A stretch of 64,000 nucleotides of DNA from Catenaria anguillulae PL171 (lineage: Eukaryota; Blastocladiomycota; Blastocladiomycetes; Blastocladiales; Catenariaceae): the NCBI GenBank assembly GCA_002102555.1, contig MCFL01000019.1, positions 1 through 64,000 of the forward strand, read 5' to 3'. Of the stretch, positions 1 through 64,000 are shown piece after piece (within the stretch, counting starts at the first letter, position 1; every line of letters begins with the position of its first letter). The translations under genes and the position numbers were made by a program. The notes under the pieces are model-generated. The model worked only from the letters and a program-made list of their open reading frames with translations, was not told where the DNA came from and made no database searches.

Positions 1-1612
1 TGTTCTGGTGTGCCCGAGAAGGTCGGTGGCGGGTGAACGAAGACAAGCTTGCCCTTGACGTAGTCCTTGAGCAAATGGCGGGCGGCACGAGATTCGTCGG
101 GATTACCTTGACCTTGACGCATGAAGCCGCGAGCGACTAACAAAGTGCAATGCGACCTGTCGAGTTAGCGTGTCATGGCTTCTCATACATGTCGGGCATG
201 GGCGATTCAAACGTACGGGCATAGGCCTTGCAAAGTTCGTCACCAGTCGGCACCACCCTTCCAGTCTCGTGCTCATCATAAACCTTGACGCGAATACCGT
301 AAATGCGCTCAATCAACTCCTTTGGTACACGCTGGGCGACAAGGGTGCTCGGCGCTGAGCTCTCGCGGAGCTGGTCAATGGGCAACACACCGTTGCAAAC
401 CATTTCTGCTTGCGTGGTTGCAAATGACGGGAAGACGAGACCTGGGCAATCGCAGAGCATGACCTCGTCCGTCAGGTTGATGGTTTGGAAGTGCTTGGTC
501 TTACCAGGCGTTGCCGAGACACTGACGCGCTTGGATCCACATAGCGCATTGATGGTCGACGACTTTCCCACGTTGGGGTAACCGACGAGGCCGACAGTGA
601 TGCGGTTGCCGTTACGACCATCCTTGCGAATGGGTTCGGGGCACACGGAGGTGAAGAGGTCGAGAAGGTCCGAGGTGGTGAGAATGCGTAGCGGGTCGTC
701 AGACGAGCCATCGGTATCGGCCGTTTGCAAATCCGCGTCTGTAAGACGGTTGTCTTCGTCCAGAAGCAAGTTATCGCCGTCGTCCAAAGTGGCCATCTTG
801 AGCTTGAGCTCCAACTGGCGCTGCTCGTCAACCGTGCTCGCCAACTCATCCTCTTCGTTCTTGCGTTTGGCCAGCGCGGCCGAGAAGAAGGAAAAGCGGA
901 TGCCTTGGCTCGCGAAAAAGTCTGCCCACTGCTGCCTTTGGTCCCTGGTCAACATGTCCGCCTTGTTCACCAACAACAGGTTCTTCTTCCTTGGGTCAAT
1001 GTCCTGCACATACTGCTCCAAATCGGTCGAGCGAAAGAAGAGAGGGTGACGGGCATCCACAATTTGGACAATGACGTCGGAGCGTTCAATGACACGCCAC
1101 AACTGACGCCAAACCTCGAGGTTGCGCTCGAATGGGGTCAAGAGGAGGCCATGTTCCTCCTGCAGCTCGGCAAGGCCGCGGCGCCAGTCGAGGAAAGACT
1201 CGCGTTCGGCTGCTTGGAGCTGTTCGGCGGTGGTGGATTCGTCCCAATCGGGTCGGCGAGGGACGGTGAGGCGCTCCTTCATGGATTCATGCGTCTTGCG
1301 AGCGGCAGATTCCTGCTCGGGGGTAAGGAGGTACGGGTTGTGACCGGATTTGGATTCGGGGGTGATGACCGAGATGTTGAGACGTTCGGCGGTGAACTCG
1401 GTACCGGCCAGTTCGGCCGTGTAGAGAATCTCTTGAAGGTCTCCCTCGTGGGTGATGGACTGGAGCTTTGTCCAAGCGGGGCCGTCTTGGATTTCGGTGG
1501 TGTGCAGGGTCGTGTCGCCATCCTGTGGGCGATGGCCTTGGAAACGCTTGCGAATGAGCGTCTTTCCGAGCGACGAGCTGGACGCGGCGGTTTTCTTTTG
1601 CTTGCCGCCCAT
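1..1612 (-). CDS. LSG1: LSG1-like circularly permuted GTPase (60S ribosome export/maturation), partial at window edge
   Basis: Large-subunit GTPase 1 is a cytoplasmic GTPase that releases the export adaptor Nmd3 from pre-60S particles (family knowledge). The motif order is circularly permuted, as expected: NKAD (G4) near residue 212, then GYPNVGKSS (G1) near 344, ATPGKTKHF (G2) and DCPG (G3) near 386. I choose the ATG at 1612, which gives MGGKQKK; an in-frame ATG at 1699 would add 29 residues encoded by a GT-rich repeat. The open frame stops at 173, but a typical intron is visible: donor gtacgt at 216 and acceptor ttag at 137, with ctaac as a possible branch point. Splicing 217 to 136 continues the family's C-terminal region (GFMRQG...PDESRAAR...LLKDYV) to base 1, where the gene leaves the window. 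Identification is firm; the splice is inferred from frame and homology. Confidence 0.93.
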
Positions 1613-2081
1613 GTTGAATTGCCGGATGATGGTGGTGAACTCGGGAGTCAGTTGCGCGAGCAGAAATGCATGAGCCTGGGCGTGCGTGCGTGCGTGCATG
1701 CATGGGAACTACAGAAGGAACGCTTTGGATGGATCATCGTCTCGCCGTGACTTGCGACCGAAGCCAGGTCCGCTCCGTCTGACAAAGCAACGCGCTCAGA
1801 ACACCACGCATTATCACGTGGGCCGTTGACATCTCGTGTGGGTAGCCGATCGCAGATCGCAGCGGGACGTGTAGCAACGGATCACGTGTGCGGGTTGTGT
1901 TCATGCTGCTCGGACCTGGGTGTTGGCGGTTGGCCAGCACGCAACAAACGCAAAGGCAAAGGGCGTTTGGTTTGGCGATGGCCGCACACGGATTGGAGCC
2001 TCCTCTTCGGCCTTTACGAACTTGCTTCTCGCAGTAACACTCGTCCGGCAACCATCCCCACAGCAACCCATCACCGTCAAC
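1613..2081. promoter_or_regulatory. Divergent promoter between LSG1 and uS14 with two CACGTG boxes
   Basis: This 469-bp interval separates two head-to-head ribosome-related genes. Two perfect CACGTG palindromes lie at 1815-1820 and 1883-1888. In fungi CACGTG is bound by bHLH factors of the Cbf1/Tye7 type (general knowledge); that they act here is inference. Near 1680-1702 there is a short gcgt/gcat-rich repeat in the LSG1 leader. ORFs in this interval show no family resemblance. Confidence 0.5.
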
Positions 2082-2644
2082 ATGGCTCACGCTAACGTTT
2101 GGAACTCCCACCCCAAGAAGTTCGGCAAGGGCTCCCGCGAGTGGTATGCAATCCCCCGCACATCAGCTCTTTCGCCCCGCACTCGCACAGGCACTCGTCG
2201 GATCCTCGGTCCTCGGTGATGGCCACGGATTTGGCCGCCCGCGCCACCGTCCCTCACTCACTGCCACTGCCAGTCAACGGGATCGGCCAGGCGCGCAAGC
2301 AATCCGCCCGGCCAATGTCCTCCGCCACCGCCGCCGCAGTTACCGGCCCCTCTCCCCGAGCCCACCTCCGAACACAACCACATCCCAACTGCAGTGAGAA
2401 GCCCCCACTCACTACGATTTGTTCCTGTCCCTACCTTGTAGCCGCCTCTGCACCCACCGTGCCGGTCTCATCCGCAAGTACGGCCTCAACCTCTGCCGTC
2501 AGTGCTTCCGCGAGAAGTCTGCCGACATCGGTTTCCAAAAGGTTTGTTTTCCTTTTTTTTAAATTCTTATTTGTTGCCATTGGCCGGACAACCCAGCGGC
2601 TCACTCAATGTCCACCTTGTCTTTGCATTTGATAGCTCCGGTAA
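2082..2644 (+). CDS. RPS29: Ribosomal protein uS14 (RPS29), three exons
   Basis: Small-subunit zinc-ribbon protein uS14. Exons inferred from homology and splice sites: 2082-2143, 2442-2541 and 2636-2644, with introns of 298 and 94 bp (donors gtatgc and gtttgt, acceptors ttgtag and tgatag). The joined frame is 171 nt, giving 56 residues, the usual eukaryotic RPS29 length. It starts [17 protein letters not shown], carries the two zinc-binding CxxC pairs (CRLC and CRQC) and ends in ...IGFQKLR. Exon 1 ends inside the first zinc-binding Cys codon. The last exon encodes only Leu-Arg-stop. The gene diverges from LSG1 and converges on the RGP1-like gene. Confidence is high because every junction restores the conserved protein exactly. 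Confidence 0.95.
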
Positions 2645-2954
2645 ACTGCATCGCCCAGGGCCGGTTCGCCGTATACCCTCCGCCTCGCCGACGACTATCT
2701 CGTGACGGATCTCTTTTGTTGGTTGCACGGGCGTGTGCTCACTCTTGCTCCACGTCCAAGTGAGTTTGTGCTCTTGCTCGAGTACCCACTGTTCTTTCGT
2801 TTGCGAGTCGGTTATCGGGTTGCGTTGGTGTTGCCCTTGTTCGATTCTTTTGTCTCAAATACACAATGCCCTATCCTTGTGTCATTTTGTTTCCATTTTT
2901 GCTTTCTTGGTTTCGTGGTTGACGTATGTAGGAGGTGACAAGCAAACATAGGAG
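2645..2954. other. Convergent intergenic region, no gene seen
   Basis: The 310 bp between the uS14 stop and the RGP1-like stop hold a T-rich stretch (2763-2935) and short chance ORFs without family features. It presumably contains the two 3' UTRs and poly(A) sites; no specific terminator can be pointed to. Confidence 0.5.
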
Positions 2955-5265
2955 TCAAAGGAAGTGATCTTGTATTTCTTGGGATGCAGTGTCGCCATGC
3001 AAGGGTATTGACGCAGGAAGAATGATGATGGGCAAAGAGCATGACAGGGCTTGACCTTTGACAGACTCGACCGCACCCAGAGAAGCACTAAGTTCGTCGG
3101 CATGCACAAGCTGGAACATGGACCGGTCTTCGTGGGCATCTTGCTGAACGACAATGTCGACCCTGAGCTTGAAGGATAGTGAGGCTTCATACGTGGTCAG
3201 ACATGGATCAGTTCACGCACACATAAGAAGACCATGCGACGAGCGGGGCAGACGAGAGGGGAAAGAGTGAACATATGATGTACCAGCGGTCGTGGAGTAG
3301 GTAGGCGACGAATTCCTTGGCACCTCAACCGAAAAGGGAAACAAGAGCATGTTCATGACATTACAATGCGCTTGGCTGACGACCTTGACGAGCTGGCGGT
3401 GCAATCCTTGTTGGGTAAACTCTTTTGACACCATTTCCGTGGATTCAAAATAGACAGAGATCTGTCATACAAATTGGTCCTTGGATCAGTAAAACCAACT
3501 TGTTTGACGCCTGGGTCATAAAGAGTCGACGCAATTTACCCGCAGTGAAGGAATTGTATGCTCACGAAAATCTACCACACCCGTAATCACGTCGCCAATA
3601 CGATACAAGGACCGGCGAAGCTTGAGCTTTGCAATCTTGCCTTGCTCGGACGAGAAATCAAAGACGACGGCGGGAGCGCTTTGCAGAAGATGGTCAATGC
3701 GTCGAAAGGTGATGCCATTCTGGATCTTTGAAATGTACTCGAGTTCTGGCGAGACAGCTTGCGCGGGTTGACTGTTGGTGCCCTTGAGCTTGAGCACATC
3801 CATTTGGGCATCATCGGCGGCTGAAGCGAAATCCAGAGACTCATCGAGTTTGGTCAAGAGCTCCAAAATGTCGTCGCGCGATCGGGCCCTAGACATTGGC
3901 TTTGATGTCGGGTCGTTTGGGTCCGGGATCTGTGCGGTGAGGGCAATTTCGCGTGGTTGGACAATGGGCTCCGAGATATCGTAGGTGAGCGTGGCTCCGT
4001 CTGCTTCAAACGCGGAAAAGACACGAAATGGACAAATAACTCGGATAGGCGGCAAGCGTGGGGAGACTGTGCATTCAACGACAGCGCGGTAGGCAACTTT
4101 GATAAATCGACCGCCACGGACCGTCGAAGGAAGGGCAAGGGGGAGTAAAGTTGAGTATGCATATGATGTGCAGCGCCCCACGGGAAGAGTCAAATTGACA
4201 AAGAGAATGGATTTGGCAGAGACAAAGACGGGGTATTCTGCCATCAGGGTCGGCGAGAAGGGCGAGATGATTGGATAGAAAGAAACAGTGAGTAGGAGAC
4301 CAAGTGACAACAAAGGGAACTACGTGTCAATGCAACAACAAACACAAGAGTGGCATACCATGTTGCGCAAACGTTAGTCCAGTGGAAGCGGCAATGGATT
4401 TGAGGTGGGCCAAGTTGTCGGGCACAATAGACAAAGGGTCAATGGTCATTGAACCGACGAGCTGAATAGTGCCCAACATCAACATCAAGGGCTTGTCGGG
4501 TGAGGTGTTTGATCGCGATTGCGAAGAGACAGGTGTGGTAGAGAGGTTTGCTGATGGAGAAAGCCAGTCGGAAAGTGCTGTCGGTGGGGAGGGCAAGGCC
4601 CAAGACCAGCGCGATGATGAGTATTGAGCACCTGGTCCTGGTTTGCTGTTTTGCAAGGGTTGAGATGCGTGAATGGTGGTCATGGGCTGTGAGGCGAGCT
4701 GCAGAGAATCAATGGAAACCGACGACGGGAGAAACGAGGCAGCGGAGGAAGATCTGGGCGGTGGACGATGAGAACGCGTTGAGGAGTGGTTGTGGTTTGC
4801 ATATTTGTTGGCAATAGTGACCTTGAGGGAGAGCTTGTCGCCAGCGCAAAAGACGGCGGCATCCGACACGGTGACAGAAATGGATGTCGGAGCGGGTCCT
4901 TGGTTGACCACAGCAACGGTCCGGCTGTTTGAGTTTGGTTGCGAGTGTGGTTGCGTTTGCGTATGCGTATGCGTATGTGAGCGCAAAGGGCGGGCGATGG
5001 AGGGTTGTGCTGGTGGGCGACGGCGAGATGCAGAAGGAGAACCGGATGCGGATAAAGGTGAGGGCGAAGAGGATGCAGACGCAGAAGCACAAGTCGAGGA
5101 GGACAGCCGACGCTGCAATGTCAATGAGTTGTTGTTGGAGTCACCACCAACACGATTCACGTGCATCAAGTCGGCAGGCTGCAGCTGGGGCGAAGGGGAA
5201 GCGGAGACTTGGACAAGTTGAAGTGGGTGGTCAGACATGGTTGGCATTGAATGTTGACGAATCAA
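2955..5265 (-). CDS. RGP1: Rgp1-like protein (Ric1-Rgp1 Golgi GEF subunit), four exons
   Basis: Rgp1 pairs with Ric1 as a guanine-nucleotide exchange factor for the Golgi Rab Ypt6/Rab6 (family knowledge). Four exons join in frame: 5265-4359, 4237-3540, 3461-3284 and 3184-2955; introns are 121, 78 and 99 bp with gtatgc, gtaaat and gtacat donors. The product is about 670 residues. The N-terminal third is Ser/Pro-rich and low complexity. The recognisable core is VFVSAKSILFVNLTLP followed by LPSTVRGGRFIKVAYR, typical of Rgp1 arrestin-fold domains. The C-terminal exons give FKLRVDIVVQQD and QALSCSLPIIILP, ending IQDHFL. The start may be 5265 or an in-frame Met 6 or 9 codons later. Family assignment rests on recalled motifs; the exon chain is supported by phase at every junction. 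Confidence 0.78.
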
Positions 5266-5556
5266 GATGATTTCATGGAGTGTTTCAAGTAGAATATTTT
5301 TTTCAATGGTTCATTCCATCATACATGTAAGTGTCCTATGTATTTCCTCACCAAATCATTGTATTTCATGACAGGACGGATCGGCGGGCGTCGGCGTCGG
5401 CGTCACAGTCGGCCTTGGTACCTATGGCGTCGTATACATATGGATTTATTAATACTCAGGTAAATGAATGTCTCGCACCCCCACCATACCATGCATGGAT
5501 ACATAACCCGCAGACAGACAAGGAACAACCAAGTATTGATGTAATAACAAACAAAC

Positions 5557-8097
5557 ATGAACGAACGCACTGCCCACCAAGTCGAGCTCGAGCTCGAACT
5601 CGAAGACTTGCGGGTCAAGGTCGCCCAGCTCGTCGACGCCAACCTCTCGCTCGTCGACGACAACGACAACCTGCGCAAGGCCTGCGACAACCTCCGCTCA
5701 CAGCACAACCGCACCCAGGGGCTCCTCGACCTCCGAGACGACGAAATCCGCGCACTCAGGTCCCAACTCGCTCGCGCCGCCGCCTCGGGCGCTCCGCTAC
5801 CCCCCGTCTCGCCCGTTACCGCCACTTTTTCCATGCTCTCCTCCCCTACCCCTACCCCAGCCCCAGGATCTGCGTCGGGAACGGGAACGGCAACCCCCTC
5901 TCCATCAAAACATCCTGAACCTCTCCCGCCCCTGCCCACCATTTCCCCGACCTCGGCTGCTCTGTCCAATCATGCCCTTCACCACAACGCCCAATCTCCA
6001 CCCCACCACCCCAACCCAATTCATCTGCGGGCGTCGGGCTCGCGCCTCTCGCGCATGCTGCGCTTGCAACAAGAACTCGTTGGCTCGGTCCGTTCCGAAT
6101 TGATGCACTTGGCCGAAACGGAGCAAGCTGCTCTGTCAAAATCACGACAGCTTGGCCAATTGTCATCCACGGAAGCGGCCGATCTTGCCCAACCAGCCGA
6201 TTCTCCAATTCTTGCCACTGTCACCCGCACCCACCAATTGACGGATGCGCTTGAACGCCTTGCCGAATCGGTCCAAGTCGAGGTCGATGCCACGGTCGCT
6301 GCCCAGCAAGCATCGTTGGATGACCGTGTTCGGGACCTCGAGTCGGACCTCGTCCGCGCACGTCAGCAGGGCGAGGCTCATCATCAAGAATCCGTCAAGC
6401 TACGTGCCCAACTCGACCAACTCACCGTCACGGCGCATCACAATGCACGCAGTTTGCAAACCGCCAATGTCGAGATCAATCGTATGACAGCGGAAAGGGA
6501 TGCGGCGCGTTCGGCATTGGAAAAGGCCTCCCGCCAATTACATCGGGCAGAGGAAGAGATTCGACTAGCGCGCGACGAGACGTTTCGCCTTCGTCGCAAA
6601 GTGGCCATTGATTCCGCCGAGTTGGATCGGTTGCGCAACGATCTTGCTCGCGCCCATGCACGCCTCCCTGCACCTCCTTCGAGCGCTGCCTCTGACATGG
6701 ACTCTTTTGTGCAGTCGAGTACCATTATCGAGTCAAGGCGGTCTTCTGTCGCTTCGTACCGCACCCAAGACCTAGACGACACTTCCCATGCTACCTCAGC
6801 ATTGGTGCCATCGATTCCAGCGGCAACACCTCCACTTCGTCTTCCAATCCCACCCATGATTCCCCGACTCGATGTTGCCCAAATCGACCAAGCTCTTGCT
6901 CAATCGCTTGCTCCCATTGTTGCCCAAATCGAAGCCATCGCCAAGTCAATGGAAGCTTGCCATAATCCCGTGTCGCATATCCAAGCGCTCAAGTTATGCA
7001 ACGCGCAGGTTGTTGCCGCTCAGGTCATTCGACAACTTGGCATCGCCGTCCATAGCCTTGAGGTCGCCGAGACCACGCTTGCTCGGCAGCTGGACGAAAA
7101 TGTGGTGTTGCGTGAGGCCATCCGCACAGTAACCGTTGAAAAGGATTACCTCGTGTCCGAAGTAGACCTGCTCAAGCGGCTTACCGAACTGCAAGATCCA
7201 AAGTCAGGTAAAGCCCATGTTGCATGGGGCGAATTTTTGCTCTTGGAGCTGCGCCGACTCGCCCAAACCAACTCGGTTGAAACGGGCAACAAGTCTCCTT
7301 TACCCAGGCAATCATCATCGCCACCTTCCCCACTCTCGACATATGGCGCCACCACGACTGCGACACAAGTCACCGCCCTCGAAGCAGAAATCCGAACGCT
7401 GACGCAGTACATTTCATCCATTCTTCATCGAGTGTTTGATCAAGGTGACCAAGCTTTAATTGAAGCAGTCCTTTCACGGCGGGACAGCGGCTCAGCCGCG
7501 ACAACACCACCCACCACCCCAATCGCAGCGAACCATTCTCGTTCCCGCCCTACCTCATCTGGGTCAGCATGGGGATCTGCTTGGCGTGATATTGCATCAG
7601 GTTTGTTGCACGAGGCCAGCAAAATTCGCCGAGGATCACGCACCTCACATGCTGGGGTTGGAGGTGCTGCGACGGAAACAGTAGGGGCTGCTTCAACTGT
7701 GTCTGCCTTGCCTGCAGTTTCAGAAGTGACCCCAGCAGATCGCGATCACCAAGACTCCCATCAATTAACCCCACCACCACGGAATTCTCGTCGCCAACCA
7801 TCACTTGCAACCATGTCTGTCAAGATTGAAGGGACAAACTTCACAACAACATCATCAACAGCTGCAACTGGCCCACGTCGTCCTGGATTCTTCCGAATGT
7901 TTTCCCCACTAGCAACAAGTACACCTTCACCACAAACAAGTGTCAATCCCACTTCTTCCCCAACATCCATCACTCAAGGTCCACCAGCCATCACAGCTGC
8001 TCCCCAAGCGAATGCTAATGCTAATGCACAACATCTGCCAACCCGCACTTCTTGGAGCCTGTTTGGATCAACTACTCCCCCAGGATTACCTCGCTAG
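5557..8097 (+). CDS. Large coiled-coil protein of unknown function
   Basis: An uninterrupted 846-residue frame with codon use like the neighbouring host genes. Residues about 8-75 form a heptad-rich Leu/Glu/Asp coiled coil. Residues 80-160 are Pro/Ser/Thr-rich. Residues about 165-380 contain a second long coiled coil (many E, R, Q, L; RQLHRAEEEIRLARDE lies here). A third alpha-helical stretch lies near 445-555, ending EKDYLVSEVDLLKRLTELQ. The C-terminal 230 residues are low complexity. No catalytic motif, signal peptide or membrane segment is evident. It is divergent from the RGP1-like gene across 291 bp. It could be a cytoskeletal or vesicle-tether protein, but nothing specific supports that, so I leave it unnamed. 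No intron is needed for the frame. Confidence 0.75.
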   Translation: MNERTAHQVELELELEDLRVKVAQLVDANLSLVDDNDNLRKACDNLRSQHNRTQGLLDLRDDEIRALRSQLARAAASGAPLPPVSPVTATFSMLSSPTPTPAPGSASGTGTATPSPSKHPEPLPPLPTISPTSAALSNHALHHNAQSPPHHPNPIHLRASGSRLSRMLRLQQELVGSVRSELMHLAETEQAALSKSRQLGQLSSTEAADLAQPADSPILATVTRTHQLTDALERLAESVQVEVDATVAAQQASLDDRVRDLESDLVRARQQGEAHHQESVKLRAQLDQLTVTAHHNARSLQTANVEINRMTAERDAARSALEKASRQLHRAEEEIRLARDETFRLRRKVAIDSAELDRLRNDLARAHARLPAPPSSAASDMDSFVQSSTIIESRRSSVASYRTQDLDDTSHATSALVPSIPAATPPLRLPIPPMIPRLDVAQIDQALAQSLAPIVAQIEAIAKSMEACHNPVSHIQALKLCNAQVVAAQVIRQLGIAVHSLEVAETTLARQLDENVVLREAIRTVTVEKDYLVSEVDLLKRLTELQDPKSGKAHVAWGEFLLLELRRLAQTNSVETGNKSPLPRQSSSPPSPLSTYGATTTATQVTALEAEIRTLTQYISSILHRVFDQGDQALIEAVLSRRDSGSAATTPPTTPIAANHSRSRPTSSGSAWGSAWRDIASGLLHEASKIRRGSRTSHAGVGGAATETVGAASTVSALPAVSEVTPADRDHQDSHQLTPPPRNSRRQPSLATMSVKIEGTNFTTTSSTAATGPRRPGFFRMFSPLATSTPSPQTSVNPTSSPTSITQGPPAITAAPQANANANAQHLPTRTSWSLFGSTTPPGLPR

Positions 8098-8689
8098 ATC
8101 ACTTTTCCTTCATAGAACTGTCTTTTTTTTCTGTGGTTCAGTGGGCTCTTGTTTCGAAAACAGTACATAGAGGTGTATCTTGAATGCGTGTGTTTTCTAT
8201 GTCCTCATTATTGACATCAATTTGACTAAGAACAATCAGAAAATGGCCAGCAGTAGACAGCCACCTTGCCAACTTGTCGATCAACATATGGCGATGTTGT
8301 TACCATGCCTGCCTGGCACGCGAGCACATCATTGCCACAGCCTGAGATGGCACACCCAAGTTTGCACACGGATGGCCATTTGACTTTTTTCGAATCCCCC
8401 ATTTCGCGAGCATCCCCCAGCGATCGGTTCATCACGTGACGCTTGAGGAAGATCACTATAGGCAAAAATCTGACCTGGTCCAGCGTTGGCTTCTCCTCAC
8501 ACGGGCTCCCAAGGCAAAGATTCTCAAAGAAACAATGAAATGCGAATAGTTTTCACTTTCTGATTTAGCAAAACATCTGTTTCTCGACCAGTGCTGGCAC
8601 GGTTTGGACAGGACTCTGCTCGCAGGCAGCCCTATGTTTGCACATTGAACGCATCACTGAACCGCTTACAGCGATGATCTGCACTGCAC

Positions 8690-8694
<5 letters not shown>
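8098..8694. other. 3' flank of the coiled-coil gene, no gene seen
   Basis: About 600 bp of unique-looking sequence with no ORF of note and no repeat copy elsewhere in the window. A run of T at 8127-8134 and AT-rich sequence near 8200-8240 may belong to the 3' UTR. The last 16 bases (8679-8694) are the left target-site duplication of the next element. Confidence 0.5.
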
Positions 8695-8747
<53 letters not shown>

Positions 8748-9139
8748 ATTACATGTATTATGCTGGACATAATCAACACTTTGTTCTTTGTGAAATTACA
8801 GAAGCTGGGGGGATAGAGGTCCAAATACACCCATAGAAATGGCAAAAGCAAGTAGGATAGAGTGCAAGCAATTGGTAATAGGGGCACAAGGCCATGGTGT
8901 GATTGGGGAGTGGGGACAATGGGATGGGAAATGGGATGGGAAATGAGATGAGCGAAAGGGAGAGAAAGGGTGATAAAAGGAATGTGGGATGAGGCATAGG
9001 AGAGGGGAACATGGGATGAGGGGGAAAAGCAAGAAGGATAAGATCAAGAGAATGCAGATGGAGCCACATTGAGACTGCTCAAAATTCAATGAACAAGAAG
9101 AGGAAAAGCCAACTGGGATGTAGCCTCAACAATCAGGCA
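8695..9139 (-). mobile_element. LINE family B, 5'-truncated 3' end, with TSD
   Basis: Reads on the minus strand as the last about 400 bp of LINE-3 (compare 48155-48570), followed by a poly(A) tail of about 45 nt (poly-T at 8695-8739 on the plus strand). Identity to LINE-3 looks almost complete over this stretch. It is flanked by a 16-bp direct repeat ctgcactgcacatgat (8679-8694 and 9140-9155), the hallmark of target-primed reverse transcription. It contains only 3' UTR and no coding sequence. Confidence 0.92.
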
Positions 9140-9155
9140 CTGCACTGCACATGAT

Positions 9156-9888
9156 GAACCATTTGGTCCTTTTCTGGGGGAACGAGAAGAGTCTATTGAT
9201 GTGCTTTGGCCTGGAAAAATTGCCCCCAAGCACCTTTCGAATGAGCCCAAAGGCAGCTGGTTAGTCCCACAAGTGGCCGAGTAGAAGGCAGGGAAAGATC
9301 AAAATGCTTCAGCCCAAGTTTGTGCTTCCATGAGTCATCATCCAGCCCTGAAACAGGGTGTCATTTCTTTGGGTCATTCTGTGAGGCGCGAAGCACGGAG
9401 CTTAATGTTCATTGTCAAGAACAGGAACATCACTAAGGTGAAAAGGGAATGTGCCTATCCGTCTATTGGTAACCACTCACGTGAGATGCAAAGATGAACA
9501 AAACAGAAAACAGATATAAAACTGCTGTGCTATCCCCTTCCCTAATGCACGCTCCTCACTGTATGCATCAGGAAAACAGACAGCAGGTGAAAAAAAAAAC
9601 CCTCAAAAAATCTTGCCACACAAAAACCCTGCGGGAAAAAAGGCCCATGGGAAAAACAGGAGAAAAACCCAGGCCTAGGAATGGAAGGAAAGAAAGAGGA
9701 AAGGGAAATCAATAGTGCAACCAAATAGCCAATAAGCAGCACAAACCCCCCCCCCCCCCTCAAGTAAGGGCATGTGCCAGGGTGGAGAGCGGGAGGGAGG
9801 CACATTCCCTTTCACCTTAGTGATGTTCCTGCTCTTGACAACAACATTGTCATTCGCAGTCCATCACTGGCAGTGATGCATGAATGTG
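9156..9888. other. Unassigned sequence flanking gypsy-1
   Basis: About 730 bp with no recognisable gene. It includes the inverted repeat listed separately, an A-rich stretch (9588-9660) and a C-run at 9747-9760. It ends with the 5-bp target duplication atgtg (9884-9888) of gypsy-1, so it was once contiguous with 37238 onward. Confidence 0.4.
9404..9850. repeat. Imperfect inverted repeat, arms of about 50 bp
   Basis: Left arm 9404-9456 and right arm about 9798-9850 are reverse complements with only a few differences; both contain aggaacatcactaaggtga in the left-arm orientation. The loop is about 340 bp. No terminal duplication was found that would make it a MITE, and no transposase is present. 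Confidence 0.6.
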
Positions 9889-10079
9889 TGAAAAGGGTGA
9901 CAGCAAAGGTCGATAGGAACGAGTATACTCTAGCTGAGGAGCAGGACCCGGGTGTGGGTCCTGCTCCCCTTATATACAATAGTACACAAAACCTCAATCT
10001 TCCAATCTGATCCCAAGTGATTCCGAGTTGTGTTGGGGATGGTTCACTGATCTGACTGAGTGAGACGTGGCACGCCACA
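9889..10079 (-). repeat. Gypsy-1 3' LTR
   Basis: 191 bp, TG...CA ends, matching the reassembled right LTR with about nine substitutions. A tatata stretch lies at about 9972-9977. Confidence 0.9.
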
Positions 10080-12824
10080 TCACCCCCCTCCAGCGTGAGA
10101 CATCTAGTCAATCGCGCTTGCGTTTGGTGGCAGTGCGAGTCCGGTTCGCTTGCTGCTTTTTGCCCAATGAGCGGAGGTAGTCAGAGATGCACTTGCGCGT
10201 GTCAAAGTTTTCTTCGGGTTCCCACGAGTTTTGGGATTCGGGAAATCCTTCCCACTTGACGCGGTATTCGCGGCCAGTTGCTGTGTCACGATGATCAACG
10301 ATACGCTCCACAACGAAGGATTCGTCCGAGAGTACTCCATTGTGGGAGATCAAGCGGAGTTGGTTCATGGCGTACCGCCGTGGCAACAGCGAGCCAGTAG
10401 TGTCCCGAAGGATGTAGGCGCCGCCTCGGTTCCGACGGATGACCATGTATGGGCCTTCATATCGTGGGTCAAATTTCTTGTCCCGATCTTGTGTCAGTGT
10501 CATGACCATCGCTCCAACCGGGAGGTCGTCTTTCACAATTTTGTGCGATTTGCAGAGCCGCTCATGCGCCCGCTGTGCCATGGTTCTCGTTTGGCCTGCA
10601 ATGGCTGGGAACACAATCTCTGACATCAAACGCAAACGTGATTCCATTTCTTCTGGAGATAGTGGCCGCGCGCGAGAGTCTTCACCCCCCTCTCTCTCGA
10701 AAGAGAGTGGATTCGCAGCCCGCGCAAACATCAGGCTGAAAGGCGTCAAGCCGTGTCGCTCATGGACCTTTGTGTTGTATGCATACTGCACTGCCGGCAG
10801 CATAAACGGCCAGCGATCAAGCTCACCATCCAGCATTGGAGCTAGCATCTCCTTCGCCGTGCGCACCATGCGTTCCGCGGCCCCGTTCCCCTGGGGATGA
10901 TAAGGAGTAATGCGCCGGTGCTCAATCTGCGCCATGTCAAGCAGTCGTTGGCAAGTGGCATTGACAAATTCTGATCCATTGTCAGACTGCAGAATGCGAG
11001 GGAATCCAAAGGTCGTGAACAACGCCCAGACTGCGCGAGCCGTTTCTTGGGCCGAGGCTGCTCTGGCCGGCACCAGCCATGCAAAGCGGGTGCATATGTC
11101 AAGGACAACCACGGCTTTGCAATAACCGTCCGCCGTCAGCGGCAAGTCCATGGTATCAATTGCAAGGTGGTCCATTGGCAGGAGAGCTGTAATCGATTGA
11201 ATCGGGTGAAAGCCGTGCCTGGAAATGGTGTAGCGCATGCAGGGGATACAGCCCCGCACAGTCTCCAGACAATCAGCCTTGATTCCAGGCCACGACTTTC
11301 CTGAGCGCTGCAACAGTTTCACCATAGCGTTTGCACCATAATGCCCATGCTCGTGGGCACGGGTCAGAAGCGCACCTCGCTCCGACTCGGGGACCTCGAG
11401 CGCGTCAGGTTCTGCCTCCACCATCATGGGCGATGTTAGGAGCCACTCAGCTACGGAAATTTGATTTTGCGCGTTGTGCGCGGCCGGCCCGCTGAGGTTC
11501 GGTTCAGCGTTTGCAGGCTGGGCCGGCCCCGTAGCACTTGCTTCCAGCGACACATGATAGGTGCACAGGTTCTTGACGACAGCTAGGCCAAGGAACTCCG
11601 GTCCAGGCTCAGCAGCAGAGAGCCATGCCTCGGTTGAAATTGCTGGACCAGCATCCTCGGCGAGGTCAAAGTGCTCGAGCGCGTCAAGAGTAGGGCAGCC
11701 AACGACGTCATCGCCAGAGTCGTCCAGGCTGGTGTACTCCACGTCAGTGAGTGTGGCAAGGTACATGCGAAAGTCTCGCAGCAGGCATGTCGACCCATAC
11801 AATCTCGAGAGAATGTCAGGCAGTACATTCTCCGAACCAGGCAGATGCACGGGATCAAAATGCACATCCAAAAGGTCATTGATCCAAGTCTGCATCATCG
11901 GATTCAAGTCCTTTTGCGTGAACAGATGCGTCAGAGCCATGTGGTCCGTGAAGAGCGTGAAACGGCGACCAGCGAGATAGAAGCGGAAATGGCGGATCGC
12001 GAAGATGATGGCCAAAAGCTTGCGCTTTGTGGCGCTGTAGCGCCTTTCGGACGCCGACAGTGCACGTGAGAGCAGGGCAATGTAGCGTGGGTTTTCCCTG
12101 CTCCCTTGGAACAGAACAGCACCAATGCCCATGCTTGATGCGTCGGTCGCGACATGAAAGGGCTCGTCCCAGACTGGGTGCGCCAGCATGGGCGCCAACT
12201 TGACCAGGTCTTGCAGAGCCTTCCAAGCCGTGCTGCATTCTGGCGTCCACTGCAGCGGATCGCTCCTATCAATGCGCTTCGCTGTGCGCAGACGGTCAAG
12301 TGGGGCAGCAACATCGGCCAGCATGGGAATGAAGTCGCGGAGGTAGTTGACAAGTCTGAGGAAACGCTGCACGTCCTTGCCAGTGTCCGGCTCAGGCCAG
12401 GATTGGACTTGCATGATATGCGCCGGCGCGGGGCGGACACCATCAGCAGACACGATCACGCCAAGGTATTGGATTGAGCAGCGATAGAAGCTGCACTTGT
12501 CAAGGGTGAGCTTGAGGTTATACTTATTCAGGCGCTGAATAACGGCGAGCAGGTGCCCATGATGCTCATCAACTGTGGACGAGAAAATAATGATGTCGTC
12601 AACGTAGACACGGATGAAAGGCAAATCACGGAAAATGTCCGCCATGACCCGCTGAAATTGCGCCGACAGCGCTTTGAGTCCAAACGGTCCTCGTTTGAAT
12701 TGGTACTGAACACCACGCCAGAGAAAGCACAGTTTCTTCCGATCCTTTGGGTGCACTGAGAACTGATGGAACAAGGCCATGAGATCGAGGCAGGAAAAAA
12801 CGGCAGCACCAGCCGTTTCAACAA

Positions 12825-12897
12825 GGTCCCGTGGCCCAATGGCTAAGGCGCCTGACTACGGATCAAGAGATCGGAGGTTCGAATCCTCCCAGGATCG
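12825..12897 (+). tRNA. tRNA-Arg(ACG)-like unit of SINE A
   Basis: 73 nt with D-arm GCC/GGC, A box tggcccaatgg, anticodon loop CTACGGA (anticodon ACG at 12858-12860) and a perfect five-pair T arm with ggttcgaatcc. One mismatch in the acceptor stem (plus a G-T pair) and one in the anticodon stem suggest a tRNA-derived relic rather than a functional gene. Confidence 0.7.
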
Positions 12898-12906
12898 TTT
12901 AAAAAG

Positions 12907-12979
12907 GTTCCACTGGTCTAGTGGTAATGACGTCTGCTTTACATGCAGAAGATCGCTGGTTCAAACCCAGCGTGGAACA
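12907..12979 (+). tRNA. tRNA-Val(TAC) unit of SINE A
   Basis: 73 nt folding as a full cloverleaf: seven acceptor pairs (gttccac/gtggaac), D stem gtc/gac, anticodon stem tctgc/gcaga with loop TTTACAT (anticodon TAC at 12940-12942), and T arm gctgg/ccagc. It could be functional by structure, but it lies within a retroposed unit and is followed by the SINE tail. Confidence 0.75.
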
Positions 12980-13111
12980 TGGACGATTTCTTGTCTTAAT
13001 GCATGCAGTAGCGATTGAAAAAAAAAAGCACCAGCCGTTTCGGAAATGTGCTCGCGAATCCGCGGCAGTGGGTGAGGGTCCTCTGGGGTGTGCGAGTTGA
13101 GGTAGCGAGGA

Positions 13112-13819
13112 TCAATGCAGAATCAATATCCAACAACAACTTTGTCCTTGTTGTACTTGGCGGCACCCGCTATAGGGTGGTTCCAAGGCGGAGGGGGGTG
13201 ATGTGGCGTCCGCCAAAACCCCTTTCAAGTGGGTCTCGCCCACATATTCACTCGCAGTACGCAGCACCTCGGCAACGTCTGGATGAGAACCCCTTACATC
13301 AAGGATGAACGAGAACAATGCGACAAGGTACGACAGCGGAGTTTCTTGCACGTTGCGGGTTTCACCGGCAAGGCAGTAGCGAGGACCACGGCGCTTGAAC
13401 TTGTCCATGAGCGAGTCAGTGTTACTGTCGCCACTTGTTGGCTTCTTGGCCTTGTCCTTATCGTCCGAATCCCAAGCCGAGCTGAGGCGCTGTCGGACCG
13501 TTTGGAGGCGGTCAGTGTTGCTGTTGGCAAGGGCTCGGCGTGAGTTGCGGTCTCGGGCTTGTGCGGCAGATTCGCCCTCGGGCGCAGACTCGAGTTCAAT
13601 GGCTTGGTTGGCATAGGTTTTCAAGAGCGAGCGCGAGCGCTGGAGCAGATCCGCATGCAGGTCTTGCGGGATGGCGACAAGTTCTTGAACAGTCAAGGCG
13701 GCCAGGAGGGACAGATGCCGCAAGAGGTCAGCATCTGAGATGTCGGCGGGGATTGGCCAGCTGGGGTCGCCCAGGGTGGGAATGTCGGCGGTCGCAGCGG
13801 CAGGATCGTCGGTGGGCAT
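13112..13819 (-). pseudogene. Gypsy-1 gag, 3'-truncated by internal deletion
   Basis: A 235-codon frame starting MPTDDPAAATADIPTLG just inside the 5' LTR of gypsy-1 is in the expected gag position. It is helical and Asp/Ala-rich, with a TYANQAIELES segment and GPRYCLAGETRNVQETPLSYL. No zinc knuckle is present. The last codons run across the deletion junction near 13117 into RT sequence, so the C-terminal part is lost. Assignment as gag rests on position and composition. Confidence 0.6.
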
Positions 13820-13862
13820 GATGAGGTTGAGATGTTGTGGGCAGCTTCCTTATCGAAAAAAA

Positions 13863-13900
13863 TGAAAAGGGTGACAGCAAAGATCGATAGGAACGAGTAT
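13863..13900 (-). repeat. Gypsy-1 5' LTR, first fragment
   Basis: Matches 9889-9926 of the left LTR; ends with agtat (13896-13900), the target duplication of gypsy-2. Confidence 0.9.
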
Positions 13901-14237
13901 TGTTGAGACTGGGAAAGTCTACTAGAACAGACTATATAGTACGACCTGACACTCTGTTCGAGTTGAGTGGCAGTAGTAGAAAGGTGTGGAGGGGGACTGG
14001 CTCATATACATAGTCCAGTCCCTCGCCAGGGTTATTGACACACACACAAGAGACACAAGCACTAATGGGCTGAGACATGAGAGCAATCATGAGTCTTAAT
14101 GCATGCAGTAGCGATGGAAAAAAAAAATGAGAGCAATCATGAGACGTGACACGCGAGACATGGCTACGCTAGACACGAGCCATCACATCAATACACCTGG
14201 GCTTGCTCGCTTGCCACTAAACCCCACGCACACAACA
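13901..14237 (-). repeat. Gypsy-2 3' LTR (with 50-bp insertion)
   Basis: 337 bp against 287 bp for its partner; the 50-bp excess is exactly the 33-bp insert at 14094-14126 plus its 17-bp target duplication. Confidence 0.93.
14094..14126 (+). mobile_element. 33-bp insertion of the SINE A 3' tail
   Basis: Consists only of tcttaatgcatgcagtagcg, then atgg and poly(A). It is flanked by the perfect 17-bp duplication atgagagcaatcatgag (14077-14093 and 14127-14143). The empty site is preserved in the partner LTR at 36250-36536. Confidence 0.93.
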
Positions 14238-14302
14238 TCACCCCCCGCAAGATCCGACCAAGGCCGCGCAGCATGAGGCGAGCGGACGTGGGCAGATCTA
14301 AC

Positions 14303-15344
14303 TCAGGCTTGGGTGCGGCGGCGACCCTTGCGGCGCTTCTTGCTTGAAGCAGGCGAATCGCCAAGGTCGACGCGGTCAGCCGTGCGCTTGGAGGTTCGGG
14401 CGCGCGAAGCGCGTGCCGGCACTTGTGGTCCTGGACGGGCAGCTTGCTCTTGCTCGTTCCAATACTTGGTGATGACCTCGTGAGTATCGAAGTTGGACTC
14501 GTGTTCCCAGCTCGCATCGTCGAGCGGGAAGTTGGCCCACTTGACATGATACTTGAACTGGCCATTGGGCAACCGCTCGTGATCGAGGATGCGCTCGACA
14601 ACAAATGAGTCGGCTGACAAGTTACCTTCAAGCGAGACGAGCCTGAGGTGGTGCGCCGGAGCCCTTGTGCGCTGAATCTCGCCTGTCGGGTCCTTGAGCA
14701 AGTATGCGCCACCTTGGTTCCGTCGAACGACAATGTACGGGCCCTTGTACTTGGGGTCGATGTTACCGGACCGAGGCATGACAACTTTTCGCATGACCAG
14801 AGCACCAGGCGGGAAGTCGTCATGCAAGATCTTGTGGCACTTGATGAATTCCTTTTATGCTTGAGCCAAGAATCCCGACGCGCGTTCGCTGACCGCAGGC
14901 CACACGACTCTTGCCATGAGCTCGGCGCGGGCAGCCAGATCTTGGCGGGACAATGGCGGTGGAGGCAAGTCGGGCGAGGCAGAGGATGGGGCCACATGGG
15001 AATGGGCAAACATGAGCGAATACGGCGTGGATCCATGGCAGGAATGCACAGCCGTGTTGTAGAAGAACTGGACGGCCCGTAGGCGCTCAGGCCAGCGTGG
15101 AGTGTTGCCCTTGATGTCTGCCAACAACGAGGTCTTGATGGTGCAGACGAGCTGCTCAGCGGCACCATTCGCTTGTGGGTTGTAAGGCGAGATGCGCCAA
15201 TGGGTGGTGCCCAGCTTGCCGAGCAGGCGTTGGATGGTGGCGTTGACAAACTCGGGACCATTGTCAGACTGGATGATGTGTGGGATGCCGAACAGCAAGA
15301 CCAACGAGAAGAGCTTATTGCCGATCTCGTCGCCAGTGGTTGAC
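14303..15344 (-). pseudogene. Gypsy-2 pol C-terminal part: integrase core end and chromodomain
   Basis: Minus-strand frames give the integrase catalytic D and E (HIIQSDNGPEFVNATIQ and PQANGAAEQL) from the SINE insertion site down to 14855, an in-frame TAA after FLAQA, then 14827-14303 with KVVMPRSGNIDPKYKGPY and a chromodomain (FKYHVKWANFPLDDASWEHESNF). The tail is basic (KKRRKGRRR). The single nonsense codon near 14856 is the only break between the two blocks. In chromoviruses the chromodomain directs integration to heterochromatin (family knowledge). Confidence 0.88.
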
Positions 15345-15591
15345 TTTTTTTTTTTAATATTTAACCTCAGACAATTGCACTTATATGACATTCAAGGACA
15401 CACAACCACACAACACAATGACTTGATGGAGGAGGGAGGGAACTTGGGAAGTCTTGTGCTTTGACATAGGCATGACCACAGAGGGACATGCGATGCTTGT
15501 CTTGAGAGGACCAAGCAACTTGGGTGGGGTTTGAACCCACAACCTTCGCCTTGTGAGGCGGGAGTGTTACCACTGTGCCAAAACCACTTGC
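15345..15591 (-). mobile_element. SINE family B copy 1, tRNA-Val-like head
   Basis: 247-bp insertion in gypsy-2 integrase flanked by cgtcgccagtggttgac (15328-15344 and 15592-15608). Read on the minus strand it starts with a tRNA-like head (15591-15515) with A box tggcacagtgg, loop containing CAC and B box ggttcaaaccc. It ends with the family B tail (gacaattgtctgaggttaa type, reversed on plus at 15357) and poly(A). The head differs from the two other copies. Confidence 0.88.
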
Positions 15592-15608
15592 CGTCGCCAG
15601 TGGTTGAC

Positions 15609-17379
15609 GAGAGCGGATACAGCCAGGCGAAGCGAGTGCAGATGTCAATGGCCAAGAGCACGTGCGTGAAGCCGTCTGTGGGGTCCAGCTTGCAACAATC
15701 GATGGCAAGATGGTCCATGGGCAAGGTGGCGTGAATTATCTGCGGTGGATGGTATCCTTGGGTGCGCACCGAGTAGCGTTGGCAATCGATGCACTCGCGG
15801 GCGAATCGGCGGCAATCGTCGAGCATGTTTGGCCAATACTTGCCATCGTGCAGGAGCCGAGCACGAAGAGAGGTACCTGAATAATGACCTTCAGAGTGTG
15901 CTGCAGAGAGGGCGTCCTGGCGGAGCTCGGGCGGAACAATCGACACTGCGGGAGACGGCATAGAGACATCAGTGACCAACAGTGGCAATGTGTCTGGTGG
16001 AGATGAGGAAGAAGATGACGTAGCCGAGGCAGCGGCACCAATGCGTGTTTGCGACCAGCGTGCAACAGCTTGAAGGCCAGCGCGAGGTCCAGCAAATGGG
16101 GACAAGATGGCATCAACATCGAGGCCCAAAGGAGTGCGGGGACCGGACAAACCAGGCCCAAAGGATTGTAGCGGCAGAACGGGTGCAGGCGGATCATCCT
16201 CGAGAAGTCGAGCCAGCTCATCACCAAAGTCTTGTGTCACAATCTCTTCCAGCAGCGAGCCAACCAGGCATAGCACGGGTGGCGCGCTGGGAGCGGTTGT
16301 TGCAATGGCGGCAACGGCCAGGTCGGGACCGGCAGCAGGAGTGGAATCCGAGTCTAAATCAAGCCCTTGAGGTGGATGACGGACTGGAACGAACCCACCC
16401 CCCGCAGGGCCCGACAAAGGCGTCGACGCCACATGGCCCGCGGCACGGCCAACAAGAGCCCGATGGGCAAGCTGTGGGTCGGAATCGTCATGCGAGTACA
16501 GTCGGGAGAGGCAGTCGGGAAGCACATTGAGGACGCCAGGCAGGTGCTCGATGTCAAAGTCAGACTCGAGGAGCTCGTCAAGCCAGCGTTCGAGCATGGG
16601 CGACAGCTTGCGCTGAGTGAAGATGTGAGCGAGGGCTGCATGGTCGGTGTAGAGCTTGAAGCGAGTACCGGCGAGATGCGTCCGTGGTGACAAAGAAGCG
16701 TTCGCCCCAAACCGGCGAGTACAACGGCGGTGCAGATGAAATCAATTCCTTGATGGTGACAAATGCGTCCTTGCACGCAGGCGTCCAAACGCTCGGGTCA
16801 TCGAGCTCGATGCGCTTGCGCATGCAAAGGGCATCCAGCAGGGCGGAGACCGTAGCCATGAGCGGCACAAAATGACGCAGGTAGTTGACGGTACCAAGGA
16901 ATGACTGCATCTGGGTGCCAGTGGTCGGGCGAGGGAAGTTCTGGATGTCGAGAATTTTGGACGGCGCAGGGCGAATGCCCTCAGCCGAAATGACGTGACC
17001 GAGGTAATGAATCGAGGCACGGTAGAAATGCGACTTCGGGGGTTTGATGCGCAGTTGGTATTTGTTGAGACGGCGCAAGACCTAGGCAAGGTGCAGGGTA
17101 TGCTCCTCGACTGAGAGCGAGAAGATGACGACATCGTCAATGTACACACGCACAAAGGGCAGGTCGGCAAAGATGTTGGACATGACACGTTGGAATTGGG
17201 CCGAAAGCGGCTTGAGACCAAACGGGCCGGTGCGGAACTGGTATTGCACGCCCCTCCAAGTGAAGGTAAGGTACTTGCGCGAGCGCTTGACGACACCGAA
17301 TTGCTGGAAAGAGCTGAAGAGGTCGGTGCTGGAGAAAACGGAGGCACCCGAGGCATCCTCGAGGTGCTCAGATGCCATG
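15609..17379 (-). pseudogene. Gypsy-2 pol central part: RT, deleted RNase H, integrase N-terminal part
   Basis: From 17379 downward: RT palm with TGPFGLKPLSAQFQRVM and active site YIDDVV, an in-frame stop after HTLHLA (about 17082), thumb region (HYLGHVISAEGIRPAP), connection and the start of RNase H (FFVTTDAS). Near 16683 the frame jumps directly to LAGTRFKLYTDHAALAHIF, so about 50 residues of RNase H are missing. Then a linker rich in Pro/Ser/Asp, the integrase HHCC module (HSEGHYSGTSLR...CIDCQRY) and the first catalytic Asp (DHLAIDCCKL). The SINE at 15345-15591 interrupts it after PLSSTTGD. Clearly defective. Confidence 0.88.
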
Positions 17380-17755
17380 GGCAGTGGGTGGTTGTCTTTT
17401 TTTTTTTGGGTCACTACCACATGTATTGAAGCTGAAAACCAACGCAGAAGCCTTGAAGGGTACAAGAGCAGAAAGGTCAGAGATTCAAGACACTCAATGG
17501 ATGACAAAAGCAAGCAGAGAAAGTGGCAGGCAATTGGTGGTAGGGGCACTTGGCCATGGGGTCAAAGGAGAGGGTAGGAAGGGGAGCGAAAAGAGGATGT
17601 GAACAGAAGAGGAATAACAAAGTCCAAAAATCAACACTCAACCACATCACAGTTACACAACATAAACAATATGCAAAAATAAATCAAGAAAGTCCAAGCA
17701 CAGACGAGGGGGAACCATGTCAAATGAACAGAAAGCATCAACGGATTAGGAAAGA

Positions 17756-20700
17756 TTACGCCACGAGCGCAGAGACAGCAGTTGGGGATAGTGAGGGGAC
17801 TAAAATGGAATGCGTACCAGACTGCACCCCAACACGGGTAGCAAAGCGTTGCTGTGAGTGTCCAAACCCAAACCTGGGGGTTGAGAGCCCTGGGAAGGTG
17901 CCGTGGAACCGCCATTCGCCAAAGGAAGCCAGTGCATGCAAGGCTGAGGAGGAGGCAACGAGGGGTGGGCAGCCAGCGTGGCACTCGTAGATGTAATGTG
18001 CGGCAACGAGCGCAAGGTTCATGGGCGGCTGCCAGGCCACTGGGGCGCGTGCTTCCCGACAGTGGGGACATTGACAGGGCTGCCAGGTCGCAAACGGATT
18101 TTCTGGCGTGCGTCGCTCAACTGGTCCAACGAGCCTGCAACGCTCCTTCCACAGCACAGTTTGGATGGTCGTGGAAGCAATTGAGACAATTCGCGCAAGG
18201 ATAGACACGAGGCTGGGAAATTGTTGCGCAGGCGAGCCTCAACTACGCATGCTGCAGTTGCCCGTAATCTGGCTGGATCCATTAGCCGCTCGACGAGTGT
18301 CTTTGCTGCCGCTTGGTGCGCCGTCATCCTGCGACGCCGTAACAGCTCCACAACTTGCTCGTGCACATCTAATCGGCATGTCCAGAGTATGTTGACAAGT
18401 GCGCGACACTTGAGCCAATGCTGTTGATCGTCAAGAGCACCGCAGAGCACACAATTTGGGGACGGTACCCGCTCTGGCCAATACTTGTGGAGTTGAGCAT
18501 GAGTTGGCAGGCGACTCGTCAAAACCTTGACGCGGAACGTGACTGATGCGTCGTCGGCAAACGATGCGAACATGGCCGATGCCTTGCGACCATTACGAAT
18601 GGCCCCGTCAAACACCATCAGGTCAGGCTGCCCAACCAACTTGAGCATATACGAGTACAAATTGACGCGGGATTGCATCTGCGCTTGTCGCCGAATTGCG
18701 CGGCCCACCTGTGCGTATACCAGCTCATGGCCTACCTGCACCAGCGCGCCGAAGTCAATTGCGTCCAGAAACCGTGGCGAAAAGGCGTACACCTCACGGC
18801 AATTTGCACCACAACGGGCAAGCTCGTCAGCCCTCTCGTTCCCTGCATCCCCATCATGGCCCTTGACCTTCACGAGATCCAGCACGAGCCTCTTTTCCTT
18901 AACCAGTGCACGAAGGACAAGTAACAAGTCGTGCAGCGGCGACGGGTGACGTGGCCCAATCGCCTTGGCATCGGGCAGGCCCAGAAACATGGGAACAACC
19001 TGCACGGTGACAGCCAAGTCTGAAAAGACACGCGCATGCGATCCGACAGGGAGCTTGTCAACGATTGCAATAACAGCGGCGATCTCAGGGCGTGATGAAC
19101 TAGTCGGAGCGGGCGGCAGTCGGCAGAAGACTTCCAGGTCGAGCTGGGGGCAGTGAGCACCGAGTCCCATAACGGCATCAGTCGTATCCATAGCGGGTTG
19201 CAGCGAGCTGTCGGTCCAACAGTCAAGGATTGTGCCATGGTGCGTTGTGAGCGGTTGCGTGACATTGGCGAGAGGTGGAGCTGAGTAGGCTGAGCTTGAG
19301 TGGTGGCTGTCGTCATCACCGTCGCTATTGTCGCTGTCTACAGCCATGTCGTCTTGCACATACCCAGGGAAGAAACTGGACATGTACGGGCAGTGCTCGG
19401 GCAATTCGTGGTTGGGCGCGAGAACAACATACGCGTCCACACCGTCCCGACGCTCGTGAGAGACTTGGCTGAGATGGGGTACGTGTACGCAAGTGGGATG
19501 GTGACAAGGCAATCGGGCACGTCACACATTGCTGACGACAATTGGCAGTGACCTGTATCACCACAGTCAAGGCATAAATGGAGGAGAGTGTGGTCGGGGG
19601 GCACAACACCCTCGTCAAGCATTAGGCAAGTGCATTCTGCAAGGTGGCGCAGTGTGATGATTGGTCCGTTCAAGTGTTACGGGAATCAGCGGCAACACAC
19701 ACACCAAAGGTTGGCAGCCCGTTTTCCCCCAAGAAGACCATGAGTTGGCCAACATGGTGTCGAGGCGCAAGGGCCAGGCGGGGCTGAACGGCATCGCAGC
19801 AACTGGGCCGAGAGATGTGCACCAGTCGGAAACGGCGTTGGTCAAAGCAACCAAGGCATTGTGCAGGCGACCATGGCGAGGGCATCTCTTGGCAAGCAGA
19901 TGTCGGACAGAGGCAAACGCGTTTGCATACCGTGCTGGAGTACTGTCCTGGTCATGAAACAACAAAGGGAAACGAGGGGAGAAAGTCAGCAAACACCAGC
20001 ATGATGGAGACAGGAACGCAAAGTATGAAGAACAGGAGATGGAATAACGGCTTCCAATGGGATGTCATCCACTGGGCAAACGCGAGAGGGTCAACACGCC
20101 CAGCGAGGTGAATTGAGGTGAGAGAACTAGAAAGAGGGGAAGAAGATTCAGAAGCGGAGAGGCAGGAAGACCTGCTGATGTAAATTGGCTTGGCGGATGC
20201 GAAAGTCGGTTGGTCCCACCAACGGATTGCACGTTGGGCAAGACTGGACATGGCGCATGCGACTTGAAAGCGCTCGCTTTGCACGGGCTGGCTTAAACAG
20301 TAGCGAAGGTGCGAGACTCGAGCTGCAAGGATGGTGTGCTTGATGGAGACGAGCCCGTATGTCGCTGCATCATAGAAAATCGAGACTGGTGTGTTGGATG
20401 GCAATCTGGCCGCAGCTCGAACCACTGCACGGAGCTTCGCGTCGAGCTGGTCAAGGAAAGTCGGTGACAGGACATAGCCAAATGCACAGTACGCAACCGC
20501 AGGGATGATTGCTGAGTTGATCACGTATACCACAATCCTGGCTGGGACCCGTTTGTCCTCAGGACGTTGATCGCACTTGTCACGGCATCCCTCATCACTT
20601 TTTCCGTCGCCTTCCTTGGCCCCGATCCATCCACGAATACACCCAGGTATCTCTTCATCTCGCCTGGGCCTGCGCGCGGCACCTCAACTCCTCTAGACGT

Positions 20701-23383
20701 CACACTCCCCACTCCACCGTCTCTTGTGTTGAACGCCAGCACAAAGCCCTTGCTTGCATTTGCCCGGATCCGAGTGAGTAGGTTGAACGCATCGACCAAG
20801 TCCACCACCTGTTGGAGCAGCTCACGCGACCTGGCAAAGAAAATTGCATCGTCTATATACCCAATCGCTACGTACGCCGACGGCCAATCACCTTCACGCT
20901 TCCAAATGGCTTCCACCACCTGTTCCGGCACCTTGATTAGTAGCTCACACCATCGCAACTCTCCTCCACCGCACACAGCAGAATGTCGTAGAATGCGTTC
21001 CATAGGAACGGCGATTCAACGCCACCCTGGGGTATACCGCGGTGAAGCTGGATCCGTCTTGTCAATCCAAACGCCGTGATCACCGACGCAGTGCGCCCTC
21101 TAGGAAGTTGCGACAGTAGAAATCCACAAATCGCACTGGCAAACGCAATCGCAAGAGCGCCAGGCGTACAAAGTGATGCGGCACAGTGTCAAATGCTTTG
21201 GACTTGTCCTCTGAATACGCCCACAACTCCTCCTCAGCGTCGGCTGCTTGCGCTTGGGCAATAAGACCATGGAGAATGTCGATTGGGAGACGCGTGTCGG
21301 TACCCTTGAGCGCTGAGAATCGAGCACCACGCAACACTTGCTTTTCAACGGCCACATCTTGAATACGCCGCCACATGACTGCATTGAACAGCTTGGATGC
21401 ACATTCGAGTAGGGTGATGGGTCGCATGGCGTCAACGTCGCCTGTGTAGCCCTCTGCCTTTTTTGGCGTCAGGTAAATGACCCCATATCGCCACTCGCTC
21501 GGCACCCAGTCCGCCAAATACATGTCAGTGAACAAGCGCGCCAGGATTTTGTGCCCAATGGTTCCGAGTGCAGCGTAGTGGCGGTGTCGAAGTCCTGTTG
21601 CCCCTGGGGCCTTGTCAATGTCTATAGAACACAAGACGTGAGCAACGTCCTCGGGTAATTTCCTCCTCCACCCCATCCCACCACGATTCGTGGATCCAAT
21701 GCAGTGGCGCAATGCTCGGCGGATTGACGCTGGAGCCTGGTCTACGTTCCCATGTTCCTCTTGTCCGAAGCAGCCTTGCCAGTGAGCGGCTGTCGCATCC
21801 ATGACCTCGCTCGGAAGCAGCTTGATGCCGTCTGCAGTCACTACCCGGTCCAGGCAGTTGGGTGGTCGTTTTCGCTCCATGACTGATCGCATGACAACCC
21901 CGGTCTTGACGCCAAACTTTTCTGTTCGCGAGGCCACTGCAGCGTCGATCTGCTCCCTTTTTGCCTTTGCCGACTCTGTTGCCACAATCCAAGCAGTCGT
22001 TCTTTTTCACGCACCAGGTCTTCATGCGAGGATTCCGTACCAAACGCTGGCGCCACTCGGCTGAGCGCATCACGTTCTTTAACAGTCAAGTTAGTGGAAG
22101 GTCGTCAAGCAAGCGTCGCAGCGCGCCGAGCGCCAATGCCGAATCCGTCTTTCTCTCTGGTGGCTTCAAAACAGATCCGTACGACTCGGAGGCACAACAC
22201 TTCTTGTGAGGCAATCGTGCACGGCTGGCAGCCAGCATTACATTCTCAAACAGGTACCATCTGTGCCCAATTGGCAGTGTTGGGTCGAGGACGGGCGGAA
22301 GTTGATCGTTGTTGCTGCTCCCGAGTGACTCTGCATCAACCCACGCTGGGAAGGTGTCGGCGTTGTCGATTCGAATTCTCAGATCTGTGCACACTCTGGA
22401 GACGAACGCGGCCCATGACTTGCCAGTTAGACGGTTCTCATTGAGTACGTACCTGGCAGCCTCTTGTCGGGCTTGTTGCCGTAGGTGAGCAAGGTCACGG
22501 TCCAGTCGGAGCGCAAGTGCCGTTTGAAGAACAAGTCGCGCATGGTCAAAGCCCCGGGCGTTGACGATTGACATGGCAAGGACGTCATGTGTGATGGTTG
22601 GCGAGACAAAGACATGGTCCAGGCGTCCACCAGCCTCGTGCGTGCTCACAGCCATATCCAGATGCACTGCAAGGTCCAGGAGCCCGTTTCCAAGCGCGAC
22701 CGCCTCCAACGGGCGGCTTGCAGCGTCCTCCCGCTCGTTTGTGTCACCCGCAACCAGTAGCAGCTCGCCCCTTGCATCCGCCATCTCTATCTCAACTCGT
22801 AGGCGTTGGACCAGCGACGCACGAATGGTTGGGTCTTGAGGTGGCGCATAAATGCCAATAATGCGCAGCCGGAAGTCGCCACGGCCCTGGAGCGTGAACG
22901 CCACCATGTACCCGTCGTAAACAGACCATCTGCCAACGTAGCTCTCAAGTCTTGGGTCTATCGCAACCAATACACCAGATCCCTGTGCACGTGAGTCGTC
23001 ATGTGTGACCTTGATCATCCATTCTTGGTCGAGCGCCGCACAGTTCAGCCCGCGGGCTCCCTTGTCGGACAATTTGGTCTCCGTAGTTATCACAATGCCC
23101 ACACGTTGTTGCTGTGCGTAGTTGAGGGTCTCGACAAGTCGGTCGTGCGCTTGGGAGCCGCGGATGTTGGCGACTAGGATGTTGACAGGGTAATCGGCGT
23201 GTGTTGAGCGGGAATCAGCATCGTGTTGTTGTAACTTGGTCGGAGTTTTGCAGTCTGTGGTTGCCGCCAACGCGGTTTCCGTCTATTAGTAAAGATATTC
23301 TGCGATGAAGGTGAAGCAGTACCAAGAGCCATTGTTCGATCCGGTAAATCCGAGAAGCTGTTATGTCGGCCGGGTGGAGCCAT
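17756..23383 (-). pseudogene. LINE-1 ORF2: endonuclease, reverse transcriptase, RNase H, zinc motif
   Basis: The start ATG overlaps the ORF1 stop as TAATG at 23385-23381. Blocks on the minus strand: AP endonuclease (VNILVANIRGSQAHDR, TETKL, IGIYAPP, AGDTNE, RLDHVFVS, FDHARL) at about 23190-22400; RT (WRYGVIYLTPKKAEGYTG, YSEDKSKAFDTVPH, YVAIGYIDDAIFFA) at about 21700-20550; RNase H (DCWTDSSL, SSRPEIAAV, KGHDGDAGNERADELA) at about 19230-18790; a C-x2-C-x7-H-x4-C motif (CVLCGALDDQQHWLKC) near 18430. At least four frameshifts separate the blocks, and RNase H has TDSS where sister copies have TDGS. The C-terminus ends PTAVSALVA at 17756. Not functional as read. Confidence 0.88.
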
Positions 23384-25212
23384 TATTGAGCTTGGGGAAT
23401 GTCAGCCGTTTGGTCGCCAGACTCCCTTGTCTCGCCAATCATGTCATGCGCTCCATGCTGCCGCGGTCGCAGTCGGTCTCGGCTTCTTGCAATGGCTCCG
23501 GTTCTGTCTGCACGGTGCGCTGGTGGGACTGGCGTCAATTCGCGGTCACGTCTCGAACTTTCTTCCTCGTCATCCGCCGCCGTCCCTGTTTTCTGGCGCT
23601 TGCGTCCACGCGAGTCCTCTTCAGACAAATCCGAGTCAACTGACTCAGATCGACGTGCAGTCATCGGCCTCGCACCCTGCTTCGCCCGCATTTCCCTCGA
23701 CTCACCGGGCGGCTCCATGTCAACATCCATCGTCTCCTCCTCTTCGCTGGAAGTCCTGCTCTGCTCCTCTTCCTGCGCTGCCTGCGCTGAGGCGAGGAAC
23801 GCCACCGCTTTTGCCTTGGCCTCCTCCATCCTCCCGTCTGCCATTGCTGACACCATCATTGCGAGCATCGCCATCATCTCCCTTTGCTCCTTCTGCATGG
23901 CCGCCATCTGCGCGGCCAGAACACTCGTCTGCGTCGCCGACTCTTCCCTCGTTGCGCGCAAGGCTGCCTTAAGCTCAGCATTTTCCGCTTCAAGTGCGGC
24001 GACTCGGTCGACTCCACCCTCACAACCTCCGACTTGTCGAAGACTGGTCCAGCGGGCGTTGCACGATCCCGTCCACCCAACGCTGCAGCGTATGACTGGC
24101 CCGGCTGCACCCGGGCGTTGTTTCCTTGATGAGCGCCACGTTGCGCTGCCTGTTCCTTCTTGGCGTGCTCATTCGCACGCCAGTCTTTGAGCGCCTTGCA
24201 TTGCACTCGGGTGTGCTCCTGCGAGCCACATGCAAAGCAGAGCCGCGCAGTCCGCGGGTAAAGGAGCACGGGCACTCCATTCACATTGACCTTGTTCCCG
24301 GCTTGCGTCATCTTCCGGAACTCCTCGGCGTTCGCTGCACGCCACACAACGAAAGAGAAATCACGCGCGCGGGCGTTGTCGACAGCCACTACTTTGCCAA
24401 TCGGGCCCATGGTAGTGAGGACCGCCAGATCGTCCTTGCCACAAACCATCTTGATGCCCAGGTTCTTATCCATGTACTGGCTCTTGAAGTCTTCAAGGGA
24501 CTCGTAGAACGAGGTGTGTTGGCGCTTGAAAACGAGCGGGGAGGTGGACAGCGTCGCTTGCATGTCGGCCTCTGTGAGAAAGGTGACCTTGGCAAACCTC
24601 CAACGATACACCTCGGTGAAGCCGCAAATGCCATGCACAGCGGTGTGGGCCTTGAAGAGGTCGCGCAGTTCCTTGGTGGATGCCCCACGGCTCACAGGGC
24701 CAGCCCAAGCGGTGAGGCGTTTGGCTTGACCATCCACCTCAATCCAGGTGTGTTTTTCGATACGGCATGATCCGATGCCACGGACGTTAAGAACGTTGGG
24801 GGGAACGGCGCTAGTACTGAACACCATCTTGTAGATCGCTTCCTGCGGCGAGTCGGTTTGGGGAATTTGTGGAGGGGGGAGAGCCCAATGAACGGAATCT
24901 GCGTCATTTGGAGCGCCAGTCGGACAGCTTGCCCAATGGATCCAACAGCCGGGTCGCCAGGGGGGATCGGAATGACAGCCGCTCATCGCTGTCGGATCCA
25001 ATATCAACCTGCTGACCACCATGGCGCTGCGCGAGAGCCTCATTGCGAATCTTCTTGTCGCGCCTACGGACTAGGGTGAAGCCATCGTTGGTGGTAGCGT
25101 CGGGTTGTTGGTGATCGCGTTGCTGATCGGCGTCTGGCATTTCAACGTCGCCGGCTGTCGATCCAGGCGGCGGCGGGTCACCAGCGCTCGTGGTGGCGGC
25201 GTTGGTGGCCAT
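23383..25212 (-). pseudogene. LINE-1 ORF1: zinc-knuckle nucleic-acid-binding protein
   Basis: Starts at the ATG at 25212 (MATNAATTSAGD). Order: disordered N-terminus, a conserved region with AWAGPVSRGASTKELRDLF and FYESLEDFKSQY, a CCHC knuckle (CFACGSQEHTRVQC), a coiled coil (MAAMQKEQREMM) and a long acidic/Arg-Ser tail, ending DIPQAQ. At least two frameshifts (near 24880 and 23960) break the frame. By family knowledge ORF1p binds LINE RNA to form the retrotransposition RNP. Confidence 0.85.
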
Positions 25213-25296
25213 GGTGGGCAGTAAGAGTCGGTGTACGGATGTTGTTGAAGTAATTGCACAAGCTTTCAATTGTGTATTCGGCAGTGGGTGGTTGTC

Positions 25297-26838
25297 GTCG
25301 GGAATAAGGGCGTTGATGTGTCGAGGATCGATACAAACTCGCACGCCCGTGACATTGCCGTGTGCATCCTTCTTGTCCGTGACGACCAATGCGCAGTTCC
25401 AGGGCGATGGTTCAGTCACCCGCTCGGTCTTGCCCGTCTCGAGCCACTCCTTGACTTGTGCATCAACGCCTGCTTCCTTGGCCTTGGGCACCCGCCGCGG
25501 GTAATGGTACTGCAGCTTCGCATCCTGGGCATGCGTACTTCAATTGTTGCCATCAGGTGCGTGCACACGGCGCCAAGTGGAATAGATCATTTTCGGCCAG
25601 CAATGCCTTGATGCGTCGGGGAGCTTGTCCAGCAGCGCAGGCTGTCCTCGGGAAGAGCGTCCACAATCCGAACGTGGCACCGGAGGGAGCCAAGTGGGGA
25701 GCATGAAACACCATCGAGGCCCAAGATACCAATGCCAAGCGCTGGATAAGTTGTGTTGCCGATTAGGATGGGGAGATTGGGTGCATCGTGGATGTAGAAG
25801 CGGGCGATGACGGTGCGTTTTGGAAGCGCAAGAGCAAGTCAACATGGCCAACGGAAGGCGAGTCGCCCCCAATGCCGGTGAGTACATTGTTTTCATGTGC
25901 GGAGGGTTTCTGGATGTAGTGTCGAAATGGTTCGCCAAATGGAGCGGCAACACATTGCCATCACACCCAGAGTCAACCCGTCCGATCTGATCCACTGACT
26001 TGCCATTGATGCAAAGCAGGTGAGCAGGCACGCGCAACGTGGGAATGGCTCCTGGACTTCTGCGGACCCTCAGCAAGGGGCCGAGGTGGAGCTGACTGAA
26101 CCAGCCTTTGGCGTCTTCAAGCAGCGCTGACAAACGAATCTTAATATCAACAGGAGCATGTTTATTGCTACGTAAATCAATGGCTTCCAACATCTCTGCA
26201 CCATCTTCAACCTGAACAACATCGCTGAAAGCGGAATGTGTGGGTCCTTGTCTTCGCAAGCGCTACTCGGAGCGACCTGAAAAGGAGAAGATGCAGTGTG
26301 GTGGAATGGTTGTGAGCGACTGAGCACAAGCGTGCAGGCTGGGTGAGGGAAGCATACCAGAGTCGGGTTAGCGGAACCGACGCTGTGAGCTGCCGAGGCA
26401 AGAGGAGAGTTGGAAGTGACGGATTGCGAGACAGATGATGACGCAAGTCCCATGGGTCAGCGGAGGAGCAGACGGAAGACGCGGGACTCGTTCCTTCTTT
26501 TGCAAAGGAACAAACAGGCAAACGCCAGCTTCGACTTCATGCACAATCCCCAGCTGCTCTGAGCCGCTGGTGAGTTGCGTACGAGCCCCAAACTCCACGG
26601 ACTGCACATACAAACTGGCCAAAATCGTCTTTGCCACCAACCCGGCGTCCGCCTCATGACAAATGCGAGCGTGATCCACAACGGCGCGCAGGCCTTGGCG
26701 ACGCCTTCAGCTGTGCAACGACCGGGTCTTTGGAACCAGTCAACTGCTCCACGATTTTCTGGATGGCGGCGACAGGCGCATCGAGCATTTTGGGTAGCGA
26801 GTCAAGCGTCACGCTGCGCCCGCGCAGGCCATCGGCAA
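25297..26838 (-). pseudogene. Gypsy-2 gag end, protease and RT N-terminal part
   Basis: The minus strand reads from the LINE-2 insertion point: gag end (VTLDSLPKMLDAPVAAIQKI), a degenerate linker, then an aspartic protease with GRVDSGCDGNVLPLHLA near 25970, and after further frameshifts RT fingers (EPSPWNCALVVTDKKD, VRVCIDPRHINALIPDDNH) ending exactly at the LINE-1 duplication. Removal of LINE-1 joins DDNHPLP to PMASEHL of the next pol block. The DSG triad is the protease active site. Confidence 0.8.
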
Positions 26839-26952
26839 TCAAATCACCAACTTTAGGCAAGGAGCCGGGTAGTGAACTTTTCCATGAATACACAATTGAA
26901 AGCCTGTGCAATTGCTTCAACAACATCCGTACATCGATCTCTACCGCCCACC

Positions 26953-28799
26953 ATGCCACCGACGCCGCCACCACGAGCGCTGGTGACCCGCCGCCGCCTG
27001 GATCGACCGCCAGCGACATTGAGATGCCAGACGCCGATCAGCAACGCGATCACCAGCAACCCGACGCCACCGCCGACGGCGGCTTCACCCTTGTCCGTAG
27101 GCGCAACAAGAAGATTCGTAATGAGGCCCTTGCACAGCGCCGTGGTGATCAGCATGTCGATATCGGATCCGACAGCGATGAGTACAAAGAATATGCGGTC
27201 ATTATTCCGATCCCTCCTGGTGATCCGGCTGTTGGGTCTATTGGGCAAGCCGTCCGGTTGGCGCTTCAGATGATGCAGCTCCCATTCATCGGGCTCTCCC
27301 CTCTCCACAAATTCCCCAAGCCCAACTCGCCACAAGAAAACGATCTACAAGGTGGTGTTCAGTACCAGCGCCGCCCCACCCAACGTTCTTAATGTCCGCG
27401 GCATCGGATCCTGCCGTATCGAAAAAACACACCTGGGTCGAGGTGGACGGCCAAGCCAAACACCTCACCGCTTGGGCTGGCCCTGTGAGCCGTGGAGCAT
27501 CCACCAAGGAATTGCGCGACCTTTTCAAGGCCCACACCGCTGTGCACGATATTTGCGGCTTCACCGAGGTGTACCGTTGGAGGTTTGCCAAGGTCTCCTT
27601 CCTCACAGAGGCTGACATGCAGGCAACGTTGTCCACCTCTCCGCTCGTTTTCAAGCGCCAGCACACCTCGTTCTACGAGTCCCTCGAAGATTTCAAAAGT
27701 CAATACATGGATAAGGATCTTGGCATCAAGATGGTTTGTGGCAAGGACGACCTGGCGGTCCTTACGACCATGGGCCCGAGCGGCAAAGTAGTGGCCGTCG
27801 ACAATGCCCGCGCGCGTGATTTCTCTTTTGTCGTGTGGCGTGCAGCAAACGCTGTGGAGCTCCGGAAGATGACGCAGGCCGGAAACAAGGTCAATGTGAA
27901 TGGTGTGCCCGTGCTTCTCTACCCGCGGACTGCGCGACTCTGCGTTGCATGTGGCTCGCAGGAACACACCCGGGTGCAATGCAAGGCTCTCAAAGACTGG
28001 CGCGCGAGTGAGCATGCAAGAAGGGACAGGCGGCGCAACGTGGCGCCCACCAAGGGAACAAACAGCCGAGTGCAGCCCGGCCAGTCGTATGCCGCAGCCA
28101 CGGGTGGGCAAGCCCAAGCGACGCCCGAGGGACCAGTCTTCAGACAAGTTGGAGGTCGTGAGGGTGGAGACGACCGACTCACCGCACTTGAGGCGGAAAA
28201 CGCCGAACTCAAGGCAGCCTTGCGTGCAGCAAGGGAGGAGTCGGAGACGCAGACAAGCATTCTGGTCGCGCAGATGGCGGCCATGCAAAAGGAGCAAAGG
28301 AGATGGTGGTGATGCTTGCAATGATGGTGTCAGCGATGGCAGACGGGGAGAATGGAGGAGGCCAAGGCAAAGGCGGTGACGTTCCTCGCCTCGGCGCAGA
28401 CGCTGCAGGAAAAGGAGCACAGTAGAGCGTCCGACGGCGAGGCGGCGGCGATGGACATTGATGCTGAGCCGCCGGCTGGATCGAGGATGTGCGATCGAAA
28501 CAGGCTGCGAGGTCGGTGACCACACGCCCGGTCAGAGTCGGTTGACTCGGACTTGTCTGAAGAGGACCCGCGTGGACGGAAGCGCCAGAAAAACGGGATC
28601 AGCGGCGGATGAGGGAGGTGATAGTTCGAGACACGACCGCGAATTGACACCGGTCCCGCCAGCACACCGTGCGGATGGACGTGGGGCCGTTGCACGAAGC
28701 AGAGACCGACTGCGACCACGGCAACATGAAGCAGGTGACGCAGGTGGGGAGACGAGGGGGCCCGACAACCGAACGGCTGACATCCCCCGAGCCCAATGA
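26953..28799 (+). pseudogene. LINE-2 ORF1 (zinc-knuckle protein), frameshifted
   Basis: The expected start ATG at 26953 is followed by a one-base deletion relative to LINE-1 (ATG CCACC against ATG GCCACC), so the ATG frame (MPPTPPPRAL) leaves the true frame (DAATTSAGDPPPPG) at once. Further shifts occur near 27240-27400, 28310 and 28480. The core (27392-28312) retains the conserved region with ASTKELRDLF and the knuckle CVACGSQEHTRVQC. It ends DIPRAQ-stop, with TGA at 28797-28799 overlapping the ORF2 ATG. Confidence 0.85.
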
Positions 28800-31700
28800 T
28801 GGTCCCACCCAACCGACCTATCGATTTTTTGGATTCACCGGATCGGACAACGGCTTTTGGTACTGCTTCAATTTTACCGCAGAACAACTTTACTAATAGA
28901 CGTAAGCCGCATTGGCGGCAACCACAGACTGCAAGGCTCCGACCGAGCAGCAACATCACCGATGCTGACTCCAATGCAACACACGCCGAGTTCCCTGTCA
29001 ACATCTTAGTCGCCAACATCCGTGGCTCCCAAGCGCACGACCGCCTTGTCGAGACCCTCAACTACGCGCAACAGCAGCATGCAGGTATTGTGATAACCAC
29101 GGAAACCAAGTTGTCCGACAAGACAGCCCGCAGCTTGAGTTGCGCGACCCTTAACCAAGAGTGGATGATCAAGATTGCACATGACGGTACACGTGCACAA
29201 GGATCCGGGATTTTGGTGGCGATAGACCCCAGACTCGAGAGCTACGTTGGCAGATGGTCGATTTATGATGGGTACATGGTGGCGTTCACGTTCCAGGGCC
29301 GCGGCGACTTCCGATTGCGTGTCATAGGCATCTATGCGCCGCCCCAAGAACCGACCATTCGAGCGTCGCTAGTCCGATACCTACGGTCCGAGATTGAGAC
29401 GGCAGATGCGAGGGACGAGCTGCTGCTGGTTGCGGGCGACATGAACGAGCGGGATGACACTGCGAGCCGCCCGCTGGAGACAGTTGCACTCGAGCACGGC
29501 CTGTTGGATCTAGCAGTACACCTGGACGTGGTTGAGAGTACGCACGAGGCTGGCGGGCGCCTGGACCGCGTCTTTGTTTCGCCAACTGTCACGCATGACG
29601 TGCTTGCCATGTCGGTCGTGGGAGCCCAAGGATTTGACCATGCGCGGCTCGTTCTTCAAACGGCACTTGCACTCCGACTGGACCGTAACCTTGTTCGCCT
29701 ACGACAGCAAGCCCGACGGGAGGCCGCCAGGTACGTACTCGATGAGAGCCGCCTAACTAGCAAGTCGTGGGCCGCGTTCGTCTCCAAAGTGTGTACAGAT
29801 CTAGGGATTCGAATCGACAACGCCGACACCTTCCCAGCGTGGGTTGACGCCGAGTCGCTCGAAAGCAGCAACAACGATCAACTTCCGCCCGTTCTCAACC
29901 CAGCGCTGCCAATCGGGCACAGATGGTACCTGTACGAGAATGCAATGCTGGCTGCCAGCCGTGCACAACTACCTCACAAGAAGCGCTGTGCCTCCGGGTC
30001 ATACGGATCTGTTTTGAAGCCACCGGAGAACAAGACAGATTCGGCATTGGCCCTTGGCGCGCTGCGACGCTTGCTTGACGACCCCTCCACTAACTTGTCT
30101 GCTGAAGAACGTGATGCACTCAGCCGAGTGGCGCCAGCAATTGGCGCGGAATCCCCGCATGACGACCTGGTGCGCGAAAAAGAACAACTGCTCGAGATCG
30201 TAGCAAGAGAGTCGGCGCAGGCAAAAGGGAGCAGATTGACGCTGCGGTGGCCTCGCGAACGGAAAAGTTTGGTGTCAAGACCGGGGCGGTCATGCGGTCT
30301 GTCATGGAACGCAGACGACCGCCCAACTGCTTGGACCGGGTGGTGACTGCAAGTGGCATCAAACTACTCCCAAATGAAGTCATGGACGCGACAGCCAGCC
30401 ATTGGCAAGGTTGTTTTGAGCGCGAGGAACATGGTGACATGGATCAGGCTCCGGCACCAATCCGCCGTGCATTGCGGCCCCTGCATTGGATCCGCGAATC
30501 GTGGTGGGACGGAGTCGAGGAGGAAATTACGCCCGAGGACGTTGCTCACATCTTGTGTTCCATAGACATCGACAAGGCCCCAGGTGCAACAGGCCTCCGA
30601 CACCGCCATTACGCTGCACTCGGAACCATCGGGCACAGAATCCTGGCGCGCTTGTTCACAGACATGTATTTAGCCGACTGGGTGCCGAGCGAGTGGCGAT
30701 ACGGGGTCATCTACCTAACGCCAAAAAAGGCAGAGGGTTACACGGGCGACGTTGACGCCATGCGACCCATCACCCTACTCGAATGTGCATCCAAGCTGTT
30801 CAATGCAGTCATGTGGCGGCGTATTCAAGATGTGGCCGTTGAAAAGCAAGTGCTGCGTGGTGCTCGGTTTTCTGCATCCAAGGGTACCGACACACGTCTC
30901 CCGATTGACATTCTCCATGGACTAATTGCCCAAGCGCAAGCGGCCGACGCTGAGGAGGAGCTGTGGGCATATTCAGAGGACAAGTCTAAAGCATTTGACA
31001 CGGTGCCACATCACTTTGTACGCCTGGCGCTCTTGCGATTGCGTTTGCCCGGTGCGATTTGTGGATTTCTACTGTCGCAACTTCCTTGAGGGGCGCACTG
31101 CGTCAGTGATTACGGCGTTTGGATTGACGAGACGGATTCAACTTCACCGCGGTATACCCCAGGGTGGCGTCGAATCGCCGTTCCTATGGAACGCGTTCTA
31201 CGACATTCTGCTGTGTGCGGTGGAAGAGGGCTGCGGTGGTGTCGAGCTGCTGATCAAGGTACCGGACACAGGTGGTGGGAGACCGTTCGGGAGCGTGAGG
31301 GTGGTTGGCCGTCGGCGGTACGTAGCGATTGGGTACATAGATGATGCGATCTTCTTTGCCAGGTCGCGTGAGCTGCTTCAACAGGTGGTGGACTTGGTCG
31401 ACGCGTTCAACCTACTCACACGAATCCGGGCAAACGCAAGCAAAGGCTTTGTGCTTGCATTCAACACGAGAGACGGTGGAGTGGGGAGTGTGACGTCGAG
31501 AGGAGTTGAGGTGCCGGCGCAGGCCCAGGCGAGATGAAGAGATACCTGGGTGTATTCGTGGATGGATCGGGGCCAAGGAAGGCGACGGAAAAAGTGATGA
31601 GGGATGCCGTGACAAGTGCGATCAACGTCCTGAGGACAAAACGGGTCCCAGCCAGGATTGTGGGTATACGTGATCAACTCAGCAATCATCCCTGCGGTTG

Positions 31701-34442
31701 CGTACTGTGCATTTGGCTATGTCCTGTCACCGACTTTCCCTTGACCAGCTCGACGCGAAGCTCCGTGCAGTGGTTCGAGCTGCGGCCAGATTGCCATCCA
31801 ACACACCAGTCTCGATTTTCTATGATGCAGCGACATACGGGCTCGTCTCCATCAAGCACACCATCCTTGCAGCTCGAGTCTCGCACCTTCGCTACTGTTT
31901 AAGCCAGCCCGTGCAAAGCGAGCGCTTTCAAGTCGCATGCGCCATGTCCAGTCTTGCCCAACGTGCAATCCGTTGGTGGACCAACCGACTTTCGCATCCG
32001 CCAAGCCAATTTACATCAGCAGGTCTTCCTGCCTCTCCGCTTCTGAATCTTCTTCCCCTCTTTCTAGTTCTCTCACCTCAATTCACCTCGCCGGGCGTGA
32101 TGACCCTTTACGTGTTTGCCCAGTGGATGATATCCCGCTGGAGGCGTTATTCCATCGCCTGTCCTTCATACCTTGCGCTCCTGTCTCCATGGTGCTGGTG
32201 TTTACTCACTTTCTCCCCTTGTTTCCCTATGTTGCTTCCAAGACCAGGACAGTACTCCAGCACGGTATGCAAACGCGTTTGCCTCTATCCGACATTTGCT
32301 TGCCAAGAGATGCCTCGCCGTGGTCGCCTGCACAATGCCTTGGTTGCTTTGACCAACGCTGTTTCCGACTGGTGCACATCTCTCGGCCCAGTTGCTGCGA
32401 TGCCGATTCAGCCCCGCCTGGCCCTTGCGCCGCGACACCATGTTGGCCAACTCATGGTCTTCTTGAGGGAAAACGGGCTGCCAACCTTTGGTGTGTGTGT
32501 TGCTGCTGATTCCCGTAACACATCGAACGGACCAATCGTCACGCTGCGCCACCTCGCAGAATGCACTTGCCTAATGCTTGACGAGGGTGTTGTGCCCCCC
32601 GACCACACTCTCCTCCATTTATGCCTTGACTGTGGTGATACAGGTCACTGCCAATTGTCGTCAGCAAAGTGTGACGTGCCCGATTGCCTTGTCACCATCC
32701 CACTTGCGTACACGTACCCCATCTCAGCCAAGTCTCTCACGAAGCGTCGGGACGGTGTGGACGCGTATGTGGTTCTCGCGCCCAACCACGAATTGCCCGA
32801 GCACTGCCCGTACATGTCAAGTTTCTTCCCTGGGTATGTGCAAGACGACATGGATGTAGACAGCGAAGATAGCGGCGGTGATGACGACAGCCACCACTCA
32901 AGCTCAGCCTACTCAGCTCCACCTCTCGCCAATGTCACGCAACCGCTCACAACGCACCATGGCACAATCCTTGACTGTTGGACCGACGGCTCGCTGCAAC
33001 CCGCTACGGATACGACTGATGCCGTTATGGGACTCGGTGCTCACTGCCCCCAGCTCGACCTGGAAGTCTTCGGCCGACTGCCACCCGCTCCGACTAGTTC
33101 ATCACGCCCTGAGATCGCCGCCATCATTGCCATTGTTGACAAGCTCCCTGCTGAATCGCATGTGCGCGTTTTCTCGGACTCGGCTGTCGCTGTGCAGGTT
33201 GTTCCCATGTTTCTGGGCCTGCCCGACGCCGAGGCGATTGGGCCACGTCACCCGTCGCCGCTGCACGATTTGCTACTTATCCTTCGTGCACTGGTCAAGG
33301 AAAAGAAACTTGTGCTGGATCTCGTGAAGGTCAAGGGCCACGATGGGAATGCGGGTAATGAGAAGGCCGACGAGCTTGCCCGTTGTGGTGCAAATTGCCG
33401 TGAGGTGTACGCCTTTTCGCCACGGTTTCTGGACGCAATTGACTTTGGTGCGCTAGTGCAGTTAGGCCATGAGCTGGTGTACGCGCAAGTGGGCCGCGCG
33501 ATTCGGCGTCAGGCACAGGTACAATCCCGCATCGATTTGTACTCGTATATGCTCAAGTTGGTTGGGCAGCCCGACCTGATGGTGTTTGACGGGGCCATTC
33601 GTAATGGTCGCAAGGCATCGGCCATGTTTGCATCGTTTGCTGACGACGCATCGGTCACGTTCCGCGTCAAGGTTTTGACAAGTCGCCTGCCAACCCGCGC
33701 TCAACTCCACAGATATTGGCCAGGGCGGGTGGCGTCCCCGAATTGTGTGCTCTGCGGTGCTCTCGACGATCAACAGCACTGGCTCAGGTGTCGCGCACTC
33801 GTCAACGTACTCTGGACATGCCGATTGGATGTGCACGAACAAGTTGTGGAGCTGCTACGGCGTCGCAGGATGACGGCACACCAAGCAGCAGCAAAGACAC
33901 TCGTCGAGCGGCTAATGGATCCAGCCAAATTACGGGCAACTGCAGCATGCGTAGTCGAGGTGCGCCTGCGGCAACAATTTCCCAACCTCGCACCCGTCCT
34001 CGCGCGAATTGTCGCAATTGCTTCCACAACCATCCAAACTGTGCTGTGGAAGGAGCGTTGCAAGCTCGTTGGACCTATCGAGCGACACACGCCAGAAGAC
34101 CTGCCTGCGGCCCAACAGCCCTGTCAATGTCCCCACTGTCGGGAGGCGCGCACCCCGGTGACCCAGCGGCCGACCACGGACCTTGCGCTTGTTGCCGCAC
34201 ATTACGTCTATGAGTGTCGCGCTGGCTGCCCACCCCTTGTTGGCTCCTCAGCCGCCTCGCATGCGCCGGTTTCCTTTGGCGAATGGCGGTTCCACGGCAC
34301 CTTCCCAGGGCTCTCAACCCCCAGATTCGGGTTTGGACATTCACGGCAACGCTTTGCTACCTGTGTCGGGGTACAGTCAGGTACACATTCTGTTTTTATT
34401 CCCTTGCTTTCTCCAACTGCTGCCTCTGCGCTTATGGCGTAA
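28796..34442 (+). pseudogene. LINE-2 ORF2: endonuclease, RT, RNase H
   Basis: Starts ATG at 28796, overlapping the ORF1 stop as ATGA. The endonuclease is open at 28796-30346 (PVNILVANIRGSQ, TETKLSDK, VIGIYAPP, AGDMNERDD, FDHARL). A frameshift near 30250 leads to RT: 30247-31089 (GVIYLTPKKAEGYTGDVDAMRPI) and 30926-31537 (GIPQGGVESPFLWN, GYIDDAIFFA). The last frame, 31698-34442, holds RNase H (DCWTDGSLQ, RPEIAAI, KGHDGNAGNEKADELA) and the C-x2-C-x7-H-x4-C motif (CVLCGALDDQQHWLRC), ending SALMA. The RNase H catalytic residues appear intact, unlike LINE-1. About three frameshifts make it inactive. Confidence 0.88.
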
Positions 34443-34834
34443 TCTTCCCTTGTCCTCGTCTGCTCGCTGTTGTCTTGACTCTGTTTCCCTTTGTTTGTCT
34501 TTGAACTTTCCTGACTTTCTGTTTCATGGTGTGTATTCTTTGCATCTGTGATGTGGTTGACCGTTGACCTTGGGTCCTGTTGCTTTCCCTCTGCTTGCTT
34601 CCTCTTCTTCTTCTCCTTTTCTTTCTCACTCTCTCTCTCTCTCTCTTGTCCCCATGGCCAAGTGCCCCTACCGCCAATTGCTTGCCGTCCTTGCTTGCTT
34701 TTGTCATTCATTGAGTGTTTGAATCTGTGACCTCCCTGCTCCTGTCTTCTTTCAGGGCTTCTGTGTTGGTTTTTCAGCTTCAATACATGTGGTAGTGACG
34801 GAAAAAAAAAAAAAAAAATCAAATCACCAACTTT

Positions 34835-36177
34835 GACGTAGTTGACCAACAGCTTGCACTCGGCCGTCTTGTGGGTGAGCTCGGGCGCTTCGCGATTCGA
34901 GAAGGCATTCGCGCAGTACACGCACACAGGGCGCATGGAGCGACCCGCGAGCACTTTGGCAGCCGCTGCGGGGCACCTGGAGGCAGCTGCGCCAACGCGC
35001 CGTTGCAAGTTGGCCAACGAGGACGACGCGGACGCGCTCGAGTCGCTCGAGTCGCGGTACTGGTCGCGGTCACGCGAGTGATATTGGTTGTTGTTGCCGT
35101 GGTGGTCGCTGCCACGCCAGTTGTTGCCCTTGCCGCCTTGCTTGTTCTTGTTGCCCTTGGCTTCCGTGGTTGACGCGGAGCTTGAGGAGGTGGCGCCGTG
35201 CTCATCCCACAGCTCAGAGGCCGGCGTCTTGGGCTTGGGGGCTTCCGCAACGACGAGCTTGAGGTTCAAGGCCGGAGGCGAGCTCGGGAGCAAAGCGTGC
35301 GATGTCAACTTGGTCGTTGAAGACATTGTCGAGCATGCGTGACGTGATGTCCCTGGGAAAGTACGCCTGCAGCACGGTGAAGGCAAATGACTTGACCAGT
35401 ATGTGCTTGCTCCCGCTGGGTAGGGCGCGCGTGGCGGTCAGGATGCGGCGGAGCCAGGCATCAACCGTCTTGGTCTTGGTGGGGGTCACGGCCATGAACG
35501 AGAAGAGTTGTTGGGTGATGCGGTGAGGCGTGCAGATTTTGAGCATCAACAGAACCGGCTCGTCGACTTCAATGTTGTCGGGGGCGCCCGTGAAGAGTTC
35601 CTTGAGGGCCTCGGAGTGGTAACTGTCATTGAGGCGCAAATATTTGATGAAGGGCTTGTGGGCCGAGTTGGCCAGTTGCTTCATGCGGTCCAAGTACTCG
35701 GCCGGGTTGGTCCACTTTTCGCCACCAGTCAGCGGGAATTTGACCGTCTTGTTACCCGGGCCCGTGTAGAAGCACGGAAACTTGGCAAGGATGTCCATCG
35801 CTTGCTTGGCGCCGGGCCTGGCACGCTGCGAGCTGTGGCCTTTAAGCTTTTCGGAAGCGGCCTGCAGGCTTGTGACGTGGGCGTTGGCGGCTGTGACCTC
35901 GTTGACGGCCTGGATAGATGCACCCTGGCCGGCAGGGACGGGGCGGTTGGCAAGCGCGGAGGCAAATGCCTCGGCGGCGAACAGGGGCTTGGCAGATGCC
36001 CACGGCCCAGTCCAGGTCAGTGTTGTCAAGTCGGAGGTAGTCGGTCGTGATAAGACTTGGGGCCGACAGGACAAGGGCTTTGCGGTCCTCGGCGATGGCG
36101 TTAGTCCACCAATCGAGGAGCTCTTGCGGGGTGGAATTGGCAATGTTGGGGAGGTTACTGGTGTCGAGAGGCTCCAT
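34835..36177 (-). pseudogene. Gypsy-2 gag
   Basis: Starts MEPLDTSNLPNIANSTPQ at 36177 in the 5' leader region, shifts frame near 36000 and again near 35250. The middle block (36143-35214 frame) has the capsid-like helical region (GEKWTNPAEYLDRMKQL, CTPHRITQQLFSFMAV). The C-terminal block is Asn/Gly/Arg-rich (nucleocapsid-like) with an unusual C-x2-C-x13-H-x4-C cluster (CVYCANAF...HKTAEC) near 34900. Coding continues on the other side of LINE-2 at 26838. LINE-2 inserted right after NYVKVGDLI. Confidence 0.8.
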
Positions 36178-36249
36178 GGTGGACAGTGCGAGTGTGGTGT
36201 GTGTCTTGTGGGAACGGCGAATGAGGATGGTGAAACCAGTAGAAAAAAA

Positions 36250-36536
36250 TGTTGAGACTGGGAAAGTCTACTAGAACGGACTCTATAGTATGACCTGACA
36301 CTCTGTTCGAGTTGAGTGGCAGTAGTAGAAAGGTGTGGAGGGGGACTGGCTCATATACATAGTCCAGTACCTCGCCAGGGTTATTGACACACACACAAGA
36401 GACACAAGCACTAATGGGCTGAGACATGAGAGCAATCATGAGACGTGACACGCGAGACATGGTTACGCTAGACACGAGCCATCACATCAATACACCTGGG
36501 CTTGCTCGCTTGCCACTAAACCCCACGCACACAACA
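36250..36536 (-). repeat. Gypsy-2 5' LTR
   Basis: 287 bp, TGTTGAG...CACAACA. Five substitutions against the left LTR. The base run next to it on the element strand is TTTTTTTCTACTGG, without a TGG start typical of a tRNA primer site. Confidence 0.93.
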
Positions 36537-36541
36537 AGTAT

Positions 36542-37237
36542 ACTCTAGCTGAGGAGCAGGACCCAGGTGTTTTTTTTTTTTTTTTTTTGGTTAACCACGT
36601 TGCATGTATTTATAAATCATATCAGACCTGAACACCCAAAGAGGAAGGGAAAGGGGGATAATTCAAACAGATACTCAGAATACACCTGCCAGAGGCAGCA
36701 ACAGGCACACAACACAATGGAAGGAGCGGTTGGCAACAGTGGGGAGGGAGGGGGAAAGGGATAGTATGTGAGCCAATGGTGGTGAGAGCAAGTAATCAAG
36801 GTGAGGGCAAAGGAGGCAGCATCAAGAATGTAGGTGGGGGGGAGGTAAAGGCCGGCTGCAAGACAATCGATGCAGGGGAGTGGGGGAAAGAAGCAGTCCA
36901 TGTGGGACATCCGATCAGTTCGTTTTTTTTTTCCGTGGTTTCTGTTTTCAAAAGGAAGTTTGAAGGAGGGGTGAGGTAGGCGGGTTGAAGGCCATGGAGC
37001 TAGGTTTGTGGCAGGGAGAGGACAGGAACAAAAGTCGTGTGGGGCCCGGGCAAGCTACGCACCACAACGCGGTTTGCATACGTTTTGCCGATGGCTGAGC
37101 AGGACCCAGGTGTGGGTCCCGCTCCCCTTATGTATAATAGTACACAAAACCTCAATCTTCCAGTCTGATCCCGAGTGATTCCGAGTTGTGTTGGGGATGT
37201 TTCACTGATCTGACTGAGTGTGACGTGGCACGCCACA
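36542..37237 (-). repeat. Gypsy-1 5' LTR, remaining fragments around a family C insertion
   Basis: 36542-36569 and 37113-37237 are LTR sequence; between them lies the family C insertion with its second target duplication. With 13863-13900 the pieces total 191 bp. Confidence 0.9.
36570..37096 (-). mobile_element. Family C poly(A) element in the gypsy-1 LTR
   Basis: 527-bp insertion flanked by gagcaggacccaggtg (36554-36569 and 37097-37112). On the minus strand it ends aatacatgcaacgtggttaacc plus poly(A). Its sequence matches the second family C copy at 38152-38711. No coding capacity is seen; probably the 3' UTR of another LINE, 5'-truncated. Confidence 0.85.
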
Positions 37238-37394
37238 ATGTGCCATGTTTGCAGGTTGATGAAAGTGGGGAAGAGCGTCACAACACGTTTGCACCAGTCA
37301 GTAAACGACGCATCTTCGTATACGAGACAGTACCCTTGTAATGCACAGAAAGCGTGTGGGTCAAATGCCACATTTTTTTTAACAGTTTGAGCCC

Positions 37395-37439
37395 GTTTCT
37401 TGTCTTAATGCATGCAGTAGCGATTGAAAAAAAAAAAAA
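37395..37439 (+). mobile_element. 45-bp insertion of the SINE A 3' tail
   Basis: gtttcttgtcttaatgcatg, then cagtagcgattg and poly(A), flanked by aacagtttgagccc (37381-37394 and 37440-37453). Same 3' end as the tRNA-dimer SINE. Confidence 0.9.
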
Positions 37440-38081
37440 AACAGTTTGAGCCCTGGGAGGTGTATCTCGAAAGCAGGTGTTTTTACGTGAACGCGTACAG
37501 GAGCGCCGCTGTGTTGAACACCAGTGTAATGTAATTGGGCACCATAATTGCGCATTTCCAATTTTTTTCAGTCAGTTGCATAGCCAAATACCTCTGAAGA
37601 TGGGAGTAGAATATTGCGTTTGTGTGTGGGATGCTGTCTTGTTGATCAACAGACACGCTTGCAGATCCTTGCAGAGGTCAGTCTCAAAGGGCATCTGCAG
37701 ACCAAAAACAGGCGCTTTCGAAAGTAGGTGCCCCACGCAGATGTTGTCAAGGCCGTGGTATTCCCCAGCGTTGACCATGCCAAGGCAACGCCAGTCACCT
37801 GGACCCACTGGTTGGAGGAGGTCCTCAAGATTTGCTAGCAGGTCCGCTGCCATGAGCTGGCAAACATGGACCATGAGGATTGGGTGAAAAAGTACCTTGG
37901 TGTACATGCCGATGCGTCCATGGCTGCCCCGTTCAGCTCGTTTCTGGTTGCGGCTGCCTGCAAGGCCATCAAGGGCTGCTCGTTTGGCGTCATCCAGGGC
38001 AAGACCTGGGCCATGTTCCTAAAGAAGTTGATGGACGTGCCTGGCAAGACATCCGCAGAGGCACGTGCATACTGCATCAGC

Positions 38082-38126
38082 TTTCTAGCGGCTAATACAA
38101 GATGTGCAGTACTTTAAAAAAAAAGT
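38082..38126 (+). mobile_element. 45-bp poly(A)-ended insertion of unknown family
   Basis: tttctagcggctaatacaag, then atgtgcagtacttt and poly(A), between duplications atactgcatcagc (38069-38081 and 38127-38139). Its 3' end does not match families A-D. Confidence 0.75.
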
Positions 38127-38151
38127 ATACTGCATCAGCGCCTTGGAGACC

Positions 38152-38711
38152 CACCGGAAAAGAAAAGAACTGCTTGGTTGTCTCACATGGACTGCTTGTT
38201 TCCCCCTCTCCCCTGCATTGATTGTCATACCCCCATGCCTCGACCCCCCCCCCCCCCACCTGCACTCTTGATGCTGCCTTTGCCCTCACCCTGATCTCTT
38301 GCACTTACCACCATTGGCTTACATACTCTTCCTTTCCCCCTCCTTCCCGCCCCCCCCCCACCGCTCCTTCCATTGTGTTGTGTGCCTGTTGCTGCCTCTG
38401 GCAGGTGTATTCTGAGTATCTGTTTGAATTATCCCCCGTTTCCCTTCATTGTTGGGCATTCAGATCTGATATGATTGTATAAATTGCTTTGCCCACCCTC
38501 TGTTGGTGGTTGTACAAGATCAGAATCAAGCCAAAGGTCCAAGGTCCCAAGCAAGTACCAAAGTGCCAAGTCCAAGGAGATGTGTGTTTGTGTGTGAGAG
38601 CTTGTGTCTTTGTGTATCAATGGTTCGATCTCCCTCAGTACATGGGCTGCTTGTATATGAAAAAAAAATATGATTGTATAACTACATGCAACGTGGTTAA
38701 CCAAAAAAAGT
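38152..38711 (+). mobile_element. Family C element, second copy, carrying a family D insertion
   Basis: Matches the minus strand of 36577-36930 and ends ctacatgcaacgtggttaacc plus a short poly(A). Flanks gccttggRgacc (38140-38151 and 38712-38723) look like a 12-bp duplication with one mismatch. Interrupted at 38483-38667. Confidence 0.8.
38483..38667 (+). mobile_element. Family D poly(A) element inside family C
   Basis: 185-bp insert flanked by atatgattgtataa (38469-38482 and 38668-38681), ending cagtacatgggctgcttgta, then tatg and poly(A). Very similar to 51015-51201. No ORF and no tRNA-like head in this truncated copy. Confidence 0.85.
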
Positions 38712-39127
38712 GCCTTGGGGACCATGGACCCGTGCACCTACAAGTCCTAGGAGGAGTTCGTGCAGGGACTGCAATCAGTCATGGCAGCCATTGCACACAT
38801 CGACAAGAAGAAAGGCTCTGACCCCCTCAATCCAGGCACACTCGCGTCCATCGAAAAGGGCCTGTACGCGGCCATCGGCAACGCGCCGAAGTTTTCACAG
38901 TTCTATGTTGACCTCATGTGTGCACGCTTGGATAGTACCGCCATCACTGTGCACGGCATCTTGCAAATCTTTGATAAGGCGCTCTTTAAGCTGCACCCAA
39001 GTCAGCGCAAGCGCGAATCGCATTGGGAGCGCCTGATTGGTGCTAACGTGCCCGCCACCAGGCCCCAGTACCAGCACTCATCATCCACTGGCTCGGCGCC
39101 CGCGCGCGCCTCGTCATCGTCATCCAG

Positions 39128-39253
39128 CTTTTTTTTTCCAATCACTACCACATGTATTGAAGCTGACAACCAACACAAAGCCTTGAGAGAAGATACAAGA
39201 GCAGGAAGCTTACAGATCCAAGACACTCAATAGATGACAAGAGCAAGCAGAGG
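39128..39253 (-). mobile_element. LINE family A, short 3' fragment
   Basis: Poly-T followed by the reversed tail caatcactaccacatgtatt and about 100 bp of family A 3' UTR. No second copy of its left flank was found, so its 5' junction near 39253 may have been rearranged or lies within the following repeats. Confidence 0.75.
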
Positions 39254-39265
39254 ACAATCCATGAA

Positions 39266-39536
39266 TGTTGCGCATCATGATCAAACGCGTCCGTCTGATC
39301 ACCATGCTGATCGATCTTGTACAGGCGGAACATGATGACATGGGTCAGGATGATGTTGAGCATGTGGAAGAGAGAGAACGTGAATAGATAGACATAGATA
39401 CACTGCCTGAATAACAGACTCAAAGCATTCAACACACACACCCCTTCCTATCAGACTGAGAACTTGGGGGAGCGCTACCTGCTCCCTCTGGTCCATTCCC
39501 TTCCTATCTTGCTATGTTATGGCTGGACTTCCAACA
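39266..39536 (+). repeat. Copia-1 5' LTR
   Basis: 271 bp; identical to the 3' LTR except two substitutions (in cgtccgtctg and gaacttggg). Confidence 0.95.
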
Positions 39537-39632
39537 GATTAAGAGTCTCAAACGGATTACCATGCTTGCCGGCGGAATGTCACAGCCATAACTGGTGAGT
39601 TCATGTCCTTCGTTCCTTGCTCTCATGGTCGT

Positions 39633-39832
39633 GCTGCTGTTGGCCATTTGAAGCCTTCAGTTCAGATTCGTGTTTCGCGCTGCTGTTGGACGTGTTCCTC
39701 CAGTTCAGATTCGTGCTGCTGCTGGCCATTTGAAGCCTTCACTTCAGCTTCGTGTCTCGCGCCGCTGTTGGACTTGTTCCTCCAGTTCAGATTCGTGTTG
39801 GTGTTGGACTTGCTCCTTCAGTTCAGACTTGT
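39633..39832 (+). repeat. 82-bp tandem repeat, two copies plus a partial third
   Basis: Units 39633-39714 and 39715-39796 both begin gctgctg-tggccatttgaag and end tccagttcagattcgt; a shorter related third unit follows. It sits where copia gag is expected, and the 39537-40121 interval has no recognisable gag. Confidence 0.8.
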
Positions 39833-40121
39833 GCTAGTGCCGGATCCGTCTGTTCATCTTGTGTATTGCCACCCTCCCCCCCCCCCAGTTGCGTTTGCGT
39901 TGTTCCAATTGTCTCGGGTCTGCGCCACTGGTCTGGATCCGTCCACACGCGTTTACATGTGCGAGACATGACATGCTGCATGCCCTGTGGCCGAGTTGGT
40001 AAATCACGGGGTCCGCTGCGCTGCTTTTGCGCGCCTCATGCCTTCGAATATCATGGGACTGAACACGCGCTCTGAACACGCGCTCAAACGGGCTCGTCCA
40101 TGATTTGAACGCGAGACACAC

Positions 40122-40552
40122 ATGGGTGATATTCCAATCGTCATCGCTACTGGCAAGTCTGCACCGCGGGCCACACTTGTTGGTTCACTCCTTGTTCCCG
40201 ACCTCGCTGTCCGTCCAACACTCTACTCATGTTGTCCATGCCGACGTTCCAATTCAACACATGCCTGGGCGTCCAGCGCCTCGACATTCACCCGTCAACT
40301 TGCCGCCCGGCTCAGGTGCCGGACTACCTGGGGCGCGGCTACTTTCGCTGCTCAACGTGCCCTCCCGAATCAATCTCGACTGTTGCACTTGAGCGTAGCT
40401 CCGGTTTGGGTTTCCTCAAAGCATTTGTCGATGTCAACCACATGCACGATGCGGACCCGCCTGCGCCCACCGTGTTTGATGCTGCCCTCTTGTCCACAGC
40501 ACCATGCTCTGTTTATGCCGGTTGCAATCCATATGATGAGGATTGGGACTAC
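40122..40552 (+). pseudogene. Copia-1 pol N-terminal part before LINE-3
   Basis: Encodes IPIVIATGKSAPRATL and LLVPDLAVRPTL, the pattern between the copia protease and the pre-integrase zinc module. A frameshift near 40222 moves the reading to the frame MPTFQFNTCLGVQRL...NPYDEDWDY. It ends exactly at the LINE-3 duplication and continues in frame at 48587 (DWDY then TMEFPYDAAF). The protease active-site region is not clearly present upstream. Confidence 0.7.
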
Positions 40553-40619
40553 GACCTAAGTTAGCCACAACTCCAACGGTGTTATCCCTGCTAAAACTCA
40601 ATGCAATACGCTCTTACAA

Positions 40620-42426
40620 TTGAATACCATCGATTCTGCTGCCCAAATGTCTTCCAACGCCCCTCAAGTGGGCCCTGGCGACCCTACGCCGCCCCAACAC
40701 AGGGGAGACGACCGCGAGACGCGTACCACCACAGGTGATCAGCAACAAACCCACGACGCCCAGCAATTGAAAGCTGGCGAAGACGACGGCTTCATTGTCG
40801 TCCAACGCAAGTACAAAATCCGCAACGCCGCCCTGGCACCCCGCCGCGACGATACGCGGGCCGAGATCAGATCAGCTGCCAGCACCCTTCGCGAATTTGC
40901 GGTTGTTGTGCACAAGGATGCAATCAAAAACAACATTGACCTCTCTTCCACGGTTCGGAACGCCCTTGAACGCCAAGGAATTGATTATGCGGCGCACCCA
41001 AAGTCACACAAGCTCTCCCGTGGTGGGCCCCAAGGCCAAGACGTTTACAAAGTCGTCTTCAGCACGACAGCAACCCCACCGGACACGATCAATGTCCAGA
41101 ACGTTGGCAGGTGCCAGATCATCAAACATCTGTGGGACGAGGTGGATGGGCAACCGCGCCAACTCGGGCTCTGGGCAGGACCGATTAGCTTTGCTGCCAC
41201 CCACGATGAGGTCCGAGGCGTGCTTCGCCAACATTTCCAAGTACAAGCAATCCGTGGCAGGGCGGACGTGCTCCGTTGGCGGTTCTTCAAGGTCGCCTTT
41301 GCGACGGAGGATGATTTGCGTGCGGCGCAGACGTCGTCGCCCTTGTATTACCGGCGTCAATACGTATCGTTCTACCAATCACTTGAGGATTTCAAGGTCA
41401 AGTACGCAGATCCTGCTCTTGGCGTCAAGATGCTTTGTGGTAAGGACAACCTGTCCGTCCTCCAGACCATGGAGCCGAGCGGGCGAGTGATCGCGCTCCC
41501 GCGCCCGAGACTTTTCTTTTGTTGTTTGGCAGGCGGCAAACGATGAAGAGCGGGCCAAGGTGCTGCAGCATGATGGTCGCCTTAACGCAAACGGCTGTCG
41601 GGTTCAAGCCTACCCAAGGACGGCAAAGTTGTGCTTCGCGTGTGGATCGCTGGAACATCTCCGCATCGAGTGTCAAGCCCTCAAAACATGGCAAGCAGCC
41701 GAGAAGGCCAAGAAGGAGCAAACTGGGCCAGCGCCCACCCGCAGGTCAAGTGGGTCTCAAGTACTGCCAGGCCAGTCATATGTTGCGGCTGCGGATGGAC
41801 GCTCAAGAAACGCCCGAAACGAACAGCAGGCTGACCAACCAAACACTCACGACTCGCCGGATCGCATTGCTCTGCTCGAAGCGGAAAACTCGCGTTTGCG
41901 TGCTGCCCTGGCGGCATCAGAAGAGAAGGTGGCGGCAAGAACCCAAAAAGCGACCGATGCCCGCTTGAAAGCATTTGTGCAAAAGCAAAGTATGCTCCTC
42001 ACAACGCTTGTGACATCTCTGTTGGCCGTTGCCGGTGGCGACCAAGCTGCTGCTGCTTCTGTTTCCAAAGCCCTGGCGGAGTTCGCGAAGGAGAGCGAGG
42101 CAATCTTTGTGGATGACGAGATTGCGGAGACCGACGAAATGGAGGTGGATGAAACCCAACCAGCCGCCCCAAGGGACAAGGGACAAAGATCGAGGACGGC
42201 TGCCAACCGCTCGCCATCGCCATCGGCAACTTCTTCCGGTGCAGATCATGATGGTCGTGGAAGGAAAAAGCAGAAGACAGCGGATGAACGCAACAACCAA
42301 GGCATCCAGTCGCGGTCACGCGATGCAACGCCGGTCCCAGCAGCTGGACGGTCGATTCCCCTATTGGGTGGTGCAGCGGAAGCTGCCACGAGCCGCTCGC
42401 GTGAAACTTCGCAAGATCAACAATGA
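40620..42426 (+). pseudogene. LINE-3 ORF1 (zinc-knuckle protein) with one frameshift
   Basis: Start is 40620 or the in-frame Met at 40647 (MSSNAPQVGPGD). Conserved region with GLWAGPISFAATHDEVRGVL and FYQSLEDFKVKYADP, then a single frameshift near 41500 (the IARARDFSFVVWQ stretch is split), then the knuckle CFACGSLEHLRIEC, a coiled coil (RIALLEAENSRLRAALAASE) and an acidic, Ser/Arg-rich tail. TGA at 42424-42426 overlaps the ORF2 ATG. This ORF1 is one change from open. Confidence 0.85.
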
Positions 42427-45400
42427 TACGCTTTGGACGAGTAGATGACCATGTTGGCAATGATTCACGGACTACGGCTCACAACATTCCTCCCCAATTA
42501 GACCCGGCTACGAATGGAATTAACAAAACTCGTTTTTACCGACAGAAACAGATTACAGCTCGCCTTACGGGTAACAAGAACAACAACAACGCTTCCACCG
42601 ATGTGGACCAACGCAAAAATTTCTCGCAATTCCCAGTCAACATTGTTATTGCAAACGTTCGCGGATCCCAAGCTCAAGACCGACTTGTTTCCACCCTCAA
42701 CTACGCCCAGCAGCAAGACGCAGGTATTGTGATCACGACAGAAACCAAGCTATCCAAAAAAGCAGCCCGCAACTTGGACTGCGCGACCCTCCTTCAGGAC
42801 TGGATCATCAAGATTGCGCATGATGACAAAAGGGTACAGGGGTCTGGCCTGCTGGTGGCCATCGATCTGAAACTGGCCAGCTACGTTGGCCGCTGGGCGA
42901 CTTTTGGTGGGTACATCGTGGCATTCACACTCCAGGGCCAAGGAAATTTCCGACTTCGTGTAATTGGCGTGTACGCGCCACCACAGGAACCAAGCTTGCG
43001 TGCGGAGTTAGTCGACTGGATAAACACGGACAAGCGGCAAGCAGATGCAAGAGGGGAGCTCATTGTGGTTGCGGGAGACATGAACGAGCGTGACGACGCA
43101 CCATCCCGGCCGATTGGGACAGCCATGGAGGCAGGTGGACTACTCGACCTTGCGGTACACCTTGACAAGGCTGTCGCAACGCATGAAGCGGGTGGACGAC
43201 TCGATCGGGTGTACGTGTCGCCTGCAGCAACTCATGAGGTACTTGACATGTCGATTGTGCAAGCGCATGGATTTGATCATAGTCGACTTGTGCTTCGGAC
43301 GGCTTTGGCGTTGAGGATGGACCGTGATTTGGCCCGGTTGCGACAGCAGGCGAGGAAACAGGCGGCGCGGTACGTCCCTGACGAGAGCAAAGTGAACAGC
43401 AACGTGTGGGCATCGTACGTGTCCGGTGTGTTGGCTGACCTCGGCATTTCAATTGGCAACGACGACAATTTTCCTGTTTGGGTCGACCAGGATTCCCTGG
43501 AAGGTGGCGATGGCACCCTAGAAACGCTCATGGACCCGTCAATACCGATTCAACGTCGATGGTACACTTTCCAAAATGCCGTGCTAACGAACAAACGCAC
43601 CAAGCTGCCGCACAAGAAACGATCCGCCGCGGAGTCACTTGGGTCCACCATGAAGTCACCGGAAACACAGTTCGACGCCTCCTGGACAATCCGTTCTGCC
43701 AAATCAACCAAGACGAACGATCAGCACTTAATATTGCGGCGCCAGAGGTTGGTACAAACTTTTCGCACGACAATCTCACTCGTGTGCGTGAGCGCCTTTT
43801 GGAGGTTGTAGGAAAGGAATCAGCCGAGGAAAAGCGACGCAAGATCGACGAAAGTGTTGACGAGCGTGTAAAGCGCTTCAGCACCAACCTTGGCTCCGTT
43901 GTACACTCGACACTGGAGCGTCGCCGCCCACCAAACAGTGTGGATCGGGTTGTGTCGGAAGAAGACGTCAAACTGCATCCAGATGAAATCAAGCAGGCTG
44001 TGGCGGCACATATCCAAGGTTGGTATGGATACGAGGAGCCAGGGAATGTAGCGCAGGCACCGGAACCAATTAAGCGTGCATTCAAGACACTCGGGTGGAT
44101 CCGCCGGTCATGGTGGGGCGGGGTAGAGAAGGAAATTGCCGCGGCGGATGTTGCAGATGCACTAGCACGGGTCGAACTTGACAAAGCGCCAGGCGAATCG
44201 CAGCTGCAGTATCAACACTACGCGGCCCTAGGGTCGATTGGCCACAAGATCTTGGCTCGGTTGTTCACGGACATGTATGTGGCAGAGTGGGTGCCCAAAC
44301 GAGTGGCGAAACGGCGTGATATTCCTGACACCCAAAAAGGAGGAAGGATATACCGGCGATGTTGACGCCATGCGCCCAATCACGCTGCTCGACTGCGCAT
44401 CCAAACTGTTCAATGCAATCATGTGGCGCCGAATACAAGACGTGGCGGTAGAGAAGCAAGTGCTGCGTGGGGCGCGGTTTTTGGCGCTGAAGGGTACGGA
44501 CACACGCTTGCCAATTGACATTCTGCATGGACTCGTTGCACAGGCTCAGGCAAAGGACAGCAAGGAGGAACTTTGGGCGTATTCTGAAGACAAGTCAAAA
44601 GCCTTTGACACAGTGCCGCACAGATTCGTCCGGGCAGCGCTGTTCCGATTGCGTTTACCCGACCGTTTTGTCGACTTCTACTGCCGCAACTTCCTGCAAG
44701 GGCGAACGGCAACCATTATTACAGCCTTTGGATTGACAGATCGCGTGTACTTGCACCGCGGCATACCTCAAGGAGCAGTGGAGTCGCCATTCCTTTGGAA
44801 TGCATTCTACGACATCTTGCTGTGTGCCGTGCAAGACGAGTGCGAGGGTGTCGACTTGGAGATCAGAGTACCGGATATTGGCGATGGCGCAACGTTTGGA
44901 AGTACAAAGGTTGTTGGTAGACGACGGTATGTGGCGATAGGGTACATCGACGACGCAATCTTCTTTGCCAGGTCGCAAGAGCTCCTCCAGCAAGTCGTCG
45001 ATTTGGTTGATTCCTTCAATGTGCTCGCCCGAGTTAAGGCAAACGCAAAGAAGGGCTTTGTCCTTGCTTTCAACACGAAGGATGGCGGCACTGGGACGGT
45101 CATCTCACAAGGAGTATCAGTACCAAGAGCGGGTCCAGGAGAGGTCAAGCGATACCTCGGTGTTTTCATTGATGGTTCTGGTCCTCGAAAAGCAACTGAG
45201 AGAGCAATGTTGACCTCGGTTGACAGCGCGCTCAACGTGCTTCGGACAAAGCGAGTGCCAGCAAGGATCGCCATCTACCTCATCAACGCAGTCATCATCC
45301 CCTCGGTCGCTTACCGTGCCTACGGTTACATCCCATCCGCCTCATTCCTTGACAAGCTCGATGCTAAACTCCGCGCCTCAGTCCGGGCAATTGCTCGTCT

Positions 45401-48022
45401 ACCCACCAACACGCCAGTAGCCGTCTTCTACGACACTGCCACTTATGCGCTCAACTCGATCAAGACGACCATCCTGACCACCCGGGTCGCCGATCTTCGC
45501 TACAACCTCAGCCAGCCACCATCGAGCGAGCGTTTCCATGTTGCCTGTGCCATCACCAGCATCGCTCAGTGTGCCGTTCGCTGGTGGGTCAACCCGCTGT
45601 CTCACCCGCCCTCCACGATCATTGCGCGCGGCCTGGCCGCCTCCCCAGTACTCAACCTTCTCCCAATACTAAATCAGTCCCTTGTATCCATCCACCTTGT
45701 TGGCCGATTTGACCCATTGAATGTTGCTCCAGAGAAGGATACCCCACTCGAGGCTGTAGTACCTCACCCTACCCTCCACCGTTTACGTTCTCACCTTTTC
45801 TGTGCCTCTGTTTTCTCTGTCTCTCCACTTGTTTCTCTTGTTTGCTTTCAGGATCAAAACAGCACCCCCTCGCGATATGCAAATGCGTTTGCCTCGGTTC
45901 GTCACCTACTAGCCAAGACTTGCCCACGCCGAGGCCGCCTCCACAATGCCTTGGCTGACGCCACTGAATCCATTGCCACCTGGTGTACATCGCTCGGTCC
46001 GCTTGACCATCTCCCTTTACAACCAAGTCTTGCCCTTGCGCCCAAGCACCATTTGGGGCAGCTGATGGTGTTTCTGGACCATCACGGCCGACCTGCTTTT
46101 GGTGTCTGCACGTTTGTTGACAATAAATCGGACCCGGCTGACCCACTCATCACCCTGCGTCATACCACCAAGTGCACTTGTGCAGCCATGGACCGTTTCG
46201 ACGTGCCGGATAATTGCATACTGCTCCACCTTTGCCTAGATTGCAGTGATCCTCGCAGCTGCCAGTATGCGCCGGTTGGGGCTGACTCGCCTGACTGTGT
46301 GATAACTCTACCGCTCCATTGCGCACGCCCTATCTCTGCCCGCCAAGTGATATCACGACGCGACGGACCCGATGCCTACATTGTGGACGCGCCCAACCAT
46401 TGTCTCCCGGAGCACTGCCCCTACTTCACCACATTCCACCCGTTTCAGGTTGACATGGATGTAGATGACGAAGTGGAACACGCTCAGCATGAGCAAGCAT
46501 TCGCATTTTTGCCATCCACTTGCACCGCACCGCCTACCACGTTGCATCGACTCAATCTAGCCCTTGACTGCTGGACGGATGGGTCCCTGCGTCCTGCTAC
46601 CGACACTTTGGCTGCATCCATGGGTTTTGGGGCACATTGTCCTGAGCTCGGACTGGAACTGTTTGGCCGCCTACCACCCGCTCGTACCAGCTCCACTCGC
46701 CCGGAACTGGCCGCAGTCATTGCGCTTGTTGACAAGCTCCCGGATGGCTCCAAGGCAAAGGTTCATACGGATTCCGCAGCCGTCACGGTTGTTGCGCCAA
46801 CATTTTTGACCCTATCCGACATCGAGGCCGTTGCAACGCGGCGACCGTCGCCACTCCATGACTTATTGCTCATCCTCCGGGCCATCTCAAGGCAGAAAGA
46901 CATCCAGTTAGAGTTCGTCAAGGTCAAGGGCCATGCGGGCGACGTGGGAAACGAGAAGGCGGATGTACTCGCCAACCGTGGCGCAAGCCAACGGCAAATC
47001 TCAACCTGCGACAGGATTTCTTGAACACGGTAGATTTTGGTGCAGTTGTGCAGGTCGGTCATGAGCTTGTGTACGCAGGTGTAGGGCGGGCAGTGCGCGA
47101 ATTGCAGCGTGTTGGAGCGCGCATCAAGCTCTTTGGGTACATGTGTCAACTGGTAGACCAACCAGATCTCGTCACGTTCGACAAAGCAATTCGTAACGGC
47201 CGCAAGGCAACGGGCTTCTTTGCATCATTCGCCGACGACGCTTCAGTCACTTTCCGGTGCAAAGTGCTCACTGGGCGCCTACCCACTCGTGCCCAACTAC
47301 ACAAGTACTGGCCCAACCGGGTTCCGTCCGGCTCGTGCCCCCTTTGTAGTGCCATGGACGATCAGGATCACTGGTATGCGTGCCCAGAGCTTGCACTCCA
47401 TCTTTGGACGACCAAGGTGGACACACATGCACATGTACAAGCACTTTTGCGCCGCCACCGACTTCAACCATCATCCGAGTGTGCAACGTTGCTGGTTGAG
47501 CACATCATGGCTGCCCAACGGATCCGGGCAACTGCAGCGTGCGTAGTTGATGCAGGTTTGCGTCGCGATTTTCCTACGCTGGCCCCAGTCCTTGCGCAGA
47601 TTGTCATGATTGCATCGTCCACAATCAGATTGGTGCTCTGGAAACAGCGGTGCAAGCTGGTTGGACCCATAGACGCCGCCACAGATGATGCGACTGCAGA
47701 CCGCCCACGCTTACCATGCCGCTGCTGCCCAGTGCGGGCTGCACCAATTCAAAAGCCCCCAACACTTCGTTTGTCACATGCAGCCTCACACTTTGTCCAC
47801 GAGGTGCATGTAGGATCGCGTCCACTGCTTGGCTCTGCATCAGACTCAATTGCACCTGTATCGCTTGGCGAATGGCGAGCCCACTACGCATTCCCTGGAC
47901 TGGTAGTCCCCAGATTTGGCTTCTCAGAGTCTCGGCATCGCTTTGCAATCCGCCTTGGGGTACAAATGGATCCCCACCAAGTTTTTGTTCCATCTCTTTC
48001 ACCTGCTGCTCTTCATTACTGA
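42423..48022 (+). pseudogene. LINE-3 ORF2: endonuclease, RT, RNase H, zinc motif
   Basis: ATG at 42423 overlaps the ORF1 TGA (ATGA). Endonuclease 42600-43300 (IANVRGSQAQDR, TETKLSKK, VIGVYAPP, AGDMNERDD, RLDRVYVS, FDHSRL). Frameshifts near 43680 and 44330, then one 928-codon frame (44238-47024) with RT (EEGYTGDVDAMRPITLLDCAS, GIPQGAVESPFLWN, GYIDDAIFFARS) and RNase H (DCWTDGSL, STRPELAAVIAL, KVKGHAGDVGNEKADVLA). A final shift near 47000 leads to 47021-48022 with CPLCSAMDDQDHWYAC. Three shifts in 5.6 kb; this is the best preserved ORF2 here. Confidence 0.9.
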
Positions 48023-48586
48023 CCTGATTGGCAACCCTTCCGACCCTTGCTCCAAGAAACAATGCATTCCCTATCAGTTTATCCTTGTCCTGCTTCTGCA
48101 ACTCTCTTTTCTCTGATTTGATTAACCTCCCTCCCGCAGTCTTCTGTATCTCTCGTGCCTGATTGTTGAGGCTACATCCCAGTTGGCTTTTCCTCTTCTT
48201 GTTCATTGAATTTTGAGCAGTCTCAATGTGGCTCCATCTGCATTCTCTTGATCTTATCCTTCTTGCTTTTCCCCCTCATCCCATGTTCCCCTCTCCTATG
48301 CCTCATCCCACATTCCTTTTATCACCCTTTCTCTCCCTTTCGCTCATCTCATTTCCCATCCCATTTCCCATCCCATTGTCCCCACTCCCCAATCACACCA
48401 TGGCCTTGTGCCCCTATTACCAATTGCTTGCACTCTATCCTACTTGCTTTTGCCATTTCTATGGGTGTATTTGGACCTCTATCCCCCCAGCTTCTGTAAT
48501 TTCACAAAGAACAAAGTGTTGATTATGTCCAGCATAATACATGTAATAGTGATTTAAAAAAAAAAAAAAATGAGGATTGGGACTAC

Positions 48587-51500
48587 ACCATGGAATTCCC
48601 GTATGATGCTGCTTTCGCTGCACTGGCGGCCATGGCGTTGCCCGCTGTCCTGCAAGACCAAGACGAGACCAAGGCCAATGCACGTTTGGTTTCCGCACGA
48701 TCTAAAGGTGCTATCGCAGCTCGGCTTCACGCAGTTTTTGGACATGTCAATGGTGACCAACTCACGGCGGTGTGCAAGCAGCATAGATTCCATCCTCCAT
48801 CAATCACGTGTGCGACCTGCCTGTTGGCGAAGGCAACGGCAATTTGGTCGGTCAACTCGTCGCCATTCCCGCGCGCGACGCGGCCTCGGCAACGCATTTT
48901 CGTTGACCTTGACATCATCGCGCGCCCTGGCCTTGGTAACGTGCAACACCTCCTTGTCGTGATTGATGACTACTCGGACTGCTCGTGGGCAGTCCCCATC
49001 CCGGACAAGCACAAAAAGACTGTTTTCCATGCATTCACGCAGCTCATTGCACGCCTTGAGCGCCAGTCCGCTGCCGTGGTCGAGGCCATGCACCATGACC
49101 ATGGTACCGAGTTCGTCAACAACAAATTCAATGGATGGGTCAAGCGAAACCACGTCGTGCGGATGTTGACTACCCCAGGCCACCACAAGTCCGCCGGCCG
49201 CGTCGAGCGCCTCATGCGTTGGATTGCTGAGCGTGTCCGGGCGCAGCTCCTGCACTTGGATGGGTCCGTGGATGCAGAGACGGCAGTACTGTTGTGGCCG
49301 CAGGCTGCCCAATATGCGCTTGTGACGCGGGCCCACACACCGCTTGCTCGCTTTGATGGACGCACGCCGTTCTCGCTGTTTTTCAACCTGCCTTCGCCAG
49401 CACCCTCGAGCCTTCACGTATTTGGAGCCGACGCGTTTCCATCCCGCGCAACGGACAAGAGGGCGTTCAAGTTCAATCCGGTGTCTGTCCGTCACGTGTT
49501 TGCGGGTTACAAGGACGAGTCGTGCCGCGAGGTTGCCTTGTTTGACCCTGATGCAGGCAAGATCCGCTTTCACCGTGCCGCGACAGTCCATGATGACCCC
49601 ATTGTCCGTCGCATACTTGTGGGTCCCTCGCCCGCGTTCTGCGACGTGATCCGCGATGCGTTCTTGCCTGGTGGCGTTGACCCGGCGCTTGCAGACGACC
49701 CAGCCGACGGCGATTTTGAACCAGACCCCGCACCATCGGACCATGATGACGATGACGATGACGAGTGGGAGGTGTTTGATACGCGTGCACCCCGGCCTGC
49801 AATGCCGCCCTTGTCTGACGAGCTGACAAGTAGCATGCACCCACATCGTCTGCGCCCTGTGGTTGAGATCCCGCCTGCGTCGCCATCATTGCGCCTTTGC
49901 TTCCCACACTATCGACCAGTAACATCCGCCACCATCTTGCTCCCAGGCGATTCTGCATGTGTGTCTCTTGACCTGGACCATGTCCCTGTTTTGGACCTAC
50001 CTGTGCAACCTGATCCGCCTTGCCCATTCAACCGGCCCATGCGCTGTGAAATCGAGAAGAATCTTGGCAAGCTCGGTGTGCCGCACGCAACCGCGCTCGT
50101 TGTCCCAAAAGTCCTTGCCGCGTCCATTGCTGTCCCTAAATCGTTCAAGGCTGCACGTGCATCTCCGCACCGGTTGTTTTGGCAGCAGGCCGAGAATATT
50201 GAGTTGGCGGCTCACGAGGCAAATGGGACTTGGCGACTAGAAAAGGTCCACGCTGGGGACTCGTTCATTGGATCCAAGTGGGTATACGACACCAAGAGTG
50301 GACCCGATGGTGTGCTGACCAAGTTCAAAGCCCGTCTTGTTGCCCATGGTGACCAGCAGTCCGGTGCTGAGATGGAGACGTACTTGGCAACGCCGGGGAT
50401 TGCAGTCGTGCGCATTGTACTTGCTGTTGCCGCTGGCCGAGGCTGGGTTGTGCATACGATGGATGTGTCAAACGCCTACCTGCACGCCCGGCAGAAGCAC
50501 CGCGTCCTCATGCGGCCCCCGGCTGGTGTCTTTGTGCCTGATGGTTTTGCGCTCTTGTTGGACAAGTCCTTGTACGGCCTCCGTGATGCAGGCCGCAACT
50601 GGTCGTACTATTTGCGTGACAAGCTCGCTCGGATTGGTTTCCATGTCTCCAAAAACAACGACTGCGTAATGTTGCGCAGCTCAGGCCAAGATCTTGTTGT
50701 CGTGGTGTTTTACGTCGATGACTTGTTGATTACCGGCCCGCTGCCGACCCGGGTGGAGGGTGCCAAGTCCGAACTCGCTGCACTGGAGGAGGGCGGCCGT
50801 CGTGTCCTCAACATCAAGGACCTTGGTGTGGCCGACTCGTTTCTGAATGCTGCCATTGTCCAGACAGATGGCGGCATCTGGTTTGGTCAGCCCAAACACG
50901 TTGCCGCAATCATTGACAAGTTTGGTGACGAGGTTGTGGTTGCTTGGTCTCTGCTCCACATTGCCTCCTTCAGCCCCTGGCCTCCTGGCCCCTGCACCTG
51001 CATTGCTTGCATTCTTGCTTTGCCCACCCTCTGTTGGTGGTTGTACAAGATTGGAATCAAGCCAAAGGTCCAAGGTCCCAAGTGAATACCCAAGTGCCAA
51101 GTCCAACGAGTTATGTGTTTGTGTGTGTGAGCTTGTGTCTTTGTGTATCAATGGTTCGATCTCCCTCAGTACATAGGCTGCTTGTGTTAAAAAAAAAAAA
51201 AACAAGTTTGGTGACGAGGTTGGTGCCAAGGATACGCCTGCTCGCCCATGGCTGAAGACAGCGCAGGGCGCCCCAGCCCTTGACGGCACTGCGAGGCGGC
51301 GTTACCAACAGCTCCTTGGCATGCTCCTTTTTGTTGCGACTGGGTCCCGCCCGGACATTGCGTTTGCCGTGGTGTTTTGCACTCGACATGCATCATGCCC
51401 GACTGTGTCACATTGGCAGGAGCTCCTGCGGGTTGTTGGCTACCTCAAGACGACGCGCACGCTGGGATTGTTCTTTCCTTGTGTCCCTGAGGGCCAAGAT

Positions 51501-52019
51501 TTTTGGTCGAGTGTTGATGGGTTCTGTGACGCGTCCTTTTGCAATGACCCAACAACCAAGCACTCAACATCCGGCTTTGTGTTCTGTATTGGTCAGTCGG
51601 CCGTGTCATGGTGCAGCAAGCGGCAGGCATGGGTCGCACTGTCAACGACCGAGGCTGAGGTCAATGCGGCAACTGAGGCGACGCACGACAGGTCGTGGAT
51701 GGTCGAGTTCCTGGAGGAGCTTGTGCCCCGTGCTGATGGCGAGCGGTGCCCAATTACCTTGCACGAGGACAACATGGGCACCATTGAACTTGCCCGTGGT
51801 TGCAACTCGCTCAGCCGCTCCGTACGCCATATTGCTATGCGCGTTGCATTCCTCTGTGAGCATAATGAGAAGCGTGATCTTGTCCGCCTTGCGTACATTG
51901 CCTCATTGGACAACTTGGCTGATGTGCTGACAAAGCCTGTCCCCCTTGCCGCGCTCTTGCATGCTCATGACCTCTTTGGCCTCTCGCCTTGCCCGGTCCC
52001 CCTTGATGCCTCAGGTTGA
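48587..52019 (+). pseudogene. Copia-1 pol: pre-integrase zinc module, integrase, RT, RNase H
   Basis: Open from 48590 to the family D insertion at 50937, then in frame again from 51223 to 52019. Pre-integrase H-x3-H...C-x2-C (HAVFGHVNGDQL...CATC); integrase D-D-E (FVDLDIIA, HHDHGTEFVNN, SAGRVERLMR); RT (SKWVYDTKSGPDG, DVSNAYLHA, LYGLRDAGRNW, YVDDLLITG); RNase H (GFCDASF, STTEAEVNA, HEDNMGTIE, SVRHIAMRVAF). Between the integrase and RT lies an acidic linker (DHDDDDDDEWE). No stop codon or frameshift is seen apart from the insertion. Confidence 0.93.
50937..51201 (+). mobile_element. Family D poly(A) element in copia-1 RNase H region
   Basis: 265-bp insert; flanking direct repeats at 50916-50936 and 51202-51222 (core aagtttggtgacgaggttg). 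Its 3' part matches 38483-38667 and ends cagtacataggctgcttgtg, then tt and poly(A). It introduces a stop into copia-1 pol. Confidence 0.9.
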
Positions 52020-52347
52020 TGTTGTTCTTGCCGTTGTTGTGTGCCGCCCACACATTCTTCATGTCCCAGTCCCGTCCCTGATCACGACTTTGTCATGTGC
52101 CCTGGGATTGCTCGTATTTTTTTGTTTGTTTTCTCTTTCTCCTTTGTTTTTCTTTGTCTTTCTTGACATACAATTTGTGTCGTGCACGCGCGAACGTGCC
52201 TCCCCGAGCTCCACATGCTGTGGGTTCCTGGTCCACTGCCTCACACTTTGCTCCTGTGGGGGAGGTATAGTCCTTGCCCCTCTCTCTTTCCAGACGCTCC
52301 AATGCTTCATCATCTGACCAGCACCCCATGTACCGCCTGCGGGGGAG

Positions 52348-52618
52348 TGTTGCGCATCATGATCAAACGCGTCCCTCTGATCACCATGCTGATCGATCTT
52401 GTACAGGCGGAACATGATGACATGGGTCAGGATGATGTTGAGCATGTGGAAGAGAGAGAACGTGAATAGATAGACATAGATACACTGCCTGAATAACAGA
52501 CTCAAAGCATTCAACACACACACCCCTTCCTATCAGACTGAGAACTCGGGGGAGCGCTACCTGCTCCCTCTGGTCCATTCCCTTCCTATCTTGCTATGTT
52601 ATGGCTGGACTTCCAACA
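52348..52618 (+). repeat. Copia-1 3' LTR
   Basis: 271 bp, preceded by the purine tract gcgggggag and followed by the duplicated atgaa. Confidence 0.95.
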
Positions 52619-53549
52619 ATGAATAACAGTATAACCACTCTTAGCAATCAATTCAGCGTGTCCAAACAAGCCAAAATTGATTGCTGTTGTGCTACATGCC
52701 ATGACTGATGCCATGGTTGTTGATGCTCTGGCGTCGCCAATCACTTTTTTGATTTTTTTTGGGGTCACTACCACATGTATTGAAGCTGAAAACCAACGCA
52801 GAAGTCTTGAAGGGTACAAGAGCAGGAAGGTCACAGATTCAAGACACTCAATGGATGACAAAAGCAAGCAGAAAAAAGTGGCAAGCAATTGGTGGTAGGG
52901 GCACTTGGCCATGGGGTCAAAGGAGAGGGTAGGAAGGAGAGCGAAAAGAGGATGTGAACAGAAGAGGAATAACAAAGTCCAAAATCAACACTCAACCACA
53001 TCACAGTTACACAACATAAACAATATGCAAAAATAAATCAAGAAAGTCCAAGCACAGACAAGGGGGAACCATGTCAAATGAACAGAAAGCATCAACGGAT
53101 TAGGAAAGATTACGCCACGAGCGCAGAGACAGCAGTTGGGGATAGTGAGGGGACTAAAATGGAATGCGTACCAGACTGCACCCCAACACGGGTAGCAAAG
53201 CGTTGCTGTGAGTGTCCAAACCCAAACCTAGGGGTTGAGAGCCCTGGGAAGGTGCCGTGGGAACCGCCATTCGCCAAAGGAAGCCGGTGCATGCGAGGCT
53301 GAGGAGGAGCCAACAAGGGGTGGGCAGCCAGCGTGGCACTCGTAGATGTTATGTGCGGCAACGAGCACAAGGGGGTGAAGGAATGAAACCTCTGGCGCGG
53401 TAGGCTGCCGATGGGACAATCACTGCGTTGATCACGTAGGCGGCAATCTGCGCAGGAATGCGCTTCGATCGCAACACGTTGAGGGCGCCAGTGACCGAGC
53501 TGAGCATTGCTCTTTCGGTCGCTTTCCTCGGCCCTGTACCATCAATGAA

Positions 53550-55098
53550 TTTTTTTTTTTAAATCGCTACTACATGTATTTGACTTTAACCAACACAAAT
53601 CCTGGCCAAAAGAGGGACAGCAGGAAGGGAGGAGTACAAACACACCCACCACAATGGGTGGCGCAGGCAAGCAAGGGGGAGGCAGGCAAACGGTAGTAGG
53701 GGTCATTTAAGACCTGAGGGGGGGGACAAGGAAGAGCGGGGGGGGGGGGGGGGGGAGCAACAAACACAACAACTAAGACTTGTTGAGGGTAAGGCCAGGG
53801 TATGCAATGGAACCCTGCGCCTTGGCCTGGTGGGCCCAACTCTTCTCCCGCGCAGCCGCCAAGCGTTCCTCAAAGTTGTCGTACAAGCGAAGCTCGTCCA
53901 AAACAACCTTGAGATCCACCTCGACAATGGCGAGGTCACGGTTGACCCGCATGTACTGCTCAGAGGTCTTGGCCTGGTGGGCCGTCAGCTCGGCCACATC
54001 CCCCATTGTTGTCTCCAACGCTGGCTTGATGGACTCAGACATGAGCTCAAACTTTTTGGTGAGAGTCTCAAAGCCCAACAAGAGCCCCTCTACCGAACCG
54101 GCAAGGGATACCAAGCGTTCCTCAATCCCCTCAACCTCCTCTTTGGTTGCCGACAATCTCTTCTCAAGACCATCGACCCGGGCAACAACCTGCTTCGACA
54201 CGTCCGACTTGAACGCCATTAGCAGGGCCTCTTGATCGGCCATGAACTTGGCCATTTGTCCTTGCATGGCCATGATCTTGTCGGCCAAGTCATTGATCTT
54301 GCCACGCAAATCCTTGTCGAGGGTGTCGACCTTGTTGACAGCTTGCTTGGCAACATCAGCATAGCTGAGGCCGCCACGTGTTGGCGCTGAGGCGCAAGAG
54401 CGAGACGAGGGAGGCAAGACCTTGGCAATGGCAGGCCTTGATGGGCAGGCCAGCTTGACATGGCCGCGCTCGCCACAGGAGTAGCAGAGCTTGGCCAAAC
54501 CGGGGAAGAAACGCAACTCATGCCCGTTGGAGGCAAGCTCGCCCAGGGCAACGGCATCCATGGCATCTTGTTTGGTCTCATAGCGCCAAACGACACGCGA
54601 GAACGACCGAGCACGACTGTTGTCAACCAAGAGCGCTCGACCCTTGGCAACCAGGGAACCAAGTTGGCGCACGGCACTGTAGCCGCACAAGACTTGTACG
54701 AGCATGTCCTTGTCGGCGAGCTTGCTGGCCCAGTCTTGCACATCGCCAACAACATGCAGGAACTGGCCACCGGAAAAAGTGAGGGGACTGGTCAATGGCA
54801 GACGCCATGTCTAGTTGATTGCCAAAGATGGCCTTGTAGAAGCGAGATCCGTTGACAAGCTGCTCACCGGCAATGGCGGTCGACTTGTACTTGCGCTTGA
54901 GGTGCTCAAGGGCGGCATCTTGATTGACAGAGTGGGGGATGGGCCCTACCCAAGCCATGAACGGCAACGCCGGGGCATCAACATCCATGGCGTTGGACAT
55001 GGCGATTGTATTGTGGACACGGATAGGGGTTGTGGGGGGCTTGCTGAGTTGATTGCTTCAAGTTAAATGTCTTGGCTATGCATAGAGTTAACAGTGTC
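53550..55098 (-). mobile_element. Half-LINE: ORF1-only retrotransposon
   Basis: 1,549-bp insertion in LINE-4 flanked by the 19-bp repeat gccctgtaccatcaatgaa (53531-53549 and 55099-55117). On the minus strand: about 98-nt leader, one ORF related to LINE ORF1, a 3' UTR with homopolymer runs, tail aatacatgtagtagcgattt and poly(A). No endonuclease or RT is present, yet the unit has a leader, start codon and 3' tail like a complete element. It recalls the mammalian HAL1 'half-LINE' organisation (named by analogy only). Confidence 0.85.
53773..55000 (-). pseudogene. ORF1-type zinc-knuckle protein of the half-LINE, one frameshift
   Basis: Starts MSNAMDVDAPALPFMAWVGP at 55000. A one-base shift in a T run near 54780 (SPHFF / FSGGQFLHVV) separates it from the 340-codon second frame. 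Homology to LINE-1 ORF1 is plain: NSRARSFSRVVWRYET matches NARARDFSFVVWRAAN, and the knuckle CYSCGERGHVKLAC sits at the same place. The C-terminal half is a long coiled coil (LEKRLSATKEEVEGIEERL). It ends GLTLNKS. Probably a trans-acting or decoy RNA-binding protein of the LINE system; function is inference. Confidence 0.85.
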
Positions 55099-55635
55099 GC
55101 CCTGTACCATCAATGAAGACACCCAGGTACCGACGCACGTCTCCTACACCCACCTGGGGCACCGCCACACCTTGCGACATTACTGTGGCTTCCCCACCGT
55201 CATGAGCATTGAATGCCAGCACAAATCCTTTGCTCTCATTTGCCTTGATGCGAGCCAATTTGTTGAAACTCGTCGACCAAATTGACCACCCGCTGCAGAT
55301 CCTCTTTCGACTTGGCAAAGATGGTGTTGTCAATGTACCCAATCGCAACGTACTTGTGTGTTGCCACCACCTCAAAGTCGCCCACCCGTGACCCCATGTC
55401 AACTTTTGGCAATCACACTTCAAGATTCATGCCCTCGCAGGCGTCCTCAACCGCGCACAACAAAATGTTGTAGAACACGTTCCAGAGGAACGGCAACTCG
55501 ACGGCACCTTGCGGTATGCCTCAGTAAAGGTTGAACTTGTCCGTCTTTCCAAAGGCCATGATGATGGAGGCTCTACAATCTTGCAAGAAGTTGTGGCAGT
55601 AAAAGTCGATAAACTGGTCCGGCAATCATAGGTGC

Positions 55636-55933
55636 TGTTGAATATTCGGTCCAGAAATAGCAAGACAATGGGACTTGTTGTGAGTGCAGGGGGTTGAAGT
55701 CGCGTGGTCCTCCCAGCCGCTCCCCCGGAGCGGCCTAGAGTCGGTTACGGGGGCCCATGGCCAGTGTGGGAAGTTATCATTGTTTGTAGTCGTCATCCTC
55801 TTTTCTTCTTCTTATCCCTCCCTCTGTCATCTCCCATGCCACCATGAGTGGTGCCTGAGCAATACAGTGAGGATCAATGGTCTCTCGATCTATCGACGCG
55901 AAATGGACCATGCAGATCCTCCACTTTCCCACA
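55636..55933 (-). repeat. Probable copia-2 3' LTR
   Basis: Begins TGTTGAATATT and ends TTTCCCACA, followed by ctcccccac, i.e. purine tract gtgggggag on the element strand, the same arrangement as copia-1 (gcgggggag). The partner LTR is outside the window, so the left border is uncertain. Confidence 0.45.
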
Positions 55934-56024
55934 CTCCCCCACAGGCATCACTCTGGGCATACCGGCCGGATAGGAAACCAGGTGAATCGTTATCTGAGCG
56001 CTTTTGGTATCAATCACAAGAGTT

Positions 56025-56396
56025 TTTTTTTTTACATTTTACCTCAGGACAATTACACATATGATAGTGACTTTCAAGAACACACAACACAAACTTGGGG
56101 CTTGGGGGATGTACTTGATCGTCTTGTGCTTTGACATAACCAGGAACATGGGTGGAACCGAGGATGCTTGCCGAGAGGGGGCTCAGATTGTTGAGTTGAG
56201 TGGGCGGGATCCACCCCGGCGGCTTGGACCCAAAACAACTGAAATTTAACTTGTGCTTGGCAACCAAACCAAATCCACACACAAGCAAGTGGCAAGGACC
56301 ATAGAAACACTATACCAGAATCGCCGCCTGTGGGGTTCGAACCCACGACGTCCACAGTGGACGCCCGGCGCCTTAACCACTGGGCCACGACAGCCC
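56025..56396 (-). mobile_element. SINE family B copy 2, tRNA-like head
   Basis: 372-bp insertion flanked by atcaatcacaagagtt (56009-56024 and 56397-56412). The tRNA-like head occupies 56396-56323 on the minus strand: A box tggcccagtgg, B box ggttcgaaccc. Body of about 280 nt, tail acaattgtcctgaggtaaaa type, poly(A). The head begins exactly at the duplication, so the copy is full length. Confidence 0.9.
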
Positions 56397-56474
56397 ATCA
56401 ATCACAAGAGTTACGACATATGGCAAAACACATCCATGCACGATCACAGAAAAAACAAGATGAATCGACGCACA

Positions 56475-57778
56475 TCAGATGTCCAGATGTGGACATGGTC
56501 GGAGATTCAACCATTCGCGGAATCGAGCAAACAATCTGATACTGAGGGGCTTGGTGAATCCCTCAGCTACATTCTGCAATCCGGCGATGAACATGAGTCG
56601 AACGTATTCGCGGCGCTGATTCTCGCGCAGGAACGCAAGCCGGACAGCGACATGAAGGATTGAGCGGCGGAGCCCATCTCCATCTGCGAGCGCAATAGCC
56701 GCTTTTTTGTCGCAGTTAATGCGGATCGGATTCTGGCGGGAGTCACCAGCCATGTCCGATCCCAGACAGCCTCAACAGCAGCATTCACATCTGCCTCTGC
56801 CGTAGATGTTGCAACCCATGGTTGTCGCCGGCTTGACCATGACACAAGTCCTTGTCCAATGCGGAGGCAGAAACCTGAGGTCGAGCGTTGCGTGTTGGGG
56901 TCGTCGGCATATGACGAGTCGCAGTACCCATCAACTGTGTCCCAGAAAGAGGAGCCGGTGGCGATCTTTGGGTACCAGATGCCCAGGTCAGGATACCGCT
57001 GGAGATAGCCGACAATCATGAGTAGGTCAGCATAGTTGCGTTTGCTGGGGCTGCATGCCCGCCGGGCTGCAAAGTGGACAGCAAAGGAGATGTCTGGGCG
57101 CGTTCCGGTGGCAACAAAGAGGAGCATGCCCAGGAGTTTCTGGTATCGCTTGTGCATTTCGGGTGAGAGGGGCGCAGGGTCAATCTCCTCCTTGACAACA
57201 TGGTCATGGGCAGGTCGGTCTTGGGCATGGATCTCGCCGCCAAACTCGCGGATAATCCCATCAACGTGCTGCGGGTGTCCAAGCCAAATGCCGCCCTTGC
57301 ATTGTACCAACTTTGTGTTGAGAAATCCGTCGGCGACACCAAGGTCCTTGATGTTGAGTGCAGGTTTGTTGTCAATATTGTATGTGAGCAACTGCGTCTT
57401 GGTTGATTCGATTGCAGCCATTGACGGCCCAGTGATGAGTAGGTTGTCAACATAAATGACGATGGGCACAAACACAGATGCGGTCTGCTTGTCTTTTTGC
57501 ACGAGTACACAGTCCTTGTTCTTGCAGACTTCAAATCCAAGTGCAAACAGCACCTCACGCAAGTACTTGGCCCAATGGCGACCCGCCTCCTTCAATCCAT
57601 AAAGCGGCTTGATGAGTAGAAGTGCCTCGTCTTTCTCTACATGGTAACCAGGTGGTGCCCACATGAGCGTTGCCACTTGCGTGTCGCATGGAGGTACGCA
57701 TTGGATACGTCCATGGCAAAAATGGTCCATCCATGGGCAGCAGCGAGGGCAACAACAATGCGTACGACAGTTAGGCTT
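56475..57778 (-). pseudogene. Copia-2 pol C-terminal part: RT end and RNase H
   Basis: From LINE-5 downward: VVRIVVALAAAHGWTIFAMDVSNAYLHA, a frameshift near 57680, then LYGLKEAGRHW, YVDNLLITG (YVDN in place of YVDD), NIKDLGVADGFLNTKL, GMLLFVATGTRPDISFAV; RNase H GYCDSSYADD, STAEADVNAAVEAVWDR; a second shift near 56750, then INCDKKAAIALADGDG and the C-terminus ENQRREYVRLMFI...CPHLDI. The Asp-to-Asn change at the second catalytic aspartate of the RT would abolish activity. Confidence 0.9.
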
Positions 57779-57794
57779 GGCGTCCCAGAATACG

Positions 57795-59868
57795 TTTTTT
57801 TTTTAATATCACTACCACATGTATTGAAGCTGAAAAACCAACACAATAGCCCTGAAATAAGGTACAAGAGCCGGAAGGCCACAGATCCAAAACACTCAAT
57901 AAACGACAAAAGCAAGCAGGGAAAATGGCAAGCAGTTGGTGGTGGGGGCACTTGGCCATGGGGCGAAAAAAAAGAGGGTGAGGAGGAGAGGGAAAAAGAG
58001 GAGGTAAACAGAAAGGAAGTAACAAAATCAAAAAGTTAACACTCAACCACATCACGGGTGCACAGTTTCAACGACACGCAAAAGAAAATCAGGTTCAAAA
58101 ACAAATGATGGAGAACAGGGTAAATTCAACAAGAGACATGGATGGATGGAAGAGGAATTACGCCACAAGCGCAGAGATAGCCGTAGGGGACGGCGAGGGG
58201 ACAAAAATAGAGCGTGTACCTGGCTGTACCCCAACACGAGTAGCAAAGCGTTGTTCTGTGTGGCCAAATCCGAATCGGGGGGTCGAGAGCCCTGGGAATG
58301 TGCCATGGAATCGCCACTCATCAAAGGAAACTGGCACTTGCGAGGTGGTCAGGGAGCCAGCAAGTGGTGGGCAGCCAACACGGCACTCGTGGATGTAGTG
58401 CGCGGCAATGAGTGCGGAATCCATGAGCGACTGCCGGGTCCCTGAGGTGCGTCCCTCTTGGCAATGGGCACACTGGCAAGGCTGATGAGTTGACCGTTCC
58501 TCTGGTGCGCGCCGCTCAATTGGTCCAACAAGCCTGCAACGTTCCTTCCACACAGGTGGAGCAAAGTGTGGCCTGGAGGCACAACACCCTCGTCGAGCAT
58601 CAGGCAAGTGCATTCTGCGAAGTGGCGCAGCGTGACAATTGGTCCGTTCACCGTGTTACGGGAATCAATGGCAACACACACACCGAAGGTCGGCGACCCG
58701 TTTTCCCCCAAGAAAACCATGAGTTGGCCAACATGGTACAACGGAGTGAGGGCCAGGCGGGGCTGAATCGGCATTGCAGCAACTGGGCCAAAAGATGTGC
58801 ACCAGTCAGAAACAGCGTTGGTCAGGGCGACCAGTGCATTGTGCAGGCGGCCAGGGCGAGGGCGCTTTTTGGCAAGCAGATGTCAGATTGAGGCAAACGC
58901 GTTTGCATACCGTGCTGAAGTACTGTCCTGGTCATGAAAACAACAAAGGGAAGCGAGGGGAGAAAGTGAGCAAACACCAGCATCATGGAGGCGGGAACGC
59001 AAAATATGGAGAACAGGTGACGGAATAACGGCCTCCAATGGAATGTCCTCCACAGGGCAAACACGTAGAGGGTCAGCACGCCCAGCGAGGTGAATGGAGG
59101 TGAGAGAGCCGGAGAGGAGGGGAAGAAGATTCAGAATCGGAGAGGCAGGAAGACCTGCTGATGTAAATTGGCTTGGCGGATGCGAAAGTCGGTTGGTCCA
59201 CCAACGGATTGCACGTTGGGCAAGACTGGATATGGCGCACGAGACTTGAAAGCGCTCGCTTTGCACGGGCTGGCTTAAACAGTAGCGAAGGTGTGACACT
59301 CGAGCTGCAAGGATGGTGTGCTTGATGGAGGCGAGCCCGTATGTAGTTGCATCGTAGAAAATTGAGACTGGTGTGTTGGACGGCAATCGGGCCGCCACTC
59401 GAACCACTGCGCGGAACTTTGCGTCCAGCTGGTCAAGGAACGTTGGTGACGGGACGTAGCCAAATGCACGGTACGCAACCGCAGGGATGATTGCTGAGTT
59501 GATCACGTATACCACAATCCTGGCAGGGACCCGTTTCGTCCTCAGGACATTAAGCGCACTTGTCACGGCATCCCTCATCACTTTTTCTGTCGCCTTCCTT
59601 GGTCCTGATCCATCCACAAATACACCCAGATATCTCTTCATCTCACTTGGGCCTGCGCACGGTACCTCAACTCCTCTTGACGTCACACTACCCACTCCAC
59701 CGTCTCTTGTGTTGAACGCCAGCACAAAGCCCTTGCTTGCATTTGCTCGGATCCAGGTGAGTAGGTTGAATGCGTCGACCAAATCCACCACCTCCTGGAG
59801 TAGCTCACGCGAGCGCGCAAAGAAAATGGCATCGTCAATGTATCCAATTGCTACGTAGCAATGGCGGC
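57795..59868 (-). mobile_element. LINE-5: family A-like LINE, 5'-truncated and internally deleted
   Basis: Inserted in copia-2 RT between ggcgtcccagaatacg duplications (57779-57794 and 59869-59884). It starts inside RT at YVAIGYIDDAIFFARS. Frames 59863-58883 and 58774 downward carry the RT thumb and linker, then an internal deletion near 58555 joins PPGHTLLHLC to KERCRLVGPIE, removing RNase H (about 1.5 kb). The C-terminal end ISALVA at 58158 and 3' UTR follow, then aatacatgtggtagtgatat plus poly(A). Its 3' region is almost identical to LINE-6. Confidence 0.9.
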
Positions 59869-59884
59869 GGCGTCCCAGAATACG

Positions 59885-61184
59885 TTTCCATTCCCTCGGC
59901 CGATTGCTGGTCACCGCAGGCAACGATCCTTGCCTTGAATTTGGTCAACACGCCATCTGGGTTGCTCTTGGTGCTGTACACCCATTTGCACCCGATCGGC
60001 CGCTGGCCGGCCTGGATCTTGACGATCTCGAACGTGCTGTTTGCCTCAAGCGCAGCCAACTCGACCAACTCTGCGTGCTTCCAATGGTCTGCATTCTCGT
60101 CACTTCGCGCTTCTTTGAATGTCCTTGGCACGTGTACGTTGGCAGCTTTGATCTTTGGCATGTTGAGCTCCATGGAGTTGAGCAGTTGTGCAGTTGCGCG
60201 GGCAAGTCGTCAGCCAGTTCGGGGGTTGATTTGAGGTGGTTCATCATTATGAAAAGCGAGTGAGGCGGAAACTGGCCTGGTGGTAGACATTGCACGATGC
60301 CCGCGAGTGCCTCTCTCCCCCGCACCGGGGCGGTGAAGCATAATCTCAACATACGGAACAGTGGTCGGTCGCGGCGGGAAGCTCCGCGCAGTGCGGGATG
60401 GTGAACGGGGGCGCATTGGCAGTTGCGGCGATGGTGAGCGGCGACGCGTCGATGGCTTTCGGCCAGCAGGGGTTGTGCGCAAACGGCGAGTGCGGGATGG
60501 TGGCTGCACATGAGAGTCACCACCGGGAAATTGCATGTCATCGTCAGAGTCAAAGCCCTCAGGCACGAAATCGCTGTCAGCCGCGTCATCAGGGCCACCA
60601 CGGGAGGCGAATGCCTCAGACAGCGCCGAGCAGAACTCTGGCAATGGGCCAGCGACAACGCGAGCGACCACCTCAGTCTCAATGAAACATGCGGAGACAG
60701 ATTCGAGGACAGCACCCGAGGATGGCTCCAATAGCAGGAAGGTGGCGCAATCGCTGTCCTTGTACCCAACAAACACAAGCTTTTCAGCAGCAGGGCACAG
60801 CTTGAAAACTGTTGCGTCAGGGTTCGGCAGCTGGAAAGCTGTTGCGCCAAAGACGCAAAGGCGGGGAACAAATTTCGAGTCAAAAAACGCTTGGTATGGG
60901 GTCAGCCCCTGCAGCGCCGGCAGCGGAGTGTGGTTGCGCACAACACCCACAAAGCAGGCGGCATGCGGCCAGAGGACGGCGGCCTCCTCAGCAGGCACAA
61001 GGCCGTCCAGGTGGAGCAGATGGGCACGCGCGCGCTCATTGATGTGCCAATTGAGACGCTCAATGCGTCCATTTGCCTGGTGGTGGCCAGCAAGCAACAA
61101 GTAGCGCCGGACATTGCGCTCAGTGAGCCACCTGTCGAACTGGGCGTTGACAAACTCTGTGCCACAGTCGTGTTGGATGGCCTG
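59885..61184 (-). pseudogene. Copia-2 pol middle part: integrase C-terminal region and RT start
   Basis: From the SINE at 61200 downward: integrase second catalytic Asp region (QHDCGTEFVNAQFDRW), the Glu-bearing HHQANGRIERLNWHINER, conserved KLVFVGYKDSDCATF, an acidic and Arg/Ser/Pro-rich linker, then a frameshift near 60200 to RT (MPKIKAANVHVPRTFKEAR, IGCKWVYSTKSNPDGVLTKFKARIVACGDQQ) up to the LINE-5 site. Homologous over its length to copia-1 pol. Confidence 0.88.
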
Positions 61185-61199
61185 CAGGCGGCACGAAGT

Positions 61200-61575
61200 T
61201 TTTTTTTTAAATTTTACCTCAGGACAATTGTACATATGGCGACAATCCATGAACAAATACACAACACAAACTTGAAGCTTGGAGGGACTTGGACTTGAGG
61301 ATCTTGTACTTGACACAGGCGGGAACACAGACGGACACGTGGTGCTTGCCAAGAGGGGGCTCAGATTGAAGTTGAGCAGGCGGGATCCACCCCGGACAGC
61401 TTGGACCTGAAACAACTTGAATTTAACTTGTGCTTGGCAACCAAACCAAATCCACGCACAAGCGAGTGGCAAGGACTATAGAAATTCACTATACCAGAAT
61501 TGCCGCCTGTGGGGTTTGAACCCACGACCTCCACAGTGGATGCCTGGCGCCTTAACCACTGGGCCACGACAGCCC
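61200..61575 (-). mobile_element. SINE family B copy 3
   Basis: 376-bp insertion in copia-2 integrase flanked by caggcggcacgaagt (61185-61199 and 61576-61590). tRNA-like head at 61575-61502 (minus) with the same A box as copy 2 and B box ggttcaaaccc. Same body and tail. Confidence 0.9.
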
Positions 61576-61590
61576 CAGGCGGCACGAAGT

Positions 61591-63053
61591 GCGACGCTCC
61601 CAGAGGGTCACAAGCGAGACGAAGGCACAGAAGACGGAATCAGACTTGTCGGGGATCGGGACAACGGCGCAAAAATCTGAGTAATCGTCAAGCACAATGA
61701 GCAAGTGTTGGACGCCGCCATCACCAAATCGAGCGACAATGTTGAGGTTGATGAACAAACGTGTAATGTGGTCCAAAAAAAAAACGTTTGAGCAGTTCAG
61801 TTAGTTGATCTGAGGAACTGCGATGCAGCAAATGTGCGCCACTGAGTCGCTAGGGCCAGACCACACGTGTGGCAATCAACAGTGCGTGGGTGCAGGCCGA
61901 GCGACTTGCAAAGCATCGTCCACGATGGTCCAGAGATGTGGTTGTAAGCAACGTGGAGCTGGAGCAGGCGGTCAGCGGACGGCAACCTTGACAGAGGATC
62001 CGCGGTGGAATCTGCCGCCGCAGCGTATGCCAACTCAAATGCACGTTCAAAGTTGGTCTGGTAGACCTCACTGAGTTCGCCAATGCGGCTGTCAAACAGG
62101 GAGTTCGCACAAAACATGTAGTTGGCGCTGTGTGAGGCAACATAGGTTGTGGCGAGAGAGTCGTCGCTGCCAAGCGCAAACGGCTCCCAAGTATCAACGT
62201 CGCGCAAGCCACCGGCATACACACCAGCAGCAGCAGCATCCTGCGAGAGCACAAGGAGCGCAGAGGCCCCATCGCACGCAGGCAGCCCCACTTCCGGCGG
62301 CATGGCAGCCATAGGGAGGAACCAAAGACCACCCCGGGCAACGAGCGGGAAGCGCGGCAGGGTGATGTCGTCACACACGCAGTGGGCCGGGACAGAGTCC
62401 AGCTGGAGTACGGGAGGCAACCTCGGGCGGCAATCAGGAGCATGAATCACAATGTACTGAATTCCGATGAAAGTAGAGAATTGGATATGGGGATACGCAA
62501 CAGTGACGAGTTGCGGGGAGAGCAAGCGGGTGGCCAAACGAGGCACAAGGAGGACATTGAACAAGTAGATTGGCAGGTGGTCAGACCCGAGGGGAAGCTT
62601 GACTGTCCCAATGTGTGTGGCAGACAAGAAACTCTTGTTGGCAACAGAGATCTTGCACTCAGCAGCGAGCGGGGTCAGATTGACAAAGTCACTCCTAAAC
62701 GGGGTCACGTGGCGCAAGCAACCGCTGTCAACACACCAATCAGAGTGCCCGTTGTGCAGGGAGGCAACAAGTACCTCGTCACGGGCAACGGCGTCGTGCT
62801 GGCCGGCCAAATACGCAACAGCGTCGCCAGCGCGCTGGCCGCGGCGGTCATGCCTGTCTTGTGGGGCATGGTCGGCAGCACGTTGAGGTGCACCCATGGC
62901 CGGGGCGCGCGCTGGGCCAGGGACACAACCTCCCTCGGCAGCAATGCGCTTGACCGTGGACCACACCAGGTTCTTTGGCATGTCGCAGAGCCGTGGAACG
63001 TGGCCGGTCCAGCTGCAGTTGTCGCAAGTGGCAGTCTTGTGCTCTGCGAGCAA
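61591..63053 (-). pseudogene. Copia-2 gag end, protease and integrase start
   Basis: Open for 418 codons (63053-61797): C-x2-C...C zinc-finger-like segment (CDNCSWTGHVPRLC), aspartic protease (WCVDSGCLRHVT), pre-integrase zinc module (HVAYNHISGPSWTM...CHTC). It ends at a stop after FLRSTN; a plus-strand A10 run (61773-61782) marks the break. Integrase resumes in another frame (LDHITRLFINLNIVARFG, LLIVLDDYSDFC) to the SINE at 61575. The upstream part of gag is cut off by LINE-6 near 63058. Confidence 0.85.
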
Positions 63054-63058
63054 GCATG

Positions 63059-64000
63059 AGCGGACTTGATCGTGTTCGATGGGGCCATTCGCAACGGCCG
63101 TAAGGCGTCGTCCATGATCGCGTCATTGGCTGACGATTCATCAGTCACGTTCCGTGTCAAGGTTTTGACGGGCCGCCTGCCAACTCGCGCCCAGCTCCAC
63201 AAGTATTGGCCGGGCCAGGTACCATCCCCGAATTGCGTGCTTTGTGGTGCGCTTGACAATCAACAGCACTGGTTCAGATGCCCAGCGCTCGCCGACTTTC
63301 TCTGGACGTGCCGGCTAGACGTGCATGATCAAGTGTTGGGACTGCTACGGCGCCGTAAGATGACAGCGCACTGTGTGTCTGCAAGAACACTGGTCGAGCG
63401 GCTCATGAGCTTGCCCAAGATCCGAGCGACGGCAGCGTGCGTGGTTGACGTTCACTTGCGACAGCAGTTCCCCCAACTTGCACCCGCACTAGCGCAGATT
63501 GTCGCCATTGCCTCCACGACCATCCAGACTGTATTGTGGATGGAACGTTGCAGGCTTGTTGGACCAATTGAGCAGCGCGCACCGGAGGAACGGTCAACTC
63601 ATCAGCCTTGCCAGTGTGCCCATTGCCAAGAGGGACGCACCTCAGGGACCCGGCAGTCGCTCATGGATTCCGCACTCATTGCCGCGCACTACATCCACGA
63701 GTGCCGTGTTGGCTGCCCACCACTTGCTGGCTCCCTGACCACCTCGCAAGTGCCAGTTTCCTTTGATGAGTGGCGATTCCATGGCACATTCCCAGGGCTC
63801 TCGACCCCCCGATTCGGATTTGGCCACACAGAACAACGCTTTGCTACTCGTGTTGGGGTACAGCCAGGTACACGCTCTATTTTTGTCCCCTCGCCGTCCC
63901 CTACGGCTATCTCTGCGCTTGTGGCGTAATTCCTCTTCCATCCATCCATGTCTCTTGTTGAATTTACCCTGTTCTCCATCATTTGTTTTTGAACCTGATT
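63059..64000 (+). mobile_element. LINE-6: 5'-truncated family A-like LINE running off the window
   Basis: Starts abruptly at the copia-2 junction with ADLIVFDGAIRNGRKAS (C-terminal part of ORF2) and continues past the right edge. From 63560 onward it is almost identical to the reverse strand of LINE-5, indicating recent common origin. Confidence 0.88.
63066..63929 (+). pseudogene. LINE-6 ORF2 C-terminal fragment
   Basis: 287 codons, open to its natural stop (ISALVA at 63929). Contains CVLCGALDNQQHWFRC, a C-x2-C-x7-H-x4-C motif also present in LINE-1, -2 and -3, then C-x-C-x2-C (CQCAHC) and the conserved end FHGTFPGLSTPRFGFGH. No RT or RNase H remains because of 5' truncation. The uninterrupted frame suggests recent insertion. 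Confidence 0.85.

Follow-up and report, generated by a model that had tools for sequence, protein, structure and literature searches.

A single-copy fusion of two whole tRNA precursors to a LINE 3' end in Catenaria anguillulae

Structure of the insert and its target site

We analyzed a window of 64,000 nt (the whole stretch of Catenaria anguillulae PL171 DNA), in which a Gypsy-type pol open reading frame is interrupted by a short insert composed of two tRNA copies and the 3' end of a LINE. The features considered are as follows, with all coordinates referring to the window:

10108..12855, minus strand: target of the insertion, the Gypsy-type pol ORF interrupted by the insert, in which RT, RNase H, integrase and chromodomain were matched
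12805..12819, no strand: target-site duplication, 5' copy, 15 nt, identical to 13027-13041 and single in the empty paralogous sites
12820-13026, plus strand: whole insert, 207 nt, comprising AACAA + tRNA-Arg(ACG) + TTTAAAAAG + tRNA-Val(TAC) + trailer + LINE 3' end with poly(A)
12820..12824, plus strand: 5' leader AACAA of the tRNA-Arg precursor, common to 20 of 28 tRNA-Arg(ACG) loci
12825..12897, plus strand: tRNA-Arg(ACG) retrocopy, by ARAGORN and Rfam, with 2 substitutions relative to the common gene
12898..12906, plus strand: 9-nt spacer TTTAAAAAG, TTT, then A's, then (A)G
12907..12979, plus strand: tRNA-Val(TAC) retrocopy, by ARAGORN and Rfam, with 3 substitutions relative to the gene C279:90973-91058
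12980..12989, plus strand: trailer TGGACGATTT, for which the corresponding tRNA-Val gene sequence is TGGACGGATTTT
12985..13017, plus strand: LINE 3' end, the final 31-33 nt ahead of the poly(A), 100% identical over 43 nt (A run included) to two LINE copies
13018..13027, plus strand: A10 run, the final A of which doubles as base 1 of the 3' duplication
13027..13041, no strand: target-site duplication, 3' copy, identical to 12805..12819

The pol ORF as listed includes 36 terminal nt that fall within the insert. Both tRNAs were called by ARAGORN (12825-12897 with the Arg anticodon acg, 12907-12979 with the Val anticodon tac) and scored 50.5 and 66 bits, respectively, against Rfam RF00005 (cut-off 29). 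Both are whole and carry precursor ends, without CCA. The two tRNAs and the LINE 3' end share one orientation, with the LINE part last, and a single pair of direct repeats encloses all three transcript copies. The tRNA-related 5' head is predicted to contain an internal Pol III promoter. An earlier note on this DNA had described two complete tRNA-like units with a 9-nt spacer, a perfect 15-bp target duplication and a LINE-like tail, and our results bear out this description: the two tRNA methods agree and the spacer is 9 nt long, AGCACCAGCCGTTTC is repeated exactly at 12805-12819 and 13027-13041, and the tail (12985-13027) is shared in full with two LINE copies, the 3' UTRs of which continue upstream. 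Three of the five substitutions in the retrocopied tRNAs (12825-12979) are CG to TG or CA changes which, with only five substitutions to consider, would be as expected from the decay of methylated C.

When both flanks were used as a query against the genome, four paralogous target places were recovered, two of them 95-96% and two 73-82% identical, all of which are uninterrupted and lack the insert. The closer pair (L110 and L111) present the 15-nt stretch once, with one mismatch, while the more distant pair (L112 and L113) present a matching but diverged stretch, again once. As these empty sites hold the stretch singly and without the insert, the 15-nt repeat is a true target duplication.

Copy number and parent genes

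In the 41-Mb genome assembly, the full-length insert matches only itself, although a copy may lie in a gap between the 457 contigs. It should be noted that 40 of the 94 first-look candidates from this whole-insert search were scored. A query comprising the spacer, tRNA-Val and trailer, however, returned two candidates in all, namely the insert and a tRNA-Val gene, and a second dimer is therefore unlikely among the unscored candidates. The LINE tail, when up to 2 mismatches were allowed, was found at 48 genomic sites (reversed-pattern control, 0). All 48 were read, corresponding to 44 distinct flank sequences, and a tRNA was present at one of them, this being the insert. Likewise, a B box located 10-40 nt above related tails was matched once in the genome, again at the insert (reversed control, 0), with a pattern that covers neither the GTGGTAG variants of the tail nor longer stretches of the LINE. 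Recurrent tRNA/LINE chimeras were considered and rejected within the reach of this pattern, as it was matched solely at the insert. A wider tail pattern gave 121 sites (reversed control, 0), not all of which were listed and most of which were left unread. Chance origin of the arrangement was also rejected, given the reversed-pattern controls of 0, the exact 15-nt duplication and the empty sites.

As a positive control for copy number, we used a tRNA-headed SINE from the same window (61240-61578, minus strand), for which 44 matches were listed, its own among them, and 18 of these were close to full length. Many dispersed copies, as expected of a SINE, were accordingly sought for the insert, and one copy was found as compared to 44 for the control. 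In its tRNA head, LINE tail, A run and target duplication, the insert resembles a member of a SINE family that amplifies with a dimeric head, yet a similar DNA search yielded 44 matches for a real SINE and a single copy here, such that this explanation can practically be set aside. Since no second copy was found in the assembly, the insert is a single fusion and not a repeat family, and since multiple copies, a defining feature of SINEs, were searched for and not found, we do not class it as a SINE. The earlier note had read it as one. What holds of that reading is the joint retroposition of two whole tRNA units and a LINE tail, in one piece and with a target duplication. What does not hold is the family, as the insert was found once and 1 of the 48 tail sites has the tRNA pair attached, the outcome under which the note itself would call it a one-off chimera.

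Other repeats in the window were recorded as well. The control SINE is of a conventional tRNA-headed type of ~320-340 nt with two window copies (61240-61578 and 56079-56396, both on the minus strand), each flanked by a candidate target duplication (15 and 16 nt, respectively). At 39629-39797, a tandem repeat presents an 82-nt unit in ~2 copies with 93% matches.

We then considered the parent genes. Among the matches listed, 34 tRNA-Arg-like sequences were found besides the insert, 28 of which were read with their flanks. In these 28 tRNA-Arg(ACG) loci, the AACAA leader was found in 20, a trailer starting with TTTT in 17 and both in 11 (L002-L012). These counts were made by eye, and a scripted recount gave 19, 16 and 11, as it misread L023, where the tRNA is short of one base, and L020, where a second GGATCG lies downstream. 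The sole other tRNA-Val(TAC) match in the genome is a solitary gene (C279:90973-91058), the trailer of which, TGGACGGATTTTG, equals that of the insert except for one G. The genome-wide tRNA list covers the 63 candidates scored out of 1333. Two further observations were made on the tRNA genes. In L020 and L029, the downstream flanks of the tRNA-Arg genes match those of other copies (L003 and L025, respectively), while the upstream flank switches at the tRNA 5' end. Contigs C178 and C341 contain tandem tRNA genes with a period of ~5.66 kb, and a related set is found in C436.

A single tRNA head is usual in known SINEs, as the earlier note fairly stated, and an exception in print is Twin of Culex pipiens, reportedly a repeat family with two tRNA-Arg-like units, which its authors are said to ascribe to a dimeric tRNA precursor. 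The earlier note, pointing to dicistronic tRNA genes with short spacers in yeasts, had suggested that the insert may derive from a dimeric tRNA transcript. This would have been a tRNA-Arg/tRNA-Val transcript captured by one jump from the LINE tail, with the parent gene pair since lost or unassembled. The 9-nt spacer, which lacks TTTT, would permit read-through, and the origin ascribed to Twin also speaks for this reading. However, the spacer and tRNA-Val query finds only the insert and the solitary gene, the TTT of the Arg trailer has its match in one gene and the Val trailer in another, and the A's of the spacer match neither. Nor did ARAGORN find an Arg-Val gene pair, with the same spacer or otherwise, in 30 loci, the insert itself aside: the nearest tRNA to tRNA-Arg(ACG) is at least 115 nt away or is absent from the locus in the 28 loci, and the tRNA-Val gene has no tRNA neighbor inside its 3,086-nt locus. 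With no such pair found in the assembly by these searches, we regard a dicistronic origin as improbable.

Joints between the parts and the LINE stop

The joint between the LINE and tRNA-Val lies within 12985-12989, where (G)ATTT occurs in both the LINE subtype represented by L033/L034 and the tRNA-Val trailer. Because the tRNA-Val gene has one extra G, the homology at this joint is uncertain and the overlap can be read in two ways, either as 1 nt with a shortened trailer or as 4-5 nt with one slipped G. At the joint between tRNA-Val and tRNA-Arg, the TTT equals the first bases of the tRNA-Arg trailer and the (A)G is as found ahead of the tRNA-Val gene, while the A's in between have no source in either gene. 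Oligoadenylation of pre-tRNA is part of nuclear surveillance. The A's of the spacer may come from an oligoadenylated pre-tRNA, from nontemplated addition or from the poly(A) of an earlier insertion. R2-type enzymes jump between separate templates, and nontemplated addition is required for template jumping by an R2 enzyme (PMC8857657).

The poly(A) of an earlier insertion corresponds to the main rival of the double template jump that we favor below, namely two nested insertions. Here, a polyadenylated pre-tRNA-Arg retrocopy would have been inserted first, producing the 15-nt duplication, and a chimera of pre-tRNA-Val and the LINE tail would then have entered its poly(A), the duplication that it made being masked by the A runs. 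A's are indeed present between the tRNAs (TTTAAAAAG) as well as at the end, taking those of the spacer as an earlier Arg poly(A) fits the duplications equally well, and the same alternative has been offered for other triple chimeras (PMC4476161). Nonetheless, two rare events within 100 nt are required, and no tRNA-Arg copy trailed by TTTAAAA was found among the 28 loci read of the 34 Arg-like matches. We thus consider nested insertions unlikely, although less so than any of the other alternatives.

For the LINE itself, the C-terminal ORF of one copy of the tail family shows 49% identity over 294 residues to window positions 46862-48019. The latter ORF gave no Pfam match, while the window ORFs neighboring it contain endonuclease, reverse transcriptase and RNase H domains, and their order suggests that all belong to one LINE. 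We measured how far the LINE reaches above the CTTAATGC block in the 44 distinct flanks, examining 130 nt, and merged those pairs that shared insertion flanks (L058/L059, L050/L051 and L093/L109). Seven insertions end 2, 8 (the insert), 9, 9, 16, 20 and 20 nt above the block, whereas one ends at 52 nt, an irregular one ends at 84 nt and the remaining 32 reach at least 111 nt. Of the six short insertions besides the insert, five are flanked by direct repeats that are exact over 12-18 nt, while the sixth, L106, showed no direct repeat within the 251 nt fetched. As seven insertions end within 20 nt of the block, the LINE is often abandoned 25-43 nt into its RNA, the A run uncounted, although it should be considered that this grouping was seen post hoc. 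The insert looks like the same LINE stop, followed by a template jump.

Several side observations concern the same LINE. Two micro-insertions in the window (14093-14127 and 37396-37436) consist of its final 25-32 nt and poly(A), and are flanked by exact direct repeats of 17 and 14 nt, respectively. In the LINE 3' UTR (for example, L042:1425-1532 and window 48453-48555), a GTGY...RCAY-type pairing is seen between two parts, with one pair covarying on both sides (UA in 8/15 and CG in 7/15 sequences). Individual copies of the LINE 3' end fold into a stem; as the consensus fold of 15 copies is weak (-2.22 kcal/mol), we do not use it as evidence. The RNA fold of the whole insert was uninformative (z of -1.77).

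Considered together, the position of the LINE break within the stop hot spot, the precursor ends of both tRNAs, the empty sites, the single copy and the lack of a gene pair argue that the insert is a tripartite retrocopy, probably (at about 70%) produced by one LINE integration with two template jumps, from LINE RNA to pre-tRNA-Val and on to pre-tRNA-Arg. Target-primed reverse transcription with two jumps is also the simplest account of the insert. In such an event, the reverse transcriptase would start at the poly(A) end of the LINE RNA on the nicked target and quit this RNA after ~31-33 nt. It would then engage the 3' end of pre-tRNA-Val, (G)AUUU being present on both RNAs at the joint, and copy this precursor until near its 5' end, where a few A's would be added or copied. 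In a second jump, the enzyme would engage the UUU end of pre-tRNA-Arg and copy it up to its leader, upon which repair would seal the insertion. After integration, the chimera did not spread, for which poor termination may be the reason: no T4 occurs within the insert, and the first one is found 591 nt past its end. Alternatively, the RNAs could have been linked to one another before copying, through ligation or another kind of RNA recombination, and then reverse transcribed once as a single molecule. For same-strand chimeras, ligation of RNAs is an alternative raised in PMC13174262, but such joining accounts neither for the additional A's at one of the joints nor for a break that coincides with the LINE stop hot spot, and we find it very improbable. 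The insert is, in any case, one event only, and alone cannot demonstrate recurrence.

Comparison with known chimeras and SINEs

Chimeras made by double jumps are already known. One tripartite case is described in Magnaporthe grisea (WEIRD/Mg-SINE/MGL, with 14-bp repeats) and two in mouse (B2/U6/L1, with 15-16-bp repeats) in PMC2104539. Like these, the insert presents three copies that all point the same way and end with the LINE 3' part, within one pair of direct repeats. It differs in that both of its upstream parts are whole tRNA precursors, and in the length of its LINE part, which is 31-33 nt as compared to 230-5461 nt in Magnaporthe. The same paper reports no microhomology and gives a GCC*A/U switch motif (PMC2104539), whereas the LINE/Val joint of the insert has a shared (G)ATTT and lacks the motif, a difference that counts against the proposed double jump.

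Human tRNA/LINE-1 chimeras (n = 21) also have a tRNA fused to a LINE within one target duplication. They typically contain half tRNAs, mostly antisense (PMC13174262), whereas the insert contains two whole precursors in the sense orientation, which again counts against the proposed double jump. In the U6/LINE chimeras of several LINE clades, as in the insert, a Pol III RNA lies 5' of a truncated LINE and template switching is proposed; these chimeras hold one snRNA as compared to two tRNAs here, and the triple chimeras mentioned in the passages considered appear there without a tRNA pair (PMC4476161). In the open-licence literature, we found no description of a LINE tail to which two complete pre-tRNAs are fused. 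The insert works like these known chimeras, and what is new is the tandem of two whole pre-tRNAs, carried by a LINE remnant of 31-33 nt.

According to one proposal, a SINE family begins when a LINE enzyme switches from LINE RNA to tRNA-derived RNA (PMC4476161). The insert offers such a LINE-to-tRNA joint in one copy with an empty site, identifiable parents and a measurable stop hot spot. At even odds, we consider it a SINE at birth, that is, a copy of the founder type that combines a dimeric tRNA head with a LINE tail, made on site by relay of the LINE enzyme over two tRNA precursors, with no need for a dimeric gene. If so, stall sites near the 3' end of LINE RNA would be a birthplace of new SINEs. 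Like Twin, the insert is a tRNA dimer in a retroposed unit; unlike Twin, it is one copy, its two tRNAs differ from each other, and the search for a dimeric gene found none. It offers a path by which a dimeric tRNA head can arise with no dimeric gene involved and, were it indeed a SINE at birth, SINEs such as Twin would need no dimeric tRNA precursor.
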